A stretch of 64,000 nt of DNA from Ruficoccus sp. ZRK36. Its GTDB lineage: Bacteria > Verrucomicrobiota > Verrucomicrobiia > Opitutales > Cerasicoccaceae. Below, one piece after another: positions 1-64,000 of this stretch. The notes under the pieces were generated by a model. It searched no databases. It worked only from the letters and a program-made list of their open reading frames with translations, and was not told the origin of the DNA. The stretch's first letter is position 1; each line of letters opens with the position of its first letter. The stretch is taken from NCBI RefSeq assembly GCF_019603315.1, contig NZ_CP080649.1:3482176-3546175 (forward strand). The letters run 5' to 3'. Position numbers and translations under genes: made by a program.

Positions 1-3000
1 GATTACAGCCTGCTCGACGGGTGCAGCCGCGTGGACCGGCTCTGCAAGCGGGCGGAAGAGCTGGGCATGAAGGCCCTCTCGGTCACGGACCACGGGGTGC
101 TCTTTGGGCTGGCGAGCTTCTTTAAGACTGCGAAAAAGTACGGCATCAAGCCTCTGCTGGGCTGCGAAATCTACCTCGTCTACGACGACCACCTCGGCGC
201 CACCAACGAGGAACGCGCCAAGCAGAAGAGCTACCATATGGGCTTGCTGGCGAGGAACTTCCAGGGCTACCAGAACCTGACCCGCCTCGTCTCCAAGGGC
301 CACACCGAGGGCTTTTACCGTAACCCGCGGGTATCCCTGACCGATCTGGCCGAGCATAAGGAGGGGTTGATCGGGTTCAGCGGCTGTCTGGCCGCCGTCA
401 TCCCTCAGATGCTGATGAAGGGCGACTACGAGGCCGCGCGCGAGGCCTGCGGCACGTTCGTGGACATGTTCGGCAAGGATTATTTCATCGTCGAGCTGAT
501 GGACCACGGGCTCAAGGAGCAGCAGTCGATCATCCCCGACCTGCTCAAGCTGGCCGGGGAATTTGACCTTAAGGTCGTGTGCACCAACGACGTGCACTAC
601 GTCAACGCCACCGACCACCGCCCGCACGACTCGCTCCTGTGCATCCAGACCGGCGCCCGCGTCTCCGAGGAGAACCGCCTGCGCTACGGCTCCCAGCAGT
701 TTTACCTGAAAAGCCGCGAGGAGATGGAGAAGGTCTTCCGGGAGCGGCCCGACTCGCTGATCAACACCTCGGCCGTGGCCGAGATGTGCGACGTCAAGCT
801 GCCCTTTGGCGAAGACCACTACCCGGTTTTCGAGCGGCCGATCGAGACCGTTTACCAGCCCGACGCGAAGAACTTTGACCGCGTGCTGGACATCTATGTC
901 GAGCGCAAGAACACTGTCCTCACCCGCGAGGGGGACGACCCGATCAGCCTCGACGAGGAGGCCCGGGAAAAGTTTCGCGCCAACGGCCTCTACCTCTTTG
1001 ACCTCTGCAAAAAGGGCCTGAAGGAGCGCTACGGCGTCAACTACGACGAAGTCCGCCAGCTGGTCGAGAACGGTAAGCTCCTCGACGGCGACGAGGAAAA
1101 GCATAAGCAGGCGCTCAGGCTCTGCGAGCAGCTTGAGTACGAGCTGGCCATCATCACGGGCACGGGCTTCGTGGACTACTTCCTGATCGTTTGGGACTTT
1201 ATCAAGTGGGCGCGCGACCGGGGTATCCCGGTCGGGCCAGGCCGTGGCTCGGGCGCGGGCTGCATGGTCGCCTACGTTCTCAAGATCACCGACATCGACC
1301 CCTTCCGCTTCGGGCTGCTCTTCGAGCGTATGCTGAACCTCGAGCGCGTCTCCCCACCGGACTTCGACGTGGACTTCTGCATGCGCCGCCGCGACGACGT
1401 GGTCAACTACGTGCGCGACAAGTACGGGCGCGACCGCGTGGCCAACATCATCACCTTCGGCACCTTCGGGGCGAAAATGATCGTGCGCGATCTGGCGCGC
1501 GTCAACGACCTGCCCTTCGCCGAGGGTGACAAGCTCGCCAAGATGATCCCCGACGAGCTGAATATCTCTCTCGACGACGCCGTGGCCAAGTCCGGCGAGC
1601 TCCAGAGCGAGATCAAGCACAACCCGATCGCCAAGACGATCATCGAGGAGGGCAAGGTCATCGAGGGCATGGTCCGCAACACCGGTAAGCACGCCTGCGG
1701 CGTCATCATCGCCGACCAGCCGATCACCAACCTCATCCCCGTCACCCTGCAGGAAGGCGACCTCACCACCCAGTACCCGAAGGGGCCGAGCGAGGACCTG
1801 GGCCTGCTGAAGATGGACTTCCTCGGGCTGAAGACGCTGACCGTCATCGCCGACGCGCAGGAAAACGTCCGCCAGCTACCGGGGCAGGAAAACTTTGACA
1901 TCGAAAAGGTCAGCCTGGAGGACCCCGCTACCTTCCAGCTTCTGAAGGACGCCAAGACCGTTGGCGTGTTTCAGCTGGAGTCCGGCGGCATGCAGGCACT
2001 CTGCCGTCAGCTGGAGACCAGCAGCATCGACGAGATCGTGGCGCTTATCGCGCTGTACCGGCCCGGCCCGATGCAGTTTATCCCACAGTACATCAAGGGT
2101 AAGAAGGACCCCTCGACCATGCAGGTCCCCCACCCGCTCCTGAAGGATCTGGTCGAGGAAACCTATGGCGTGCTCGTCTATCAGGAGCAGGTCATGCAGT
2201 CGGCCCAGATCATCGCCGGGTACACCCTGGGCGGCGCGGACATCCTCCGCCGCGCCATGGGTAAGAAGATCAAAGAGGTCATGGACGCCCAGAAGGACAT
2301 CTTTATCAAGGGCGCGAAGGAGACCAACAACATTGAGCGCAAGAAGGCGGAGGAAATCTTCGGCATCCTGGAGAAGTTCGCGCAGTACGGTTTTAACAAA
2401 TCGCACTCGGCGGCCTACGCGATGCTCAGCTACCGCACGGCCTTCCTCAAGGCGAACTTCCCCTGCCAGTTCATGGCCGCCGTGCTCTCCTCCGAGCTCG
2501 GCAACGCCGACAAGGTCTCCCACTTCATCGAGGAGTGCGAGAGCCTCGACATCGAGGTGCTCGGCCCCGACATCAACGAGTCGGGCCTCATGTTCACTCC
2601 GGTGAAGGACGAGTCCGAGGACGCAGAGGCGGCCTGGAGCATCCGCTTCGGCTTGGCCGCCATCAAGGGCGTGGGCGACGCAGCCGCGCGCATCATTCTG
2701 GAGGAGCGCGACAAGGCTGGCCCCTTCACCGACTTTCACGATTTTATCACCCGCACCGCCGACGCCGCCGTCAACCGCCGCGTGGTCGAGTGTCTGGTCA
2801 AGACCGGCGCCTTCGACTTCTGCGGGCTGGACCGCGGGCACCTCTTGGCTGCCGTTGAGCAGGTGATCAACGAGGTGGCTGACCTCGCCCGCGACCGCGC
2901 CGCCGGCCAGGCGAATATGTTTGATATGCTGATGGACGACAGTGGCGGCAGCGACGAGGACTCCGGCGGTGGCCACAGCGCCATCCGCACTGATGGGCCC

Positions 3001-3711
3001 GCCATGCCCATGGCCGAAAAGCTCCAGTACGAAAAGGAGCTGCTGGGCTTCTATGTCTCCGGCCACCCGATGAACGACTTCCATGGGCTCGACGACACGA
3101 TCAACAACCTTCTCCCCGGTGAGGACCTCAAGCTGTGTGACCGCCAGAGCTTCCGCATGTGCGGCGTCGCGCTCAATATTAACAAGCGACTCACCCGCAA
3201 GGACAACCGCCCCTGGGCATTCTTTACCCTGGCCACCCGCAAGGCCTACTACCAGATCAACGTCTTCCCCGATGCCTTTGAGCGCTACGCGCCCCTGCTG
3301 GCCGAGGAGGGGCAGATCGTGCTCGTCGAGGGCGAGATCCGGCACGACGAGGAGCGCGGCGAGACCCGGCTCAATGCCAGCTACATGGCGGCGCTCACCC
3401 CCGAGACGGCTTCGGCCTACATTACCACGGCTACGCTCTATGCCAGCCCGGAGGAAAAACCGCTGGCCGACCTGGCAAACTTCCTGCGCGAACTGGTGGA
3501 CAAAAACGAAAGCGGCGGCACCAAGCTGCGTCTCGCCGTCATGGTCAACGAAGACGAGGCCCTCTACTTCGAGAGCCCCGACTACGTCGCCTGCCGCCTC
3601 GTCCCCACCCTCTACGATAAGCTTCGCAAGCATCCCGCCATCCGACGCATCCTGCTCGACTCGCGCCCTCTGCGCGAGCCCGAGCGCCCCAAGTGGATGA
3701 AAAAGGGATAG
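1..3711 (+). CDS. dnaE: DNA polymerase III subunit alpha (5' end cut by window)
   Basis: Catalytic subunit of the replicative DNA polymerase. The frame is open from base 1, where it reads DYSLLDG, part of the conserved N-terminal PHP-domain motif (usually HSDYSLLDG), so the true start lies a short way upstream; the GTG at 31 is internal. Order seen: PHP domain ([15 protein letters not shown]), then the C-family polymerase core with [10 protein letters not shown] and the catalytic aspartates of PPDFDVDF near residue 455, fingers with [12 protein letters not shown] and the [10 protein letters not shown] helix, a helix-hairpin-helix region and a C-terminal OB-fold near residues 1040-1130. About 1236 residues are visible, normal for DnaE1. 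The gene ends 7 bp before a palindromic repeat element and converges on the P-type ATPase gene. Confidence 0.98.
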
Positions 3712-3717
3712 GTTTTT

Positions 3718-4075
3718 ATGGGGGCTACGCGCCCCCAAACCCCGCGGCAGCCGAGGGCTGCACTTTCGATGCTGCGCATCGTATCAGCGATTTCCTAAAC
3801 CAGCTCAGCTGGTTTAGGAAATCGCTGAACAAAGCATCAAAACTGGGCCGTCCCATTATGGACACTATTCGCTACCGTAGGATAGCGTCCGCTTATGGCA
3901 TTTCAGGAGAAAATGCCAGGGGTGATCTGATGGCGAGGCCGTGTCAGGGAAGGTTTCAATGTCGGTCTGTCGTTTGGTGGAGCCCGGACGACGGACCGAA
4001 AGTGCAGCCCTCTGCTGCCGCGGGTCCGGGGTGCGTAGGCCCGGTGCGGGGCGTGGGGGCGCGCAGCCCCCACAC
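3718..4075. repeat. Palindrome-rich dispersed element, copy 1
   Basis: Fills the whole gap between the convergent dnaE and P-type ATPase genes. It is a chain of hairpins: a GGGGGC/GCCCCC hairpin at 3720, GCAGCC/GGCTGC, CGATGC/GCATCG, then a 43-bp palindrome at 3785-3827 (two perfect 21-nt arms around one central base), CGCTA/TAGCG, and an 8-bp stem at 3896-3918 with loop CAGGAGA. Its ends are inverted copies of each other: 3742-3768 pairs with 3997-4023 with one mismatch, and both ends carry a GGGGGCnnGC-type hairpin. Copy 2 lies at 45104-45352 in the opposite orientation. No protein is encoded; short frames here are not credible. A REP/BIME-like or MITE-like element with a terminator role is the simplest reading (inference). 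Confidence 0.85.
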
Positions 4076-4091
4076 AACAACTTGACGGCGC

Positions 4092-6599
4092 TCACCCCAG
4101 GCGTTTGTTCATCATATCGGTAGCCTTGCGGTGGAACTTCGCGCGGGCGTCGATCATGCGGTAGAGCTGGACCTTAAAGATATCCAGGCCGATCATCCAG
4201 GCGAGGTTGTAGCCCCAGACCAGTCCGATCCATTTCCACGGCAGCGGTGGCATGAGCTTGAGGCCAAAGGCGCAGATGAGCACGGCCACGACCTGGGTTG
4301 CCACGATCGCTCCCAGCAACTGCCACGAGGGGAACGGCGGCTGGAAGAAGAACTTGCTCGTGCGGGTGAGGAAGAGCAGCAGGTGTCCGGCGACGACCAG
4401 TTGCAGGAACAGCATGGTCTGGAGGTGTCCGGGGTCCTTGGAGAGTCCGAGGTACTCCATCCCCAGCCAGAGCAGGCCAAAGGTCTGCACGACCGAGAAC
4501 GCCCCCAGCGCCGAGGAGACGGTGATCACCCGGGGCATGTTCCAGCGTACGGGCTTGGGGTCGATGCGGGTGCGGTCGTAGGCGATAGTCATGATCGGGA
4601 TGTCGTCCAACAACGCGAGCAGGATGATCATGATCGGTGTCAGCGGATAGAAGTGCGCCCCCGCCACCACCGGGAAGATCAGCATCGAGAGCACCACGAA
4701 GAACATGATGTCGATCGTCATCGCGATGCGGTAAATGGTGTAGCTCATCATGCGCTCGAAGATCTGGCGTGAGATCTCGACCGCCTTGATAATCACGGAC
4801 AGACCCGGCTGCGTCAGGATGAGCGCGGCAGCCCCGCGGGCGGCATCCGTCGCCCCGGAGACGGCGATGCCCACATCGGCCTGCTTGAGAGCAGGGGCGT
4901 CATTGACACCGTCCCCGGTCATCCCGACGAGATGCCCGCGCTCCTGCAGAGCCTTGACGATCCCGTACTTGTGCTCGGGAAAGACCTCCGCAAAGCCCTC
5001 GGCCTGCTCGATCGCCTTACGCGTTTCGGGCATCTTGTGCGAGAGGTCCGCCCCCTCTTTAAAGAACTGGCTGGCGGGGATAATGTTTGTGCCCATCCCG
5101 AGCTGACCCGAGATTTCGGCCGCAATGGCGGTGTTGTCGCCGGTCACCATTTTTACGTCGATGCCGTGTTTGCGGGCTTCGGAAATAGTCTCCGCCGAGT
5201 CTTCTCGTGGCGGATCAAAGAGCGAGAGAATCCCCAGAAAGGTCCACTTGCCGTCGGCCTGCCGAGCCACCCCGAGTGTGCGGTAGCCTTTTTTAGCGTA
5301 GCTGAGCACGTCCGTATCAGCCTTCTGGCGCGTGGCAGCATCCAGTCCGCACAGGTCAAAAATCACCTGCGGAGCACCCTTACTGTAGGCTTCTTCGTGC
5401 CCGTCCTGTGTTTTCACTTTGGCCTCCGTGCGTTTGCTCACCGGATCGAAGGGTGTGAAATTCTCCGGCGTGTACGACTCCAGTGCCTTGCGGTCCGAGA
5501 GACCGGCGAACACTGCCAGATCGATGGCGTCGTTATTCTCCTCCTTCGAGGCGAGCGCCCCGGCCAAGGTCAGCTCCTGCGCGTCCTTCGCAGCGTACAG
5601 GACAGGCTCGCCGAGGGTGATCTTGTTCTGCGTGAGCGTGCCGGTCTTGTCCGAGCAGAGGATGTCGATCCCGGCCATTTCCTCAATCGCCTGCAGGCGA
5701 GAGACGATCGCCTTGTGCTTGGAGAGCGCGAGCGCCCCCAGCGCCATCGTCACCGATAGCACCGCAGGCATAGCCACCGGGATCGAGGCCACCGCCAGGA
5801 TGAGCACAAACTGCAGCACATCGAGGAATGCATCCCCGCGCTTCAGCTGCACCGCCACCAACAGCACACACAGCACCAGCGCCACGATGATGAGAAAGTT
5901 ACCGATGTGCAGCACGGCCTTCTGGAAGTGGCTGACCGCCCCCGCACTCTCCACGAGCTTGGCCGTCTTCGCGAAAAAGGTATTCCCGCCGGTGGCTGAA
6001 ACCACCCCGACCATTTCCCCCTGCTTGGCCACTGAACCGGAGTAAGCGATTTCGCCTGTCTTCTTGCTCACGGGCAGGGACTCCCCGGTCAGCGCGGCCT
6101 GGTCGATGCTCAGGTACTCCCCCTCGGTCAGCTTCGTATCCGCCGGGACGACATCCCCGAGGCGGATGCGGATCACATCGCCGGGGACAAGCTCCCGGGC
6201 AGGAATCTCGCTCCATTTCCCGTCACGCCGGACGCGGGCCTTGAGCGCGAGCTGAGCCTTGAGGGCGTCCAGCGCGTCTGAGGCTTTGTACTCCTGCCAA
6301 AACCCGATACCGGCGTTGATAATCAGCAGGGCCAGGATGATCGCGAAGTCCATCCAGTCCTTGTTGATAATGGAGAGGATAGCGGCGATTTCGATCATCC
6401 ACGGGATCGGTCCCCAAAAGTACCCGAAGAGCATCTTCCAGATGCTGGTTTTCTCAACATTCAGCTCATTGGCCCCGAGGGCTTGCAGGCGGCTGGCGGC
6501 CTCTGCGGCGGAAAGCCCCTGCTGCGAGCTTTCGAGTTTAGCATACAGCGCCTCGGCCGACATGGCCTCAGCTTCTTTGGCATCCACGACTTGCACCAT
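4092..6599 (-). CDS. Plasma-membrane proton-efflux P-type ATPase (type IIIA)
   Basis: Couples ATP hydrolysis to cation export, most probably H+, across the inner membrane. At 835 residues it has the full P-type layout: N-terminal cation-ATPase domain, TM1-2, actuator domain with LTGESLPVSK, TM3-4 with the PVAMPAVLS-type segment, phosphorylation motif CSDKTGTLTQNK (Asp near residue 315), nucleotide-binding domain, MTGDGVNDAPALKQADVGIA hinge, and six C-terminal membrane helices. The sequence around ALSKHKAIVSRLQAIEEMAG resembles fungal and plant Pma/AHA proton pumps, which also occur in scattered bacteria and archaea. The ATG is preceded by a strong GGGAGGTG ribosome site. There is no extended autoinhibitory C-terminus. 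Ca2+ or Mg2+ transport is a less likely alternative. Confidence 0.9.
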   Translation of the reverse strand: MVQVVDAKEAEAMSAEALYAKLESSQQGLSAAEAASRLQALGANELNVEKTSIWKMLFGYFWGPIPWMIEIAAILSIINKDWMDFAIILALLIINAGIGFWQEYKASDALDALKAQLALKARVRRDGKWSEIPARELVPGDVIRIRLGDVVPADTKLTEGEYLSIDQAALTGESLPVSKKTGEIAYSGSVAKQGEMVGVVSATGGNTFFAKTAKLVESAGAVSHFQKAVLHIGNFLIIVALVLCVLLVAVQLKRGDAFLDVLQFVLILAVASIPVAMPAVLSVTMALGALALSKHKAIVSRLQAIEEMAGIDILCSDKTGTLTQNKITLGEPVLYAAKDAQELTLAGALASKEENNDAIDLAVFAGLSDRKALESYTPENFTPFDPVSKRTEAKVKTQDGHEEAYSKGAPQVIFDLCGLDAATRQKADTDVLSYAKKGYRTLGVARQADGKWTFLGILSLFDPPREDSAETISEARKHGIDVKMVTGDNTAIAAEISGQLGMGTNIIPASQFFKEGADLSHKMPETRKAIEQAEGFAEVFPEHKYGIVKALQERGHLVGMTGDGVNDAPALKQADVGIAVSGATDAARGAAALILTQPGLSVIIKAVEISRQIFERMMSYTIYRIAMTIDIMFFVVLSMLIFPVVAGAHFYPLTPIMIILLALLDDIPIMTIAYDRTRIDPKPVRWNMPRVITVSSALGAFSVVQTFGLLWLGMEYLGLSKDPGHLQTMLFLQLVVAGHLLLFLTRTSKFFFQPPFPSWQLLGAIVATQVVAVLICAFGLKLMPPLPWKWIGLVWGYNLAWMIGLDIFKVQLYRMIDARAKFHRKATDMMNKRLG

Positions 6600-6836
6600 A
6601 GCGCACCTCCCAGGGGTTCAGGGTTGGATAGAAATAGGGTAATTCTGATAGAAAACTAACGGCTTCAGGCGCAATCGTCACGAGAAAAAATGCGGGCTGA
6701 AGCCAGTCGCAAACAGCAATCCAGAAACCATTGACACCCGTGAGCGCTTCGCTCAGGCTTGCGTGTTTTGCCGGGGTAAGTTGTGGCACAAGACGAGCTA
6801 CTGCACCCCGAATTTCCGAGTAACATGTTGAGTACC

Positions 6837-7397
<561 letters not shown>

Positions 7398-7467
7398 TCG
7401 GGGTGCCAATTTTATTCATACCCGTCAATCTGGTATGAATCTGGCACATCCCACGTTATACTTAGAC

Positions 7468-7905
7468 ATGACTCTGGCTGAAAAAAAACAGGAACTGGTC
7501 GAAGAACTGACCATCATCGAAGATCCGCAGGAGCGCTTCGCTTACATTATCGATTTGGCCCGCACCCTTGAGCCCCTGCCCAAGGAATACCAGATCGAGA
7601 CCTTTATGATCAAAGGCTGCATGTCGCAGCTGTGGCTGGTCCCGACTTTCGAGAATGGCCGCTGCCACTTCCGGGTAGACTCCGACGCCGTCATCACAAA
7701 GGGCGTCGCCCGTCTCCTCAGTGACCTCTACAGCGACTGCACCCCCGAGGAGATCCTCGCCAACGAGCCGACCTTCCTCGCTGAGCTGGGTATCGACCAG
7801 CACCTTTCCCCCAACCGCCGCAACGGCCTCAGCAACGTCTGGAAGACCATCAAGGCCTATGCCGAGCTGTGCCTGAAGAACCAGGAAAAAGACGCCGTAC
7901 GCTAG
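7468..7905 (+). CDS. sufE: SufE-family Fe-S cluster sulfur acceptor
   Basis: SufE accepts persulfide sulfur from the cysteine desulfurase SufS for iron-sulfur cluster assembly. The 145-residue product has the family fold signature: N-terminal helix, EPLPKEYQIETFMIKGCMSQLWL with the active-site cysteine at residue 51, then FRVDSDAVITKGVARLL and a C-terminal LSPNRRNGLSNVWKTI segment. Upstream in-frame ATG at 7435 is possible, but MTLAEKKQELVEEL is the usual SufE beginning. No sufS, sufB or sufC genes are beside it, so it stands apart from the rest of its pathway in this window. It follows hpt by 70 bp. Confidence 0.9.
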   Translation: MTLAEKKQELVEELTIIEDPQERFAYIIDLARTLEPLPKEYQIETFMIKGCMSQLWLVPTFENGRCHFRVDSDAVITKGVARLLSDLYSDCTPEEILANEPTFLAELGIDQHLSPNRRNGLSNVWKTIKAYAELCLKNQEKDAVR

Positions 7906-7975
7906 GCTCCCCCTGCCTGCTCAGGCATCTCCCCCCACCCGAATAAGTGGAATATTATGGGGTCATTGGGCTCTA

Positions 7976-8038
7976 AAGAGTATACCCGACTCTTAAGAAA
8001 AGTGTAAAATTCCCGATAGGGATAGAGTATGTATCCCT
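7976..8038 (+). promoter_or_regulatory. Two hairpins upstream of the receiver gene
   Basis: Between sufE and the receiver gene lie two short inverted repeats: AAGAGT/ACTCTT at 7976-7994 with a 7-nt loop, and AGGGATA/TATCCCT at 8018-8038 with a 7-nt loop. The second ends 28 bp before the start codon. Neither is followed by a run of T, so they are not ordinary terminators. They may be operators or leader-RNA hairpins; this is inference. Confidence 0.35.
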
Positions 8039-8066
8039 GTCTTGCACGATAGAAAGCCCATAGATT

Positions 8067-8663
8067 ATGAGCGAAACACAAGTCTTGATCGCTGAAGATG
8101 ACTTCATTTCACGTAAGTTGCTTGAGGCGAATCTGACCCAGATGGGATACGGTGTATCCGTCGCTCAGGACGGAGAAGACGCTTGGCGTCAGTTTGACGC
8201 TCAGCCCACCCGTATCGTCGTCAGCGACTGGCTCATGCCCGGCATGGACGGGCTCGAGCTATGCCGTAAGATTCGCGCACGTGAAAACACCGACTACACG
8301 TACTTCATCATGCTCACCGCCAATGTCGGCGAGGATGAGAACTACTTTAAGGCCATGGACAGCGGGGTGGACGACTTCCTGACCAAGCCACTGGATCGCA
8401 ACCAGTTACAAATCCGGCTACGCGTGGCCGAGCGTATCCTGCTCAGCACCTCTCGTATCCAGTCTCTGGAAACGATGCTCACGATCTGCGCCTACACCAA
8501 GCGGATCAACTTCCCCGATGAGGGTTGGCAGACCATTGAGGACTTCCTGCTCAACCACTTTGGCATCCAGCTCTCACACGGCGTGGACCCCGACTACTAC
8601 GAGACCCACATCAAGCCCGAGTTGGCACGCCTCACGGCGAAACACGAGTCCGGTCAGGCCTGA
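8067..8663 (+). CDS. Stand-alone response-regulator receiver protein
   Basis: CheY-like signalling protein of 198 residues. The receiver domain covers about residues 4-125, with the acidic pair in LIAEDDF, the phospho-acceptor Asp54 in VSDWLMPGMDG, the conserved Thr/Ala switch in IMLTAN and the Lys in FLTKPL. The remaining ~70 residues are helical, with no DNA-binding, GGDEF or HD-GYP domain I can recognise. No histidine kinase is adjacent, so the partner is unknown. Orphan receivers of this kind often serve in phosphorelays or by protein contact. Confidence 0.85.
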   Translation: MSETQVLIAEDDFISRKLLEANLTQMGYGVSVAQDGEDAWRQFDAQPTRIVVSDWLMPGMDGLELCRKIRARENTDYTYFIMLTANVGEDENYFKAMDSGVDDFLTKPLDRNQLQIRLRVAERILLSTSRIQSLETMLTICAYTKRINFPDEGWQTIEDFLLNHFGIQLSHGVDPDYYETHIKPELARLTAKHESGQA

Positions 8664-8671
8664 AGCAGTAC

Positions 8672-8986
8672 TCAGTCCTTGCGCTGAGCGTCGCCCAGTT
8701 TTTTCAGGGTATCCCAGGCGTAGATACCGGTGTTGTGCCCATCGCTGAAGATAAACACCACCGCGTAGTTACCGGCGAAATTCCAGCCGTCCACCGTCAC
8801 GCCCGGAAATTCCCGCGCACCGTCCCCGCCGTATTGGTTCCCGAAGATATCCTTCTCGCCGACATTCTCGGCACTGGGAGAGTTCGCGCGCAGATACTCC
8901 GGGTCGAAGTAATCTTCGCGGCCGTCCGGCCAGCGGATGGCAACTTCCTTACCGATGAGCTGAATGTCTACGGGGGGCTGTGTCAT
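8672..8986 (-). CDS. DUF971 (GBBH-like N-terminal domain) protein
   Basis: A 104-residue protein made entirely of the DUF971 fold, which also forms the N-terminal domain of gamma-butyrobetaine hydroxylase. Typical features seen are the VAIRWPDGREDYFDPEYLRANSPSAE stretch (an IxWxDG pattern) and GNYAVVFIFSDGHNTGIYAWDTL near the C-terminus. Stand-alone DUF971 proteins are often linked to Fe-S cluster or MRP/ApbC functions; the exact role is not established. The start ATG at 8986 has GAGG upstream. It converges with the receiver gene, 8 bp apart. Confidence 0.82.
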   Translation of the reverse strand: MTQPPVDIQLIGKEVAIRWPDGREDYFDPEYLRANSPSAENVGEKDIFGNQYGGDGAREFPGVTVDGWNFAGNYAVVFIFSDGHNTGIYAWDTLKKLGDAQRKD

Positions 8987-9211
8987 GGGGCTATCCTCGC
9001 CCGAACATCGCCCCATGCGCAAGCCTTCTCATCCGGGGGTACTCATCTCTCTTGAGCCTATGTCGCCTCGTCGTATCGATGTGCTTTAGGACCACTAATA
9101 AAGACATCTGCGCGGCATCCGCATTGACTCTCTCCCCCTTGCAGATGAGACTTTCCGGCTTTGTAAGCGGCTACGAGGATGGCCGCCTTATCTCGATATA
9201 CGATTACTGCT

Positions 9212-10813
9212 ATGAGCCACCAACGTTTCCAACTGACCATCACTCCGCGCGCCCAGGAATTAGCCGATAGCCTGGATATTTCTGAACTGATCCTGCAAGT
9301 CTGCACCCCCGCCTATGCGCATGTGGCGGACCAGCCCATGATCGCCTATGGCGGCCTGTTTTTCCACCAGAGTGCCCGCGAGCATCTCGCCAAGGCTCTC
9401 GCCGAGCATGCCAAGGTGAGCGACATCCCTCCCTTTATCATGGCGGACATCGAGAGCGGGATGCGCTGCCTGATGGAAGACGACACCCTGAGCTTCGGCT
9501 CGATGATGAGCTACGGCGCCGCTAACGACCCGGCCCTCACCCGCGAGATAGGTGAAGTCACGGGGCAGGTCGCCTGCAAGCAAGGCTATAACTGGTCACT
9601 GGCCCCCTGTGTCGACCTGATCGGAGACACAGACTCCCCCATGGCCAGCTTGAGGAGCGCCGGGACCGACCCCACTCGCACCAAGGACGCGACCTGGGCT
9701 TTTGCCGAAGGCATGCAAAGCAACGGTCTCATCGCTACCGCCAAGCACTTCCCCGGGGATGGCTTCGGGACCCTCGACCAGCACCTGACCACAGTCGCGA
9801 ACCCCCTCAGTCAGGAGGCTTGGTACGCCGGCCCCGGGCAGGTCTTCCAGCACCTGATCGACAAGGGGATCAAGGCCATCATGCCCGGCCATATATCGCT
9901 CCCTGCTTTTGACGAGCCCGACCCCGAGCTCGGCCTTTGCCCACCTGCCACCCTCTCCCACCGCCTCCTGACAGACCTGCTCAAAAAAGAAATGGGCTTT
10001 GACGGGTTGATCGTCTCCGACGCTGTGGAGATGTCAGGGTTCTGTGGTTTCATGAATTACTATGACGCCTGCGCGCGCTTCCTCGAAGCCGGTGGCGACA
10101 TGCTGCTCTTCCCACTCGTCGACGACGCATTCATGAAGCAAATGCTGCGCTGCGTCGAAGAGGGCAAACTCACCGAGGAAACCCTCCGTAACCGCGCCGC
10201 CCGTAATATCTCGATGAAGGAGCACATGGGCTGGCTCGAGCATACCGTCTCCGACACGATCAGCCCGGCCGAAGTCGATGCGGAGACCTACGGACTCCCT
10301 GCCCTTGCCGAGCGCATCACTGCCAAGTCTGTGGGCATCCTGCGTGATCGTCACCAGACGCTCCCTCTCAGCAACGCCCAGGAGAAGAATGTGCTGCACG
10401 CCGTCATTTATAATGACTACGACATGCACAAGGATCTGCTCACGCATTTCACTCAGGAGCTGGGTAAAAACTTCGGACAAGTCACGGAGTGGGTGGACCC
10501 CGGCTGTCGCTCGTTGTTCAAGGCCGCTCGCGACAAAACCTTCGACTACATCATCTGCTCGATCGGCGCCTCCGTGCAGTACGGCACCAACATTATCCGT
10601 GTTCACGGCACAATCGCGCGCAACATGATGTTTGGCTGGACGAAGTTTGACACTCCGGTGATCTTTGTCGCCCACCATCACCCCTTTGTCATCAACGAGT
10701 ATGAAGCAGCGATCGACTGCTGCGTCGCCTCGCTGGGCAGTTCACGCTATACCAACTCCTGGCTGGCCGCCGCCCTCGCTGGTAAGCACGACATGCCCAC
10801 CCTCACGCTCTAG
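9212..10813 (+). CDS. Glycoside hydrolase family 3 protein
   Basis: Probably hydrolyses terminal beta-linked sugars (beta-glucosidase, beta-xylosidase or N-acetylhexosaminidase). The 533-residue protein has a GH3 TIM barrel: DIESGMRC, LAPCVDL, the KHFPGDG motif near residue 177, IMPGHISLPA, and the catalytic nucleophile Asp270 in LIVSDAVEMSG, followed by a C-terminal alpha/beta sandwich. The KHFPGDG pattern is also seen in NagZ-type enzymes, so the substrate cannot be set from sequence. There is no signal peptide, implying cytoplasmic action on imported oligosaccharides. I use ATG 9212; an in-frame start at 9179 is weaker. It lies tail to tail with the LacI regulator gene. Confidence 0.88.
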   Translation: MSHQRFQLTITPRAQELADSLDISELILQVCTPAYAHVADQPMIAYGGLFFHQSAREHLAKALAEHAKVSDIPPFIMADIESGMRCLMEDDTLSFGSMMSYGAANDPALTREIGEVTGQVACKQGYNWSLAPCVDLIGDTDSPMASLRSAGTDPTRTKDATWAFAEGMQSNGLIATAKHFPGDGFGTLDQHLTTVANPLSQEAWYAGPGQVFQHLIDKGIKAIMPGHISLPAFDEPDPELGLCPPATLSHRLLTDLLKKEMGFDGLIVSDAVEMSGFCGFMNYYDACARFLEAGGDMLLFPLVDDAFMKQMLRCVEEGKLTEETLRNRAARNISMKEHMGWLEHTVSDTISPAEVDAETYGLPALAERITAKSVGILRDRHQTLPLSNAQEKNVLHAVIYNDYDMHKDLLTHFTQELGKNFGQVTEWVDPGCRSLFKAARDKTFDYIICSIGASVQYGTNIIRVHGTIARNMMFGWTKFDTPVIFVAHHHPFVINEYEAAIDCCVASLGSSRYTNSWLAAALAGKHDMPTLTL

Positions 10814-10833
10814 GCAAAGGAGATCTGCGGGCG

Positions 10834-11829
10834 TCACGGTGCAGAGCTGTCGGCATCCGACCACACCGAGCTGAGCATGACGGTCTGCCTGTATGCGGGC
10901 AGACCGTATTCAGCGTTACCCAGCATACGGTGCAGCAGATTCACCGCCGACTGCCCGATGACGGGATAACGAGCCGTGAAGTACGGCACCCCCGGCTCAC
11001 CTCCCTGCGGGCTGGGCGAGAGCTGCACGCGCGGCAGCTTACCCAGAGCCTTTGCAATGGACCGGGTAGCTCCGCTGAGCTGCCAGGATAGCACGAGCCC
11101 GTCGGGTCGGGTCCGGTGTAGCCATTGCACGACACCTTCCGGCTTCTCGGGGTCCAGTTCGTAAAAAAGCTTCCTGCCCCACGCGCCCTCTTCATACATC
11201 ATCGCGGCCTGCATCAGCGGACGCCTAAAGACATGCGCCCGGTCGGTCTCCACCACAAACCCCGGTCGCCGACAGCCCCGTGACTTCAGCCACGCCAAAG
11301 CCTGCTCGATATCGACCCGGTAGTCCCGCCCGACCGCATGCAGGCCGGGCTCCATCAGCGTATCCCCTACCCGCACCCAAGACAAATCCTCCCACGGAAA
11401 CGGCAAGCTCTGTCTCGCCTCGACAAACGGCCCCAGGATAACCCCGCGGATCCCCCGCGCACGCCAGACACTTGCCATACGCTTCAAAGCGGCAGCTGTC
11501 GGCTTGCTGAAATGGAAGTGCTGAACGTCATAGCCCAGCCGCGTGCCGTAGTCTTTCAGTGATTCAAAAAACGGCTCTAGCCAGGGCATCTGGTCAGGGG
11601 CCGCATCTCCGCACCAGGCCAGCGTTTCGCGATAAAAATTCTTTTGTCGCACACGGGACAGGCCTGCCGACACCACAGGGTCCAGCTGATAACCGGCACC
11701 TCCGAGCGCCTGCTGCACCCGCTCCGCCGTCTTCTCCGATATCCGCGGATCACCATGCAGTGCCCGCGAAACGGTCGAAGCCGAGACTCCGAGCTGAGCG
11801 GCTATCTGTCGTAAACTGGGCTGACTCAT
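10834..11829 (-). CDS. LacI family transcriptional regulator
   Basis: Sugar-responsive repressor of 331 residues. The N-terminal helix-turn-helix is clear (LRQIAAQLGVSASTVSRAL, residues ~6-24) with the hinge-type segment before residue 60, followed by a periplasmic-binding-protein-like effector domain. The ATG at 11829 begins MSQPSLRQIAA; longer readings of the frame run into the divergent promoter region. It is transcribed divergently from the GH10 gene, and a palindrome in the gap (11861-11873) is a plausible operator. The likely targets are the flanking GH10 and GH3 genes (inference). Confidence 0.9.
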   Translation of the reverse strand: MSQPSLRQIAAQLGVSASTVSRALHGDPRISEKTAERVQQALGGAGYQLDPVVSAGLSRVRQKNFYRETLAWCGDAAPDQMPWLEPFFESLKDYGTRLGYDVQHFHFSKPTAAALKRMASVWRARGIRGVILGPFVEARQSLPFPWEDLSWVRVGDTLMEPGLHAVGRDYRVDIEQALAWLKSRGCRRPGFVVETDRAHVFRRPLMQAAMMYEEGAWGRKLFYELDPEKPEGVVQWLHRTRPDGLVLSWQLSGATRSIAKALGKLPRVQLSPSPQGGEPGVPYFTARYPVIGQSAVNLLHRMLGNAEYGLPAYRQTVMLSSVWSDADSSAP

Positions 11830-11860
11830 CACTGCTATAAACGAAGAACTAATCGGCGAA

Positions 11861-11873
11861 TGCAACAGTTGCA
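11861..11873. promoter_or_regulatory. Putative LacI-type operator
   Basis: TGCAACAGTTGCA is a perfect palindrome of two 6-bp arms around one base, in the 144-bp gap between the divergent LacI gene and GH10 gene. Its size and symmetry fit a LacI-family half-site pair. Confidence 0.5.
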
Positions 11874-11973
11874 CTTTCACCGACATTGCACAAGCCCGAA
11901 CGACGCACAGACTTGCCCCATAGAACGGCGCAGTCCATGACCGCCCGCTAAACCACCCCCACCCGAACTTACC

Positions 11974-13323
11974 ATGAATTCGCTCATCACCAAAGAATAC
12001 GAACGCCTCTGGGACGACCCCAAACTGCAAGAACGCATCGAGGAGGGCATCCGTGCCCACCGCCAGAGCGATGCCTGCATCCGAGTGACGGACTTCAAGG
12101 GGGCGCCGATTCCCGGCGTCACCGTGACTGCAGAGCAGCACGACAGTGCCTTCCACTTTGGGGCTAATATCTTCAAGCTCGGAGACTTCCCGCAGGAGCA
12201 GCTCAACCGCGACTACGAGGACGCCTTTTGCGGACTTTTCAACGGCGCCACCGTCCCCTTTTACTGGCGCACACTTGAGCCCGAGCAGGGGCGCCCGCGG
12301 TTCAGTGAACACAGCGTACCGATCTCCCGTCGCCCCCCGCCGGACCAGGTCGTAAAGTTCTGCCAGAAGCGTGGCCTGCGCATGCACGGGCACACCTTCT
12401 CCTGGGCCATGCGCAAGTGGAACATCCCCGACTGGCTCCCCGAGGACCCCGCCGAGGCTGCCCCCTACTGGGAGAAACGCATGCGCGAACTAGCCGAGCG
12501 TTATGGCGACAGCATTAAGCGCTGGGACATCGTCAACGAGGCAACCGCTGATTTCATCCATCTCCCCAAGTTCATCGAGCGCAATGTCGCCTTCCCCATG
12601 CAGGAGAAATACGAGGAGGCCGCATTTGCGTGGGCAGGCAAGTACATGCCCGCGGATAACCGCCTGGACCTGAACGAAGACACCGGTGTCTGGGGCGAGG
12701 ATAGACGCGCCGCTTTCACCGACCTCATTAAGCGTATCCAGACTTCCGGTGGGCGCCTCGGTGGCATCGGCATGCAGTTCCACTTCTTCCAGGATCAGGA
12801 CCTCAACCAAATCCTCAACGGCCAGTCCTACACCCCCGAGCACCTGCTCAAAGTCCTCGACTACTACGGTCAGTTTGACCTTCCGCTGCATGTGAGCGAG
12901 ATCACCATCACCGCTCCCGGAAACTCCAGCGAAGGACTCGAAACCCAGGCCACGCTCGTCCGCAACTTTTACCGACTCTGGTTCAGCCACCCCGCGATGG
13001 AAGGCATCACCTGGTGGAACATGCCAGACGGCGCCGCCGCTCCCGGCGAGAACAAGGTCTACTCCGGCCTGGTCTTCTCGGACATGAGTCCGAAGCCCTC
13101 CTACCTCGCGCTTCAGAATCTCATCCGCCACGAGTGGCGCACACGCACGCAGGGCGTGACGGACGAGGACGGCTGCTTCCGCTTCCGCGGGTTCCACGGG
13201 ACGTATCGTCTCGGAACGGACTCTGGACAAGCCGATGCCGGGATCGAGTCCGCCATCACACTTGAACCGGGTAAGGACGCCCAGCAGCAGATACGCCTCT
13301 ACCGAGATTTCGGTCACGCTTAA
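11974..13323 (+). CDS. Glycoside hydrolase family 10 (endo-1,4-beta-xylanase-like)
   Basis: Cleaves beta-1,4-xylan or xylo-oligosaccharides. After an N-terminal beta-rich segment (residues ~30-80, VTDFKGAPIPGVTVTAEQ) comes the GH10 TIM barrel, with FYWRTLEPEQG, GHTFSWA, the acid/base Glu189 in RWDIVNEA, and the probable nucleophile Glu309 in LPLHVSEITI, where most xylanases have an ITELD-like motif. A conserved WWNMPDG and a small beta domain end the 449-residue protein. There is no signal peptide, which is unusual for a xylanase and points to intracellular work on imported xylo-oligomers or to a changed substrate. It is divergent from a LacI regulator, the expected controller. Confidence 0.88.
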   Translation: MNSLITKEYERLWDDPKLQERIEEGIRAHRQSDACIRVTDFKGAPIPGVTVTAEQHDSAFHFGANIFKLGDFPQEQLNRDYEDAFCGLFNGATVPFYWRTLEPEQGRPRFSEHSVPISRRPPPDQVVKFCQKRGLRMHGHTFSWAMRKWNIPDWLPEDPAEAAPYWEKRMRELAERYGDSIKRWDIVNEATADFIHLPKFIERNVAFPMQEKYEEAAFAWAGKYMPADNRLDLNEDTGVWGEDRRAAFTDLIKRIQTSGGRLGGIGMQFHFFQDQDLNQILNGQSYTPEHLLKVLDYYGQFDLPLHVSEITITAPGNSSEGLETQATLVRNFYRLWFSHPAMEGITWWNMPDGAAAPGENKVYSGLVFSDMSPKPSYLALQNLIRHEWRTRTQGVTDEDGCFRFRGFHGTYRLGTDSGQADAGIESAITLEPGKDAQQQIRLYRDFGHA

Positions 13324-13350
13324 CGCGTTCGACGAACCAGGGCGGCAATT

Positions 13351-13450
13351 GCAGTTGAAGCGGGCGTGGGCATCCACGCTTGCATCACTGGCTCAGCAGC
13401 AGTAGAGACAAACGTGTCGGGGAAGCATCCCGGCGCAATCTTTCAACTGC
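13351..13450 (+). promoter_or_regulatory. Candidate structured leader before the thiamine-binding-like gene
   Basis: GCAGTTGAA at 13351-13359 is complementary to TTCAACTGC at 13442-13450, which ends 7 bp before the start codon. The enclosed ~80 nt hold a GCGTGG/CCACGC hairpin (13364-13379) and a GGGA/TCCC hairpin near 13421-13433, so a multibranched RNA is possible. The first inner hairpin might instead help end GH10 transcription. No TPP riboswitch core is recognisable. Confidence 0.3.
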
Positions 13451-13457
13451 TGCAGTC

Positions 13458-13706
13458 ATGATTACCACTGTCGAACTAAGCCTCTACCCGCTGAACGAGA
13501 ACTACCGCCCGCTGATCAAGGACTTCCTTAAGAAGCTTCAGGCCTGCGAGGGCCTCCAGTGTACCACTGGGGGCACCTCCACGGTCATCATCGGCGAGCA
13601 TGCGCTCGTCATGAAGACACTCGACGATCTCATGCAGTGGAGCATCGCCGAGCACGGCCGCTCGGTCTTTGTGGCCAAGTTCCTCCTCGACTACGACGCC
13701 TCCTAA
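13458..13706 (+). CDS. Small YkoF/MTH1187-like (thiamine-binding fold) protein
   Basis: An 82-residue protein that looks like the UPF0045/MTH1187-YkoF family of ferredoxin-like-fold proteins, some of which bind thiamine or hydroxymethylpyrimidine. Seen features are the start MITTVELSLYPL, the GTSTVIIGE strand and a C-terminal hydrophobic strand SVFVAKFLLDYD. The ATG at 13458 was chosen over longer readings because the family begins exactly at this strand. No thiamine synthesis or transport gene is near it, so a vitamin role is only a family-based guess. Confidence 0.6.
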   Translation: MITTVELSLYPLNENYRPLIKDFLKKLQACEGLQCTTGGTSTVIIGEHALVMKTLDDLMQWSIAEHGRSVFVAKFLLDYDAS

Positions 13707-13774
13707 GCTCTCGCCCAGAGGCATCCCACAAGGGACGCCCTCAGCGTCTGACGTATTCGTTTTCCATGACAGTA

Positions 13775-15604
13775 TTACGCATCGCCATCACCGGATGTCG
13801 CTGAGCCCTGCTGAGCCTTTTCAGCCTCCAGCTCCAGGCGTTGGCGCCGGTCCCTGCGTTTGCCGCTGTAAATCATCAGCGCACCCACCAGTGCCACCGA
13901 GAGCCCGACGAAGAGGATGCCCAGTCGGCCGTCGATTCCCCAGGTATTACCCGGGATGAACATGATCAGGCACACACCGAGCCCGATGATCATCGCAAAC
14001 GAGCCCAGGATGCGCTCCTGACTCGAGTCGTTGGCCACACCGACTTCCTTTTTAAAGTCCACCGGCGTCTTCATCAACGTGAAGAAATCCTCCACCTGCG
14101 CCTTGTACTTGGCCGAGGAGTACTTCCAGAAGGGCATGGTCAGCATAAAGACCAGTGCTCCCGCCCCCATCTTGAGGAGCACGCCCCAGTGCCACTTGTA
14201 CTCGTGGCTCATGAGCGGTACGCCCAGGAAGGGGTCCTTACCACTAAAGTACATGAACAAGCCGACCGGCCACACCAGGGTCATCGTAAAAATCGCCGAC
14301 CACCACGGCACACGTTTGATGAACAGCCCCAACAATAGAGGTATCTGCGAGGCGGGCAGTAGAAGTGACAGGATGAGCATGTAGCGGAAGATGCCCTTGC
14401 CCTCCTGCTTGGACAGGTACAGCGCGATGCAGATGATGATGACCCCGCAGATCAGCGTCCACACCTGCCCGATACGCAGCTGCGCCTTCAGGCTCGGCTG
14501 TTCGCGCCCGGACAGTTTGAACAACGGCGGCAGGATGTTCTTCACCAGGTTGGCGGCGCTGCCGTTGAGGCCCGAGTCCATGCTGCTCATCGTCGCGGCA
14601 AAGATAGCCACCGCAATCAGTCCCGCCATCCCCTCTGGCAGAAGTTTCAGGCTGATCAGCGCATAGGATGACTCCGCCGGGGAGGCGATCGCCATGGCAT
14701 CCACCTGCTCAGGTATCGTCAGGCGTGCGATCATCGGCGGAATCAGCCAGATAAAGGCACCCGCCGTCATCATGATACAGGCCAGCCAGGCCGCCTTGCT
14801 CGCCTCGCGTCCGTCCTTGGCGGCAAAGTAGCGGGGGGCAGCCCCCATAGAGTTATAGCTGATGATGTGGTCCAGCGTGATGGCGATGGCCCAGTAGATC
14901 GAGAAGTCGATCATCTCGTCCGAGAACTCGATCGTATTGATCGGCCGGAAGTGCTCGGCCAGGTTGAGGCTGTGGATCAGATCGTTCATCGGCCCAAAGC
15001 CGCCGATGAAGCGTAACGAAAGGATCGCGATGAGGATAGTAATCGGGATCAGCAGCAGGCTCTGGAGAAAGTCCGTCGCCTTCACCGCCCAGCTACCACC
15101 GACCATGGAGTAAAACAGGACGATTGCCCCGATGATGACGATCGTCGTCTGGATATCGAAGCCGAAAATGGCGGAGGTAAAGATGCACAGCCCGTAGAGG
15201 TGAAGCGCCGCCACATACCCGTAGAAAAGAAAACCGGTGTAGCTGAGGTACTGCTGCGTAAACAGCCCGTAGCGCGCCAGGATGATCTCGCCACCGGTCG
15301 TCAGGCGCATCTGCCGGAAGCGCGGTGCCAGGTACACAGCATTAAACACAAAGCCGATGCTGTTCGAAAGATACAGAAAGATAACACTCCATCCGGCGGT
15401 ATAGACGACCCCGGCGGCGCCGGTAAACGTCCACGCGCTGAAGGCAGCCATAAACGCACTGGTCCCGATCAACCACCATGTCCCCTGACAGCCATTACGG
15501 AAGTAATCGTTCGAGTCCTTGTTGAATTTTTTGAATACAAAAGATACCGCAAACAAGAGTATGAAGTATCCAACGATTACGATGTACTCGACTGCCGTGT
15601 TCAT
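13775..15604 (-). CDS. Sodium:solute symporter (SSS family)
   Basis: Inner-membrane transporter driven by the sodium gradient. The 609-residue protein has about 13-14 membrane segments, the N-terminal FKKFNKDSNDYF region typical of SSS proteins, SAFMAAFSAWTFTGAAG in TM2-3, and MSSMDSGLNGSAANLV, the conserved sodium-site helix. The substrate is unknown; its place between a GH10 enzyme and a dehydrogenase cluster suggests a sugar, sugar acid or cyclitol. The tail is charged and cytoplasmic. It is transcribed away from the Gfo/Idh gene. Confidence 0.88.
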   Translation of the reverse strand: MNTAVEYIVIVGYFILLFAVSFVFKKFNKDSNDYFRNGCQGTWWLIGTSAFMAAFSAWTFTGAAGVVYTAGWSVIFLYLSNSIGFVFNAVYLAPRFRQMRLTTGGEIILARYGLFTQQYLSYTGFLFYGYVAALHLYGLCIFTSAIFGFDIQTTIVIIGAIVLFYSMVGGSWAVKATDFLQSLLLIPITILIAILSLRFIGGFGPMNDLIHSLNLAEHFRPINTIEFSDEMIDFSIYWAIAITLDHIISYNSMGAAPRYFAAKDGREASKAAWLACIMMTAGAFIWLIPPMIARLTIPEQVDAMAIASPAESSYALISLKLLPEGMAGLIAVAIFAATMSSMDSGLNGSAANLVKNILPPLFKLSGREQPSLKAQLRIGQVWTLICGVIIICIALYLSKQEGKGIFRYMLILSLLLPASQIPLLLGLFIKRVPWWSAIFTMTLVWPVGLFMYFSGKDPFLGVPLMSHEYKWHWGVLLKMGAGALVFMLTMPFWKYSSAKYKAQVEDFFTLMKTPVDFKKEVGVANDSSQERILGSFAMIIGLGVCLIMFIPGNTWGIDGRLGILFVGLSVALVGALMIYSGKRRDRRQRLELEAEKAQQGSATSGDGDA

Positions 15605-16074
15605 ATGGCTCTCTGTCGAATCATCGTTTCAAACTCGTGTAAATCGAAACCGCCCTTTACGGGGCCCGACAGGCATGCACACATGCGAGTCCGTTTTGCG
15701 AACGCACAATATCTGCCCTGTACTCCTGCCGATGGGAATGCCATAGACAGCGATTCAGCGCCTGAACATTTCTTCTCCACATCGTCCGCTGACTTAAACC
15801 GAAACAGATGTACGAAACGACCAGGCCATATCCACGGGCAGGCCCCAATTACGTTAACATCCGCTCCAGATAGATTTCGTGGTAGTTCGGGTGCACATTT
15901 TTCAAAGATGCCGGCGTTTTTTCCGAAATGTTTTCATTAACGCGCACATCCAATGAAAATTACACATGCCGAGTGAAACAAGTTCTATTGAAGTGCAAAT
16001 ATTTATAGGCTTGTATGGAGGCATCAATAGCAGCGCAGGACACATAGCCTGCCTGCAAAAGCTAAGACTCCCCC
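15605..16074. other. 470-bp intergenic region between divergent transport and dehydrogenase genes
   Basis: No convincing gene. It contains GCATG-N4-CATGC at 15673-15686, an AT-richer stretch near 15890-15960, and the 12-bp box TGCCTGCAAAAG at 16050-16061. It must hold both divergent promoters, but I cannot name -35/-10 boxes with confidence. Confidence 0.6.
16050..16061 (+). promoter_or_regulatory. Shared 12-bp upstream box, site 1
   Basis: TGCCTGCAAAAG lies 13 bp before the start of the Gfo/Idh gene. The identical 12-mer occurs at 21181-21192, before the PHP-domain gene. A regulator common to both operons, such as one of the two LacI proteins here, would explain this. Confidence 0.45.
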
Positions 16075-17151
16075 ATGAAAAACACCCCTATCGCCTTCGG
16101 CATCTGTGGCCTCGGTCGAATCGGCGCGCAGCATTGCGAACACTTTACCGAGCATGCGGACCGCTATAAGGCCGTGGCATTCTGCGACCTCGACGCCGCC
16201 CGCGCTGAGGGCCCTGCCCAGCAGTACGGCGGCACACCCTACACGGATTTCGCGCAGTTCCTGGCCAACGACGAGATGGAGCTGGTGATTATCGCCACCC
16301 GCTCCCTGGACCACGCGGCCAACGCCGAGCAGGCGCTCGCTGCTGGTAAGACAGTCCTTCTCGAAAAGCCCATCGGCGTGACCGCTCAGGACCGCCAAAC
16401 ACTGCTGCGCCTCAACCGGGAATATCCCGGCAAACTCTTTTTCTGCCACAACCACCGCTTCGAGCCTGCCTTTGCGAACACGCAAGCGATCATCGCCGAG
16501 GGGCTGCTCGGAAATGTCCAGGTGGTGAAGATTCACAAGTACCATGACTTCTCCCGCCGCAATGACTGGCAGATGCGCCTGGACTGCGGCGGCGGACAGC
16601 TCAGCGTCTGGGGGCCACATCTGCTGGATCAGGCGATCCAGTATATCGGGGCTCCTATCCGTGATGTATGGAGCTACCTGCGGCGCGTCCTCACGCCCGG
16701 CGACGCCGACGACCACGTCCGCATCCTGCTCACGGGAGAGAACGACATCGTCGCCGAGCTGGAGATCAGCAACGCAGTCGCGCTGACCGGCCCCTACTGC
16801 ACAGTCTATGGTGACAGGGGCACGCTCATGTATAATCAGGAGCAGACCGAGCTCCACTTAAAGTACCTTGATCCGGAGTTCAACTGGCCCGCAGCCACCG
16901 CCAGCGGTGACACCCCTGCCCTCGCCCGCGACACCTACGGCCAGGCTGAGCTGCCCTGGATTGAAGAGACGCGTGCCGTCGAGCCGAGCGTTAACATGTG
17001 GGCCTTCGTCGAGCAGGAGATCGCTCGCCACCTGCACAATACGCTGCGCAACGGCGTCCCCTTTCCCGTGAAAAACGAAGACGCGCTCGAAGTCGTCCGC
17101 CTGACCGAAATCGTCAAGCAGCAGAACCCGCAATTCAACTGGATCGACTAA
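16075..17151 (+). CDS. Gfo/Idh/MocA family oxidoreductase (inositol 2-dehydrogenase-like)
   Basis: NAD(P)-dependent dehydrogenase of sugars, sugar acids or cyclitols. The 358-residue protein has the Rossmann motif GICGLGRIGAQH at its N-terminus, the catalytic EKPIG motif near residue 100, and GGGQLSVWGPHLLDQ in the catalytic domain, with Asp/His as in inositol dehydrogenases. It starts an apparent operon with an SDR and an MDR dehydrogenase. The substrate is not decided by sequence. Confidence 0.88.
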   Translation: MKNTPIAFGICGLGRIGAQHCEHFTEHADRYKAVAFCDLDAARAEGPAQQYGGTPYTDFAQFLANDEMELVIIATRSLDHAANAEQALAAGKTVLLEKPIGVTAQDRQTLLRLNREYPGKLFFCHNHRFEPAFANTQAIIAEGLLGNVQVVKIHKYHDFSRRNDWQMRLDCGGGQLSVWGPHLLDQAIQYIGAPIRDVWSYLRRVLTPGDADDHVRILLTGENDIVAELEISNAVALTGPYCTVYGDRGTLMYNQEQTELHLKYLDPEFNWPAATASGDTPALARDTYGQAELPWIEETRAVEPSVNMWAFVEQEIARHLHNTLRNGVPFPVKNEDALEVVRLTEIVKQQNPQFNWID

Positions 17152-17222
17152 GCGTGTGCCACGATGCAGAGTCACTCAGACGGCATACCAGTACTCCTCC
17201 ACCCCTACAGGAAAACACGATC

Positions 17223-17966
17223 ATGAGATTTCAGGATAAAGTCGTAATCGTCACCGGTGCAGCCTCCGGCATGGGGCTGCTCAGCTCCCAGCAGTACGCC
17301 CGCGAAGGCGCAAAGGTCGTGCTGACGGATGTCAATGCCGAGGCGGCGACAGCAGCAGCCGAGAGCATCAGCAAGTGTGGCGGTGAAGCCATCGGCATGG
17401 CTGTAGACGTCAGCAACTACGCAGACGTTGAGAAGGCCGTCGCCAGCACGCTTGAGCACTATGGCCGGATCGATGTCGTCCTCAACAGTGCCGGCGGAAG
17501 CCCGCTTCGCATCTGCCGCTGCGAGGGCGGGTTTGACCAGATGGACCTCTCCGCCCTCGACTGGGGCGTGGATGTAAACTTCCGGGGACCGATCTACTTT
17601 AGCCGGGCCGCCCTCCCGATCATGATCAAACAGAAAGGCGGCGTCATCATCAACATGGGCTCAGTGGACGGCGTGACCGGCACCTCCGGTGATCTGGTCT
17701 ACAGCGCCTGTAAGAGCGGCATGATCGGCCTGACGAAATCCCTCGCCCTCTACGGCGCGCCGCATGGCGTGCGCGCCTGCTGTGTGTCTCCCGGTCCGGT
17801 CCTGACACGTGCCGCCATGGCAAATATGAAGACCCCGCTGGGCCGCGCCGCCGAGCCCGAAGAAGTCACCAGCCTCATTCTCTACCTCAGCTCCGACGAG
17901 GCCGCATTCATCACCGGGACGAACTACTCAATCGATGGTGGCCGCAGCTGTGGCGGGCGCGACTAG
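17223..17966 (+). CDS. SDR family oxidoreductase
   Basis: Classical short-chain dehydrogenase of 247 residues. The cofactor motif TGAASGMG, the NSAGG segment, the catalytic Ser in INMGSVDG, and YSACK (Tyr near 160) are all present, and it ends with FITGTNYSIDGGRS. The ATG at 17223 starts MRFQDKVVIVTG, with AGGAAAAC upstream; earlier in-frame starts would overlap the preceding gene. It lies 71 bp after the Gfo/Idh gene and 37 bp before the MDR gene, so the three probably act on successive intermediates. Confidence 0.9.
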   Translation: MRFQDKVVIVTGAASGMGLLSSQQYAREGAKVVLTDVNAEAATAAAESISKCGGEAIGMAVDVSNYADVEKAVASTLEHYGRIDVVLNSAGGSPLRICRCEGGFDQMDLSALDWGVDVNFRGPIYFSRAALPIMIKQKGGVIINMGSVDGVTGTSGDLVYSACKSGMIGLTKSLALYGAPHGVRACCVSPGPVLTRAAMANMKTPLGRAAEPEEVTSLILYLSSDEAAFITGTNYSIDGGRSCGGRD

Positions 17967-18003
17967 ACGCTCTTCAACACCATCTCTCTAAAATGCCTAC
18001 CCC

Positions 18004-19017
18004 ATGAAACGAAAAGCTATCGCATTTACAGCGCCCGGAGTAGCTGAACTCGTGGAGGCACGCCTGCCCGAGCTTCAGGCCGACTCCGTCCTCGTCCGCA
18101 CTGAAGTCTCCGCCATCAGCGCTGGCACTGAGCGGGCAAACCTGCTCGACCTGCCGAACCTGGCGGACAGCCCGCACGGAGTTTTCCCCAAATATCTCGG
18201 CTATAGCGGCGTGGGTCATGTCGTGGAAACCGGTAAGGCGGTGCAGAGCGTCAAGCCGGGGGATCGTGTCCTGACTCACTGGGGAAGCATTCACGCTGAC
18301 TACAATGTTTTGACTGAAAACAATGTGGTCAAAATCGAGGATGACTCGCTCGCCCCTGAGCATGCCGTCTTTGCGGTCATCGCCGGGTTTGCCCTCAACG
18401 GCCTGCGTAAGACCCGACTGGAGATCGGCGAAAGCACTGCCGTCATCGGTATGGGCATCCTCGGGGTCTTCTCGCTCGCACTGTGCCGTATCGCCGGAGG
18501 CTCTCCCGTGCTCGCGATGGACCTAAGCGAAAGTCGCCGTCAGCTCGCCCTCGAACTCGGAGCACACCTAACTTTTGACCCAACTGACGCGGATTACATC
18601 CAGCAGGTCAAAGCAGCCTCAGGCGGTGGCGTTAACGCCATCATTGAGGTCACGGGCCAGTCCGTCGCGTTGAAGCAGGCGCTGGATTTTTCCGCGAAGT
18701 TCGGACGTATCGCCCTGCTGGGGTGTACCCGTGTTTCGGATACAGCCATTGATTACTACCAGCAGGTTCATCGGCCCGGCGTCGAGATCATCGGAGCACA
18801 CACGGCCGCACGCCCCTCACTGGAGTCGCGCCCGCACAGCTGGACCTGGCAGGATGATGCGCGCGCGCTGATGCGGTTCATGGCGGATGGGCGCTTGCCC
18901 ATGGATAAGATCGTCTCGACCCTTTACCGCCCCGCAGACGCCTCGGTCGTCTACACAAAACTGGCTGAGAACCATCACGACTTCCCCATCGGCGCAGTCT
19001 TTGACTGGCGCGACTAG
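18004..19017 (+). CDS. MDR-family dehydrogenase lacking the catalytic zinc ligands
   Basis: Medium-chain dehydrogenase/reductase of 337 residues with a GroES-like N-domain and a Rossmann domain (VIGMGILGVFSLAL near residue 155). Where zinc alcohol dehydrogenases have the first Cys ligand, this protein reads VSAISAGTER, and the four-Cys structural zinc lobe is absent, so it resembles the zinc-independent bi-domain oxidoreductases of sugar clusters. It probably oxidises or reduces a keto-sugar or cyclitol intermediate made by its neighbours (inference). It is the last gene of the plus-strand operon and converges on the dehydroquinase-like gene. Confidence 0.82.
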   Translation: MKRKAIAFTAPGVAELVEARLPELQADSVLVRTEVSAISAGTERANLLDLPNLADSPHGVFPKYLGYSGVGHVVETGKAVQSVKPGDRVLTHWGSIHADYNVLTENNVVKIEDDSLAPEHAVFAVIAGFALNGLRKTRLEIGESTAVIGMGILGVFSLALCRIAGGSPVLAMDLSESRRQLALELGAHLTFDPTDADYIQQVKAASGGGVNAIIEVTGQSVALKQALDFSAKFGRIALLGCTRVSDTAIDYYQQVHRPGVEIIGAHTAARPSLESRPHSWTWQDDARALMRFMADGRLPMDKIVSTLYRPADASVVYTKLAENHHDFPIGAVFDWRD

Positions 19018-19067
19018 ATAGAGCCCGTCAGCACGCCGTTAAGCAAACTGCCGCACACGCGGCAGAG

Positions 19068-19850
19068 TCATGCCTCGGACACGTCGTTAATGTTCCAGTG
19101 GAGATTATCCATAATCGCCCGCATAGCGCGCACCGTCGGCTGCCCCATACCATAGCGCGGCTCGTACTGCGGCACGGCGAAGAAAGTCGATATCCCCAGG
19201 GCAGGCCCCATGCAGCGATGCGGGCGACTGTACTTGCCATTGCACAGGTGGACGAAGGGCAGCTTAAGCTTCTGCTTTAAGACCATCGTGGTCCGAAAGG
19301 CCTCGGCCAGCTCATCAGGCGTATCCACCGTGGTGACGATCTTCACGATGTCCGGACCACGAGCCTCCAGCGCGAGCATGTGCTCGACCACTTCGTCCGT
19401 CGTTCGCGAGGAAGCCATGTGCGAGGAGATAATGGCGTGCGCGCCACGGGCACGAATCTCTGCGATGAGCTGCTTCTGGCGTTCAATCGCATCCGGGTTC
19501 GACGTCAGCTCTCTTTCGGACGGGTCGTATAGGTCTCCCATCACATCGATGACAGATGCCCCCGCTGATGCCGCAGCGAGCAGCACCTGCTGCCGAGCCT
19601 CGTCACCCAGTTCCTGTTGTTTGTCGTTCCGGTAAAAGAAAAACATCCAGGGCAGATTTACCGCCGCGATGATTTCGCGCAGCGAGTCCTCGTTGCGATA
19701 CTCAGGCTTCAAGTCCTCCAGACTGGCAGCCAGGCCATCGGCCCCCTCATACTCCGAGTGCCGGGCAGTGGCGATCAGCTCCTGCGGTGTCTGTCCGGCG
19801 AAGATCGCGGTAAGGACCGGATGCGATTGGTTGAGAAATGTTTTCTTCAT
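19068..19850 (-). CDS. Type I 3-dehydroquinate dehydratase family protein, divergent active site
   Basis: AroD-type enzymes dehydrate 3-dehydroquinate through a Schiff-base lysine. The 260-residue product keeps the fold landmarks: FFYRND (Arg74), SAGASVIDV, His144 in IISSHMASS, the Schiff-base Lys170 in DIVKIVTTVDTPDE, and a C-terminal GKYSR...GMGQPT segment. Compared with the Salmonella enzyme as I remember it, the substrate-binding Glu46/Arg48 pair appears to be Ala/Ser and Glu86 appears to be Gln78. It sits in a Gfo/Idh catabolic cluster rather than with aromatic amino acid genes, so it may be a dehydratase or lyase for a related cyclitol or keto-acid. ATG 19850 chosen; gap of 23 bp to the Gfo/Idh gene before it. 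Confidence 0.7.
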   Translation of the reverse strand: MKKTFLNQSHPVLTAIFAGQTPQELIATARHSEYEGADGLAASLEDLKPEYRNEDSLREIIAAVNLPWMFFFYRNDKQQELGDEARQQVLLAAASAGASVIDVMGDLYDPSERELTSNPDAIERQKQLIAEIRARGAHAIISSHMASSRTTDEVVEHMLALEARGPDIVKIVTTVDTPDELAEAFRTTMVLKQKLKLPFVHLCNGKYSRPHRCMGPALGISTFFAVPQYEPRYGMGQPTVRAMRAIMDNLHWNINDVSEA

Positions 19851-19873
19851 AGCTCCGTATCTCAAACAGAAGT

Positions 19874-20893
19874 TTAGCGCGTCCAGTGGGTGTAGCCAGC
19901 AGCAGCCAGTAACACCTCCTGTACCTGGCAATCATGCTCGGCGCTGTAGGGGTTGGAGATCTCTCCACGGATCATGCGGTAGAAATCGACCAATTCGTCT
20001 TCATAGCGGTCACGAACGGGGCCAAACTCCAGCGTGTGCGCCCCGGCGGCAAAGTCACAGGCATCGTCACGCAGGATCAGCTCCATCCGCAACACCTCCC
20101 CGTCAAATCGCTCCATCGGGAAGATCTCGACCGTCCCGCCCGTACCGCAGACCTTCAGGCGTCGCCGTTTTGTCGCGCCCACCTCGCGGCTGCACGCGCG
20201 TAGTGTCGCCGTCGCCGTCGGGTACTCCAGGATGGTGAGGCAGTTATTCTTGATGTAGCTCTCATCGCCGGGAGCGGTCTTCAGGATGGGAGTCACACCG
20301 GTCGGCATCCCCAGCAGGGACACAACGAAGTCGATCAGGTGGCACCCCAGATTAAACATGATACCCCCACGAAAGCTCCCGATGTACGGCTGATACTCCT
20401 CGCCGCCGTAGTCATGGCTCATACAGCCCTGCACCTCAAAGATCTCACCGAGCCAGCCCTTTCGGGTGGCATCGAGAATCCAGTTCATGGCCGGATTACC
20501 GCGAAACATATAGCCCATCTGAAAGGCCAGTCCCTGCTCCTCGTAGCCCCAGCGCAGCCGCTCGAAATCAGCCAGATTCTCACCCCCGGGCTTATCCAGA
20601 TGGATCGGCAGGCCCTGTGCCAGGCAGCGCTCAGCGGCAGCCACCAGGTCGAGATTGGGGACCTCGACGGCAACAGCCTCCAGGCCAGGAGTACGGAAAA
20701 GCTCCTCCTCGCTGAGCCAGGGCAAACCCGCGTAAGGCTCCAGATCGGTGATCGCGATATGCGCCGCCTGCGTGTCGCGGTCGTCCACCACCCCGACTAT
20801 ATCAAAAAGCTCCGGGCGCAGCTTCAGGCTATTCATTTTGCCGGACGCATGCTCATGGCAGATGCCGATTTGGCCAATTTTCAGGGGCTTCAT
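19874..20893 (-). CDS. Gfo/Idh/MocA family oxidoreductase
   Basis: Second predicted sugar or cyclitol dehydrogenase, 339 residues. The N-terminal Rossmann loop is unusual, reading IGQIGICHEHASG in place of a clean GxGxxG, while the catalytic lysine is kept in HLDKPGGENL near residue 100. The C-terminal domain has FRGGIMFNLGCHLIDFVVSLLG, with the His/Asp pair of the family. It forms a two-gene unit with the dehydroquinase-like gene and is divergent from the PHP-domain gene. Confidence 0.85.
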   Translation of the reverse strand: MKPLKIGQIGICHEHASGKMNSLKLRPELFDIVGVVDDRDTQAAHIAITDLEPYAGLPWLSEEELFRTPGLEAVAVEVPNLDLVAAAERCLAQGLPIHLDKPGGENLADFERLRWGYEEQGLAFQMGYMFRGNPAMNWILDATRKGWLGEIFEVQGCMSHDYGGEEYQPYIGSFRGGIMFNLGCHLIDFVVSLLGMPTGVTPILKTAPGDESYIKNNCLTILEYPTATATLRACSREVGATKRRRLKVCGTGGTVEIFPMERFDGEVLRMELILRDDACDFAAGAHTLEFGPVRDRYEDELVDFYRMIRGEISNPYSAEHDCQVQEVLLAAAGYTHWTR

Positions 20894-21107
20894 AGGATGC
20901 TCTTATCTGTTAAAGGGGTTAAAGCGGTGGGTATCTAGGGGGCAGAATCAGCAGAAGGCGGCGTATGCATCAAGTGCTGCTTCTGAAGTGACCAAGTATA
21001 GCAAAAACGGCCCTGAAAGAGTAGTTGAAAGACAGAAAAATATTCCGAAAAGTTTGAAAAATTATCAGAAACTCAGATCGCTTTTCAAACGGTAGCCAGC
21101 ACAGATC

Positions 21108-21137
21108 CCATTCATCACCCCAAGGGGTGCGCAATGG
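21108..21137. promoter_or_regulatory. 30-bp interrupted palindrome, likely operator
   Basis: Symmetric layout CCATT-N3-CACCCC-AA-GGGGTG-N3-AATGG: eleven paired positions per side around a two-base centre. It sits ~100 bp before the PHP gene. It fits a binding site for a dimeric regulator better than an RNA hairpin, because the loop would be only two bases. Confidence 0.45.
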
Positions 21138-21180
21138 CGTGCACAGGCATCTCGTGGACATTTCTCTGCCAAAAGCGTTG

Positions 21181-21192
21181 CCTGCAAAAGAC
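21181..21192 (+). promoter_or_regulatory. Shared 12-bp upstream box, site 2
   Basis: TGCCTGCAAAAG, identical to 16050-16061. Here it is preceded by a T, giving TTGCCTGCAA, a near-palindrome of LacI-operator type. It lies 45 bp before the PHP gene start. Confidence 0.45.
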
Positions 21193-21237
21193 ATGCGCGG
21201 GACACACACCCCGCCCCACCCATAAACGATACTTACC

Positions 21238-23034
21238 ATGAGCAAAAACGTTTTCACCTCAGCCCAAATTACCCCTGAAACCATTCGCGTCGCCGATTCC
21301 GATGAGTTTGCGATCAAGCTCGTGCTCGGAGAGGATTACACGAGTAGTGCCTCGCGCATCATGTTCGACTTTAGCTGCACGCTGGGCACGTCCCTGCCGA
21401 CCCGCCAGTTCAACGAGGCGAGTGGCTACGTGGAGGCTTATGTCAGTAACCCGGAGGTCGACTATCAGGTGCGTTGCTGGGATTTTGAGGCCAAATACTT
21501 TGTCGACAAAGAGCACCCGCCCTCACGTGAGGCGATGCGAATGGTCGTCATCGATCTGGAGCCCGGCATGAAGGCTGGTGACACAGTCGAGCTTCACTGG
21601 GGTGAAACGCTCGGCGGCTTCGGCCCCGGCGCCAAGGTCAGCTCCGTCCTCCCCCGCCCCGACTATCGCCCGCGCGTCGAGGTGCGCTACTTTGACGCCC
21701 CTGATAAGGGCCTGCCTGACCACGGCCGTGACTACGAGGGCTACACCCGCCCGATCCCCGACCACAGCGTGATGCTCCAGTATCAGCTCCTCCCGCGCGA
21801 GCCACGCCGCATGCGCCTGCTACGCCGGGCAAACGGTGCCACCCTCATCCCTTACGATACCTTCTGGAACATCCCTGCGATCGAGGACATTTCCGAGATC
21901 GCCGCGTGCAGCGAGGCTCCCGTCAAAAACCCGCATGGCGTATTCGATTTTCAGGACAAGGCCGTCACCGTCCAGCCCAAGGGCATCGAGTACCGCGAGA
22001 GCGTCCGCATGGACGACGCCTTCGAGGGAATGAATATCTACTGGGGCGACATCCACTCGCACTCGGCCTACTCCATCGACTGTGCTCAACGCTCGGGCAT
22101 GGACATGAAGCCGCACGACCTCATGCAGTTCGCCCGTCACCGCGCCGGGCTGGACTACTATGCGGTCACCGACCACCACATCCCCTCATGGGAGCCGATT
22201 CGCCACATCGGCCAGCCGAAGTGGGAGGACACAGTCGAGGCCATCGAGCGCAATCACCGCGAGGGCGAGTTCGTCGTCGTCCCGGCTCTGGAGTTCACCG
22301 ACAACTGTGGCGACATCTGCCTGTACTTCCGCGAGGCTCCGACCTACGCGCAGATCACCAAGGAAAAGTTTGTCAATGTATCGGATTTTTACGACGAGTT
22401 CGGGCAGGGCATGATGGCCATCCCGCACCTTCACTCTTTCGGGGATCGCCCGTTCGGCGAATGGCGCAAGGGCATCCGCGACATCCAGCCTGTGATCGAG
22501 ATCTACTCCGACCACGGCAGCTATGAGCGCAAGCACGTGACCGAAAATGGCCGCGCCTGGTGCAAGTTCTTCCGCGAAGACAACTGCGTGGAGTACTTCC
22601 TCAAAAACGGCTACAAGCTCGGATTCGTGGGCGATGGCGATGACCACAAGGGCCACGTCGGCGTCAGCGGGCTGACCGCGATGTTCTCGACCGACCTGAC
22701 CCGCGAGGCGGTCTTCGATGCCTACCACAACCGCCGCACCTACGCCACGACCAACGCCCGCATCAAGCTCATCTTCACCGCCAACGGCAAGCTGATGGGC
22801 AGCACCCTGCCCTTCACCGAGCAGAAAAGCTTCCACATCCACGTTGAGGCGGAGAACAACCTCAAGAAGGTTGAGCTGTTTAAAAACGGCGACCTCTTCA
22901 AGCGCATCACCCCCAAGGGCAAAAGCTTCATCACAGACATCGAAACCACCAGCGACAGCCCGGACTTCTGGTACGTGCGCGCCACTCAGCTCGATAACCA
23001 TATCGCATGGTCGAGCCCGGTTTGGTTCGAGTAG
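21238..23034 (+). CDS. PHP-domain (DUF3604-like) protein
   Basis: A 598-residue protein whose first ~260 residues form a beta-rich region with no clear family. From residue ~265 comes a metal-dependent PHP-type phosphoesterase/hydrolase domain: GDIHSHSAYSID, YYAVTDHH, ALEFTD, MAIPHLHSF and FVGDGDDHKG, supplying the His/Asp metal ligands. The end (residues ~505-598) is a beta-sandwich-like segment. There is no signal peptide. Proteins of this kind occur in sugar catabolic clusters with unproven substrates; a phosphodiester or another hydrolysable metabolite is possible. It has its own divergent promoter region with two candidate operators and ends at a hairpin at 23044. Confidence 0.72.
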   Translation: MSKNVFTSAQITPETIRVADSDEFAIKLVLGEDYTSSASRIMFDFSCTLGTSLPTRQFNEASGYVEAYVSNPEVDYQVRCWDFEAKYFVDKEHPPSREAMRMVVIDLEPGMKAGDTVELHWGETLGGFGPGAKVSSVLPRPDYRPRVEVRYFDAPDKGLPDHGRDYEGYTRPIPDHSVMLQYQLLPREPRRMRLLRRANGATLIPYDTFWNIPAIEDISEIAACSEAPVKNPHGVFDFQDKAVTVQPKGIEYRESVRMDDAFEGMNIYWGDIHSHSAYSIDCAQRSGMDMKPHDLMQFARHRAGLDYYAVTDHHIPSWEPIRHIGQPKWEDTVEAIERNHREGEFVVVPALEFTDNCGDICLYFREAPTYAQITKEKFVNVSDFYDEFGQGMMAIPHLHSFGDRPFGEWRKGIRDIQPVIEIYSDHGSYERKHVTENGRAWCKFFREDNCVEYFLKNGYKLGFVGDGDDHKGHVGVSGLTAMFSTDLTREAVFDAYHNRRTYATTNARIKLIFTANGKLMGSTLPFTEQKSFHIHVEAENNLKKVELFKNGDLFKRITPKGKSFITDIETTSDSPDFWYVRATQLDNHIAWSSPVWFE

Positions 23035-23043
23035 ACCTCACGC

Positions 23044-23079
23044 AAGCCTCAGCGGAGGTCAGGCCTTCGCTGAGGCTTT
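23044..23079. terminator. Hairpin between convergent PHP and symporter genes
   Basis: AAGCCTCAGCG at 23044-23054 pairs fully with CGCTGAGGCTT at 23068-23078 (11 bp, 13-nt loop). The T-run is short (TTT). Its place just after a stop codon in a convergent gap supports a terminator. Confidence 0.5.
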
Positions 23080-23179
23080 GTGCAGACGCCATGGTCGGGG
23101 TGGCAGTAGCTTACCGACTCCAGCCACCTCGCGCACGCCTTGTCCTGCGCATTTAGTCCATCGAGCATCGCCGACAGGC

Positions 23180-24913
23180 TTAGGCCGCAGGTCCGCCCGA
23201 GTCGGGCTTAACGGGCAGCTCCCAATCTCGTAAGAGCCTGCCGCCCGCCACCAGCCATAGAATCAGGATAACGGTAAAGGCCGTCCACGCGTGCAGCACG
23301 GCCGCCATCGGCAGCAGAAACGTCGTCACCTGCCAGATGACCGCAGTGATGAGCCTGACAATATCGCCACGGTGTTCCTTGGCATCGTCGATTTTCCAGG
23401 CAGGATTCCAGAGCCCCCACGGGCGGATTTTCCGGTAGAAGTCCTTGCGGACCGTCTCCGGCGTTTCCGAGGTGCAGTAGGTGCCGACAACCGAAGCAAG
23501 GAGCGAAATGCCGGTGATAAAGCCCAGCATCGCCACTTCGTTCAGATCCCAGCTCTTTCCTATCGAGCCTAGAAAAAGCGCTGCCGCGAAGCCTGCCCCC
23601 ACACCGATACTGAAGCCCGCTCCATTGAAGCGCTCCCAGTACCAGCGTAGCGCAAAAGGCACCAGAAAGGCCGGAAAGAGCCCGATAACGATCACCACCC
23701 AGACATCGACCACACTCTCGACCTGCAGGGACAGCATCAGCCCGGTGCCGACGATAAACGCCGAGGCCAGGTAACCGACAACGACCAGCTCCCGCTGCCC
23801 GGCTTTTTTACGCAGGGGCTGCCAGATATCCTTCACCAGATAGGAGGCCCCGGCGTTGATCGTACTGTCAAAGGTCGACATCGCAGCTGCCAGCATGGCA
23901 GCCAGCACGATGCCCCGCACGCCCGCCGGAAAGAAACCGGAAAGCAGCACCTCGGGCAGCGCCCGCTCGGGATCGTCCTGCCCCACCCCCAGCGCCACGG
24001 CCAGAATCGCAAAGCCCAGCACCATCGGCCAACGAAAGGCGAAAAGCAGCGTCCACAGCATCCCGATCTTCAGCCCGTCGCCCGGAGTACGGGCGGCATA
24101 GAAACGCTGCGCCATGTAGGCGCTTCCTCCGCTGCCTCCCAGGCCTTCCAGCAATCCCTTACCGACCCAGAAAAGCAGGAAGAGCCCGAACAGTCGGTAG
24201 TCTTGCCCATCCGTGGCCAGACGCTCATCGAAGAGCTTCGGCAGGAACTGGTTAAACTGCGCCCCCGGCCACTGCTCTGCCAATGCCGGCGAGTACTCCA
24301 ACCCGGCCACCACGGCCACATAGATGGCTGCGCCACCGATCAGCACACTCTGGATAACGTCCGTCCAGACGACTCCGTACAGGCCGCTCATCATCGTGTA
24401 GACCAGAGCAATCAGCAGCATGCCCACCTGGCACTGCAGCGGAGTAAAGGGCAGAAAAACCGCGAGGAACTTACCCGCGGCGCCGAGAAAAAATACGACC
24501 ATTCCAATCGTGATGACCAGGTAGGTCACGGCAGCCGTCATGCGCGCAGCCTGCCCCTGAGCACCGGTCCCGAAGCGCAGCTGCATCCACTCGGCAGTCG
24601 TCATCACGGCACTGCGGCGGTGCCACTTACCCATGAAGGCGACAAACACCGCAATCGGCAGAACCACCCCGCCCCGCATCTCGATAAAGAATCCATGCAG
24701 GCCGTAAACATAGAGCAGGGTGACGATCGTCATCGTCCCGGCGACATCGAGGTTACTCGACATCCCGGATGCCCCGAGCGCCCACCAGGGCAGCTTATGG
24801 CCGCCGAGGAAATACTCCTCGCTGTTGGCCGAGGCGCGCTTCGAGAGGTAAGCGCCCAGCGCGAGAAGTCCCACGAGGTACGCGGCAACGATAGCATAGT
24901 CAATTCCGGTCAC
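23180..24913 (-). CDS. Sodium:solute symporter (SSS family)
   Basis: Second predicted Na+-coupled transporter in the carbohydrate region, 577 residues with about 13 membrane helices. SSS hallmarks: KRASANSEEYFLGGHKLPWW near the N-terminus, GASGMSSNLDVAGT, and AAAMSTFDSTINAGASYLVKD, the sodium-site helix. The start is GTG (MTGIDYAIVAAYLVGL). The substrate is unknown but is probably processed by the adjacent dehydrogenase clusters. It is divergent from the esterase gene; the 176-bp gap shows no copy of the 12-bp box. Confidence 0.88.
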   Translation of the reverse strand: MTGIDYAIVAAYLVGLLALGAYLSKRASANSEEYFLGGHKLPWWALGASGMSSNLDVAGTMTIVTLLYVYGLHGFFIEMRGGVVLPIAVFVAFMGKWHRRSAVMTTAEWMQLRFGTGAQGQAARMTAAVTYLVITIGMVVFFLGAAGKFLAVFLPFTPLQCQVGMLLIALVYTMMSGLYGVVWTDVIQSVLIGGAAIYVAVVAGLEYSPALAEQWPGAQFNQFLPKLFDERLATDGQDYRLFGLFLLFWVGKGLLEGLGGSGGSAYMAQRFYAARTPGDGLKIGMLWTLLFAFRWPMVLGFAILAVALGVGQDDPERALPEVLLSGFFPAGVRGIVLAAMLAAAMSTFDSTINAGASYLVKDIWQPLRKKAGQRELVVVGYLASAFIVGTGLMLSLQVESVVDVWVVIVIGLFPAFLVPFALRWYWERFNGAGFSIGVGAGFAAALFLGSIGKSWDLNEVAMLGFITGISLLASVVGTYCTSETPETVRKDFYRKIRPWGLWNPAWKIDDAKEHRGDIVRLITAVIWQVTTFLLPMAAVLHAWTAFTVILILWLVAGGRLLRDWELPVKPDSGGPAA

Positions 24914-25089
24914 AACCTGACTTTATCGCACGCAGCCCCAAGATAAAAGGGTTTTTCACAAAAGCCTCCTCAATCTGGTGGAAAAGCTGCCCGATCAACC
25001 GGTAATCTTTCCGTCAGTAAGCATTGTCAAACCATGAGGTTTCGGGGTAGAAATGCTACTCATCCTTACGCCTGAATCCGATATCCCGC

Positions 25090-25809
25090 ATGGATAATTA
25101 TCCCGACCCCACCCACGCGAACATCCGCTACAGCGAGCACTACACGCAGTCTGTATTAGACATCTGGATACCGGCGGCAGACTCGCCGACTCCGGTCGCT
25201 GTTTATTTCCACGGCGGCGCCTTCACGGGTGGCAGCAAGGATACACCATTCGGGGAAGAAGCCGCGCGCACGCTGCTCGATCAGGGCATCGCCATCATCA
25301 GCGTTGAGTATCCCTTTCTCGGCCAGTCCCATTTGCAAACCGGGCAGGTCATTCCCTCTCTGGACGAGCAAGGCTACTTTGCGGTGCTTGAGGAGTGCGG
25401 ATTCGCGATCCAGTACATCATCGATCACGCCTCGGATTACAACATCGACCCGGAGCTCATCCTGCTCAGTGGTGGCTCAGCCGGAGCCGTCATCTCCGAG
25501 TATCTGACCTACGGAACGGATTTCCCCGTCGCGGCCTGTGTCGCGATTGCCCAGCCCTACCGCTTTGATGAGTATGCGCAGTCCTTTCACCCCCGACCGG
25601 TACCGCTGTACCTGCTTTCCACCGCAGACACCGATGACGTCGTCCACCATCCGCAGCATGCCAGGATGATGGCCGAGTTTTGCCGTAAGCATGACATCCC
25701 GGTCGAGATTTATGGCTCGGGTAAGAATGGGCTCCCCAAGGTGCCCGGCTCTCAACCGATCATCGTCTACGCCTGCGACAAGACATTTGCCAGGCACTTG
25801 GCCCAATAG
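25090..25809 (+). CDS. Alpha/beta hydrolase (esterase/lipase type)
   Basis: Probable cytoplasmic carboxylesterase of 239 residues. The HGGAF oxyanion-hole motif (residues ~41-45) and the nucleophile elbow GGSAGA are those of the HSL/acetyl-esterase group, with LLSTADTDDVVHHP supplying the likely Asp. The usual C-terminal histidine is not obvious in the last 40 residues, which could mean it is in a shifted place or missing. No signal peptide. In context it may remove acyl groups from imported sugars (inference). Confidence 0.75.
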   Translation: MDNYPDPTHANIRYSEHYTQSVLDIWIPAADSPTPVAVYFHGGAFTGGSKDTPFGEEAARTLLDQGIAIISVEYPFLGQSHLQTGQVIPSLDEQGYFAVLEECGFAIQYIIDHASDYNIDPELILLSGGSAGAVISEYLTYGTDFPVAACVAIAQPYRFDEYAQSFHPRPVPLYLLSTADTDDVVHHPQHARMMAEFCRKHDIPVEIYGSGKNGLPKVPGSQPIIVYACDKTFARHLAQ

Positions 25810-25962
25810 TCGATCAAGGACAGGCCCGGTCTCGATTCCCCTCAGCATGATTCTGTAGGTCCAAGGCTCGACATACATCGGGCTTGAGGTATATTAATAT
25901 ATTAACCCGACTTGGTTTACCGTGTTTGAATCGTCTATATCAGCTGTCCCATACCCGGTATC

Positions 25963-27501
25963 ATGAAGATCTGGAAGAGGATCATCCTCGGCTTTATCGT
26001 CGTTATCGCCATCATGATGGTGGTCGACTACAACGCGCTCCGGGACAACATCCAAATCATCCGCCAGGTTGATGATCTGGAGCTCTCCAAGCGCAAGGAG
26101 CTGATCGAGTCGTACCGCACCGCCTACCTGCTGCAGCGGATCAAATCCAATGTGCGCGAGCTCCTTCTGGAGACAGAGGTCGACGAGAGACCCGATGAAA
26201 TTGATCTGGCGAGGGATGAAGTCACCACAGCAATCCCCCAGCTCCAAGCCTCGATACAGGAGCTAAAGGCAGCGACCTATCTAGGACTCAACCGCGAAGG
26301 ACAAGATGAAGAAGAACAAGAAGAACTGGAACGACTCAACTCTCTGCTCGATCTGACTCCGGCATTTCTCACCGGGCTAGAAAAGATGTTCGAGCTCCAC
26401 GATCAAGGTAAACACAAAGAGGCGGACGATCAATTCGAGGACTTTGTCGAACCGTTGTCGCGGGAGATGCAAACGGTTGCCGCCGAGGTATCCAGCGGTG
26501 CAGAAGAAGAGATCCAGTGGGCCATCCAACAGCTTAACATGCGGGTCAAAAAAGCGGTTGAGCAAGGCATCTATCTATCGGCCCTCAGCATATGTCTCGC
26601 AATGGCAATCGGCCTCCTCATCTCGCGATCCATTTCCCGGCCCCTGATGAAGCTGATCGAAGGCGCTGACGAAATCGGCCGTGGAAACCTGGAGACAACC
26701 GTCGAACTGAACACCAAAGGCGAACTTCAGCTACTCGCCGGATCGTTTAACCAGATGGCCCGCGAGCTTAAGACGAAGATAGACTCGATCGACAGCGTAA
26801 ACAAGGAGCTGCTGGAGTCTAATCGCACCAAGGACACCTTTTTCTCGATTATCGCTCATGACCTGAGGAATCCCTTTAACGCGATCCTCGGCTACTCCTA
26901 CATCCTCTCTGAGGACTATGAAAACTACGACGATGAGGAGCGGCTACAGTTCATCAAGGAGATCGACCGCTCTTCACGGATCACCTTTGAGCTGCTGGAA
27001 AACCTGCTCCACTGGGCGCGCTCCCAGAGCGATAAAATTAAAATAGAAAAGCAGACAGTACGTCTGCACGACGCAATCGAGGACTCCACCGACTCTCACT
27101 CTGCCAACGCAAAGGCCAAGTCAATCTCGCTGGTAAACGAAGTCCCGCCGGAGATGACGCTTGAGGTCGACCGGTCAACCTTTGCCGTCATCTTAAACAA
27201 CGTCATCAGCAACGCCCTGAAGTTCACACCGGACGGCGGACGAGTCGTCATAACGGCCAAGCAGGTCCATGGGCAAGTCGCTCTCTCCGTCAAAGACAAC
27301 GGCGTCGGCATGAGCGAGGAAACGATGAGCAAGATATTCCTCATACGCGGGAACAAATCAACGCTCGGCACCAGGAGTGAAAACGGAACCGGGCTCGGCC
27401 TCGTGCTGGTCAAAGACTTCACCGAGCGTAACGGAGGCAGCGTAGAGGTTAAGAGCAAGCTCGGTGAAGGCAGCGAGTTTATCTTCAGGTTCCCGGCCTA
27501 A
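25963..27501 (+). CDS. HAMP-domain sensor histidine kinase
   Basis: Membrane sensor kinase of 512 residues. TM1 is at residues ~5-24, followed by a mainly helical, acidic periplasmic segment (~25-204), TM2 at ~205-227, a HAMP linker (~228-280), the HisKA dimerisation helix with phospho-acceptor His299 in IIAHDLRNPF, and a HATPase domain with NVISNALKFTPDGG, DNGVGMS and GTGLGLVLVKDF. No response regulator gene is adjacent. An AT-rich palindrome, TATATTAATATA, lies upstream at 25890-25901 and may overlap the promoter. Confidence 0.92.
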   Translation: MKIWKRIILGFIVVIAIMMVVDYNALRDNIQIIRQVDDLELSKRKELIESYRTAYLLQRIKSNVRELLLETEVDERPDEIDLARDEVTTAIPQLQASIQELKAATYLGLNREGQDEEEQEELERLNSLLDLTPAFLTGLEKMFELHDQGKHKEADDQFEDFVEPLSREMQTVAAEVSSGAEEEIQWAIQQLNMRVKKAVEQGIYLSALSICLAMAIGLLISRSISRPLMKLIEGADEIGRGNLETTVELNTKGELQLLAGSFNQMARELKTKIDSIDSVNKELLESNRTKDTFFSIIAHDLRNPFNAILGYSYILSEDYENYDDEERLQFIKEIDRSSRITFELLENLLHWARSQSDKIKIEKQTVRLHDAIEDSTDSHSANAKAKSISLVNEVPPEMTLEVDRSTFAVILNNVISNALKFTPDGGRVVITAKQVHGQVALSVKDNGVGMSEETMSKIFLIRGNKSTLGTRSENGTGLGLVLVKDFTERNGGSVEVKSKLGEGSEFIFRFPA

Positions 27502-27555
27502 GCGATTCGACTCGACACTAAGATCGTATCTTCAAGCGCCCCACCATCTGCTAGG

Positions 27556-28587
27556 TCAATGAACGGCTGAGGCACTGGCACCGTGGACCCACGTGGCCTC
27601 GCATAGAACGACCTTGGGTTCTCTGGGCACGCCACGCTGATTTCGCAGGAGATCCGCTGTCACCAGGTCCACGGCATTGGCACCAGATATCTCGTTTTGC
27701 TGATTCAGCCCAGCCAGCCCCGCCTCTTCAAACTCCGGCAGCCAGTCCAATGTGGCACACGGCAGATCCCACCGCTCGGTCTTTAATCGCTGCGCCAGCA
27801 GCGAATGTACCTGCTCACCCTGAAAGAGGATGATGTCCGGTTTGGTTTTTCTGATCCATGTATCGACATCTCTGGCCCTCAGCGACGGTGCAACCAGCAT
27901 CAAGCTTGCGGCTTTTGTAATCCCCAGCGGATGGTGAATGACAAAACTGCCCTCCCACCGATGGTCCTGCCGCTCAAGGCTGCCACCACTGACACACATA
28001 CCGATGCGCCGGTAGCCCAGCTGTATCAGGTTCTTCATCGCGCGCGCCATTCCCTGGTAGTGGTCTGGACCCGTTTGGTGGAGTGCTGGGCCCACCTGAC
28101 CACGACCGATCACGACCGTAGAAAAACGCTCCCAACGCAGATCGAGCCGATAGCTCGTATGGTAATGGAGTGGAGAAACCATTACACCGCTGATCCCACG
28201 AGCATCAAGAATCGTACTCAAGCGCGCCATACTCAGGCCGTCGTCTTCGGCGTAAAACTCTTCAATCCCGTAGCCCAGCTCCTCTGCTCGTGACATCACC
28301 CCGCCAAGAATACGGCGGGCGTAGGGGTTCCGGTTGACGTTTTTTCTCAGCGCATCCAGCCAGATAAAGGCGAGTTTCTCGACCTGACGGTGCCGCTTGG
28401 ACGTACGCATGTAGGCCATCATCTTTACCATCTGAGGGTCGGGACGATAGCCAAGCTCATCGGCGATGCGCAGAACCATATCCCGTGTGCGTGCTGCCAC
28501 CTCAGGGTGAGCCCGGAGAGCACGCGAGACCGTCATCTCAGAGACACCGGCGGCTTTCGCAATATCCTTCAACGAGGGGTTGGCCAT
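27556..28587 (-). CDS. LacI family transcriptional regulator
   Basis: Repressor of 343 residues with a typical N-terminal helix-turn-helix (LKDIAKAAGVSEMTVSRAL) and a ligand-binding domain. The ATG at 28587 begins MANPSLKDIAK; the open frame extends upstream but only through promoter DNA. It is divergent from the SDR/FAD oxidoreductase pair, and a small palindrome at 28638-28648 lies in the gap. Those two genes are the likely targets; the effector is unknown. Confidence 0.9.
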   Translation of the reverse strand: MANPSLKDIAKAAGVSEMTVSRALRAHPEVAARTRDMVLRIADELGYRPDPQMVKMMAYMRTSKRHRQVEKLAFIWLDALRKNVNRNPYARRILGGVMSRAEELGYGIEEFYAEDDGLSMARLSTILDARGISGVMVSPLHYHTSYRLDLRWERFSTVVIGRGQVGPALHQTGPDHYQGMARAMKNLIQLGYRRIGMCVSGGSLERQDHRWEGSFVIHHPLGITKAASLMLVAPSLRARDVDTWIRKTKPDIILFQGEQVHSLLAQRLKTERWDLPCATLDWLPEFEEAGLAGLNQQNEISGANAVDLVTADLLRNQRGVPREPKVVLCEATWVHGASASAVH

Positions 28588-28637
28588 GGCCGTTACCTTA
28601 ACGGCTTCTCGGGCTGGTAAAAGCCAAGAGTGCACGA

Positions 28638-28648
28638 TTTGCTGCAAA
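28638..28648. promoter_or_regulatory. Putative LacI-type operator
   Basis: TTTGCTGCAAA, a perfect 5+1+5 palindrome, in the 112-bp gap between LacI and SDR genes. Its TGC/GCA core is like the palindrome at 11861 and the box at 21181. Confidence 0.4.
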
Positions 28649-28699
28649 AACATGGCCAACTGCGGCCTCCCCCTCCTCCCCGAAACCAGGACTAAACCC

Positions 28700-29434
28700 A
28701 TGAATAAAAATCCATTAACCGTAATCGTAACCGGAGGCTCCGGTGGCTTTGGCGCCGGTATTGCCGGGGCGCTATCCCAGGCCGGGCACCATGTTTACAT
28801 CACAGGTCGAAACCACGACAAGCTGTTGCAGGTCGCAAACGCCACCGGGGCCACCTCTGTTGTCGCGGATGTAACGTCACCGGCAGATTGGGACTGCGTG
28901 ATCGACACGGTCATGACCGAGCGAGGATGCATCGACGTTCTCGTGAATAATGCCGGGGCCGGGGGCCGCATCGCCCCTGTCGACGAGCAGACAGACGAAG
29001 AGATCATCGAAACCATAAACCTGAACCTCACGGCAGTGCTGTTGGGGTGCCGACGTGTCGGTAAGATCATGAAGTCACAGCACAGTGGCTATGTGATCAA
29101 TGTTTCGAGCATCTGCGCCCAGTACTCGTGGTCCGGATGGTCTGTTTACTCAGCCGCAAAGGCGGGCGTGGAGCGTTTAAGCAAAGGGCTCTACGCGGAG
29201 CTGCGCGAGTCAGGCGTCCGAGTCACTACGCTAACCCCCTCGTGGGGGGCCACCGAGTTCGGGGAGGCATCATCCATAGCCGGTCACCCGACACTGGACC
29301 CGGAGGTCCGGCGACAGTGCATCCAGCCCGACGACATGGGGCGGCTGGTCCTTCACCTCGTCAGTACCCCTTCGCACCTGAACCAGCTTGAGTTAACCGT
29401 CTTGCCGACCGTTCAGGACATATCTCCTCTCTAA
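28700..29434 (+). CDS. SDR family oxidoreductase
   Basis: Classical short-chain dehydrogenase of 244 residues: TGGSGGFGAG cofactor loop, NNAGAGG, the catalytic Ser in NVSSICA, and YSAAK (Tyr near 151). It starts at ATG 28700 (MNKNPLTVIVTGG). Its stop lies 6 bp before the FAD oxidoreductase start, so the two are almost certainly one operon. The substrate is unknown; a sugar or polyol is likely from context. Confidence 0.9.
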   Translation: MNKNPLTVIVTGGSGGFGAGIAGALSQAGHHVYITGRNHDKLLQVANATGATSVVADVTSPADWDCVIDTVMTERGCIDVLVNNAGAGGRIAPVDEQTDEEIIETINLNLTAVLLGCRRVGKIMKSQHSGYVINVSSICAQYSWSGWSVYSAAKAGVERLSKGLYAELRESGVRVTTLTPSWGATEFGEASSIAGHPTLDPEVRRQCIQPDDMGRLVLHLVSTPSHLNQLELTVLPTVQDISPL

Positions 29435-29440
29435 GCAATC

Positions 29441-30799
29441 ATGCCGGTGCCATCCGCCAACTCTCACCATGACTACGACCTGATCGTTATCGGTGCAGGC
29501 AGTGGGGGCTTTGGGGCAGCCTACGCAGCCTCACGCATGGGCTGCCGAGTCCTGTTGGTTGAGAAAAATACGCTACTCGGCGGCAATGCCACACACGGCG
29601 GCGTCAATGTCTGGGAGCCCGGCGTCGGCGGTACGGGGATTCCCTTTGAGCTCTACAAACGCCTGAAGCGACGCCGCGACGCCGTTGGCATCTATTCGTT
29701 TGGGCGGCATATGGCCTGGCACCATGACGCATCCGCACCACCCTTTCCCGGAGGGGAGCTCATTCTCGACCCGACAAAGCGCTATCTCGATACCCTCCGC
29801 CGTTACGGGGCACCTCCAGACTTCCGGGAGGAGCGCTTCCGCAGGGAGCATTGGCATGGTGTACCTTTCGAGCCAGAGCCCTATGCCGAAACGATGCGGG
29901 AGATGCTGGAGGAAACCGGGCACTGCTCGATCCTGACTGGCGTAGCGCTAGAGAGAGTCCAGCATGAGGGAAGCAGTATCACTGGCTTAACCCTCTCGAA
30001 CGGCGCACGGGTATCCGCTCGCTTTTATGTGGATGCAACGGCAAGCCTTGTCCTCGCAAAATCCGCTGGCTGCACCACGACACGCGGGCAGGAGGCGCAG
30101 TCCCGCTATCATGAAAAGGGTGCCCCCGCCACCCCCGGTAAGCACTTGAACGGAGCATCGCTGCTCTTTCGTGTCATGCCAGCCCCCCACCCCTGCGTAG
30201 AGCCGTGCCCGGACGACATCCCCCGGCGATGCTGGTGGCAGGACGACTTCCCGGCGGCTTCCTGTGTCCAGTACCCCGGCGGCGGCTATAGCATCAACCC
30301 ACTTCCTACCATGGAGGGAAGAGAAGCCCTCGAGCGTGGGCATGAATCCGCCTATGGTGAATGTCTGAGACGGATTCGTGCCTGCTGGCGTCACATGCAG
30401 CTGACGTTTCCAGAATTCCAGAGCTACCAGATAGCCTGGGTAGCCCCGACCCTCGGCATCCGCGAGGGGACACGCCTGGTCGGGCGCTACGTCCTCACCG
30501 AGCACGACCTCGACGCTGGCCTGAGCCACCAGACACACGACGACATCATCGCCATCTCCGACCATGCCAAGGATATCCATGGCGGAGCACAGGGGCGGCG
30601 CGGTGCACATGAATTAGCAGGCCCCTACGGCATCCCCTACCGCTGCCTGCTTCCGCAGGAGTTCGACAACATGCTGGTCGCCTGCCGTGGGGCTAGCTTT
30701 TCGGCCATCGCGGCATCCAGCTGCCGCCTCTCCCGCACGATGATGCAGCTGGGGCAGGCAGCAGGGACGGCGGCAGCGCTTGCGACATGCAGAGGATAG
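29441..30799 (+). CDS. FAD-dependent oxidoreductase
   Basis: A 452-residue flavoprotein of the FAD_oxidored (PF12831-like) type. The N-terminal dinucleotide motif VIGAGSGGFGAAYAA is followed by LLVEKNTLLGGNATHGGVN, and a C-terminal LVACRGASFSAIAASSCRL segment would close the FAD site. Many relatives occur in polysaccharide catabolic clusters of Verrucomicrobiota and Planctomycetota with unknown substrates. No Tat or Sec signal is visible. It is co-transcribed with the SDR gene before it. Confidence 0.8.
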   Translation: MPVPSANSHHDYDLIVIGAGSGGFGAAYAASRMGCRVLLVEKNTLLGGNATHGGVNVWEPGVGGTGIPFELYKRLKRRRDAVGIYSFGRHMAWHHDASAPPFPGGELILDPTKRYLDTLRRYGAPPDFREERFRREHWHGVPFEPEPYAETMREMLEETGHCSILTGVALERVQHEGSSITGLTLSNGARVSARFYVDATASLVLAKSAGCTTTRGQEAQSRYHEKGAPATPGKHLNGASLLFRVMPAPHPCVEPCPDDIPRRCWWQDDFPAASCVQYPGGGYSINPLPTMEGREALERGHESAYGECLRRIRACWRHMQLTFPEFQSYQIAWVAPTLGIREGTRLVGRYVLTEHDLDAGLSHQTHDDIIAISDHAKDIHGGAQGRRGAHELAGPYGIPYRCLLPQEFDNMLVACRGASFSAIAASSCRLSRTMMQLGQAAGTAAALATCRG

Positions 30800-31104
30800 G
30801 CGCGTTGGCCGACGTTCCCGCGAAGCTCTTGCGCGAGTCACTCAGCCACCAAAACGTGGAACTTAGCTGGCCTCGTCCAAAGGCACTAACGACCTACCTC
30901 ATGAGCGAGTAAACAGGTCGGGGAACCCCCTCGCCAGAAGCGAAGCCCAGGGCGGCTATACCGGCAGCCTCTAAGAACGTAAAAACATAATAAAAAACAA
31001 CCTACGACCAAACCGGACCTCTGATCAGAAGCGCGCCATCTGGTCCTCCGGCAGGTCTAGCCTTGTCAGGATAGCAGATTATCACTAAGGCCCAATGCAT
31101 ATTC
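30800..31104. other. 305-bp intergenic region
   Basis: Between the FAD oxidoreductase and radical SAM genes. I see no hairpin with a T-run and no convincing gene. A short A-rich stretch near 30975-31000 may belong to the promoter of the radical SAM operon. Confidence 0.5.
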
Positions 31105-32253
31105 ATGGGCTACCTCTCCAAACTTTCCCGCATTGGCCCCAAGCTCATTGGCTACAAACTGGCCAAGCACCGCTTAGCCAAGGTGCCAATGCCCATTAAT
31201 TTTACGTATTCGATCACACACGCATGCCAGTCTCTGTGCAAAACCTGTAATATCGGCCTGCTCTACCGTGAGAACCCCAAGCTCACCCAGGACGAGCTCA
31301 AACTGGATGAAATAGAGAAGATTTTCAAAAGCATCGGCCCCGGCCACATCTACTTTTTCAATATCAGCGGCGGAGAGCCCTTCCTGCGGAAAGAGATACC
31401 GGAGATCGTCCGCCTGGCCCTGCGCCATCTCAAGCCCGCGATCATCCACTCCCCGACAAACGCGTTGATGCCGGACATCATCGCCCAGCGCGTCGAGGCT
31501 ATCATGGGCATAATTGAGGAGGAGGCTCCCGGCACTCACTTCACGATCAAGCCGTCCTTTGACGCTGTCGGCGAAAAGCATGATGTAATCCGCGGCGTAA
31601 AGGGCAACTTTGACCGCCTGCTGAAGACCATCGAAAAGCTCAAGGACGTCCAAAAGCGCCACCCCAATCTTTACATCGGTCTTGGCACCGTCATCTCGAA
31701 CTTCAGCATCGACCATCTCCCCGAGACAGCCGAGTACGTCCGCAAGCTGAACGTGGACAGCTACATCAGCGAGATTGCAGAGCAGCGCTCGGAAATGTCC
31801 AACACCGATGACCCGATCACGCCCAGTGCGGAGCGCTACGCCGAGGCCATCCAGTACTTTAAGAACGAAACCCGCAAGGAGCTCAAAAACAAGCCGCTCC
31901 TCTCCCGGCTGACCATGTCGATGCGTCTGGTCTACTACGACCTGGTGGTTCAGATCCTGAAAAAAGAGAAGCAGGTCATCCCCTGCTATGGCGGGATCAC
32001 CAATGCCCACATGAACTCCTATGGCGACATCTGGCCGTGCGCGATCCTCGCCTACAGCAAGAACATGGGCAACCTTCGCGACTTCGACTATGACTTCCGG
32101 AAGCTCTGGCAGGACCACGTCACCAGCGCCGAGGTCCGCAAATACATCCATGAGCGCAAGTGCCACTGCCCGCTGGCCAACCAGTCGTACTCCAACATCC
32201 TGATGAGCCCCAAATCCATGCTCAAAAGCATCCGGCACATCCTGTTCAACTAA
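31105..32253 (+). CDS. Radical SAM protein with C-terminal cysteine cluster
   Basis: Radical S-adenosylmethionine enzyme of 382 residues. The CX3CX2C cluster is Cys41, Cys45 and Cys48 (HACQSLCKTCNIG), and NISGGEPFLRKE is the SAM-binding GGE motif. Further cysteines (IPCYGG, IWPCAIL, KCHCPLA) near residues 290-370 look like a SPASM/twitch-type auxiliary Fe-S site. First gene of a five-gene operon with a glycosyltransferase, epimerase, methyltransferase and flippase-like protein. It probably modifies a sugar or lipid carrier by radical chemistry; the reaction cannot be told from sequence. Confidence 0.88.
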   Translation: MGYLSKLSRIGPKLIGYKLAKHRLAKVPMPINFTYSITHACQSLCKTCNIGLLYRENPKLTQDELKLDEIEKIFKSIGPGHIYFFNISGGEPFLRKEIPEIVRLALRHLKPAIIHSPTNALMPDIIAQRVEAIMGIIEEEAPGTHFTIKPSFDAVGEKHDVIRGVKGNFDRLLKTIEKLKDVQKRHPNLYIGLGTVISNFSIDHLPETAEYVRKLNVDSYISEIAEQRSEMSNTDDPITPSAERYAEAIQYFKNETRKELKNKPLLSRLTMSMRLVYYDLVVQILKKEKQVIPCYGGITNAHMNSYGDIWPCAILAYSKNMGNLRDFDYDFRKLWQDHVTSAEVRKYIHERKCHCPLANQSYSNILMSPKSMLKSIRHILFN

Positions 32254-32265
32254 TGACCGGCTGCC

Positions 32266-33429
32266 ATGGCTGAGCGCATACTCATCATCGGCCCGTCCCA
32301 CCCCTTCCGAGGGGGGATCGCCACCTACTCGACCCTGCTCTACGATACGCTCCGCCGCCGCTGTCAGGTGGACTTCTTCGGGCTCAAACGCCAGTTCTGG
32401 AAGTTCCTCTACCCCGGTCGCTCGCAGATCGAGACGGGGGGCTTTAACCTCGCCCGCGAGGATATCCAGTATCGGCTCGACACCTACAACCCCTTTAGCT
32501 GGCTCAGCGCCGGTCGCCAGGCCAGAGACTACGACGCCGTCATCCTGCCCTGGTGGGTAGCCTTCTGGCTGCCCTTCTACGCGATCTTTTTATGGGCCTC
32601 GCGCGGAGGCCGCGCAAAGCGCATTCTGCTCTGTCACAACGTCCAGGATCACGAGGCTGGCCTGCTGACCCGTATCGCCACCGACTACATATACAACCGC
32701 GCGGACGCCTTTATCGTGCAGAGCGAGGACGAGGCCGAGCGGCTCAAGCGCATCCTGCGCCAACCGCGCGAAATCTGCATCCACGCGCACCCCAGCTACG
32801 CCCACTACAACCGCGACACCTGCGACCGCGCCTCAGCCCGCGATCAACTCGGCCTCGGGCCAGAGGAGCGAGTAGCTCTGTTTTTCGGATACGTACGCGA
32901 TTACAAGGGCGTGGATGTATTGATCGAGGCAGCCGCACAGCTTAGAGATGAGAACTTGCCGGTCAAATGCCTCGTCGTGGGCGAAATCTGGAAAAACGAT
33001 CCCAAGTACGCTCAACTCATTGAGAGGCTGAACATCGGTGACCAGGTCAAACTCATCGACCGCTACATCGACATGGAGGAGATCGAGCCCTACTTCAAGG
33101 CGGCCGATTTCTGCCTGCTCCCGTACCGGTCAGCCACAGGCAGCGGTGTACTCCAAGTGGCCCTCGGCATGGGGACGCCAGCCATCGCCAGCGATTTACC
33201 GGCATTCTCGGGCTCCATGACCGACGAGGAAGAAGGCTTTCTCGTGCCACCCGGAGACGCCCAGGCCCTCGCCTCCGCCATCCGTCGCATGTACGAGGCC
33301 GACACGCATCTACGCATGGCCGAACACCTGCGCAACCAGCCTCCGGACCAAAGCTGGGAAGAACTGGCCGACAAGCTGTTTGCCCTTCTGGAAAGAACGC
33401 GCCAGCCATCCACCCAAGCGAATTCTTAG
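32266..33429 (+). CDS. Glycosyltransferase family 4
   Basis: GT-B fold glycosyltransferase of 387 residues. The N-domain begins ILIIGPSHPFRGGIATYS, a glycine-rich acceptor-side loop. The C-domain has FFGYVRDYKGVDVLIEA and the nucleotide-sugar motif region near residue 290, LPYRSATGSGVLQVALGMGTP, where GT4 enzymes keep an EX7E pattern; here the first acidic residue is replaced. It starts 12 bp after the radical SAM gene. Predicted to add a sugar to a lipid-linked acceptor on the cytoplasmic face. Confidence 0.88.
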   Translation: MAERILIIGPSHPFRGGIATYSTLLYDTLRRRCQVDFFGLKRQFWKFLYPGRSQIETGGFNLAREDIQYRLDTYNPFSWLSAGRQARDYDAVILPWWVAFWLPFYAIFLWASRGGRAKRILLCHNVQDHEAGLLTRIATDYIYNRADAFIVQSEDEAERLKRILRQPREICIHAHPSYAHYNRDTCDRASARDQLGLGPEERVALFFGYVRDYKGVDVLIEAAAQLRDENLPVKCLVVGEIWKNDPKYAQLIERLNIGDQVKLIDRYIDMEEIEPYFKAADFCLLPYRSATGSGVLQVALGMGTPAIASDLPAFSGSMTDEEEGFLVPPGDAQALASAIRRMYEADTHLRMAEHLRNQPPDQSWEELADKLFALLERTRQPSTQANS

Positions 33430-33465
33430 TTGTCAGGTACCCCCGAAATAGGAGATGACCCAAAC

Positions 33466-34467
33466 GTGACAAAGACCATACTCGTCAGCGGAGCCACCGG
33501 CTTCATCGGAAAACAACTCGTCCCCGCCCTGCTACAGGCAGGCTGGGAGGTGACAGCTCTCGTGCGCGACACCGCAAAAGCCGCCCAGGTCCCGGAACTC
33601 AAAGGCAGCCGGTTGGTTTCCGGCGATCTAGCCGACATACGGTCTCTGCAGCAGGCCATAACTGGCTGCGAGTATGTCGCCCATCTAGCTGTGCTGGGTC
33701 ATGTAAACAAAGAAGGGACGACCGAGGACAAGTATCAGCAGGTCAATGCCGTTGGCACGAGCAATATGCTTGAGGCCTGCCTGGCATCCGGCGTCAAAAA
33801 AATCATTTGCTGCTCCACGACGGCAGCCATCGGCACTCCGGACGGTAATGTGATCGACGAGTCCTCCCCCCTGCGCCCGATCACGCCCTATGGCCGCTCC
33901 AAAAAGGCGGCAGAGGAAGTGATCCAGACATATGTCCGGGACAGGTCGGCTCCGGTCGTGACGCTGGTGTTCCCCCACGTGTTCGGCCCCGGCGACGTAC
34001 GCGACTTTTTAAAGATCGTCCGTATGATCAAAAAGGGGATCTTTCCGCAGATCGGAAGCCAGCCCAACTACTTCCCGGCCTGCTACCTGAGCGAGGCTGT
34101 GAGCGGCATCATCCTCGCCCTCGACAAGGGACAGCCCGGCGAGCGCTACATGATCGCCGATGACGATCCACACGACTTGCGGGACATCCGCCGCTACGTC
34201 CGTGTCGAGCTGGGGCTGCGCCCCGATGCCTATTATCCACAGGCCCCGAAGTGGATGATCCTGCTCGCCGCCCACACGATCGAGAAGACCTTTAGCCTCA
34301 TGGGCAAAGTGCCACCCGTGCGCCCCAGCAATATCAAAAACCTCGCCTTGAGCCGGCGGGTTGATATCAGTAAAGCCAAACGCGAGCTCGGCTTTTCCCA
34401 TAGCACCAGCCTAGAAACCGCAATCAAGGAAATGATCGCATGGTACCAGCAGCACAGAATGATTTAA
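33466..34467 (+). CDS. NAD-dependent epimerase/dehydratase (extended SDR)
   Basis: Extended short-chain dehydrogenase of 333 residues with the GATGFIGK cofactor motif, SSTTAAIG strand, and the catalytic YGRSK. The C-terminal part (RYMIADDDPHDLRDI) resembles the sugar-epimerase/3-beta-HSD group that includes HpnA-like proteins of lipid clusters. I prefer the GTG at 33466, with GGAG upstream, to the TTG at 33430. It overlaps the next gene by 28 bp, which indicates translational coupling. It probably makes the activated sugar used by the neighbouring GT4, or edits a lipid head group. Confidence 0.82.
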   Translation: MTKTILVSGATGFIGKQLVPALLQAGWEVTALVRDTAKAAQVPELKGSRLVSGDLADIRSLQQAITGCEYVAHLAVLGHVNKEGTTEDKYQQVNAVGTSNMLEACLASGVKKIICCSTTAAIGTPDGNVIDESSPLRPITPYGRSKKAAEEVIQTYVRDRSAPVVTLVFPHVFGPGDVRDFLKIVRMIKKGIFPQIGSQPNYFPACYLSEAVSGIILALDKGQPGERYMIADDDPHDLRDIRRYVRVELGLRPDAYYPQAPKWMILLAAHTIEKTFSLMGKVPPVRPSNIKNLALSRRVDISKAKRELGFSHSTSLETAIKEMIAWYQQHRMI

Positions 34468-35270
34468 CAGCCCCGGAAACGGTCCACGAAACCGAAGTCT
34501 ACGGCATCACCTATGACCGTATAACAACCTCCCGGCACCAGGTCCGCACGGTCAAAAACTACGGCATCAAGACCGTCCTGGAAAGCCCCTCCATGGGCGC
34601 CAAGGCCGCCGGCTCACTCTACTCTCTTGGCTTCGGGGCCGCCGGCTGCGACATCACCCTGGTCAACCCCGAGCCAGCTCCGCTGGAGGAGTGGAAAACG
34701 CTCGGCTGGCAGGACCGCGTCACCAGCGTACAAGCCGAAGACTACGCGCAGCTGCCCTTCGAGGATAACAGCTTCGATATGGCGTGGAACTTCGCGACCT
34801 TTGCAAACATGCCCGACCCCGTGGCCTGGACCCGTGAGATGACACGCGTCTCCAAGGACTACGTCATGGTCGTCTCCTGCAACAACTGTCAGGCGGGCTA
34901 CCCCTGGCACCGGTTCCTGCACCGCATCAATAACATCCCCTGGACCCACGGCGACACCTACTTCAACTTCATCTGGAACGTGAAGAAGATGTTCCGTGAC
35001 TGCGGGATGGACATCGTCGAGTTCGGAGCTTTTGACTCTCCTCCCTGGCCCGACCCGGTCGGCTTCCGCGACATCCGCCTGCACAAGATCGGCACCCCGC
35101 AGCAACCCAAGGAAATCAGCTGGACGGTGCCCTTTGTTGAAATGTGGAAGAAGCAGGAGTTCCCTCTCTGGATGCGGGCGCTCAACCTCTACGACGTAAA
35201 CCTGCGCAAGGGCTACCTGAAGCTGCCGATATCGCACCTGTTCTACGTCATCGGGAAGAAGCGCAAGTAA
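34440..35270 (+). CDS. Class I SAM-dependent methyltransferase
   Basis: Predicted methyltransferase of 276 residues. The SAM-binding region is degenerate at motif I (TVLESPSMGAKAAGSLYSLG) but motifs II-III are recognisable: DITLVNPEP, VQAEDYAQLPFEDNSFDMAW and ANMPDPVAWTREMTRVSKDYVMV. It starts inside the epimerase gene (28-bp overlap) and ends 19 bp before the flippase-like gene. The acceptor is unknown; a sugar hydroxyl or lipid head group is likely from the operon. Confidence 0.82.
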   Translation: MVPAAQNDLTAPETVHETEVYGITYDRITTSRHQVRTVKNYGIKTVLESPSMGAKAAGSLYSLGFGAAGCDITLVNPEPAPLEEWKTLGWQDRVTSVQAEDYAQLPFEDNSFDMAWNFATFANMPDPVAWTREMTRVSKDYVMVVSCNNCQAGYPWHRFLHRINNIPWTHGDTYFNFIWNVKKMFRDCGMDIVEFGAFDSPPWPDPVGFRDIRLHKIGTPQQPKEISWTVPFVEMWKKQEFPLWMRALNLYDVNLRKGYLKLPISHLFYVIGKKRK

Positions 35271-35289
35271 GCGTCACCCCCCCCTTGTG

Positions 35290-36216
35290 ATGAAAAAGTG
35301 GATACACATGCTGGGGCTGCTCATTTTCGCCTGGCTCTTGTTCCACATCGGCATCGACCGCGTGCTGCAGGAAATCCCCCGCATGGAGGTCGGCTGGTTT
35401 CTGACCGCCATCGCCCTGACGATTCCTCTCAGCCTGCTCTTCACCTACCGCTTTCATGTCATCCTGCGCGACTGTGGCATCGGGCTGAGCTTCGGGAAGT
35501 GCTTCCGCTACTACCTGCTGGGGCAGTACTACGGCTTTATTACGCCTGGCAAGATCGGCTCTTTCTATCGCATTTACCTGATCAAGGACGGTGAGGGCGT
35601 GCCCCTCAAGCACTCCTTCTGGGCCGTCGTCACAGACCGCATCGCTGACATATTCGGGATGGGGGCGCTGGCCTGCGTGGGGTGCGTCATTATTTTCCCC
35701 TACACGCCCGTCTTTTTCTGGGTCTTCCTTGGCATGGGCCTGCTGGCCCTCTTGCTGATTTACGCTATGGTCCAGCGCAAGCGCGTGAGCAAGCTTCTGC
35801 GCTATATCGTCCCGGCAAAATTTCATCAGGACTATCTCAGCAAGGATGATTTGATCGTCCTGCCCTCCCCCTCGCGCCTGCTGGTCATCGCCGCGATTTC
35901 GCTCCTGTGCTGGGCCGGTATATTCTTTCAGGGCTGGATCGTCGTGCGCGCCTACACGACAGCCTTCCCGGCGGCAGATTATATTCTGGTAGCGCCCATC
36001 GCCTCGATTATCGGGCTGATTCCCGTGTCGGTCAGTGGCTTCGGGACTCGCGACAGCGTATACATCTATCTGCTCTCGATCTATGGCATCAGCGAAACCA
36101 TGGCACTGACGCTCTCTCTGCTGTGTTACTTCGTCAATGCGGCGATCCCGTCCATCACTGGCGGACTGTACGAGCTCTTCCTCTTCGTGAAGCAGCGGCT
36201 ACGCACTCACGCGTAG
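35290..36216 (+). CDS. Flippase-like membrane protein (LPG-synthase TM / AglD family)
   Basis: A 308-residue inner-membrane protein with about eight helices, of the family named for the transmembrane part of lysylphosphatidylglycerol synthase (TIGR00374-type). Typical parts are GQYYGFITPGKIGSFYRIYL, DRIADIFGM and IGLIPVSVSGFGTRDS. Members flip or handle polyprenyl- or phospholipid-linked sugars. As last gene of the five-gene operon it may move the finished glycolipid across the membrane (inference). ATG 35290 is used; GTG at 35287 is adjacent and in frame. Confidence 0.85.
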   Translation: MKKWIHMLGLLIFAWLLFHIGIDRVLQEIPRMEVGWFLTAIALTIPLSLLFTYRFHVILRDCGIGLSFGKCFRYYLLGQYYGFITPGKIGSFYRIYLIKDGEGVPLKHSFWAVVTDRIADIFGMGALACVGCVIIFPYTPVFFWVFLGMGLLALLLIYAMVQRKRVSKLLRYIVPAKFHQDYLSKDDLIVLPSPSRLLVIAAISLLCWAGIFFQGWIVVRAYTTAFPAADYILVAPIASIIGLIPVSVSGFGTRDSVYIYLLSIYGISETMALTLSLLCYFVNAAIPSITGGLYELFLFVKQRLRTHA

Positions 36217-36345
36217 TCGAAGGTACCTCGCGCAGCCTTGCGCAATGTACAAGCATAAGTCCCGCAGTTAATGGTCGCTGGGATGACTGAACCCGCCACC
36301 CCAGCCCAATACGAGCGGAGCGAGATACGCTAGAAAGAATGCGGG

Positions 36346-37761
36346 CTAGTGCCCGGCAGGGTTGTCCATGTAGTGCCCCTCAATGAGGGCATTGTAGGCG
36401 GCATACTTGTACAGCTCATGCAGCGTGGGCGTGTTGTAGACGCGGCTGATGATCTTCGAGAGTGTGTCTTCGTTCTGCACCAGATCCATCCCGTAGTGGA
36501 TGAGCTCGGTAGCGATCTTACCAAAGATGTGCACGCCGAGGACCTTGCGGCTTTCACGCTCGACGACGAGCTTCAGCAGCCCCTCCTTCGCGCCCATGAT
36601 CTTACCGCGCGGCATGTCGCGGTAGCGGGCACGCCCGACGCAGTAGTCGATTTTCTTCTCCTGCGCTTCGTCTTCGGTCATACCATAGACGCTGACCTCG
36701 GGGATCGTGTAAATGCCATAGGGGAACTGCTCGCTGATCTGCTCCTGATCATGGAAGCCAAACATCTGGGTGACGGCGACACGGCCCTGATCCATACTGG
36801 TCGAGGCCAGTGCGGGGAAGCCGATAACGTCCCCGGCGGCGTAAATACTCGGGACGCTGGTGCAGTACTTGTCATCCACGATAATGTTCTGACGCTTATC
36901 AAACTCGACGCCGACCTCTTCCAGGCCGAGCCCATTCACGCCACCGCTGCGACCGGCAGCGTAGAGGAACATGTCCGCCTCGATCGGCTCGCCATTGGTC
37001 AGCTTCGCGTGGACGTTGTGCGTGTGCTCGTCCGGCAGAATCGTAACGTCGTCAACACGGCTGCCAAAGACGAACTGAACACCAATGCGCTCCATGTCCG
37101 CCATCAGCTCACGGCAGATCTCACGGTCGAGGAAAGTCAGGATCTCCTCGTGGCTGTTGACGAGCTTAACCTGCGTCCCCATGACGGCAAAGATGGTGGC
37201 GTATTCACAACCAATGACACCAGCCCCTACGATGACGATGCTGCGGGGAATGCGGTTAATGGTCAGGATGGTGTCCGAGTCATGGACGAACTTACCGTCA
37301 AAGGGAATGCCCGGGGGCTGGAAAGGATAGGAGCCGGTGGCGACGAGGATAAACTCTCCCTCGAGCTCGCAGGCATCCTTACCGGTAACGGTTACCGTGT
37401 GAGGGTCCTTGATCGAGGCCGTACCGATGTACGTATCGATATTGTGGAGTTTGAAGTTGGCGGCGATCCCCTCCTCCTGCTGCTCGACGACCTGGTTCTT
37501 ACGGAAGAAGAAGTCGCGGACGTTAGCGGCGCGCTCCAGCTCTTTATCGACGCCGAAGAGTCCGCGTTCGTTGAGGCCGGAATAATAAAGGGCTGTCTCC
37601 TTCAGCGTTTTGGAAGGAAGCGTACCTGTGTTCGTACCAGCACCACCGAGATCGGCGCGCTTTTCGACCACTGCGACCTGTTTTCCGTAATAGGCGGCCT
37701 TGACGGCTGCTTTTTCCCCGGCCGGGCCGGACCCGATGATGATCAGATCATATTTTTTCAT
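36346..37761 (-). CDS. sthA: Soluble pyridine nucleotide transhydrogenase
   Basis: Flavoprotein moving hydride between NADPH and NAD+ in the cytoplasm. The 471-residue protein has the FAD motif IIIGSGPAGEKAA, GGAGTNTGTLPSKTLKE where disulfide reductases have their redox cysteine pair (absent here, as in SthA), the NAD motif IVIVGAGVIGCEYA, the DVIGFPALAS FAD contact and a dimerisation domain. The lack of CxxxxC rules out lipoamide dehydrogenase and glutathione reductase. A TAGGCGA/TCGCCTA hairpin lies in its leader (37786-37809). Confidence 0.93.
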   Translation of the reverse strand: MKKYDLIIIGSGPAGEKAAVKAAYYGKQVAVVEKRADLGGAGTNTGTLPSKTLKETALYYSGLNERGLFGVDKELERAANVRDFFFRKNQVVEQQEEGIAANFKLHNIDTYIGTASIKDPHTVTVTGKDACELEGEFILVATGSYPFQPPGIPFDGKFVHDSDTILTINRIPRSIVIVGAGVIGCEYATIFAVMGTQVKLVNSHEEILTFLDREICRELMADMERIGVQFVFGSRVDDVTILPDEHTHNVHAKLTNGEPIEADMFLYAAGRSGGVNGLGLEEVGVEFDKRQNIIVDDKYCTSVPSIYAAGDVIGFPALASTSMDQGRVAVTQMFGFHDQEQISEQFPYGIYTIPEVSVYGMTEDEAQEKKIDYCVGRARYRDMPRGKIMGAKEGLLKLVVERESRKVLGVHIFGKIATELIHYGMDLVQNEDTLSKIISRVYNTPTLHELYKYAAYNALIEGHYMDNPAGH

Positions 37762-37902
37762 GCGAGAGAAGCGAGAGGTGAAGATTAGGCGAATGTGAAG
37801 ACTCGCCTAGCATTGTCCCATCTTCGAGCCGCTGGCAACCCTTAAGGGCATTTCGCTTTACATGCTACGGCCCATCCCGAAAAGGGGCCTCCCCAAACAG
37901 GG

Positions 37903-38097
37903 CTACTCACGGGAAAAGACTAAATGGATCTGTGACGCCAACGGGCGCGGTCGATTCGTAAAGCACTGGTCGATCTCATGGCTGAGATTAGCGTGCAACT
38001 CATGGAGATCGGCACCTCCGGCACGGATGCCTTCGGTCAGGCAAACCGCCTCGTAGCCACCGCACTCCTGCGCCACGACTTCAAAAAACAATCCCAT
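37903..38097 (-). CDS. Small HicB-like (DUF1902-type) protein, orphan
   Basis: A 64-residue protein with the partial RNase-H-like fold of HicB antitoxins: FFEVVAQECGGYEAVCLTEGI, a GADLHELHANL helix and a terminal IHLVFSRE strand. This pattern matches small HicB relatives that normally sit beside a HicA toxin gene. Here only ~141 bp separate its stop from sthA and I find no HicA-like frame on either side. GGGGAC just before the ATG is a fair ribosome site. It may be a leftover antitoxin or a protein with another role. Confidence 0.6.
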   Translation of the reverse strand: MGLFFEVVAQECGGYEAVCLTEGIRAGGADLHELHANLSHEIDQCFTNRPRPLASQIHLVFSRE

Positions 38098-38237
38098 GTC
38101 CCCTAACAGTCCAAGTCTTTAGATGCTAACAGAGGGGGCCGAGCACCACCCCTGTAAAAGCTTATGACTATGACATATTATCGCAGGTTTGACGAGACAA
38201 AACCCGAGAAGCCGCGAACGTCGTTAATGGCATATTT

Positions 38238-39017
38238 ATGCACATTTTCACAAAAGGAGATTGGCAGGCAGAGCGTAAGCCTATAGCTGTTAAAAACTTG
38301 CCGATGAGCACGACCCCCTCAAAGACCAAGCCGACCTACGTGACGCTCTTTCGCTGGCTACTGGGCATTTCCCTGGCTTTGGTCGTCATCCTGGCTGGAG
38401 ACGAGTTGGCCCCTCATCTCCCACAGGCCGAGGAGTGGATCGTCAGCCAGGGGTGGCTGGCCCCTGTCTATTATATCCTGCTCATGAGTATGCTCACGCT
38501 GGTATGTGTACCGCTGGACTTACTGTTAATTGCCGCCGGCATGATGTTCCCGCTCGGCAGTGGCTACCTCTATGTAGTGGTAGGCCTCTACACCAGCCAG
38601 AGCCTTATCTTTTGGGTATCACGACTTCTGGTACACCAGCGCGTGCAGCGATGGATCGAGCGTCGGCCAAAGATGAACGCAATCAGCCGTGCCATCGAGC
38701 ACGATGGCATTAAGCTCCTGCTGCTTCTACGACTGGCGCCGATCCCGGCCTCCCCGATCAGCTACCTGATGGGGGCCAGCAGGATGAAGTTCTGGCGTTT
38801 TTGCGTGGCAAACCTCGGGCTGCTTCCAGTGGCCTTCGTCTCCCAGTATGTCGGATACGCAGCTATCCACGCCACCCGCGACACAGCCCCCAAACACTCA
38901 ACCCTAACGATCCAGGACCTTACGCTCTACGGCGGCCTGGCTGTCGCGATTATCATCGTCGGCTTTATCGGGCACATTGCCCACAAAGCCCTTAAAGAGA
39001 TTGAAGCCAACGCTTAA
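38238..39017 (+). CDS. TVP38/TMEM64 (VTT-domain) membrane protein
   Basis: Integral membrane protein of 259 residues (237 if the ATG at 38304 is used; neither start has a strong ribosome site). It has TM1 at ~43-62 and the VTT/DedA-type core: VPLDLLLIAAGMMFPLGSGYLYV, a reentrant loop, LLLLRLAPIPASPISYLMGAS, and a last helix VAIIIVGFIGHIAH. DedA-superfamily members act in membrane homeostasis, some as undecaprenyl-phosphate or phospholipid transporters. It lies 38 bp before the solute-binding lipoprotein gene. Confidence 0.85.
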   Translation: MHIFTKGDWQAERKPIAVKNLPMSTTPSKTKPTYVTLFRWLLGISLALVVILAGDELAPHLPQAEEWIVSQGWLAPVYYILLMSMLTLVCVPLDLLLIAAGMMFPLGSGYLYVVVGLYTSQSLIFWVSRLLVHQRVQRWIERRPKMNAISRAIEHDGIKLLLLLRLAPIPASPISYLMGASRMKFWRFCVANLGLLPVAFVSQYVGYAAIHATRDTAPKHSTLTIQDLTLYGGLAVAIIIVGFIGHIAHKALKEIEANA

Positions 39018-39055
39018 TTAGTATTCATTTCGAATAGCCTCGATAATTCCACCTT

Positions 39056-40048
39056 ATGGGATTCCCCTTTCATCCCCGACTTCGCCCCCTAACGATCTTA
39101 ACGGTCATTGGGCTGGTGGTGGTTTTGCTGTCGAGCTGCTCGCGCCCGTCTCCACCCTTGATCAAGCTCGGCATCACCCGTTGGCCGGGAGGGGCATTTC
39201 TGTTTCTGGCACAGGAGAAGAAATACTTCGAAGAGGAGGGCGTGCGGGTGCAGCTGGTGGAGTTCGTCTCCACCCCTGACGCCATCGACGCCTACAAAGC
39301 CGGTGAGATCGACGGTATGACCTGCTCGACACTGGACATGGTCAAGGCCGCCGAAGAGTCCCGGCGCATCCCGCAGGCTTTTATCGTCTCCGACTCTTCC
39401 AACGGCGGCGACGTCATCATGGCGCGTGACGACATCCACCGACCGGAAGAACTCTCAGGCGCTCGCATCGGCTGCGAGAACTCCCACCTGTGCAAGTACC
39501 TGCTACAGTCGGCCCTGGATGATGCCAAGCTGTCCGAGGAGCAGATCGATATCCACCACATCACCCAGCTAGCGATGGAGGATGCCTTTCGCCAGGGGGA
39601 AGTCGATGCGCTGGTCACGCGTCCGCCTGTCTCGATCCGTCTTGAGCGGGAGCCTGGGGTGCATGCGATTTACTCCAGCTCAGAGCTTCCGACAGATATC
39701 CTCAACGTCATCGTAGCCGATAAGACCTTGATCGACCAGCAGCCAGAGGCGATACGCTCCGTGATCCGGGCCTGGGAGCGCGCGTATAAGTTTTACACGA
39801 AGAACCCTGACCTGGCTCAGCGAATGATGGGCCAACGCATCGGACTGAGGCCCGATGAATTTGCACGCTCATTGGAGAAAATCCGGCTTGTTTCGCCTGA
39901 GGAAAAGGAGCATTATTTCGGAGAAGACCAGGGCCTGCTCGTGAGCACCGAAGATACCCACCGCAAACTTTGCGACATGGGCATCAGTGATCGTGAGTCA
40001 GCCGTAGAGAAACTTATCGCACCGGCAGCCCTCACCACCCAGCCATGA
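39056..40048 (+). CDS. Solute-binding lipoprotein (NMT1/SsuA-like)
   Basis: Periplasmic ligand-binding protein of 330 residues with a lipobox, LSSC, and lipidated Cys28. The fold is the NMT1/ThiY/SsuA type: KLGITRWPGGAFLFLAQEKKYF, STPDAIDAYKAGEIDGM and DALVTRPPVSIRLE. Such proteins bind sulfonates, nitrate, bicarbonate or thiamine precursors. No ABC ATPase or permease gene is near. Instead its TGA overlaps the ATG of a hybrid histidine kinase (ATGA), so it is most likely a sensory ligand-binding protein rather than a transporter part (inference). Confidence 0.88.
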   Translation: MGFPFHPRLRPLTILTVIGLVVVLLSSCSRPSPPLIKLGITRWPGGAFLFLAQEKKYFEEEGVRVQLVEFVSTPDAIDAYKAGEIDGMTCSTLDMVKAAEESRRIPQAFIVSDSSNGGDVIMARDDIHRPEELSGARIGCENSHLCKYLLQSALDDAKLSEEQIDIHHITQLAMEDAFRQGEVDALVTRPPVSIRLEREPGVHAIYSSSELPTDILNVIVADKTLIDQQPEAIRSVIRAWERAYKFYTKNPDLAQRMMGQRIGLRPDEFARSLEKIRLVSPEEKEHYFGEDQGLLVSTEDTHRKLCDMGISDRESAVEKLIAPAALTTQP

Positions 40049-43000
40049 GACCTCCCCAATCTGCGCGCCGCGGCCTGACTCTGTGGCTCAAACTGCTGAT
40101 CCCTCTCGTATTGATCGGAGCAGTTGGCGGGATTGTAGGGATCGCCTGGAACAAGCTGTTTATCCGTGAGCACATGGAGGAATCCACCGCCCACCAGGCC
40201 TCTGTGGTTGCTACGGCCATCCGGCAAACCTTTTACCTGAACACCGATGAAACCGAGCGCATCCGGACCGTCACCCGGTTCGCCGCTGAGGATGGTGTTG
40301 ACCGTATTGTGGTCGTCGCAGGCCGACCCGCGATGATCGTCGCCGCCTCCGAGCTGTCGTTGATCGGCAAGCCGCTGAGCTCTCTCAATCCGGCCACCGT
40401 CAATATGCTCGGCAAGACCTTTGACACAGGGATCGCCCAACAAAGGCTGGTTGAAAATAAAACCCCCTGGAGCTTTACGGAGGCTTTTTCTACCCTACTG
40501 CCCGGCAGCGCCCAATCCGTGCCAGCTGCCGTCCTCGTGGACATTGACTCGGAGAGCTACCAGTCAAAGCTCGTCGGACTGGGTAACAAGATGATCCTGC
40601 TCTGGTACGGGGCGATGGGGCTTGTCGTTTTGCTCACCTTTATCGCAGTGGACCTGATTGTCCTGCGCCCGACCAAGCTGATCACGAAGGCCATCGACCA
40701 GCAGGCCGACGGTGACACTGACGCCAAAGCACCGGTCGTGGCCGATGACGAAATCGGCGACATGGCCCGCCGCCTCAACCACATGCTGGAGAGCCTCTAT
40801 GAGGCCCAGCGGCTGACGCGACGCCTTTCCATGGTAGCAGCCCGCACCACGAACGGCTGCGTCATCACCGATGTGCAGGGGCGCCTGGAGTGGATCAACG
40901 AAGGGTTTACGCGCATCACGGGCTACACCTTTGCTGAATGCCGGGGCAAGAAGCCGGGCGATTTCCTCCAGGGAGAAGACACCGACCAGAAGAGCATCGA
41001 GATCATGCGGGAAGGTGTCCAAAACCAGAAAGGCTTTAACGTAGAAGTCCTCAACTACCGCAAGGACGGCAGCCCCTACTGGGTCAGCATTGAGACCCAG
41101 CCCATCCATGACGACAAGGGGCGCCTCTCGGGCTTCATGGCGATCGAGGCGGACATCACCGAGCGCGTCGAAGCTGACAAGGCGATCAAGGAAAGCCAGG
41201 AGCGCTGGGACCTCGCGCTGGAAGGAAGCCGCGACGGTGTCTGGGACTGGAACCTGTTGACCAACGAGGTGTTCTTCTCGGCGAACTGGGCGCACATGTT
41301 TGGCTTTGAGCGTGATGACATTTCCAACCGCTTCGATGAGCTGACCAGCCGCATCCATCCCGAGGACCTCTCCCGGGTCATGAATGAAGTGCGCCGCCAC
41401 TTCGCCCGCGAAACACAGATCTACGAGTGCACCTACCGGATGATCCGCCGGGACAAGTCCGTCTGCTGGGTTCTTGACCGGGGCAAGGCAGTCTTTGACG
41501 AAAACGATCGCCCCTACCGCATGATCGGCACCCATACCGACATCACGCAGCAGATGGGCCGTGAGGAGGAGCTACGCAAAGCCAAGAACAAGGCCGAGGA
41601 GCTTAACGCCAAGCTCAAGGAGGTCGTAAAAACGGCCTGGGATTCAACCCTGGAAGCGAAACGCGCCAACCAGGCCAAGAGCGCATTTCTGGCCACGATG
41701 AGCCATGAAATCCGCACCCCGATGAACGGTGTGATCGGCATGACCGGTCTGCTGCTGGACACTGGCCTGAGTAGCGAGCAGCTCGACTACGTCCGGACGA
41801 TCCAGAGCAGTGGTGAAGCCCTGATGACGATCATCAATGACATCCTTGACTACTCCAAGATCGAGGCTGGAAAAATCGAGCTGGAGAAGCTCCCCTTCGC
41901 CGTCGCGGACTGCATTTCCGAGACCCTTAACCTGCTTGCCCCGAAGGCTGACGAAAAAGGTCTGGAGCTGACTTACTCCATCTCCGAGAACGTCCCCCGC
42001 ACGCTGATTGGTGATGCCAACCGCCTCAAACAGGTGCTGGTCAATCTGGTCGGCAACGCGGTCAAGTTCACGGAGCGCGGGCAAGTGGTCGTCTCAGTCC
42101 AGACCGAGCACCTGGGCAACCACCTGCACCAGCTCACCTTTATCATTCGGGATACCGGCATCGGCATTCCGGAGGACCGGATGGACCGCCTCTTCGACTC
42201 GTTCTCGCAGGTCGATGCCTCCACCAGCCGCCGCTACGGTGGCAGTGGCCTGGGCCTGGCGATTTCGAAGCGCCTCGTCCGCCTCATGAGTGGCGACATC
42301 TCCGTCGTCAGCGAGGAGGGCCATGGCTCGACGTTTACCTTTTACGTGCAGTTCCCTGCAGAGCCCCAGCAGGGCAGAATCCGCGCCAGTGGCACCCCCA
42401 GCCCGGTGGCCGGTAAATACGCGCTCGTCATCGTGGCCGATCAGGGCGAACGTAACATGCTCATGCGCGAACTGCGCGCCTGGGGCATGAAGGCCTTTGC
42501 CGTCGATTCCTCTCAGGCAGCCACCAATCTGCTGGAGAACCGCCAGGCGGTGGATATCGTCATCCTGGACTCGGAGATTTCGAATCAGCACAGCCCGGAC
42601 TTAGCCAAAGAGCTTAGAGCCCTGCCGGGGCGGCAGGATCTGCCCATGATCCTATGCTGCGCGACCGCCTGCAATGCCTGCGCGGATGTCTTTGATGCGA
42701 TTCTGAGCAAGCCGGTGAACACCAGTCTGCTGCGCAAGCATGTCGAGCGGACCCTCCGGAAGGATTTACCAGAACCCGCCGAAAAGGAATCCCCTCCAGT
42801 CCCTTCTCCCGACAATGATGACCGTGAGCTGGCAAAAAAGTACCCGCTAAGCATCCTTTTGGCAGAGGACAATCTGGTAAACCAGAAGGTTGCCAGCCTG
42901 ATCCTGAACCGGTTCGGGTATACCGCCGACATCGCCAACAATGGGGGCGAGGCCGTAGCGGCCATGTCCGATGTCCCCTATGATGTTATCCTGATGGATG

Positions 43001-43224
43001 TGCAGATGCCCGAGGTAGATGGCTACGAGGCCACCCGCCGCATCCGCAAGCTCCAGGGCGAGCACCGCCCCTACATCATCGCACTGACTGCCGGCGCCAT
43101 GCAAGGGGACCGGGAAGCAGCCCTCGAGGCCGGGATGGACGACTACCTGAGCAAGCCCGTAAAGCAGAAACAGCTGCTGGAAGCCCTCTCGCGCGCCTAC
43201 GCCGCCACCCAAGCTGAACGCTAA
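40045..43224 (+). CDS. Hybrid sensor histidine kinase with two receiver domains
   Basis: A 1059-residue inner-membrane kinase. Order: TM1 ~13-35, periplasmic domain ~36-180, TM2 ~182-208, HAMP to ~255, PAS-PAC ~262-390, PAS ~395-505, coiled coil, HisKA with His554 in MSHEIRTPMNG, HATPase ~660-775 (NLVGNAVKFTERG, DTGIGIPE, GGSGLGLAIS), a degenerate receiver ~790-915 that keeps Asp842 but lacks the acidic pair, and an intact receiver ~930-1055 with Asp985 in ILMDVQMPEVDG. No Hpt domain. Translationally coupled (4-bp overlap) to the solute-binding lipoprotein, its probable ligand sensor. Confidence 0.93.
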   Translation: MRPPQSARRGLTLWLKLLIPLVLIGAVGGIVGIAWNKLFIREHMEESTAHQASVVATAIRQTFYLNTDETERIRTVTRFAAEDGVDRIVVVAGRPAMIVAASELSLIGKPLSSLNPATVNMLGKTFDTGIAQQRLVENKTPWSFTEAFSTLLPGSAQSVPAAVLVDIDSESYQSKLVGLGNKMILLWYGAMGLVVLLTFIAVDLIVLRPTKLITKAIDQQADGDTDAKAPVVADDEIGDMARRLNHMLESLYEAQRLTRRLSMVAARTTNGCVITDVQGRLEWINEGFTRITGYTFAECRGKKPGDFLQGEDTDQKSIEIMREGVQNQKGFNVEVLNYRKDGSPYWVSIETQPIHDDKGRLSGFMAIEADITERVEADKAIKESQERWDLALEGSRDGVWDWNLLTNEVFFSANWAHMFGFERDDISNRFDELTSRIHPEDLSRVMNEVRRHFARETQIYECTYRMIRRDKSVCWVLDRGKAVFDENDRPYRMIGTHTDITQQMGREEELRKAKNKAEELNAKLKEVVKTAWDSTLEAKRANQAKSAFLATMSHEIRTPMNGVIGMTGLLLDTGLSSEQLDYVRTIQSSGEALMTIINDILDYSKIEAGKIELEKLPFAVADCISETLNLLAPKADEKGLELTYSISENVPRTLIGDANRLKQVLVNLVGNAVKFTERGQVVVSVQTEHLGNHLHQLTFIIRDTGIGIPEDRMDRLFDSFSQVDASTSRRYGGSGLGLAISKRLVRLMSGDISVVSEEGHGSTFTFYVQFPAEPQQGRIRASGTPSPVAGKYALVIVADQGERNMLMRELRAWGMKAFAVDSSQAATNLLENRQAVDIVILDSEISNQHSPDLAKELRALPGRQDLPMILCCATACNACADVFDAILSKPVNTSLLRKHVERTLRKDLPEPAEKESPPVPSPDNDDRELAKKYPLSILLAEDNLVNQKVASLILNRFGYTADIANNGGEAVAAMSDVPYDVILMDVQMPEVDGYEATRRIRKLQGEHRPYIIALTAGAMQGDREAALEAGMDDYLSKPVKQKQLLEALSRAYAATQAER

Positions 43225-43250
43225 GGGGAAGGTGGGCTATCAGCAGGCGT

Positions 43251-43275
43251 CGAGTCTTCTATAAGACAAGACTCG
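43251..43275 (+). terminator. Weak terminator-like hairpin after the hybrid kinase
   Basis: CGAGTCTT/AAGACTCG, 8 bp with a 9-nt loop, 26 bp after the kinase stop. It is followed by AAACAAATTTT rather than a clean T-run. AAGAC also occurs in the loop, so a second register is possible. Confidence 0.35.
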
Positions 43276-43335
43276 AAACAAATTTTACGGTGCTTACGGG
43301 TTGCGCCGTGTCGGAGCATCGCCCAAGCTTCCGGC

Positions 43336-44328
43336 ATGAAAGTACTCGTTGTGGGGGGAGCCGGTTACATTGGCAGCCACTGCGTGCGACAACTCGTCGC
43401 CGCGGGGCATGAGCCGGTTGTTTTGGACAATCTGGTATTCGGGCACCGTGGTGCGGTCGCCGAAGACATTCCGTTTTACACGGATAACCTGGGCGACAAA
43501 GAAGCCGTTCGCGCCATCCTGAAAAAGGAAGGCATCGAGCTGGTCATGCACTTTGCGGCCTACGCCTTTGTCGGCGAGTCCGTGGACAAGCCCCTCAAGT
43601 ACTACGACAACAACCTCGTCGCCACCCTGCGCCTCCTCGAAACCATGCTGGAGGAAGACGTGAAGAAGTTCGTCTTCTCATCGACCTGCGCCACCTACGG
43701 TGTGCCCGCCGGGCTGCCCATCGTCGAGGATATGCCGCAGGCTCCGATCAACCCCTACGGCCAGACCAAGCTCGACGTCGAGAACGCCCTCAAGGCCCTC
43801 GCCCACGCTCACGGGCTGAGCTTCGCGGCCTTCCGCTACTTCAACGCAGCCGGCGCTGCCACCGATGGCACCATCGGTGAAGACCACCACCCGGAGACGC
43901 ACCTGATCCCGCTCGTCATCGACGCAGCCATGGGCAAGCGCGACAATATCAAGATTTTCGGGACCGACTACGATACGCCCGACGGCACCTGTCTGCGCGA
44001 CTATGTCCACGTGGACGACCTTTCCCGCGCCCACATCGCCGTCTTTGAGAAGCTCGCCACGCCCGGCACCGGCTGCTTCTACAACCTCGGTACCGGCACC
44101 CCCTACAGCGTGCGCCAGGTCATCGATGCGGTGGAGAAGGTATCCGGTAAAAAGGTCACGGTGGTCGAAGACGTCCGCCGCCCCGGCGACCCGCCCGCGC
44201 TCTATGCCGACTCTTCCAAGGCCAAGAACGAACTGGGCTGGAAGGTGCAGTTTGACAGCGTGGAAAAGATCGTCGAAACGGCGTGGGCCTGGCACTCCAC
44301 CCACCCCAACGGCTACGGCGACAAGTAA
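43336..44328 (+). CDS. galE: UDP-glucose 4-epimerase
   Basis: Interconverts UDP-glucose and UDP-galactose, feeding galactose use and surface polysaccharide synthesis. The 330-residue protein is the normal length, with VVGGAGYIGSHC, FSSTCATYG, the catalytic YGQTK (Tyr near 142), FRYFNAAGA and a C-terminal LRDYVHVDDL motif. It stands alone with its own terminator at 44367. The product may supply the exopolysaccharide locus at 52-59 kb. Confidence 0.95.
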   Translation: MKVLVVGGAGYIGSHCVRQLVAAGHEPVVLDNLVFGHRGAVAEDIPFYTDNLGDKEAVRAILKKEGIELVMHFAAYAFVGESVDKPLKYYDNNLVATLRLLETMLEEDVKKFVFSSTCATYGVPAGLPIVEDMPQAPINPYGQTKLDVENALKALAHAHGLSFAAFRYFNAAGAATDGTIGEDHHPETHLIPLVIDAAMGKRDNIKIFGTDYDTPDGTCLRDYVHVDDLSRAHIAVFEKLATPGTGCFYNLGTGTPYSVRQVIDAVEKVSGKKVTVVEDVRRPGDPPALYADSSKAKNELGWKVQFDSVEKIVETAWAWHSTHPNGYGDK

Positions 44329-44366
44329 CCCGTACCGGCGCAAACGCGCGCGTAATTTTCTTTCAG

Positions 44367-44397
44367 AAGGCAGGGCCACCGTGGTCCTGCCTTTTTT
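44367..44397 (+). terminator. Rho-independent terminator of galE
   Basis: A 13-bp stem (44367-44379 with 44381-44393, one G-T pair) formed around CCACCGTGG, with AAGGCAGG and CCTGCCTT at its base, running into TTTTTT. It lies 38 bp after the galE stop. Confidence 0.85.
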
Positions 44398-44566
44398 ATG
44401 CCAGTATGGGTAACGACGCCTAGACTGGGAGTCTTCGGCTTGCGAAGATGAACTTTTTCCTCTCGGGCATGTCCATGCAGGCAGACATACCATACCGCTG
44501 TCAGGAAAGGCCGGCTCTCACGACTAAATCGGCCAACAAGATTAACTCACACCAAATTCAATCCCT

Positions 44567-45088
44567 ATGAAGCACTCGATCCTCCGCTACGGCCTGGCTG
44601 CCGGGCTCCTCTCTGTCCTCGTCGCCTGCTCTGACATGGCCACCAGCAAGGCTGACGCCGCTGTTGATCCGACCTCCACAATCTTCATGGCTAACCAGCC
44701 TGGCGTCCCCAATGGCTGGGTTACGGACTTCAAGGGCGCCCTCGAACTGGCCAAGAAAGAAAACCGCCCGGTACTGATCGACTTCACCGGATCTGATTGG
44801 TGCGGCTGGTGCAAGAAGCTGGACCGCGAGATTTTCAGCAAGGATGCCTTTAAGGAATACGCCAAGGATAACCTGGTCCTGCTCTATCTGGACTTTCCCA
44901 GTGGTAAGCCGCAGAGTGACGACCTGAAGGCCCAGAATGCCCAGCTCCAGAAGGAATTTGGTGTGCGCGGCTTCCCCACCCTCGTCCTGCTCAGCCCCGA
45001 TGGTAAAAAGATCTGGGAAAACGTCGGCTACCTCAAGGGCGGCCCCGATGCCATGATCGCCGCGATCAATAAAGCCACCGGTAAGTAA
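44567..45088 (+). CDS. Thioredoxin-fold lipoprotein
   Basis: A 173-residue exported protein. The signal ends in LVAC, with lipidated Cys21. The thioredoxin domain (~45-170) has the redox site SDWCGWCKKLDREIF, a Thioredoxin_7-type motif, and the cis-proline in VRGFPTLVLL. Likely a periplasmic disulfide reductase or oxidase acting on envelope proteins. It is followed by the second copy of the palindromic element and converges on cysH. Confidence 0.88.
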   Translation: MKHSILRYGLAAGLLSVLVACSDMATSKADAAVDPTSTIFMANQPGVPNGWVTDFKGALELAKKENRPVLIDFTGSDWCGWCKKLDREIFSKDAFKEYAKDNLVLLYLDFPSGKPQSDDLKAQNAQLQKEFGVRGFPTLVLLSPDGKKIWENVGYLKGGPDAMIAAINKATGK

Positions 45089-45103
45089 TAGCCGTTTCTT
45101 TTG

Positions 45104-45352
45104 TAGGGCTGCGGCAGGACAGAGTCCTGCACCCGTGATCCTCCGGATCACTGATGGCATATTCAGGAGAGAATGCCACAAACAGACAGCACCTCATCTT
45201 CATGGTTTACCCCCAAAAGCGGCGGCACCCGGTTTTAATGCTTTGCTCAGCGATTACTGAAACCTGCTAAGCTGGTTTCAGTAATCGCTGACACGATGCG
45301 CAGCATCGAAAGTGCAGCCTTCGGCTGCCGCGGGAGTGGGGCGCGTAGCCCC
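45104..45352. repeat. Palindrome-rich dispersed element, copy 2
   Basis: Inverted relative to copy 1 at 3718-4075 and again between two convergent genes. Read on the plus strand: GCAGGAC/GTCCTGC hairpin (45114-45130), GTGATCC/GGATCAC (45135-45151), TGGCAT...ATGCCA hairpin (45155-45178) with the same CAGGAGA loop, a 43-bp palindrome at 45248-45290 (21-nt arms, one mismatch), CGATGC/GCATCG, GCAGCC/GGCTGC and GGGGC/GCCCC. Relative to copy 1 the TGGCAT hairpin loop is flipped. The outer palindrome arms differ from copy 1 by three paired changes that keep base-pairing. There is only one end module, so this copy may be truncated on its left. Confidence 0.85.
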
Positions 45353-45366
45353 GCAAACGTTCGTCT

Positions 45367-46101
45367 TCAGATCTGGTAGTCGCCGCCAGTGTGGCTCTCG
45401 TGCAGACCGCATTCGCGCTTGCGGCCACCGAAGCGCGTGTCCTCGGCGTTCATGCCTGCCTCCAACTTGGAGGTGCTGTGCCAGTCTCCGACCGAGACAT
45501 AGCCCTGATCCCAGAGCGGGTGGTAAGGCAGGCCGTTATCACTCAGATAATTGTAGATATCGCGATCGGTCCAGTCGATGATCGGATACGCCTTAAAGGT
45601 CTTGTTCTGGCGCTCCAGCGGACGCAGATGCCCCCGCGTCGATGACTGCACGCGGCGCAGACCGGAGATCCAGGCCTGAGCATCGAGCTCGCGCAGAGCG
45701 CGATTCATCGGCTCGACCTTATTCTCCAGATTATAGTTCTCCAGAGCGGCCACATCCTGCTCCCAACGCTTACCGTCCACAGCCTCCTGCATCGCTGCGG
45801 TGCGGCGCGGCGTGTAGATCTTGAGGTTGAGGTCGAGGCGCTCGGTCAGCTCCTGCGCGAAGCGATAGGTCTCGGGAAAAAGATAGCCGGTATCGACGAA
45901 AATGACCGGGATGCCCGGCACGACGGTGTTAGCCAGATGCAGCAGCACAGCCGACTGCACGCCGAAGCTGGTACTCATGACCAGCGAGTCCCCCCAGCGC
46001 TCATGGGCGCGGCGAATGCGCTCGGCCGCCGGGAGGGCAGTCAGCTCTTCGTTTTCCCGCTTGAGATCAGGGTCCAGAGTCGGCATGGTCAGTGCTGTCA
46101 T
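45367..46101 (-). CDS. cysH: Phosphoadenylyl-sulfate reductase
   Basis: Reduces PAPS to sulfite in assimilatory sulfate reduction. The 244-residue protein has the PP-loop-like [42 protein letters not shown] and the C-terminal ECGLH with the catalytic cysteine. The extra CC...CxxC cysteines of APS reductases are absent, so PAPS is the likelier substrate. Other cys genes are not in the window. A 26-bp inverted repeat lies just upstream of its start (46114-46139). Confidence 0.93.
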
Positions 46102-46113
46102 GATGCTGATTAT

Positions 46114-46139
46114 TTTACTTAATTAGGCAATTTAGTAAA
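46114..46139. promoter_or_regulatory. Inverted repeat in the cysH/cca divergent promoter
   Basis: TTTACT-T-AATT-AGGC-AATT-T-AGTAAA: ten paired bases per side, with one mismatch and a 4-bp centre. It starts 13 bp from the cysH ATG. AT-rich repeats of this length are typical of Rrf2-type or other dimeric regulators of sulfur genes; the binder here is unknown. Confidence 0.5.
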
Positions 46140-46169
46140 GTTATTTTGGCATTTTTAATTATCACCCTG

Positions 46170-47576
46170 ATGTCCAGCAAGATAGCATCGGTCGAAAAGG
46201 CCCTGAACCCCGCCGAATACGCAGCCGGAGTGAAAATCGCACGCGCCGTAAAGGAGGCCGGAGGCCGGGCGCTGTTCGTAGGCGGCTGCGTACGCGATGC
46301 CCTGCTGGGCCTGCGCTCGAAAGACGCGGACATGGAGGTGTTCGGGCTGGAGGAGGCCGTCCTGCTCAAACTTCTACGCCGACGCTTCGAGGTAAACGTT
46401 GTCGGCCGGGCTTTCGGGGTGTTCAAACTACGGGGACTGGAGCTGGACGTGAGCCTGCCCCGGCGTGAATCCAAACAAGGCACCGGCCACCGCGGGTTTG
46501 CCGTGACCGGCGACCCGCACATGAGCCCGCTGGAGGCCGCTTCACGGCGCGATTTCACCATCAACGCCCTTTCCTGGGACCCCTTGTCTGACGAGCTGAT
46601 CGACCCCTTTAACGGTCGAGCCGACCTGGAAAAGCGTCTCCTGCGGCACACGTCGGACAAGTTCTCCGAAGACCCCCTGCGCGTGCTGCGCGCGATGCAG
46701 TTCCTCGCACGCTTCGAGCTGGCAATCGCTCCCGAGACCCTCGAACTGTGCCGGAGCATCACCCCCGAGAACCTGCCCCGCGAACGGCTCTTCGCCGAGT
46801 GGGAGAAGCTCATTGTCAAAGGCGTGCGCCCCTCGCTCGGGCTAACCTTTCTGAAAGAGAGCGGCTGGGTCCAGTACACCCCCGAACTGGACGCGCTCAT
46901 TGACTGCCAGCAGGACCCCAAGTGGCACCCCGAGGGCGATGTGTGGACGCACACCCTGCACTGCATGGACGCCTTTGCCGCGCAGCGCACCGGTGACGCC
47001 TGGGAGGACCTCGTCGTCGGCCTCGCTGTGCTCTGCCACGACATGGGTAAGCCCGGCACGACCTATACCGACGAGGACGGGCGCATCCGCTCACCCCGGC
47101 ACGACGTGGAGGGGATTATCCCGGCAGAGAAATTCCTGCGCCGCCTGACCAACCAGCAGCAGCTGATCGAGGATGTCCTCATCCTGGTCGAGACACATAT
47201 GCGCCCTGCCCTGCTCCACAAGGACGAGGCCAGCGACTCCGCCGTGCGTCGCCTCGCCCGCAAAGTCGGGCGTATTGACAGGCTGATACGCGTAGCGCAG
47301 GCAGACATGGGAGGACGCCCTCCCCTCTCCGCCGACTTTCCTGCCGGGCAGTGGCTGCTGGACCGCGCCGATAATCTCGCTGTCAAAGACGCTGCTCCGG
47401 CCCCGATCATTCAGGGGCGCCACCTGATCGCACTCGGACTGAAGCCCGGTAAGCATTTTAGCCCGTTGATAGACGCCTGCTACGAGGCGCAACTCGACGG
47501 GGCCTTCCATGATGAGGCTGGCGCGGTCGCCTACCTGCGCGGGCTGGTGAATAAAGACGACACCCTATCATGCTGA
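46170..47576 (+). CDS. cca: CCA tRNA nucleotidyltransferase with HD domain
   Basis: Adds or repairs the 3' CCA end of tRNAs. The N-terminal poly(A) polymerase-type head has LFVGGCVRDALLG and the catalytic KDADMEVFG, followed by the RRDFTINAL and RVLRAMQFLARF neck motifs. The C-terminal half has an HD phosphohydrolase domain (VLCHDMGKPGTT), as in class II CCA enzymes of the Cca-HD type. At 468 residues it is near the usual length. ATG 46170 is preferred to the TTG at 46146. Divergent from cysH. Confidence 0.88.
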   Translation: MSSKIASVEKALNPAEYAAGVKIARAVKEAGGRALFVGGCVRDALLGLRSKDADMEVFGLEEAVLLKLLRRRFEVNVVGRAFGVFKLRGLELDVSLPRRESKQGTGHRGFAVTGDPHMSPLEAASRRDFTINALSWDPLSDELIDPFNGRADLEKRLLRHTSDKFSEDPLRVLRAMQFLARFELAIAPETLELCRSITPENLPRERLFAEWEKLIVKGVRPSLGLTFLKESGWVQYTPELDALIDCQQDPKWHPEGDVWTHTLHCMDAFAAQRTGDAWEDLVVGLAVLCHDMGKPGTTYTDEDGRIRSPRHDVEGIIPAEKFLRRLTNQQQLIEDVLILVETHMRPALLHKDEASDSAVRRLARKVGRIDRLIRVAQADMGGRPPLSADFPAGQWLLDRADNLAVKDAAPAPIIQGRHLIALGLKPGKHFSPLIDACYEAQLDGAFHDEAGAVAYLRGLVNKDDTLSC

Positions 47577-47708
47577 CAGCTGCTAGTTTAACACATCTAT
47601 ACTGGCAGAGGCGAATGTCCCCTAAGCAATATTCGGGCTAGACCCCGCGCCGGAAACGCTTTTACATAAGCACGTACGATCAACCGGGACGGACTGCAGC
47701 GACCTATC

Positions 47709-48803
47709 ATGCGACTTGAGGATCACCCTTTCTTTCATGCTTCCGATGTGGAGGATATTCGTCCGCTGGCTGAAAAGACAGCGATCGACGAATATAGGAA
47801 AGGGGATGTCATCTTCAAAGAAGGCAGCGGGTCGGATACGCTTTGCCTCGTGCTTGAGGGCACAGTCGCCTTTACCAAGACCATTCCCGGCGAGGAAGAG
47901 GACCGCATCATCAGCTACAGCGAGGCGGGCAACTTCTTCGGCGAGGTCGGCATCTTCACCGGAGCCCCGCGCGCACTCAACGCCATAGCCATGACGACCC
48001 CGGTCAAGATCGCACAGATCCACCGGGACAATCTGGTCGACTTTATCAAGAGCACGCCGGGGCCGATCGAGCAGATCCTCGGCAGCATCGTCAACCACCT
48101 GCATGCCACAACCCGGCACTATGTGGACGACATGCTCCAGAAGGAGAAGATGGCGATGGTCGGCACGATGATGAACACCATCATCCACGACTTTAAAAAC
48201 CCTTTTACCCTGATCAGCCTGGGGGCACAGCTGCTGCGTAGCCAGCATCCCGACCCCAAAACCGTGCGCATCTGCGAGAACATCGAGGCCCAGGTCCAGC
48301 GCATGGTGGAGATGGCCAACGAACTGAGCGAGTTCTCTAAGGGCGAGCAACACCTGAACCTGACCCGTATCGATCTGGCAGCGCTGTGCGAAAAGTTCAG
48401 GCAGATGAACGAGCCATTCTTCCAGCACGACCGGGTGGTAATTGAAATGCGTGCCACCCCCGTGACGATCATGGGCGAAGAGAGCAAGCTCATCCGCGTG
48501 CTCCAGAACCTCGTCGGTAACGCCATCGAGTCCTTTGATGAGGACCAGCGCGGACAGGTGCAGATATTTGTCCATAGTCTGGAGAAAACCGCAGAGATCA
48601 TTGTCAGCGATAATGGCAAGGGCATCCCCGAGTCGATCCGGCACAATCTGTTCAGCCCGTTCATCACCTACGGCAAAAGCCGGGGCACCGGGCTGGGCAC
48701 CGCAATCGTCAAGTCTATCGTGGACGCACACGATGGTGAGATCGACTTCGAGACGATGACCGGGGCCGGCACGACCTTTACGATCACTCTACCCCGGGCC
48801 TAG
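47709..48803 (+). CDS. Cyclic nucleotide-binding-domain histidine kinase
   Basis: Soluble kinase of 364 residues with an unusual layout. Residues ~10-130 form a CRP/CNMP-type beta-roll (IFKEGSGSDTLCLVLEGTVA, GNFFGEVGIFTGAPRAL), followed by a dimerisation helix with His160 in IIHDFKNPF and a HATPase domain (NLVGNAIESF, DNGKGIPE, GTGLGTAIVKSI). The phosphate-binding Arg of cAMP sites may correspond to the PRAL motif, so binding of cAMP, cGMP or another anion is possible but unproven. No membrane segment and no adjacent response regulator. Confidence 0.9.
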   Translation: MRLEDHPFFHASDVEDIRPLAEKTAIDEYRKGDVIFKEGSGSDTLCLVLEGTVAFTKTIPGEEEDRIISYSEAGNFFGEVGIFTGAPRALNAIAMTTPVKIAQIHRDNLVDFIKSTPGPIEQILGSIVNHLHATTRHYVDDMLQKEKMAMVGTMMNTIIHDFKNPFTLISLGAQLLRSQHPDPKTVRICENIEAQVQRMVEMANELSEFSKGEQHLNLTRIDLAALCEKFRQMNEPFFQHDRVVIEMRATPVTIMGEESKLIRVLQNLVGNAIESFDEDQRGQVQIFVHSLEKTAEIIVSDNGKGIPESIRHNLFSPFITYGKSRGTGLGTAIVKSIVDAHDGEIDFETMTGAGTTFTITLPRA

Positions 48804-48833
48804 ATTTATCTTGGGCTGGCGAGGCTGGTATCC

Positions 48834-50237
48834 TTACTTGCCATCCTGCAGGTGAAAACGATCAATCTCGATCGACTTCTGAATCATCTCGCGGTACTTC
48901 CGCTGCTCGAGCACCTGGATGCGGAAGTAGTTGTAGGTCCACTCTCGTGAGTTGGCGTTGAGAAACTCATCAATATCCTGCCAGAGCAGATTTTCCACTG
49001 ATGTAAGGAAATGATCACTGGCTCGTGAGATGCTATCCTGCATATCCGAGCTGCTGACCGCCCGTCCGTTGCGAATAGAGGCAACCCGATTCTTATAGGC
49101 GGTGAAGATATTTCGCAGCTCGATGTCATTGTAGACTTTCACATCAGCGAACCCCTTGCTGAGTTTGTAGAGATCCTGGGTGCGCTGGGCAATCGCCTCG
49201 TAGCGCTCATTCACGCGCTGAAACCGCTTCCAGTTACCGATGTGCTGCCACTCACTGATATTATCGAGCCGGAAGGCATACATCTCATCCTGGGTCTCAC
49301 CGTTATAGTAGATCATCGCGTAGGAGACGATTCCCATCACCTTTCCGGTGTCATTGTGAATGATCGGGCTGCCGCTATTCCCGGGCTTTACCTCTGCGGT
49401 ATGCCGGAAAATATTATGACCGAGCCCATCGATCCTTCCCTTGTTCATCTGAACGAGGCGCTTGCCCAACGAGTTACCGTAGACCGTAATTCTATCGCCA
49501 TCTTTGACGTTAAACTCCACGTCCTCCAATGCTTCGAGAGGCTGGTATGCATAGCGAAAAAGTCGCTTCGGCTTTTCAGCGGGGGCTGCTGCCTTCTCCC
49601 CATCCTTGCTATCATCGGTCGCTACATTCTCACCACTGGCTCCATCCTCACCGCTCGCACCATCCGTCTCAGGCTCTGCTTTCGGAGCGGGATCGTATTT
49701 CGTCGGTAAAACATACTCAGGGAAGATCGTGCGGTAATTTGTAATCTCTACAACGGCCACATCCTCATTGCGGGCGAGATAGATATTATCGAGATCCACC
49801 TCCACGTCATGGCCTGAAATCGTAAGAAAATGGGGAGATTCCATCCCCGCCAGCACGTGGACATTCGTGACGAGAAAGACCTTACCGCGCCACTCCATGA
49901 TAAAGCCAGTACCGCCCTCCTGGTAGCTCATGTAGGTTTCGTCAGGCGAGAGTTCCTGGATCAGCACGATGTTGTTATCGAGTCTCTCCTCCGTCACGAC
50001 CTTAGGCTCTGTGTCCTTGTTTAGGTCGTCGTGAGCAGGCTTGCCATAATGAAAAAAGTAATAGTAGCCGCCACCGATCAGCGCCAAAAAGATCAGACAT
50101 GCGATCAGAAACGCTCCCTTTGAGGAGGGTTCCTCGTAACGGCTGACGTACTTTGTACGCGGCTTTACACTTTGAGAGTAGTCGTTCCCGAGCTTCGGCG
50201 GGAGGTTCTCATCAACGAGTTTTACTTTTTTGGGCAT
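48834..50237 (-). CDS. Membrane-anchored trypsin-like serine protease
   Basis: A 467-residue protein with a basic cytoplasmic N-terminus, one TM helix at ~44-62 and a periplasmic chymotrypsin-fold domain. The triad is His127 (VTNVHVLAG), an Asp in NEDVAVVEI near 155-160, and Ser288 in KPGNSGSP. Between Asp and Ser lies a ~50-residue insert rich in Glu, Asp, Gly and Ala (residues ~180-220). The last ~130 residues are helical with no PDZ domain, unlike DegP/HtrA. Probably an envelope protease; its substrate is unknown. Confidence 0.85.
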   Translation of the reverse strand: MPKKVKLVDENLPPKLGNDYSQSVKPRTKYVSRYEEPSSKGAFLIACLIFLALIGGGYYYFFHYGKPAHDDLNKDTEPKVVTEERLDNNIVLIQELSPDETYMSYQEGGTGFIMEWRGKVFLVTNVHVLAGMESPHFLTISGHDVEVDLDNIYLARNEDVAVVEITNYRTIFPEYVLPTKYDPAPKAEPETDGASGEDGASGENVATDDSKDGEKAAAPAEKPKRLFRYAYQPLEALEDVEFNVKDGDRITVYGNSLGKRLVQMNKGRIDGLGHNIFRHTAEVKPGNSGSPIIHNDTGKVMGIVSYAMIYYNGETQDEMYAFRLDNISEWQHIGNWKRFQRVNERYEAIAQRTQDLYKLSKGFADVKVYNDIELRNIFTAYKNRVASIRNGRAVSSSDMQDSISRASDHFLTSVENLLWQDIDEFLNANSREWTYNYFRIQVLEQRKYREMIQKSIEIDRFHLQDGK

Positions 50238-50407
50238 GGCAGCAGAGAGGGCTAAAAAAACTAAAATTCATCGTATCAACAACGAATATCAGACACTTGA
50301 AGGAATCACTCGGCTGGCAAGATTTCAACCGAATAATCACTCAGGCACCGAGCCCGCGCTCTGCATAAGCGAAAACAATGGAGGAGATTAGACCCCTCGC
50401 CGCGCGC

Positions 50408-50881
50408 TCACGATTGGCGCGCCAGCTTGCGGATAAGGTCGAACTCGGCCTTGGCAACCGGAGTGATAGAGAGGCGGTTACCGCGCTGGGCCACACGCAT
50501 GTCCTGCAGTTGCGGATGCTCCTTGATCTCGTCGAGCGTGACGGTGCGCGGGAAGGTTTCCTTCCACGTCACCTCGACCATGCACCAGCGGGGATTTTCC
50601 GGGCTGGCCTTCTCGTCGAAATGCTTGTGGCCCTTTTCCCATGCCGTCGGGTCAGGCCGGGCCTCACCGGTGATCTCGCACACGCCGACCACGCCGACCT
50701 CCTTAGTGTTCGAGTGGTAGAATAGCCCAAGGTCACCGGTCTTCATCTCGTCGCGCATGAAGTTACGCGCCTGATAGTTGCGGACACCATCCCAAGGCTC
50801 AGTCTGCCTGGGGCGGGCCTTGAGGTCGTCGATGGAGAATTCAGAGGGTTCGGACTTAAAGAGCCAGTAGTTGCGGGCCAT
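50408..50881 (-). CDS. EVE domain-containing protein
   Basis: A 157-residue protein of the EVE/PUA-like fold (thymocyte nuclear protein 1 family). It begins YWLFKSEPSEFSIDDL, with GVRNYQARNFMRDEMKTGDLGLFYHSN and VGVCEITGEARPD, all strongly conserved. EVE domains bind modified bases in DNA or RNA. In bacteria they are found both as housekeeping proteins and with defence enzymes; nothing defence-like is beside it here. It lies 57 bp downstream of the hydroxylase gene. Confidence 0.92.
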   Translation of the reverse strand: MARNYWLFKSEPSEFSIDDLKARPRQTEPWDGVRNYQARNFMRDEMKTGDLGLFYHSNTKEVGVVGVCEITGEARPDPTAWEKGHKHFDEKASPENPRWCMVEVTWKETFPRTVTLDEIKEHPQLQDMRVAQRGNRLSITPVAKAEFDLIRKLARQS

Positions 50882-50938
50882 ATCAGAATACTAGGCAGAT
50901 AAGAGGAGTGTTGGCCATGCAGAACACGCAACAACGGA

Positions 50939-51706
50939 TCAACTGACGGACGCTTTTTCCTTACCGTGGAACTGTTTTTCCCACTTTTTCTGGTTTTCGT
51001 TGGCCTCGCGGATGTAGGGCGTGAACGCCGCAGAGGAGAGCACGAGCCAGTTAAGCAGATTAAAGGGAAACTTCACCGGGCGCACAAAGTCGACGAAAAG
51101 TACCACACGTACGCCGTCGGTATCGTTCCAGACCTCGTGGTCGAAACAGTCGTCGAAGACAATGCCCTTCCCCTCTTCCCAGACGATGTACTGGTCATCC
51201 ACGCGGATACGGCACTGCTCCTTCGGCTCGGGCACGACGAGCCCGAGGTGGTAGCGCAGGACGCCGTTATAGGGCCCGGTGTGATGCGGGATATGCTTAC
51301 CGGGCGAGAGGATGCTGAACATCGCGGTCTTGATCCCCGGTATGGTCTTGATCAGGCGCGTGGTCTCGGGGCAGACCTTCTGGTTCTCTTCACAGTTCAC
51401 GCCGTAACCAAGCAGAAAGAAGGTCTTCCAGTTGTTATCGTTCGTGATGGAGGAGACATCGGGGGAAATGTCGTGAAAGTTCGGCAACTCCTCCCGACGC
51501 TCGAGCAGGCTGTCCAGCTCGGCACGCACGAGGTGCCACTGCTTGTCGATCTTCCCTACCCACGGGAACTCGGCAGGATCGTAGACCGGCGGGTTACCGT
51601 GAACAGAGTGCTTGGCAATACGCTTTTCCACCCACGACAGAAAGCCGGTGAACATTTTATCAAAGGTAGAGGTGGGAGTCTTCAGGCGTTGCTTTTCAGA
51701 TTCCAT
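50939..51706 (-). CDS. Aspartyl/asparaginyl beta-hydroxylase family (LpxO-like)
   Basis: Fe(II)/2-oxoglutarate-dependent dioxygenase of 255 residues. The double-stranded beta-helix motifs are clear: FSILSPGKHIPHHTGPYNGVLRYHLGL (first iron His), YIVWEEGKGIVFDDCFDHEVWN (second iron His) and the Arg of DGVRVVLFVDFVRP for 2-oxoglutarate. The C-terminal hydrophobic segment FPFNLLNWLVLSSAAFTPYI could anchor it to the membrane, as in LpxO, which hydroxylates lipid A acyl chains. Downstream of the polysaccharide genes, so lipid or glycan modification is plausible. Confidence 0.85.
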   Translation of the reverse strand: MESEKQRLKTPTSTFDKMFTGFLSWVEKRIAKHSVHGNPPVYDPAEFPWVGKIDKQWHLVRAELDSLLERREELPNFHDISPDVSSITNDNNWKTFFLLGYGVNCEENQKVCPETTRLIKTIPGIKTAMFSILSPGKHIPHHTGPYNGVLRYHLGLVVPEPKEQCRIRVDDQYIVWEEGKGIVFDDCFDHEVWNDTDGVRVVLFVDFVRPVKFPFNLLNWLVLSSAAFTPYIREANENQKKWEKQFHGKEKASVS

Positions 51707-51800
51707 GGCGGATGTCCTTGTCTGCGGGTTGAGCGCATCTAATGGTGCGCAGTCTGTTCTATGAACCGTTATAGTGTTTATCAGTTTTTATGTTCAATGC

Positions 51801-51823
51801 AAAAAGGCCGCGGGCGCAAGCCT
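51801..51823 (-). terminator. Possible terminator of the exopolysaccharide operon
   Basis: On the minus strand AGGC-TT-GCG-CC-CGC-G-GCCT is followed by TTTTT, after the O-antigen-ligase gene. The stem is short and bulged. A wider inverted repeat, TATCAGTTTT/AAAACTGATA (51779-51788 with 51841-51850), encloses it. Confidence 0.4.
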
Positions 51824-51947
51824 GAGACCGCAATAATAGTAAAACTGATACCGCTAGCGACATAACCGGCGCTAGCATAGCCGCTAAAGGATCCCTGCGG
51901 CAGCGATAAGCAAGGATGTGAGCCTAAAGATGTTCCGCTACCCGAGA

Positions 51948-54428
51948 TCACTGAGCCTCTTCAGGCTCAAGCTGTTTATCAGCCTCCCGGGCGGAGAGCT
52001 TCCAGTAGGTGGACCATGCTTCCCAGGCCTGCTTATACTCGCCCTGTTGGCGCAGAGCTTCGCCCTTCCAGTAATAGACACCAGCTGGCACATGCCTCTG
52101 CTTCAGCATCAGATTTGCCGTGCGTAGGGCTCCGCGGTCATTTCCTGCACGGCCCTGCATATCCAGGAGGATCATCCCGCGAACGATGTCGCCGGGGGAG
52201 CTATTGTAGACGCGCTCGTTTTCCTCCATGCTCACGCCGATATACTGCCGGGAGCGGACAACCTTTGGCGGGGTTAAGTGCGGAGCGAAGTCTGCCACCG
52301 CCGACTCATAATGCCCCTCTCCCGCCTCAGCCACGGCACGGTAGTACCACTCCTCGGGGACGATCCCGGGGTTGGCATCCAGGTACTCAAGAAACGCGAC
52401 GCGGTCTCCACGCAACGCCCATTTTTCGAGGAGTTCCTGGCGCTGGGCGGGAGTAAAATTCTCCAGCTTCGGCGAGACGAGAACGTCGTTGGGAATTTCA
52501 CGCTGAAAATCCTGGTCATTGGCCTGCATCAGATACGCGTACCGGAAATCATCATCAAAGCGGGTCAACATGGCCAGACTCGGCTGAAAACGCGGCGAAG
52601 TATGGGCGGCCTCCAGCATCTTGCGGAAAAGGTCCTGACGGTTCGGGTCCTCACGGTTGAGCGCATCCCGCCAAGCGGCCATGGCATTACGGTTGTCGTA
52701 GTTGAGCCAAACCTTGCCCTCGTAAAAGGAGACCTCGGAGGAAGTCTTATCCAGGAAGCGGGCTCTACGAAAATCTGCCAGCGCCCCCTTGCTGTCACGC
52801 TGGAGGTTCAGCCGCGTAGTCGCCCGCGAGCTGTAGTACCACCACCCCATCGGGTCAAAGTCGATCGCACGGTCAAGGACACCCAGAATAGCCTCAGCGT
52901 CGCGGGTCCTGAGCTCGACCTCATCGGCCACCCGGGCCATCGCCTGGCGCTTCACGATACGGGAGTGAACCGGTAAGTCCAACAGCCATGCAGCCAGCCA
53001 GAAGAGCCCTCCAGCCAAACAGACCAAGCCGATGAGACGCCAGGGCCAGCGCCCCAGCAGAGGACCTTTCCCGCGCGGAGCCCGCATAGGAGCAGCCAGC
53101 CGGTACATCATCGCGCCCATCATGAACGTCCCCAGGCGGTGCCCTGGCACATCGAAGAGACTGTGCAGCACGAAAATAACAAAGGCGATGGCTGCCGCAG
53201 CACGCAAGGGGGCGGTACGGTCCTCCCCAAAGGGAAAGAGACGGAGCACAAGAAAGACCAGAACAGCCAGAAGCGCCGCCAAGCCGGTAAAACCCGTTTC
53301 CGTCATCACCCAGACCCAGTCGCTCTCCGGATGGATGATCGACTGGAAGACCTTTGCCTTGTCACGGTATTGCGGAAAGACACCCGGGAAGTTCCCCAGC
53401 CCGACACCGGCCACAGGCTGCTCGATCGCCATTTTAGAGGCGTCCTGATAGACGCCGACACGCATCTCCGCGATGCCGCCCGTATCGTTTTTTTCCCACA
53501 GAGAGAAGCGCTCCAGCGTGCTCTTACCGAAAATGACCAACAAAGAAATGCACAGCAGGAAAATCGGCGCTCCCACCTTGAACATCGTGTTCACGCGAGA
53601 AACACGCAGGCGCACCACAAACCAAAGTACGCACCCAAGGCAGAATAACAGGACACCGGCACGGGATTGGCAAAAGACTAAACCGACGAAGATCAGCAGC
53701 GTGCACAACAGGTGCCAGACCCCTTTCATGCGCCCCTTGCGCATCGACTGCATCGCCATCGCAAATGACAGGATGCCTCCCATCGCCAGCACCGTCGCCA
53801 TCTGGTTACGGTTCTCGAAAAAGGTAAATACACGCGCAGAGCTGCCGAGCGGGTACTTGATCCCGTAATAGGTGCCAATCGACACCGCCAGCGCCATCAG
53901 TGCCACTACTATGGTAATGTACCAGAGGGCGCGGCCACATTCATCGGCTTGCGGTTTCCACTGCCAGATGAGGTAAAACCAAAGGATCCCGCCGATGAGC
54001 AGGAGTAGACCCTCGCCGACACGATACGGGCTCGGAGCCACCGTACGGGCCAGCTCGATCCCGAGGTTGTGCGCTCCCTCGCGCCAGGCGGGCATCCCCA
54101 GCCAGGACTCAGGCAGAAAGGCCAGACAGGAGGCCAGTACCAGAGCGAGCACGGCCCAGTCAAAACCACGCCCCGGCGAGCTATGAGGAGGGGCCTTGAT
54201 GGCGGTGATGCCCCCGACGATCAAGACCAGTGCCTGCGCCCAGAGCGGCATCCCACCTCCGGCTAAAATAACCAGAAAGATGAAGGTGGGCAGGAGCAGT
54301 AACCGAAGACGGCTCTGATACAGTAAACCAAACCGGTAGCTCAAACGCTCCTCACGGATACGACCCCTCGATAGACGACGGCGGTGCCTGGATGTAGAGC
54401 TGGGCATAAAGTGGGAAACGTGGAGCAT
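51948..54428 (-). CDS. O-antigen ligase/polymerase-like membrane protein with C-terminal TPR region
   Basis: Large 826-residue protein. The first ~470 residues hold about a dozen membrane helices with the Wzy_C/O-antigen-ligase signature around GVGLGNFPGVFPQYRDK and the following large periplasmic loop, then VLHSLFDVPGHRLG. Residues ~490-826 are soluble and helical, with TPR-like repeats ending YYWKGEALRQQGEYKQAWEAW. It probably polymerises or ligates repeat units of the exopolysaccharide whose export genes lie upstream. An in-frame ATG at 54407 is an alternative start. Confidence 0.88.
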   Translation of the reverse strand: MLHVSHFMPSSTSRHRRRLSRGRIREERLSYRFGLLYQSRLRLLLLPTFIFLVILAGGGMPLWAQALVLIVGGITAIKAPPHSSPGRGFDWAVLALVLASCLAFLPESWLGMPAWREGAHNLGIELARTVAPSPYRVGEGLLLLIGGILWFYLIWQWKPQADECGRALWYITIVVALMALAVSIGTYYGIKYPLGSSARVFTFFENRNQMATVLAMGGILSFAMAMQSMRKGRMKGVWHLLCTLLIFVGLVFCQSRAGVLLFCLGCVLWFVVRLRVSRVNTMFKVGAPIFLLCISLLVIFGKSTLERFSLWEKNDTGGIAEMRVGVYQDASKMAIEQPVAGVGLGNFPGVFPQYRDKAKVFQSIIHPESDWVWVMTETGFTGLAALLAVLVFLVLRLFPFGEDRTAPLRAAAAIAFVIFVLHSLFDVPGHRLGTFMMGAMMYRLAAPMRAPRGKGPLLGRWPWRLIGLVCLAGGLFWLAAWLLDLPVHSRIVKRQAMARVADEVELRTRDAEAILGVLDRAIDFDPMGWWYYSSRATTRLNLQRDSKGALADFRRARFLDKTSSEVSFYEGKVWLNYDNRNAMAAWRDALNREDPNRQDLFRKMLEAAHTSPRFQPSLAMLTRFDDDFRYAYLMQANDQDFQREIPNDVLVSPKLENFTPAQRQELLEKWALRGDRVAFLEYLDANPGIVPEEWYYRAVAEAGEGHYESAVADFAPHLTPPKVVRSRQYIGVSMEENERVYNSSPGDIVRGMILLDMQGRAGNDRGALRTANLMLKQRHVPAGVYYWKGEALRQQGEYKQAWEAWSTYWKLSAREADKQLEPEEAQ

Positions 54429-54516
54429 TTAGCCCAGCTTCGCAACCGCGAAAAGCCCACTCATCCTCATCGTCAATGAGATCGTCAGAGACAACCGCGA
54501 AGACGACTCCGAAGGA

Positions 54517-56745
54517 TCAGCTTTTAGCCTCGTCGGCCCCTGATTTATCCGTCAGCTCACCGGCCACTTCTGCTTTTTTCTCCTTGGAGGCAGCAGCTAC
54601 TGGCTTGGCTCCATCCTTACTGGCTGCCCCAGCACCTTTGCGCTCCTTTTCGCGGTTCCCGGCCTTCGGAGCGTAGGAGCGATAGGAGTAGTAGTCGTAG
54701 TACTTGTAGTAGTAGTGGTTCGGCTCGCGGTTATCGACAAAGTTCAGAACGAAGCCGCGGATCTTGGTCCCCCGCAACTCAAGGGTATCAACGGCGGACT
54801 TGATCTGGCGCGTACGTGTGTAGGTCGAGCGGATGATGAAGAGCACTGCGTCGGCCTTGGTGGCGAGCGAAGGCGTGTCATCGGTGGCCAGAACCGGAGG
54901 GCAGTCGAGAATGATGTAGTCGTAGCGCTGCTTGAGCTCGGCCATCACATTGTCAAAACGCGTGCTCATCAGCAACTCACCAGGTCGCTCCGGATACTCA
55001 CCGGTCGAAATCATATCGAGCCCCTCATAGGAGGTCTGCTGGATCACATCCTCGGTCTTGATTTCATCGTCGTTGAGCAACTCGGAAAGGCCGACATCGT
55101 TGTTGAGCCCAAAGGCACGGTGCACCTTACCGCGGCGCAAGTCCGCATCGATGATCAAGGTCTTCGAAGAGGCAAAGGCGAGCGTGATGGACAGGTTACA
55201 GGAAAGCGTGGACTTCCCCTCAGCCGGGATCGAGCTGGTGATGAGAATCGTCTGCGGGCGCGGCCCCTGCCGGTCCATAAACAAGAGCGAGGAGCGGATG
55301 TTTCGGCAGGACTCGGCGAACATGAGCCGGTCGTCATTGGGCTGGAGCAGATTAACCTCTCCCTGCCGCTGCTTCTGCAGCGGAATAATCCCCAGGACCG
55401 GGGCCTGAAAGCGCTGGGTGACATCTTCCACCGAGACCAGGCGGTTATCCATCATCGCGAAGGCGAAAAGGATACCGATACCCAGAGCCAGGCCGACAAA
55501 GCCGCCCGTGGTGATCTGCTTAAACTTGTTGATCGGAATCGTGCTCGGCGAAGTTGCGTACTCAAGGATGCTGACCGGCTCCTGGTGGATGTTCTCGCTC
55601 TGGGAGAGCGATTCGCGCATCTTCAGATAGGAGTCATGACGGGCACGAAAGCTGGAGAGCCGGGAGTTGATCCGCTCAAACTCCGCCATCAGCGTGCTGA
55701 ATTTGAGGGCCTTCTGCTCAGACTCCTGGATGACCACGTTGAGGTTGGCCAGCTCGCCCGCGAGAATCTTCTTCTTGTTGACGACCTGATTCAGGGTCTG
55801 GCGACGGATAATCTTCAGCAGGTTCTCCTGACGCTCGATTTCACGCCGCAGGTCAATGATCTTCGGGTGCTTCGGCTTCATGTAGATGGAGAACTCGTCC
55901 ATCTCGGCACGAAAACGCTCAAGCGTGCGGCGAGCCTGCCCGTACTCATTATCAGTCTCGGTCAAAACGGATTCGACGAGTGCCTGCTCATCACCGGGGG
56001 GCAGCCCCTCCTCGACAAAGCGGTCCAAATCAATCTCCTCCAGCAGGCGCAACTGCGTTTTTAGCTGGGATTGCTTGTCCTTGAGGGCCGCCAGCTGCGC
56101 ACCGGCGGTGTTACCCTGCTCCTGCACGAAGATGATGTTGTTCTTTTTCTGGAAATCGAGTTTCTGCTGCTCGAGGTCCTCGATCTGGCGCTGAGTATCG
56201 AGCAGGTTTTCCTCCAGCGAGTAGACGGTGTCCTTGGCCTTGTTGGCGCGGCGGTCGTGCTTGAAGTCCAGATAGCCCTCCATCACCGCATCGAGATAAG
56301 CCTGTGTGTAGTTCCCCTCCGAGCCCCAGGCACTGAGATTAAAGATGTTGGCGTCCTTCGACTGGGAGACATTGAGGGACACCTGGCAGGGCTTGTACTC
56401 CGGATGCAAAGCCTGCACCCGCTCGGCCGCCTTCTGGCGCACGAGGGTACTCGTCATGAGCTGGACCTGTGTGCCGTAGAAATTCGCGTACACCTCGTTA
56501 TACTGGGCAGCAGACTTATCCGCGAGGACGATCTGCCCGTCCACAATCATCTTGGCGCGGGACTGGTAAATGGGCTTCTGCTGCATGCCCTTGTAGGCCT
56601 GAAAGATCATGCCGAGCGCAATCGTCAGCAAGAAGACCCACCACATGCGCTTAAAGGCGATACGGCCCTTAAAGAACCACGAATGCATCATCTCGGACCA
56701 ATCGAAATCGCCCTCAGATTGCTGCTGTGTGCCAAATTCTGCCAT
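54517..56745 (-). CDS. Polysaccharide co-polymerase / bacterial tyrosine kinase (Wzc-like)
   Basis: Fused chain-length regulator and BY-kinase of 742 residues. N-terminal Wzz domain with TM1 ~35-52, a long coiled-coil periplasmic domain (~150-400), TM2 ~425-445, then the kinase: Walker A SSIPAEGKSTLSCN near 515, Walker A' LIIDADLRRG, Walker B YIILDCPPVLATDD, and a C-terminal tyrosine cluster NHYYYKYYDYYSYRSY for autophosphorylation. A ~50-residue Lys/Ala/Glu-rich tail follows. It controls polymer length and export with the Wza-like protein encoded 58 bp upstream. Confidence 0.95.
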   Translation of the reverse strand: MAEFGTQQQSEGDFDWSEMMHSWFFKGRIAFKRMWWVFLLTIALGMIFQAYKGMQQKPIYQSRAKMIVDGQIVLADKSAAQYNEVYANFYGTQVQLMTSTLVRQKAAERVQALHPEYKPCQVSLNVSQSKDANIFNLSAWGSEGNYTQAYLDAVMEGYLDFKHDRRANKAKDTVYSLEENLLDTQRQIEDLEQQKLDFQKKNNIIFVQEQGNTAGAQLAALKDKQSQLKTQLRLLEEIDLDRFVEEGLPPGDEQALVESVLTETDNEYGQARRTLERFRAEMDEFSIYMKPKHPKIIDLRREIERQENLLKIIRRQTLNQVVNKKKILAGELANLNVVIQESEQKALKFSTLMAEFERINSRLSSFRARHDSYLKMRESLSQSENIHQEPVSILEYATSPSTIPINKFKQITTGGFVGLALGIGILFAFAMMDNRLVSVEDVTQRFQAPVLGIIPLQKQRQGEVNLLQPNDDRLMFAESCRNIRSSLLFMDRQGPRPQTILITSSIPAEGKSTLSCNLSITLAFASSKTLIIDADLRRGKVHRAFGLNNDVGLSELLNDDEIKTEDVIQQTSYEGLDMISTGEYPERPGELLMSTRFDNVMAELKQRYDYIILDCPPVLATDDTPSLATKADAVLFIIRSTYTRTRQIKSAVDTLELRGTKIRGFVLNFVDNREPNHYYYKYYDYYSYRSYAPKAGNREKERKGAGAASKDGAKPVAAASKEKKAEVAGELTDKSGADEAKS

Positions 56746-56803
56746 GTACTTGTTTTTCTCCTGACCAGGTCAGACCCCTGAATCCTTCGCTTATTCCCTA
56801 AAG

Positions 56804-57718
56804 TTAGAACTTCACCCAGGCTTCCGGCACGATGACACGGTCATCGGGCTGGAGCAAGAGGTCATTATCTTTCAATCCCTCTTCCAGGATCTCACCAACG
56901 TCCACCTCAAACTCCTTGCGCTCGCCGTTCTCATCATAGCGGATGACCTTGACCGAGCCCTCGGAAGCAAACTCGTTAAAGCCGCCAGCCTTCAAGATGG
57001 CCTGACTGAGGGTGATCTGCGTGCCCATGGGCAGCGGATAAATCCCGGGGCCGCGCACGGCACCGGTGACGGTATACTCACCACTGGAGTCACCCGCCTG
57101 GGCGACGAAAATAAAGTCATCCGACTGCACGATCAGGTCGTCTTCGAGGCGACCCGTTTCCAGAATGCGCGCCACGTTGATCTCGGTTTTGACCTCTTTG
57201 CCCTCCGGTCCGTTCTGACGGATCAGGCTGACACGGGTGGGGTCGGCATTCTGGGTAAAACCACCGGCCCGAAGGATGGCCTTGCTAACCGTAAGCACTT
57301 CGCCGGGCGGGATCGTCATCGCCCCCTGGCGCACGACCTGGCCGAGCAGGAATATCTGGCCACGGTTGGAGAGGTCCTTGTACTCGGAGATGTGCACCGT
57401 CGCCTTATAATAGTAGTCGACCTCCAGGGCATCGCTAACCTTTTGCGCCAGCTGGCGCGAGGTCAGTCCGGCGGCAGGCACCTTACCGATGAGCGGCACG
57501 TCGATTTTACCGTCTTCGTCGACCAGCACGACATTGGCAGGCTCACGGTCCTCAGCCACCATGTAGCTGAGCTTGTCGCCGACCTTGATCGGCACCGTGT
57601 CATCGAGCAGTTCCATCGTGTTGACATCACCGCCTGTGTCGAACGGTGCCGCTCCGGTGAATCCCAAAGCGACCTGGCCCAATAATAGGGCAAATAGTAT
57701 TACTAAAATTCTGGGCAT
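56804..57718 (-). CDS. Wza-like polysaccharide export protein (SLBB domains)
   Basis: Outer-membrane export protein of 304 residues with a signal peptide (MPRILVILFALLLGQVALG). It has a poly-export domain (VGDKLSYMVAEDREPANVVLVDEDGK, IPLIG-like VPLIGKVPAAGLT) and two SLBB domains (FLLGQVVRQGAMTIPPGE; YTVTGAVRGPGIYPLPMGT). No lipobox is seen, and the C-terminal amphipathic Wza helix is not evident, so outer-membrane passage may rely on the beta-barrel protein encoded next to it. ATG 57718 has AGGGAA upstream. Confidence 0.92.
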   Translation of the reverse strand: MPRILVILFALLLGQVALGFTGAAPFDTGGDVNTMELLDDTVPIKVGDKLSYMVAEDREPANVVLVDEDGKIDVPLIGKVPAAGLTSRQLAQKVSDALEVDYYYKATVHISEYKDLSNRGQIFLLGQVVRQGAMTIPPGEVLTVSKAILRAGGFTQNADPTRVSLIRQNGPEGKEVKTEINVARILETGRLEDDLIVQSDDFIFVAQAGDSSGEYTVTGAVRGPGIYPLPMGTQITLSQAILKAGGFNEFASEGSVKVIRYDENGERKEFEVDVGEILEEGLKDNDLLLQPDDRVIVPEAWVKF

Positions 57719-57784
57719 AACTTCCCTAAATAAAAAAACAGTATACCCTTTCTTCGGGTAAAAAGCCCGTAAATTAAGCAAAAT

Positions 57785-59044
57785 TTAGAAATCGTAGCTA
57801 AAGTCGAGGATGACCTGGTTGCGCGAAAACGTACGCTCAGATAGATTTGAGTTACGATGCGTAAAAATATAGGAAAAAGTGCTGCTGAGCTGACGCGAAT
57901 AACGGTAGTCGAAACCGAAGCGAAAGCTGTAGCCGCTGAATATCTCCTGAGCCGGACCGCCTGAGTCCTCCCCCCAGTCATAGGTCAGGGCAATATTCGG
58001 CACCCAGCGGCGTGAAAGCTGGTAGGAAGCCGAGTAGCCGATAGAGTCCGTCGTGGTGGCATTACTGAGGTAGCCAGCCTGAATCACCTTGATGTAACTG
58101 AGCGAATGCTGGTACCGCTCACTGAGGCGGTGCGTAAACACGATATTGTACTGCATGCCCGAAGGCTGGGAAAGGTCCCCCGTGGTACCGGTCTGCTGTA
58201 CATTAAAGTAGGTATAGTTCGCGCTGGCCTGGATATTCAGCAGCGGGCTGGCCTGCCAGACCACCATCGGCCCCAGAAAGTACGTCCACTCGTCGTTGTT
58301 AACGTTATCCGCATAATCGACGTACGAAAAGCCCCCGGTGAAACCCGTGGTCAGTTGAGGCGAAACCAGAAAACGCGGCCCAGCCGAAAAGGTATAGGTC
58401 GAGCTCTGCGTGAAATTGAATTGCTGCTGCGTCGGGATAACATCCGTGCGCGAGAGGCTGGCAAAGACGACGATGTCGTTATAGTCGGCCTCGACATTGA
58501 TCCCGGCGATGTTGGTGAAACGCCCGTAGCGGTCGACATTCGGCACGATATTGCCGCTTGAATCAACCAACAGGGCATTTGTCGGGTCGATCGTATAGGA
58601 GATACGGTCAAACAGCTCGATTTCCCAGTTTTCGATAAAAAACGAGAACGCCAGCTTGGTGTCGGGAGAAATGTTGATGAAGTTGTTAATCGAGCTCAGT
58701 TCAGGGTGATTGACATACATGGAGTATGACAGGCCGAGCTGAATGCTCAGGGTATTGTAATCCGAGATACGCCAGCGACTCCCCAATGAAACGCCAGGGC
58801 TGATAATAAAATCCGCCAGGGGGTAATTCGTCGAGCCGTTGATGTTGTCGTTGTACTCGAACCCCAGTTGACCGGTTAAGTCGAAATAGACCGGCCCCGT
58901 CCGCAGGTTTTCACCCTGCGCGTGTACGGAGGAGGGCGCAACCAGCATGCTTAGCAGCAAAAATAAAAGGCAGGCACAGCCCGCCCCACGGAGGAAAAGT
59001 CCCCGCCCGAGACGTCGCACGCTGAAGCACTGGAATAATCGCAT
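57785..59044 (-). CDS. Outer-membrane beta-barrel protein of the exopolysaccharide locus
   Basis: A 419-residue secreted protein: signal peptide ending SVHAQG, then many alternating amphipathic strands (FDLTGQLGFEYNDNING, LSIQLGLSYSMYV, FRFGFDYRYSRQLSSTF) and a terminal VILDFSYDF with the C-terminal Phe recognised by the BAM machine. It resembles BBP2-like porins found in exopolysaccharide loci. It is the first gene of the operon, so it may form the outer-membrane pore for the polymer (inference). Divergent from a large secreted protein gene. Confidence 0.82.
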   Translation of the reverse strand: MRLFQCFSVRRLGRGLFLRGAGCACLLFLLLSMLVAPSSVHAQGENLRTGPVYFDLTGQLGFEYNDNINGSTNYPLADFIISPGVSLGSRWRISDYNTLSIQLGLSYSMYVNHPELSSINNFINISPDTKLAFSFFIENWEIELFDRISYTIDPTNALLVDSSGNIVPNVDRYGRFTNIAGINVEADYNDIVVFASLSRTDVIPTQQQFNFTQSSTYTFSAGPRFLVSPQLTTGFTGGFSYVDYADNVNNDEWTYFLGPMVVWQASPLLNIQASANYTYFNVQQTGTTGDLSQPSGMQYNIVFTHRLSERYQHSLSYIKVIQAGYLSNATTTDSIGYSASYQLSRRWVPNIALTYDWGEDSGGPAQEIFSGYSFRFGFDYRYSRQLSSTFSYIFTHRNSNLSERTFSRNQVILDFSYDF

Positions 59045-59215
59045 CTTCCGGAAGCTCTAATCTCTACGGAGTTTAACCGGATGATGGCAAGCGGCCACAC
59101 GACGGGGAGTACGTTTTTTTAAAACCATTTTACACATTTCGGCTAACTTCGAAATTTCTTAATTGTTTTGCGAAAACGCCGAAAGAGGATTATTAAGAGA
59201 AAAGAGTCTATTTTG

Positions 59216-61012
59216 ATGCATTCATTCACCACCAGATTCTTAACCAGAAGCACGGCGGTCGCAGTAGCGATGCTCACCGCCGGTGTTTGTAGTGCCCATG
59301 CTGAAGACGCCGCAGCCCTGCCCGAGGTGGACATACCCGGCGCAACGGCTTCTCCGGCCCCGGGAGCGTTCCTGAGCCCGGATGACTTCGCAGCCAGTAC
59401 GGATCTACCCGCTCAGGTCGGCCCCAAGGCTGAATACGAAGAGGAATCCTACGAGATGATCGAGGTCGAGGAAATCGAGCGTGAGGAGATGCTCGACAAG
59501 CCGATGAATCTGGCCCGCTGGATCATGGGTGCCCACCTCTACACCTATGAAACCGGCCACCTTGAGGCCGTTAAAGAGGATTACTCTGACAAAAACAGCG
59601 CCGCCTCCCTCCTGACCAAGGACCCCGATGCACGCTACCCGCTGTACCTGGACTCGTATAAATTTGTGATCGATCTGGGCGACTACTGGATGATTAACAT
59701 GTTCGAGTTCATGAACTACGGGGCCCGTGGCCGCGCTCAGGTCTTTTACTCGGATGTCCTCCAAGACCCCAACTCGGGCCAGTGGAAGGCCGCTTCGCCG
59801 ATCGTCCCCTTCTCGGGTGATGGTAAGGTCTCACTTTACCTCGGCGCGCTCGACACCCGCTTTATCATGCTGGTCGTCGACAATATGGCCCATGGAGACA
59901 TCGGCCCGTTCTCCGTCTACGGTGACCTGAAAATTTCCCAGATGCGTCTGGCTGGTGGCAGTCTCTCCCAAAAAGAGCTGGATGCCCTCCCCTTCAAGGA
60001 GCGCGAGAAGTACCGCCCCATGCGCTATGACTGGGCCACCCTGCACAGCGGCGCTCGTGTAAGCTTCGTCAGCTCCGGCGACCCCCGCTACAGCAACGCC
60101 ATGATCGACGATGATCTGGAGACGATCTGTCAGTTCAAGCAGGAGCCGGAAACCGTCGTCATCATGGACATGATGGAGGAGCGCAACGTCAACCGCATGT
60201 CCATGCTCTTCAGCTCTGATCCGGGCTTATTCGAAATGTATTTCGTGCACAAGCTGCCCGATGGCATGCAGACCGAGGAAACCAACCAGCAGCCTGCTGG
60301 ACAGCCGCCGGCGGAAATCATCGGCGAATCAGGCCCAACCGGGACCGAAACCTCTGCCCTGGAGTCCTCGGACCGCTCCCCCACCCTTTACCTGGCCTCG
60401 GCCACAGGTTCACTGGGAGAATGGCTGGCCCTGTCCCAGCTCGGACAATTCCCGGACAACTCGAATACCACGGACGAAATCCCGATCAAGCTCACCCGCC
60501 TGCCGAAGGAGTTTTTCCACGAAACCAAGCCTAACCTGACCTATGTCTCAGACGGTGGAATGAACTCCTTCCGGATTGAGTTTCAGGAGATCACCGGACG
60601 CTGGTGCATTATCCGTTTCCGCCGTAATTTCAACAGCCCCAGCCAGGTTAAAGAGATTGCCCGGCCCGCCGCCGACGGTAAGGCCGTAGAGGGCACCCAG
60701 AGCAGTCTGATGCCGATCAAGCTCGGACCGCAGTTCTTCGCGCCCTCACCCTTGACGCTTCTTGGCCAGACAGGCGCTGACGGCAGCGAAACCTCAAACG
60801 GGCTACGCATCTACGAAATCAGCATTTTCGGGGACATCTATGTCATGGGTAACGCACTGGAACCTGTTGACGGGGTGGAGTTCGGCAGCAACGATAGCGA
60901 CACCAGCGGCTCCCCCGGAGGCAGCCCAACACCTGGTGGAGGCCCCACACCTCCTGACCCCGAAGATCCTCCACCACCGCCTCCGACGGACCCGGACCCG
61001 CTGAGTCAATAA
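59216..61012 (+). CDS. Large secreted protein with discoidin-like segments
   Basis: A 598-residue exported protein I cannot name. Signal peptide ends CSAHA. A short acidic region (EEESYEMIEVEEIEREEM) is followed by segments resembling galactose-binding/discoidin folds: LGDYWMINMFEFMNYGARGRAQVFYSD (~155-180) and a second with ATLHSGARVSFVSSGDPRYSNAMIDDD (~280-310), the latter typical of F5/8 type C starts. The C-terminus is a Pro/Gly/Asp-rich linker with no membrane anchor or PEP-CTERM motif. Divergent from the exopolysaccharide operon, so a polymer-binding role is plausible. ATG 59216 is preferred over TTG 59168. Confidence 0.7.
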   Translation: MHSFTTRFLTRSTAVAVAMLTAGVCSAHAEDAAALPEVDIPGATASPAPGAFLSPDDFAASTDLPAQVGPKAEYEEESYEMIEVEEIEREEMLDKPMNLARWIMGAHLYTYETGHLEAVKEDYSDKNSAASLLTKDPDARYPLYLDSYKFVIDLGDYWMINMFEFMNYGARGRAQVFYSDVLQDPNSGQWKAASPIVPFSGDGKVSLYLGALDTRFIMLVVDNMAHGDIGPFSVYGDLKISQMRLAGGSLSQKELDALPFKEREKYRPMRYDWATLHSGARVSFVSSGDPRYSNAMIDDDLETICQFKQEPETVVIMDMMEERNVNRMSMLFSSDPGLFEMYFVHKLPDGMQTEETNQQPAGQPPAEIIGESGPTGTETSALESSDRSPTLYLASATGSLGEWLALSQLGQFPDNSNTTDEIPIKLTRLPKEFFHETKPNLTYVSDGGMNSFRIEFQEITGRWCIIRFRRNFNSPSQVKEIARPAADGKAVEGTQSSLMPIKLGPQFFAPSPLTLLGQTGADGSETSNGLRIYEISIFGDIYVMGNALEPVDGVEFGSNDSDTSGSPGGSPTPGGGPTPPDPEDPPPPPPTDPDPLSQ

Positions 61013-61020
61013 GCCTTTTC

Positions 61021-61052
61021 AAAATCCCGCGCTAACTGCGCGGGATTTTTTA
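61021..61052. terminator. Bidirectional rho-independent terminator
   Basis: AAAATCCCGCG (61021-61031) pairs perfectly with CGCGGGATTTT (61039-61049) around a 7-nt loop, with flanking T and A runs on each strand. It separates the convergent secreted-protein and regulator genes. Confidence 0.9.
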
Positions 61053-61061
61053 TCGCTGCGC

Positions 61062-62558
61062 TCAAGCGTCACCAGATATCTGGAGGTATTTTTTAACCGT
61101 CCGACGATCAAGCTGCAGGCGACGGCCCAGCTCTTCATAGTTGGGGATGCGGGCATACTGCTCGGCCACGTAGCGAGCCAGCAATTGCTCAGCGGTCAGC
61201 TCACCCCGTGCCCAGGGTCCGGCAATCCCCTCCCCGGCAGCGGGTGCGGAAAGGTCCTCGGGCTGGTAATCGCCGTGCACGGTGATATTTCGCACGCACT
61301 GCTCCAGTTCACGGAAGTTACCCGGCCACTGGTAGTCGGCTGGCAGCTTTTGCGAAATCGTCGTGCAGACCTCGTCCGTGAGCTTCGCGCCCTCCTTAGG
61401 CCCCGCGAACTTGCGCGCGATGTAGGCCACGAGCGTCTCCAGCTCGCGCGGCGAGCCATTGAGGATCTCGCGCAGGGAGGGCGTACGGATGCGGTCGGCG
61501 TTGAGCCGGAAGTAAAAGTCCTCACGAAAACGCCCCGCCTGAATCTCGGTCGGCAGGTCGCGGTTGGTGGCGGCCATGAGCTTGCCGGTAAAGGTCTTCG
61601 GGTCTGTCTCGCCGATAGGCACAAACTGCCGGGTCTGGAGCACACGCAGGAGCTTGACCTGAATGCCGGGGTCAGTCTCACCGATTTCGTCAAGGAAGAC
61701 CGTGCCGAACGGACCGCAGGTCTCAAAGTAGCCCTGGCGGTTCTGAAGCGCGCCAGTAAAGGCCCCGCGCCGATGGCCGAACAGCTCGGACTCGATCAGC
61801 GTGGGCGAGAGCGCCGAGAGGTTGATCGGGTAAAAGGCCTTCACGAAATCCTCGGTGAAGCTGCGGGTGTTCGGGTCGAAGGGGATGTACCGCGACAGGC
61901 CGACCCCGCGCGCGACCAGTTCCTTACCCGAGCCGGAGGGGCCGGTGATGAGCGTGATCACATCACCCATCCGGTCCGCCAGCACACGCTGGTAGCGGTC
62001 CATATCGTGCGTAAAGATCGACTGCCAGATACGCGCCCGCAGGCTATTCGCGACCGGGGACTGACCGATGATATAGCGCTCAATGTGCACATAGGCCCGG
62101 CGTATCTGGAAAAAGACCGCAAAGAGCCGCTCAAGCTCCATCCCGGCATAGCGGCCGATGAGCCCGCCCGGAAGCGCAGCCTCGGCCTCACGCTGAAAAC
62201 GATCAAAAAAGCCGGCCCGGAGCGCGGCATGCCCACGCTCATGTGCTTCCTCGATGATTTTATCAAAATCCGGGATAAAGCGGTGAAAGAGCCGCACGAA
62301 AACCATCTGCTGGTAGTGCTCGCGCTCGGATGCCCGCCCCCTGCCGGCCGCATAGGCCAGATGGGCAGACTCCAGCAGCCGATCCAGCCCGGCCAGCACT
62401 GCCTCCAGACGCGGCAAACCCCGCAGCTCTTGCTCCTTATCGGTCAACACCTCCGACTCGATCTCGAAACGCTGCGCCTCAAAGGGATTGAGAAAAGCCA
62501 GTTGCGCGTAGGCGCGGGCCTGATCAGTCGTTGCCTTCGGAAACAAATTACCTGCCAT
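61062..62558 (-). CDS. Sigma-54-interacting transcriptional regulator
   Basis: Bacterial enhancer-binding protein of 498 residues. The first ~190 residues are helical with no receiver, PAS or GAF domain I recognise. The AAA+ domain starts with Walker A GPSGSGKE near residue 204, keeps ELFGHRRGAFTGA near 263 for sigma-54 contact, and has VFLDEIGETDP (Walker B) and NRDLPTEIQAGRFREDFYFRL. A Fis-type helix-turn-helix (YEELGRRLQLDRRTVKKYL) ends it. It may act on the divergent small-ORF/mreB promoter, but I find no clear -24/-12 site there. Confidence 0.9.
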   Translation of the reverse strand: MAGNLFPKATTDQARAYAQLAFLNPFEAQRFEIESEVLTDKEQELRGLPRLEAVLAGLDRLLESAHLAYAAGRGRASEREHYQQMVFVRLFHRFIPDFDKIIEEAHERGHAALRAGFFDRFQREAEAALPGGLIGRYAGMELERLFAVFFQIRRAYVHIERYIIGQSPVANSLRARIWQSIFTHDMDRYQRVLADRMGDVITLITGPSGSGKELVARGVGLSRYIPFDPNTRSFTEDFVKAFYPINLSALSPTLIESELFGHRRGAFTGALQNRQGYFETCGPFGTVFLDEIGETDPGIQVKLLRVLQTRQFVPIGETDPKTFTGKLMAATNRDLPTEIQAGRFREDFYFRLNADRIRTPSLREILNGSPRELETLVAYIARKFAGPKEGAKLTDEVCTTISQKLPADYQWPGNFRELEQCVRNITVHGDYQPEDLSAPAAGEGIAGPWARGELTAEQLLARYVAEQYARIPNYEELGRRLQLDRRTVKKYLQISGDA

Positions 62559-62635
62559 ACATAAATTGTACGTCCGACGACCACTAAACGTCAAACAGAT
62601 TCAAACCAAAGCAGCCACAGTGAGACGGTTAAATA

Positions 62636-62664
62636 TTTAAGTAAATATGCATCAAATACTTAAA
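62636..62664. promoter_or_regulatory. Inverted repeat in divergent promoter region
   Basis: TTTAAGTA and TACTTAAA, 8-bp arms with a 13-bp spacer, partly overlapping a second palindrome, TTAAATATTTAA, at 62629-62640. They lie between the sigma-54-type regulator and the small membrane protein gene, in a markedly AT-rich stretch. Confidence 0.4.
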
Positions 62665-62708
62665 ACACAGACGCCAGAAACTGGCACGGGGCGAGTTATA
62701 GGAAGGGC

Positions 62709-62864
62709 ATGAAAACAAAAAACACTTCCACCACGACCAACACCAACCCCAACACCTCCACCGGTTCGATCAGCACCAAGATCCTGCCGCACCTGAGCAT
62801 CCCGCTCTGCCTGAGCGTTTTCACGCTGGTGTACTTCCTGATCAACTGGGGCGTGAAGCTGTAA
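62709..62864 (+). CDS. Predicted 51-residue membrane protein
   Basis: A short open frame with a good ribosome site (GGAAGGGC before the ATG). The product has a Thr/Asn-rich, weakly basic N-terminus of ~25 residues, then one hydrophobic helix (LSIPLCLSVFTLVYFLINW) ending GVKL. I recognise no family. It points toward mreB, 136 bp ahead, and may be co-transcribed. The clean signal, coding-like composition and membrane helix favour a real gene, but proof would need conservation. Confidence 0.55.
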   Translation: MKTKNTSTTTNTNPNTSTGSISTKILPHLSIPLCLSVFTLVYFLINWGVKL

Positions 62865-63000
62865 AAGTCCTCCCATGAGAGATACGCCCGGCAGCGCAGC
62901 CCCCACCGACGGGCCGATTTCACACCCCGGAAAGAAATATCCTCTTGCCCACCAATAAAATGCCTTTGACAAGGCGGCCCTTCGCGGTGTGTATATCGAC

Positions 63001-64000
63001 GTGCTAGGATTCCTATCCAACGACATTGGTTTCGACCTGGGTACGGCTAACTGCCTGGTCTTCGTGCGTGATAAAGGCATCGTCCTGCGCGAGCCCAGCG
63101 TAGTCGCCGTCTATAACAACACGAAAAAAGTGCGCGCTGTCGGCATTGAGGCCAAGCGCATGCTGGGCCGCACGCCGGGTAATATCACCGCCCTGCGCCC
63201 GATGAAGGACGGCGTCATCGCCGACTTTGAGATCACCGAGGCGATGCTGCGGCACTTTATCCAGAAGGTCGCCCACAACACGAAATTTGTACCGCCGCGC
63301 GTAGTCGTAGCCGTTCCCTCGGGCATCACCGAGGTCGAGCGTCGCGCCGTCAAGGAATCCGCCATCCACGCCGGTGCCCGTGAAGTGCTCCTGCTGGAGG
63401 AGCCGATGGCAGCCGCTATTGGCGTGGGCCTGCCCATCGAGGAGCCTGCCGCGAACATGATCGTGGACATCGGCGGGGGTACCACTGAGGTGGCGATTCT
63501 TTCTCTGGCCGGTGTGGTCTTCACCCGCAGCCTGCGCGTCGGCGGCGACGAAATGGACAACGCCATCATGGCGTACATGAAGCGCGCCTACAACCTCATG
63601 ATCGGTGAGCGCACCGCTGAGGATATCAAGATGCGCATCGGCTCGGCCTACCCGCTGGACGAGGAGCTGACCATGGAGGTCAAGGGCCGCGACTCCGTCG
63701 CCGGTCTGCCCAAGACCCTGCACATCACCTCCCAGGAGATTCGCGAATCTCTGGCCGACGTATTTAACTCCATCATCGAGGTCGTCCGCTCCGCGCTGGA
63801 GCGCTGCCCGCCTGAACTCTCCGCCGACCTGGTGGACCGTGGCATCGTCATGGCTGGAGGTGGCTCCATGATCCGCAATCTGGACAAGCTCCTCAGTGAA
63901 GCCACTGGCCTGCCCGTCATCATCGCCGAGGATCCCTTGAGCGCGGTGGCCAACGGTACAGGCATCGTGCTGCAGGACCTCTCCTGGTGGCTCAAAGACT
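63001..64000 (+). CDS. mreB: Rod shape-determining protein MreB (3' end cut by window)
   Basis: Actin-like cytoskeletal ATPase directing lateral wall synthesis. The frame runs off the window after 333 codons with no stop. Actin-fold motifs: DIGFDLGTANCLVFV (phosphate 1), PSGITEVERRAVKESA, LEEPMAAAIGVGLP, MIVDIGGGTTEVAILS (phosphate 2) and GIVMAGGGSMIRNLDKLL (adenosine site). The start is GTG at 63001, giving MLGFLSNDIGFDLG; another in-frame GTG is at 62989. The usual partners mreC and mreD would be expected just outside the window. Confidence 0.95.
   Translation, partial: MLGFLSNDIGFDLGTANCLVFVRDKGIVLREPSVVAVYNNTKKVRAVGIEAKRMLGRTPGNITALRPMKDGVIADFEITEAMLRHFIQKVAHNTKFVPPRVVVAVPSGITEVERRAVKESAIHAGAREVLLLEEPMAAAIGVGLPIEEPAANMIVDIGGGTTEVAILSLAGVVFTRSLRVGGDEMDNAIMAYMKRAYNLMIGERTAEDIKMRIGSAYPLDEELTMEVKGRDSVAGLPKTLHITSQEIRESLADVFNSIIEVVRSALERCPPELSADLVDRGIVMAGGGSMIRNLDKLLSEATGLPVIIAEDPLSAVANGTGIVLQDLSWWLKD

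What the first reader, a model, noticed from the sequence alone, without database searches (positions are those of the whole stretch)
3718..4075. Palindromic element with compensated stem changes, copy 1 compared with copy 2 at 45104-45352
Two related hairpin-chain elements lie 41 kb apart in opposite orientation. Each fills a gap between convergent genes and abuts a stop codon within 15 bp. Their 43-bp palindromes (3785-3827 and 45248-45290) share outer and inner arm sequence, but at three positions both arms differ in a paired way (T-A to A-T, C-G to T-A, T-A to G-C). This suggests selection or copying that maintains the fold. It could be a new REP/BIME-like family, a MITE with 27-bp inverted ends, or a paired terminator/RNA element.
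Basis: seen in the sequence. Interest (0 to 1): 0.75.

Follow-up and report, generated by a model that had tools for sequence, protein, structure and literature searches.

The report
Dispersed hairpin repeats with matched stems
A bacterium of the Verrucomicrobiota carries dozens of copies of a short, hairpin-rich DNA repeat behind its genes, and in one long hairpin the two arms keep changing together in a way that fits DNA copying one arm onto the other better than selection on an RNA.

Summary
The two window elements belong to a family with at least 48 near-full copies in this 3.76 Mb genome (Puniceicoccaceae-like Verrucomicrobiota) and many in three congeners; 3 of 6 sampled genomes of other genera of the family give weak matches only. 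Each copy is a chain of three short hairpins (H1-H3), a palindrome of usually 21 bp with a 3-nt loop (H4) and a conserved tail. By my own gene of 48 copies sit between convergent genes (12 of 91 gaps without a copy), usually with H1 about 0-20 nt behind a stop codon. In 13 of 68 congener copies, and 0 of 48 own copies, the chain lies inside a ~208-bp MITE whose ends match an IS630-family element; no such transposase was found in the own genome. H4 differs in all 48 own copies yet stays paired: in 35 aligned copies 116 cells change on both sides, 1 on one side; over 116 copies G.T (6) is no commoner than A.C (13). Between copies with like arms the loop is inverted almost as often as unchanged (24 against 31 pairs). 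This fits palindrome template switching in DNA. An intrinsic terminator and a RAYT-driven REP are not supported. How the own-genome copies spread, and any host function, remain open.

The parts
3713..3848 (+). copy 1, core chain: T-run (3713-3717), H1, H2, H3, H4, tail
   Evidence: match to model R1 at 124.9 bits over the part from H2 to the tail; sequence read directly
3720..3736 (+). copy 1 H1 hairpin (loop TACGC)
   Evidence: sequence
3747..3761 (+). copy 1 H2 hairpin, 6 bp, 3-nt loop
   Evidence: helix 1
3767..3781 (+). copy 1 H3 hairpin CGATGC-TGC-GCATCG, hardly varying between copies
   Evidence: helix 2
3784..3828 (+). copy 1 H4 palindrome, 21 bp, 3-nt loop
3829..3848 (+). copy 1 conserved tail (..AAGCATCAAAACTGGG)
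   Evidence: alignment
3997..4077 (-). copy 1 right half: H2 and H1 type modules in inverted orientation, making a composite element
   Evidence: arms 3997-4035 and 4046-4077; a probe for such right halves matched 10 of 48 G000 and 10 of 36 G001 copies, of which two G000 rows (L013, L024) look like chance
45229..45352 (-). copy 2, core chain from H1 to tail
   Evidence: match to R1 at 126.3 bits (contig place 3527402-3527510)
45338..45352 (-). copy 2 H1 hairpin
45314..45328 (-). copy 2 H2 hairpin
45294..45308 (-). copy 2 H3 hairpin
45247..45291 (-). copy 2 H4 palindrome, 21 bp with one A.A mismatch
45114..45178 (+). second hairpin chain of another module type on the side of the DsbH-like gene (GCAGGAC..GTCCTGC, GTGATCC..GGATCAC, GGCAT..ATGCC)
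   Evidence: sequence; two of its words recur in other own-genome loci

Best explanation
The element is a non-autonomous dispersed repeat of the REP/MITE kind: a chain of hairpins of about 135 nt, sometimes extended to a ~350-nt composite by an inverted second half, found chiefly where an insert does little harm, in gaps between convergent genes. Shown: it is multi-copy and, as far as sampled, limited to one genus apart from weak matches; in congeners G002 and G003 (and one copy in G001) it is carried as a ~208-bp MITE with the ends of an IS630-family element, and five G002 copies are 98-100% alike at different places, so that form has moved recently. Inferred: an IS630-type transposase moves it in trans; in the window's genome, where neither such ends nor such a transposase were found, the copies are older or spread by another route. 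The matched changes in the long palindrome are best explained at the DNA level: in replication one arm serves as template for the other (template switching), which turns single mutations into paired ones, restores pairing and inverts the loop (mechanism inferred from the patterns). H1-H3 and the tail are kept by sequence instead, perhaps as binding sites (inferred).
For: Copies: 48 at 84 bits or more; matches in 3 of 3 congeners in numbers, weak matches in 3 of 6 same-family genomes of other genera, none in 18 genomes of other families of the order. MITE form: both ends found in 13 of 116 copies (9 of 22 G002, 3 of 10 G003, 1 of 36 G001, 0 of 48 G000), 206-211 bp; the same ends bound a 1.16-kb element with a DDE_3 (PF13358) transposase gene in G002. 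H4, corrected parse of 116 copies: 2423 pairs, 2377 Watson-Crick, 6 G.T, 13 A.C, 27 other; 92 of 116 perfect; all 48 own sequences distinct (the first parse, misplaced two copies and gave 2430, 2358, 10, 20, 42 and 88). In 35 own copies 116 cells changed on both sides against 1 on one side, covariation 0.487 against 0.035-0.086 when slid. Loop: within-genome pairs with arms at least 90% alike (186 pairs, 107 copies): 31 same, 24 inverted, 3 reversed only, 1 complemented only (one search gave 33, 25, 2, 1 of 184); 7 of 10 arm clusters hold an inverted pair against 1 and 1 for the controls. G003 copies L232 and L236 carry the same imperfect palindrome in opposite orientation but for two bases of 45. 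Arm homogenisation and spacer inversion are known products of template switching (PMC8604942, passages; PMC8794818, abstract and passages). Context: 32 of 48 convergent against 12 of 91 gaps without a copy, Fisher p 3e-10.
Against: Template switching was not observed in time; it is read from patterns. Without the arm filter inverted loops exceed a column-shuffle null only mildly (75 against 58.6, sd 7.2; 43 of 2000 shuffles as high; 27 of 2000), and there one other letter transform scores 74. A constraint acting on both DNA strands, or on RNAs from both strands, would also exclude G.T and A.C. Stem and loop lengths are more constant than copying alone would require. In the wider alignment A3, H4 shows 3 one-sided against 94 two-sided cells. 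No clean empty site was found and no mobiliser is known for the window's genome.
Confidence: 0.62

Rival explanations
1. A functional RNA structure in the 3' untranslated region (stability, processing or attenuation): the chain is transcribed from the upstream gene and selection keeps the fold.
For: Where a gene ends on the H1 side, the H1 region begins -6 to 20 nt from the stop in 33 of 36 own copies; H2 and H3 loops keep one orientation; strong folding; formal covariation is high.
Against: G.T pairs are no commoner than A.C (6 against 13), not what an RNA read from one strand would give; one-sided changes almost absent (1 of 735 cells); loop inversion has no reason under RNA selection.
Confidence: 0.15
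2. Selection on a DNA or two-strand structure (cruciform, protein-bound palindrome, two-way RNA barrier between convergent genes) keeps H4 perfect.
For: Convergent placement; strand-symmetric mismatches and constant stem and loop length (21 bp and 3 nt in 34 of 48 own and 20 of 22 G002 copies).
Against: Explains perfection but not the near equality of same and inverted loops; own copies outside convergent gaps are at least as well paired (0 of 333 pairs not Watson-Crick against 12 of 670).
Confidence: 0.13
3. Own-genome copies are simply decayed IS630 MITEs that have lost their ends.
For: Core shared with the MITE form; position behind stop codons; a T-run before H1, as in the MITE form, in 11 of 47 own copies.
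Against: 0 of 48 own copies keep either end while H3 stays nearly invariant; CTAG at the stop in 4 of 34 own copies against 7 of 15 in G002 and 4 of 6 in G003.
Confidence: 0.2
4. REP/BIME family moved by a REP-associated tyrosine transposase (RAYT).
For: Palindromes, inverted pairing of modules, convergent placement; Opitutus terrae, a verrucomicrobium, is reported rich in GTAG REPs (PMC3733652, passages).
Against: No Y1_Tnp match in G000, G002 or G003; G001 has 4 matches whose neighbourhood I did not examine; no GTAG tag seen in the alignments; stems far longer than the 8-9 bp of CGTC REPs.
Confidence: 0.05
5. Bidirectional intrinsic terminator.
For: Hairpins between convergent genes.
Against: No terminator-like site in either window element; a run of 4 or more T behind H4 in 0 of 47 own copies on either strand, behind H1 in 0 of 47 forward and 2 of 47 reverse (one of 48 copies could not be placed).
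Confidence: 0.03

Closest known systems
RUP of Streptococcus pneumoniae (ends like IS630-Spn1; PMC3049150, passages)
   Same: Small non-coding repeat with ends of an IS630-family element; over-represented between convergent genes
   Different: RUP is described as a simple 107-bp repeat; here a chain of four hairpins with a variable but matched palindrome, and most copies lack the ends
BOX elements of S. pneumoniae (PMC3049150, passages)
   Same: Modular, structured, dispersed, judged probably parasitic
   Different: BOX is built of boxA, B and C; here the modules are single hairpins and an inverted second half; no direct sequence comparison with BOX was made
GTAG/CGTC REPs and BIMEs (PMC3733652, abstract, section 6 and passages; PMC8266576, passages)
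   Same: Palindromes behind genes, often in inverted pairs, in convergent gaps
   Different: CGTC stems of 8-9 bp against 21 bp; no GTAG tag; no Y1 transposase found in the own genome; G.T pairing, which that paper takes as a sign of transcription, is rare here
Inverted repeats corrected by template switching (PMC8794818, abstract and passages; PMC8604942, passages)
   Same: Compensated double changes, homogenised arms, loop or spacer inversion
   Different: Described there in rRNA and microRNA genes and in yeast coding genes; here in over a hundred copies of one dispersed bacterial repeat

Membership tests
MITE of the IS630 family (form in G002/G003) | terminal inverted repeats shared with an autonomous IS | tested here: met
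   13 of 116 copies have both ends by a fuzzy probe; same ends on an element with an open PF13358 transposase gene
MITE of the IS630 family (form in G002/G003) | TA duplication within CTAG (target preference recalled, from no call) | tested here: inconclusive
   CTAG at the left end in 9 of 13, at the right end in 9 of 13, at both in 7 of 13 (counted, whose probe contained TA); no empty site seen
MITE of the IS630 family (own-genome copies) | terminal inverted repeats of that family | tested here: not met
   0 of 48
MITE of the IS630 family (own-genome copies) | partner transposase in the genome | tested here: not met
   0 matches for the protein and for PF13358 in G000; completeness estimate 98.59%
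REP (GTAG or CGTC) | GTAG or CGTC tag beside a short stem | tested here: not met
   alignments; TGTC or CGTC before H4 occurs, but the TC is part of the 21-bp stem
REP (GTAG or CGTC) | RAYT (Y1_Tnp) in the genome (for GTAG REPs) | tested here: not met
   0 in G000, 0 in G002 and G003, 4 in G001
Intrinsic terminator | hairpin followed by a T-run | tested here: not met
Known structured RNA family (Rfam 15) | match at the gathering score | tested here: not met
   0 matches in the window
Inverted repeat maintained by template switching | spacer inversion between copies with like arms | tested here: met
Inverted repeat maintained by template switching | double change arising in one event | not testable with these tools
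   needs mutation accumulation or a strain series

The most novel reading that the evidence does not exclude
H4 is rewritten as part of the element's life cycle: an enzyme that recognises the near-invariant H1-H3 and tail makes or flips the palindrome at each copying event (for example self-primed synthesis from a hairpin end), so that every new copy gets a perfectly matched, freely inverted stem. The family would then be a new kind of hairpin-copying mobile element, and a case of strong covariation without RNA function.
Probability: 0.12. Interest if true: 0.85.

Novelty: new variant of a known kind. Interest (0 to 1): 0.55.

Why it matters
Covariation of stem positions is treated as the best sequence evidence for a functional RNA. 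Here is a bacterial repeat that passes such a test with ease, while the lack of G.U steps and the inverted loops point to DNA copying. With over a hundred copies in four genomes it offers a natural data set in which template switching and selection can be told apart. It also shows one hairpin chain with and without IS630-type ends in sister species, which helps to ask how MITEs gain and lose their carriers.

Tried and rejected
Intrinsic terminator, RAYT-driven REP and Rfam families were tested and not supported. Looking for an empty site of copy 1 failed: dnaE and the ATPase gene lie about 2.1 kb apart in G001 and far apart in G002. At cysH, G003 has a MITE copy in the opposite sense, and by eye I saw none in the 500-base stretches read behind cysH in G001 and G002. 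The G002 copy L222 gave no clean empty site either. Sites with both neighbours shared were few: 5 of 48 own copies against the 36 sampled G001 copies (3 same, 2 opposite sense), 1 against 22 G002 copies (opposite), and 1 between G001 and G002 (same); in the same-sense pairs H4 differs at several pairs, so vertical descent is not shown. The gene calls come from a crude codon-usage caller of my own that gave at least one gene in the window I hold to be on the wrong strand; the 12 own copies whose H1-side gene was called as pointing away were not checked by hand. Papers: the searches showed me no paper on this family; they cover only this open library.

Dropped rows and biases: A2 used 36 of the 49 motif hits, A3 31 of those 36, A4 the 35 of 48 own copies that parsed as 21 bp with a 3-nt loop (this favours pairing). 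The first H4 parse was anchored on H3 and misplaced two copies (L012, L241; found); the re-parse searches for the best stem and trims unpaired outer ends in five copies, which favours pairing. A difference in pairing between convergent and other gaps suggested vanished on the re-parse. The loop test used 107 of 116 copies. The few H1 loops that seemed inverted came from other hairpins picked by the script.

Full report
What is there. The window is part of a 3.76 Mb genome whose DnaE is closest to those of Puniceicoccaceae and other Opitutae/Opitutia records of the Verrucomicrobiota. Copy 1 lies between dnaE and a P-type H+-ATPase gene, copy 2 between a DsbH-like gene and cysH. Each is a chain: H1, H2, the linker ACTTTC, H3 (CGATGC-NNN-GCATCG), the 45-nt palindrome H4, and a tail whose common form runs to about AAAACTGGGTCGCCACC. 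A run of T precedes H1 in copy 1, but 4 or more T in that place were found in only 11 of 47 own copies. Copy 1 ends in a second, inverted H2-H1 pair. A probe for such right halves matched 10 of 48 own and 10 of 36 G001 copies, two of the own ones probably by chance; several of these right halves carry another long, variable, matched stem.

Family and range. A DNA search gave 76 matches to copy 1 in the own genome, many of them parts of the same copies. A covariance model from 31 copies found 48 places at 84 bits or more, plus weaker or shorter ones and the opposite-strand matches of the same palindromes. Of 27 relatives, the 3 congeners have many matches; of 6 genomes of other genera in the family 3 have a few weak ones; 0 of 18 genomes of other families of the order have any. 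I took 36 copies of G001, 22 of G002 and 10 of G003 for comparison.

The MITE form. In G002 and G003 the chain often sits in a longer element. Both ends were found in 13 of 116 copies: 9 in G002, 3 in G003, 1 in G001, 0 in G000; lengths 206-211 bp. Five G002 copies are 98-100% identical over about 210 bp at different places, the query included. The same end sequence bounds a 1.16-kb element in G002 whose 359-residue protein matches DDE_3 (PF13358, 6e-22); the label IS630 and its TA/CTAG target are recalled. Stop codons beside H1 are TAG in 11 of 15 (G002) and 6 of 6 (G003), with CTAG in 7 of 15 and 4 of 6, against 13 of 34 and 4 of 34 in G000. G000 and G003 have no PF13358 match, so in G003 too the partner was not found.

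Placement. By my own crude gene caller, 32 of 48 own copies lie between convergent genes, 15 in tandem and 1 in divergent gaps; of 91 gaps without a full copy 12 are convergent. Where a gene ends on the H1 side (36 of 48), the distance from its stop to a fixed point at the start of the H1 region is -6 to 20 in 33 of 36. The same bias is known for small repeats and IS elements in S. pneumoniae, where it is read as tolerance of insertion (PMC3049150, passages).

The palindrome. H4 was parsed in all 116 copies. The corrected parse gives 2423 pairs: 2377 Watson-Crick, 6 G.T, 13 A.C (two-sided p 0.17), 27 other; 92 of 116 copies perfect; 48 of 48 own sequences distinct; 21 bp with a 3-nt loop in 34 of 48, 23 of 36, 20 of 22 and 4 of 10. 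The first parse misplaced two copies; its figures were 2430, 2358, 10, 20, 42 and 88. In 35 own copies 16 of 21 pairs change on both sides; 116 cells are changed on both sides and 1 on one side; 99.3% of cells pair, against 22-44% when slid. On the wider alignment A3, H4 has 94 two-sided and 3 one-sided cells, H3 hardly varies and H2 varies mainly in one pair. The short H2 is less perfect (635 of 678 pairs Watson-Crick in 113 copies). G.U tolerance, expected if an RNA from one strand were selected, is missing.

The loop. If the palindrome is copied or flipped as DNA, its loop should appear inverted. Among within-genome pairs with arms at least 90% alike (186 pairs; 107 of 116 copies used) the loop is the same in 31, inverted in 24, reversed only in 3, complemented only in 1 (before correction: 33, 25, 2, 1 of 184). 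Of 144 letter-and-order transforms, reverse complement ranks second only to identity at all cut-offs; at 90% the next scores 16. Seven of 10 arm clusters hold an inverted pair, against 1 for each control; at 95%, 7 of 13 against 1 and 1. Without the arm filter the excess is mild (75 against 58.6, sd 7.2, 43 of 2000 shuffles as high) and another transform reaches 74. H2 and H3 loops show almost no inversion (1 and 0 matches), and the 3 matches for H1 there came from other hairpins picked by the script. G003 holds both paired states (A-T and T-A) and both mismatched states at one stem position, in copies L231, L234, L237, L232 and L236; L232 and L236 are inverted forms of each other but for two bases of 45.

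Reading. Template switching between arms homogenises them and inverts spacers; in yeast, spacer inversions were seen only with arms over 9 bp (PMC8604942, passages), and the process can make compensatory changes in RNA stems (PMC8794818, abstract and passages). The long H4 fits; the 6-bp H2 and H3 do not invert. What keeps H1-H3 and the tail constant, and what spread the own-genome copies, is not known.

Noticed in passing
window 45114-45178; L012, L026, L027, L190 downstream of the element: A second chain of hairpins (GCAGGAC..GTCCTGC, GTGATCC..GGATCAC, GGCATTTTC..GAAAATGCC) recurs at the other side of several convergent gaps, with an order of hairpins like that of the family described.
   Followed up: partly
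L016, L028, L039, L205, L210 (right halves): A related module joins H1-H2-GCACTTTCG to a long matched stem with a core like GTGCGYAGCAC; its arms differ between copies and look paired.
   Followed up: no
own-genome loci, e.g. L004, L014, L028: Repeated words such as GGGGCAGCGAACGCAGTGAGCGATGGGGC..GCCCCAT and GTGCGGTCACGCAC form further hairpin modules in the same gaps.
   Followed up: no
L031:1528-1598: A copy in which most of H4 is missing, so that H3 is followed almost directly by the tail.
   Followed up: no
G002 C64:84932-86222 (L219, L310): A gene for a transposase 91% identical to the one described lies directly beside a MITE copy.
   Followed up: no
G001 C83, C138, C67: Four Y1 transposase matches in one congener only; whether the repeat lies near them was not examined.
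   Followed up: no
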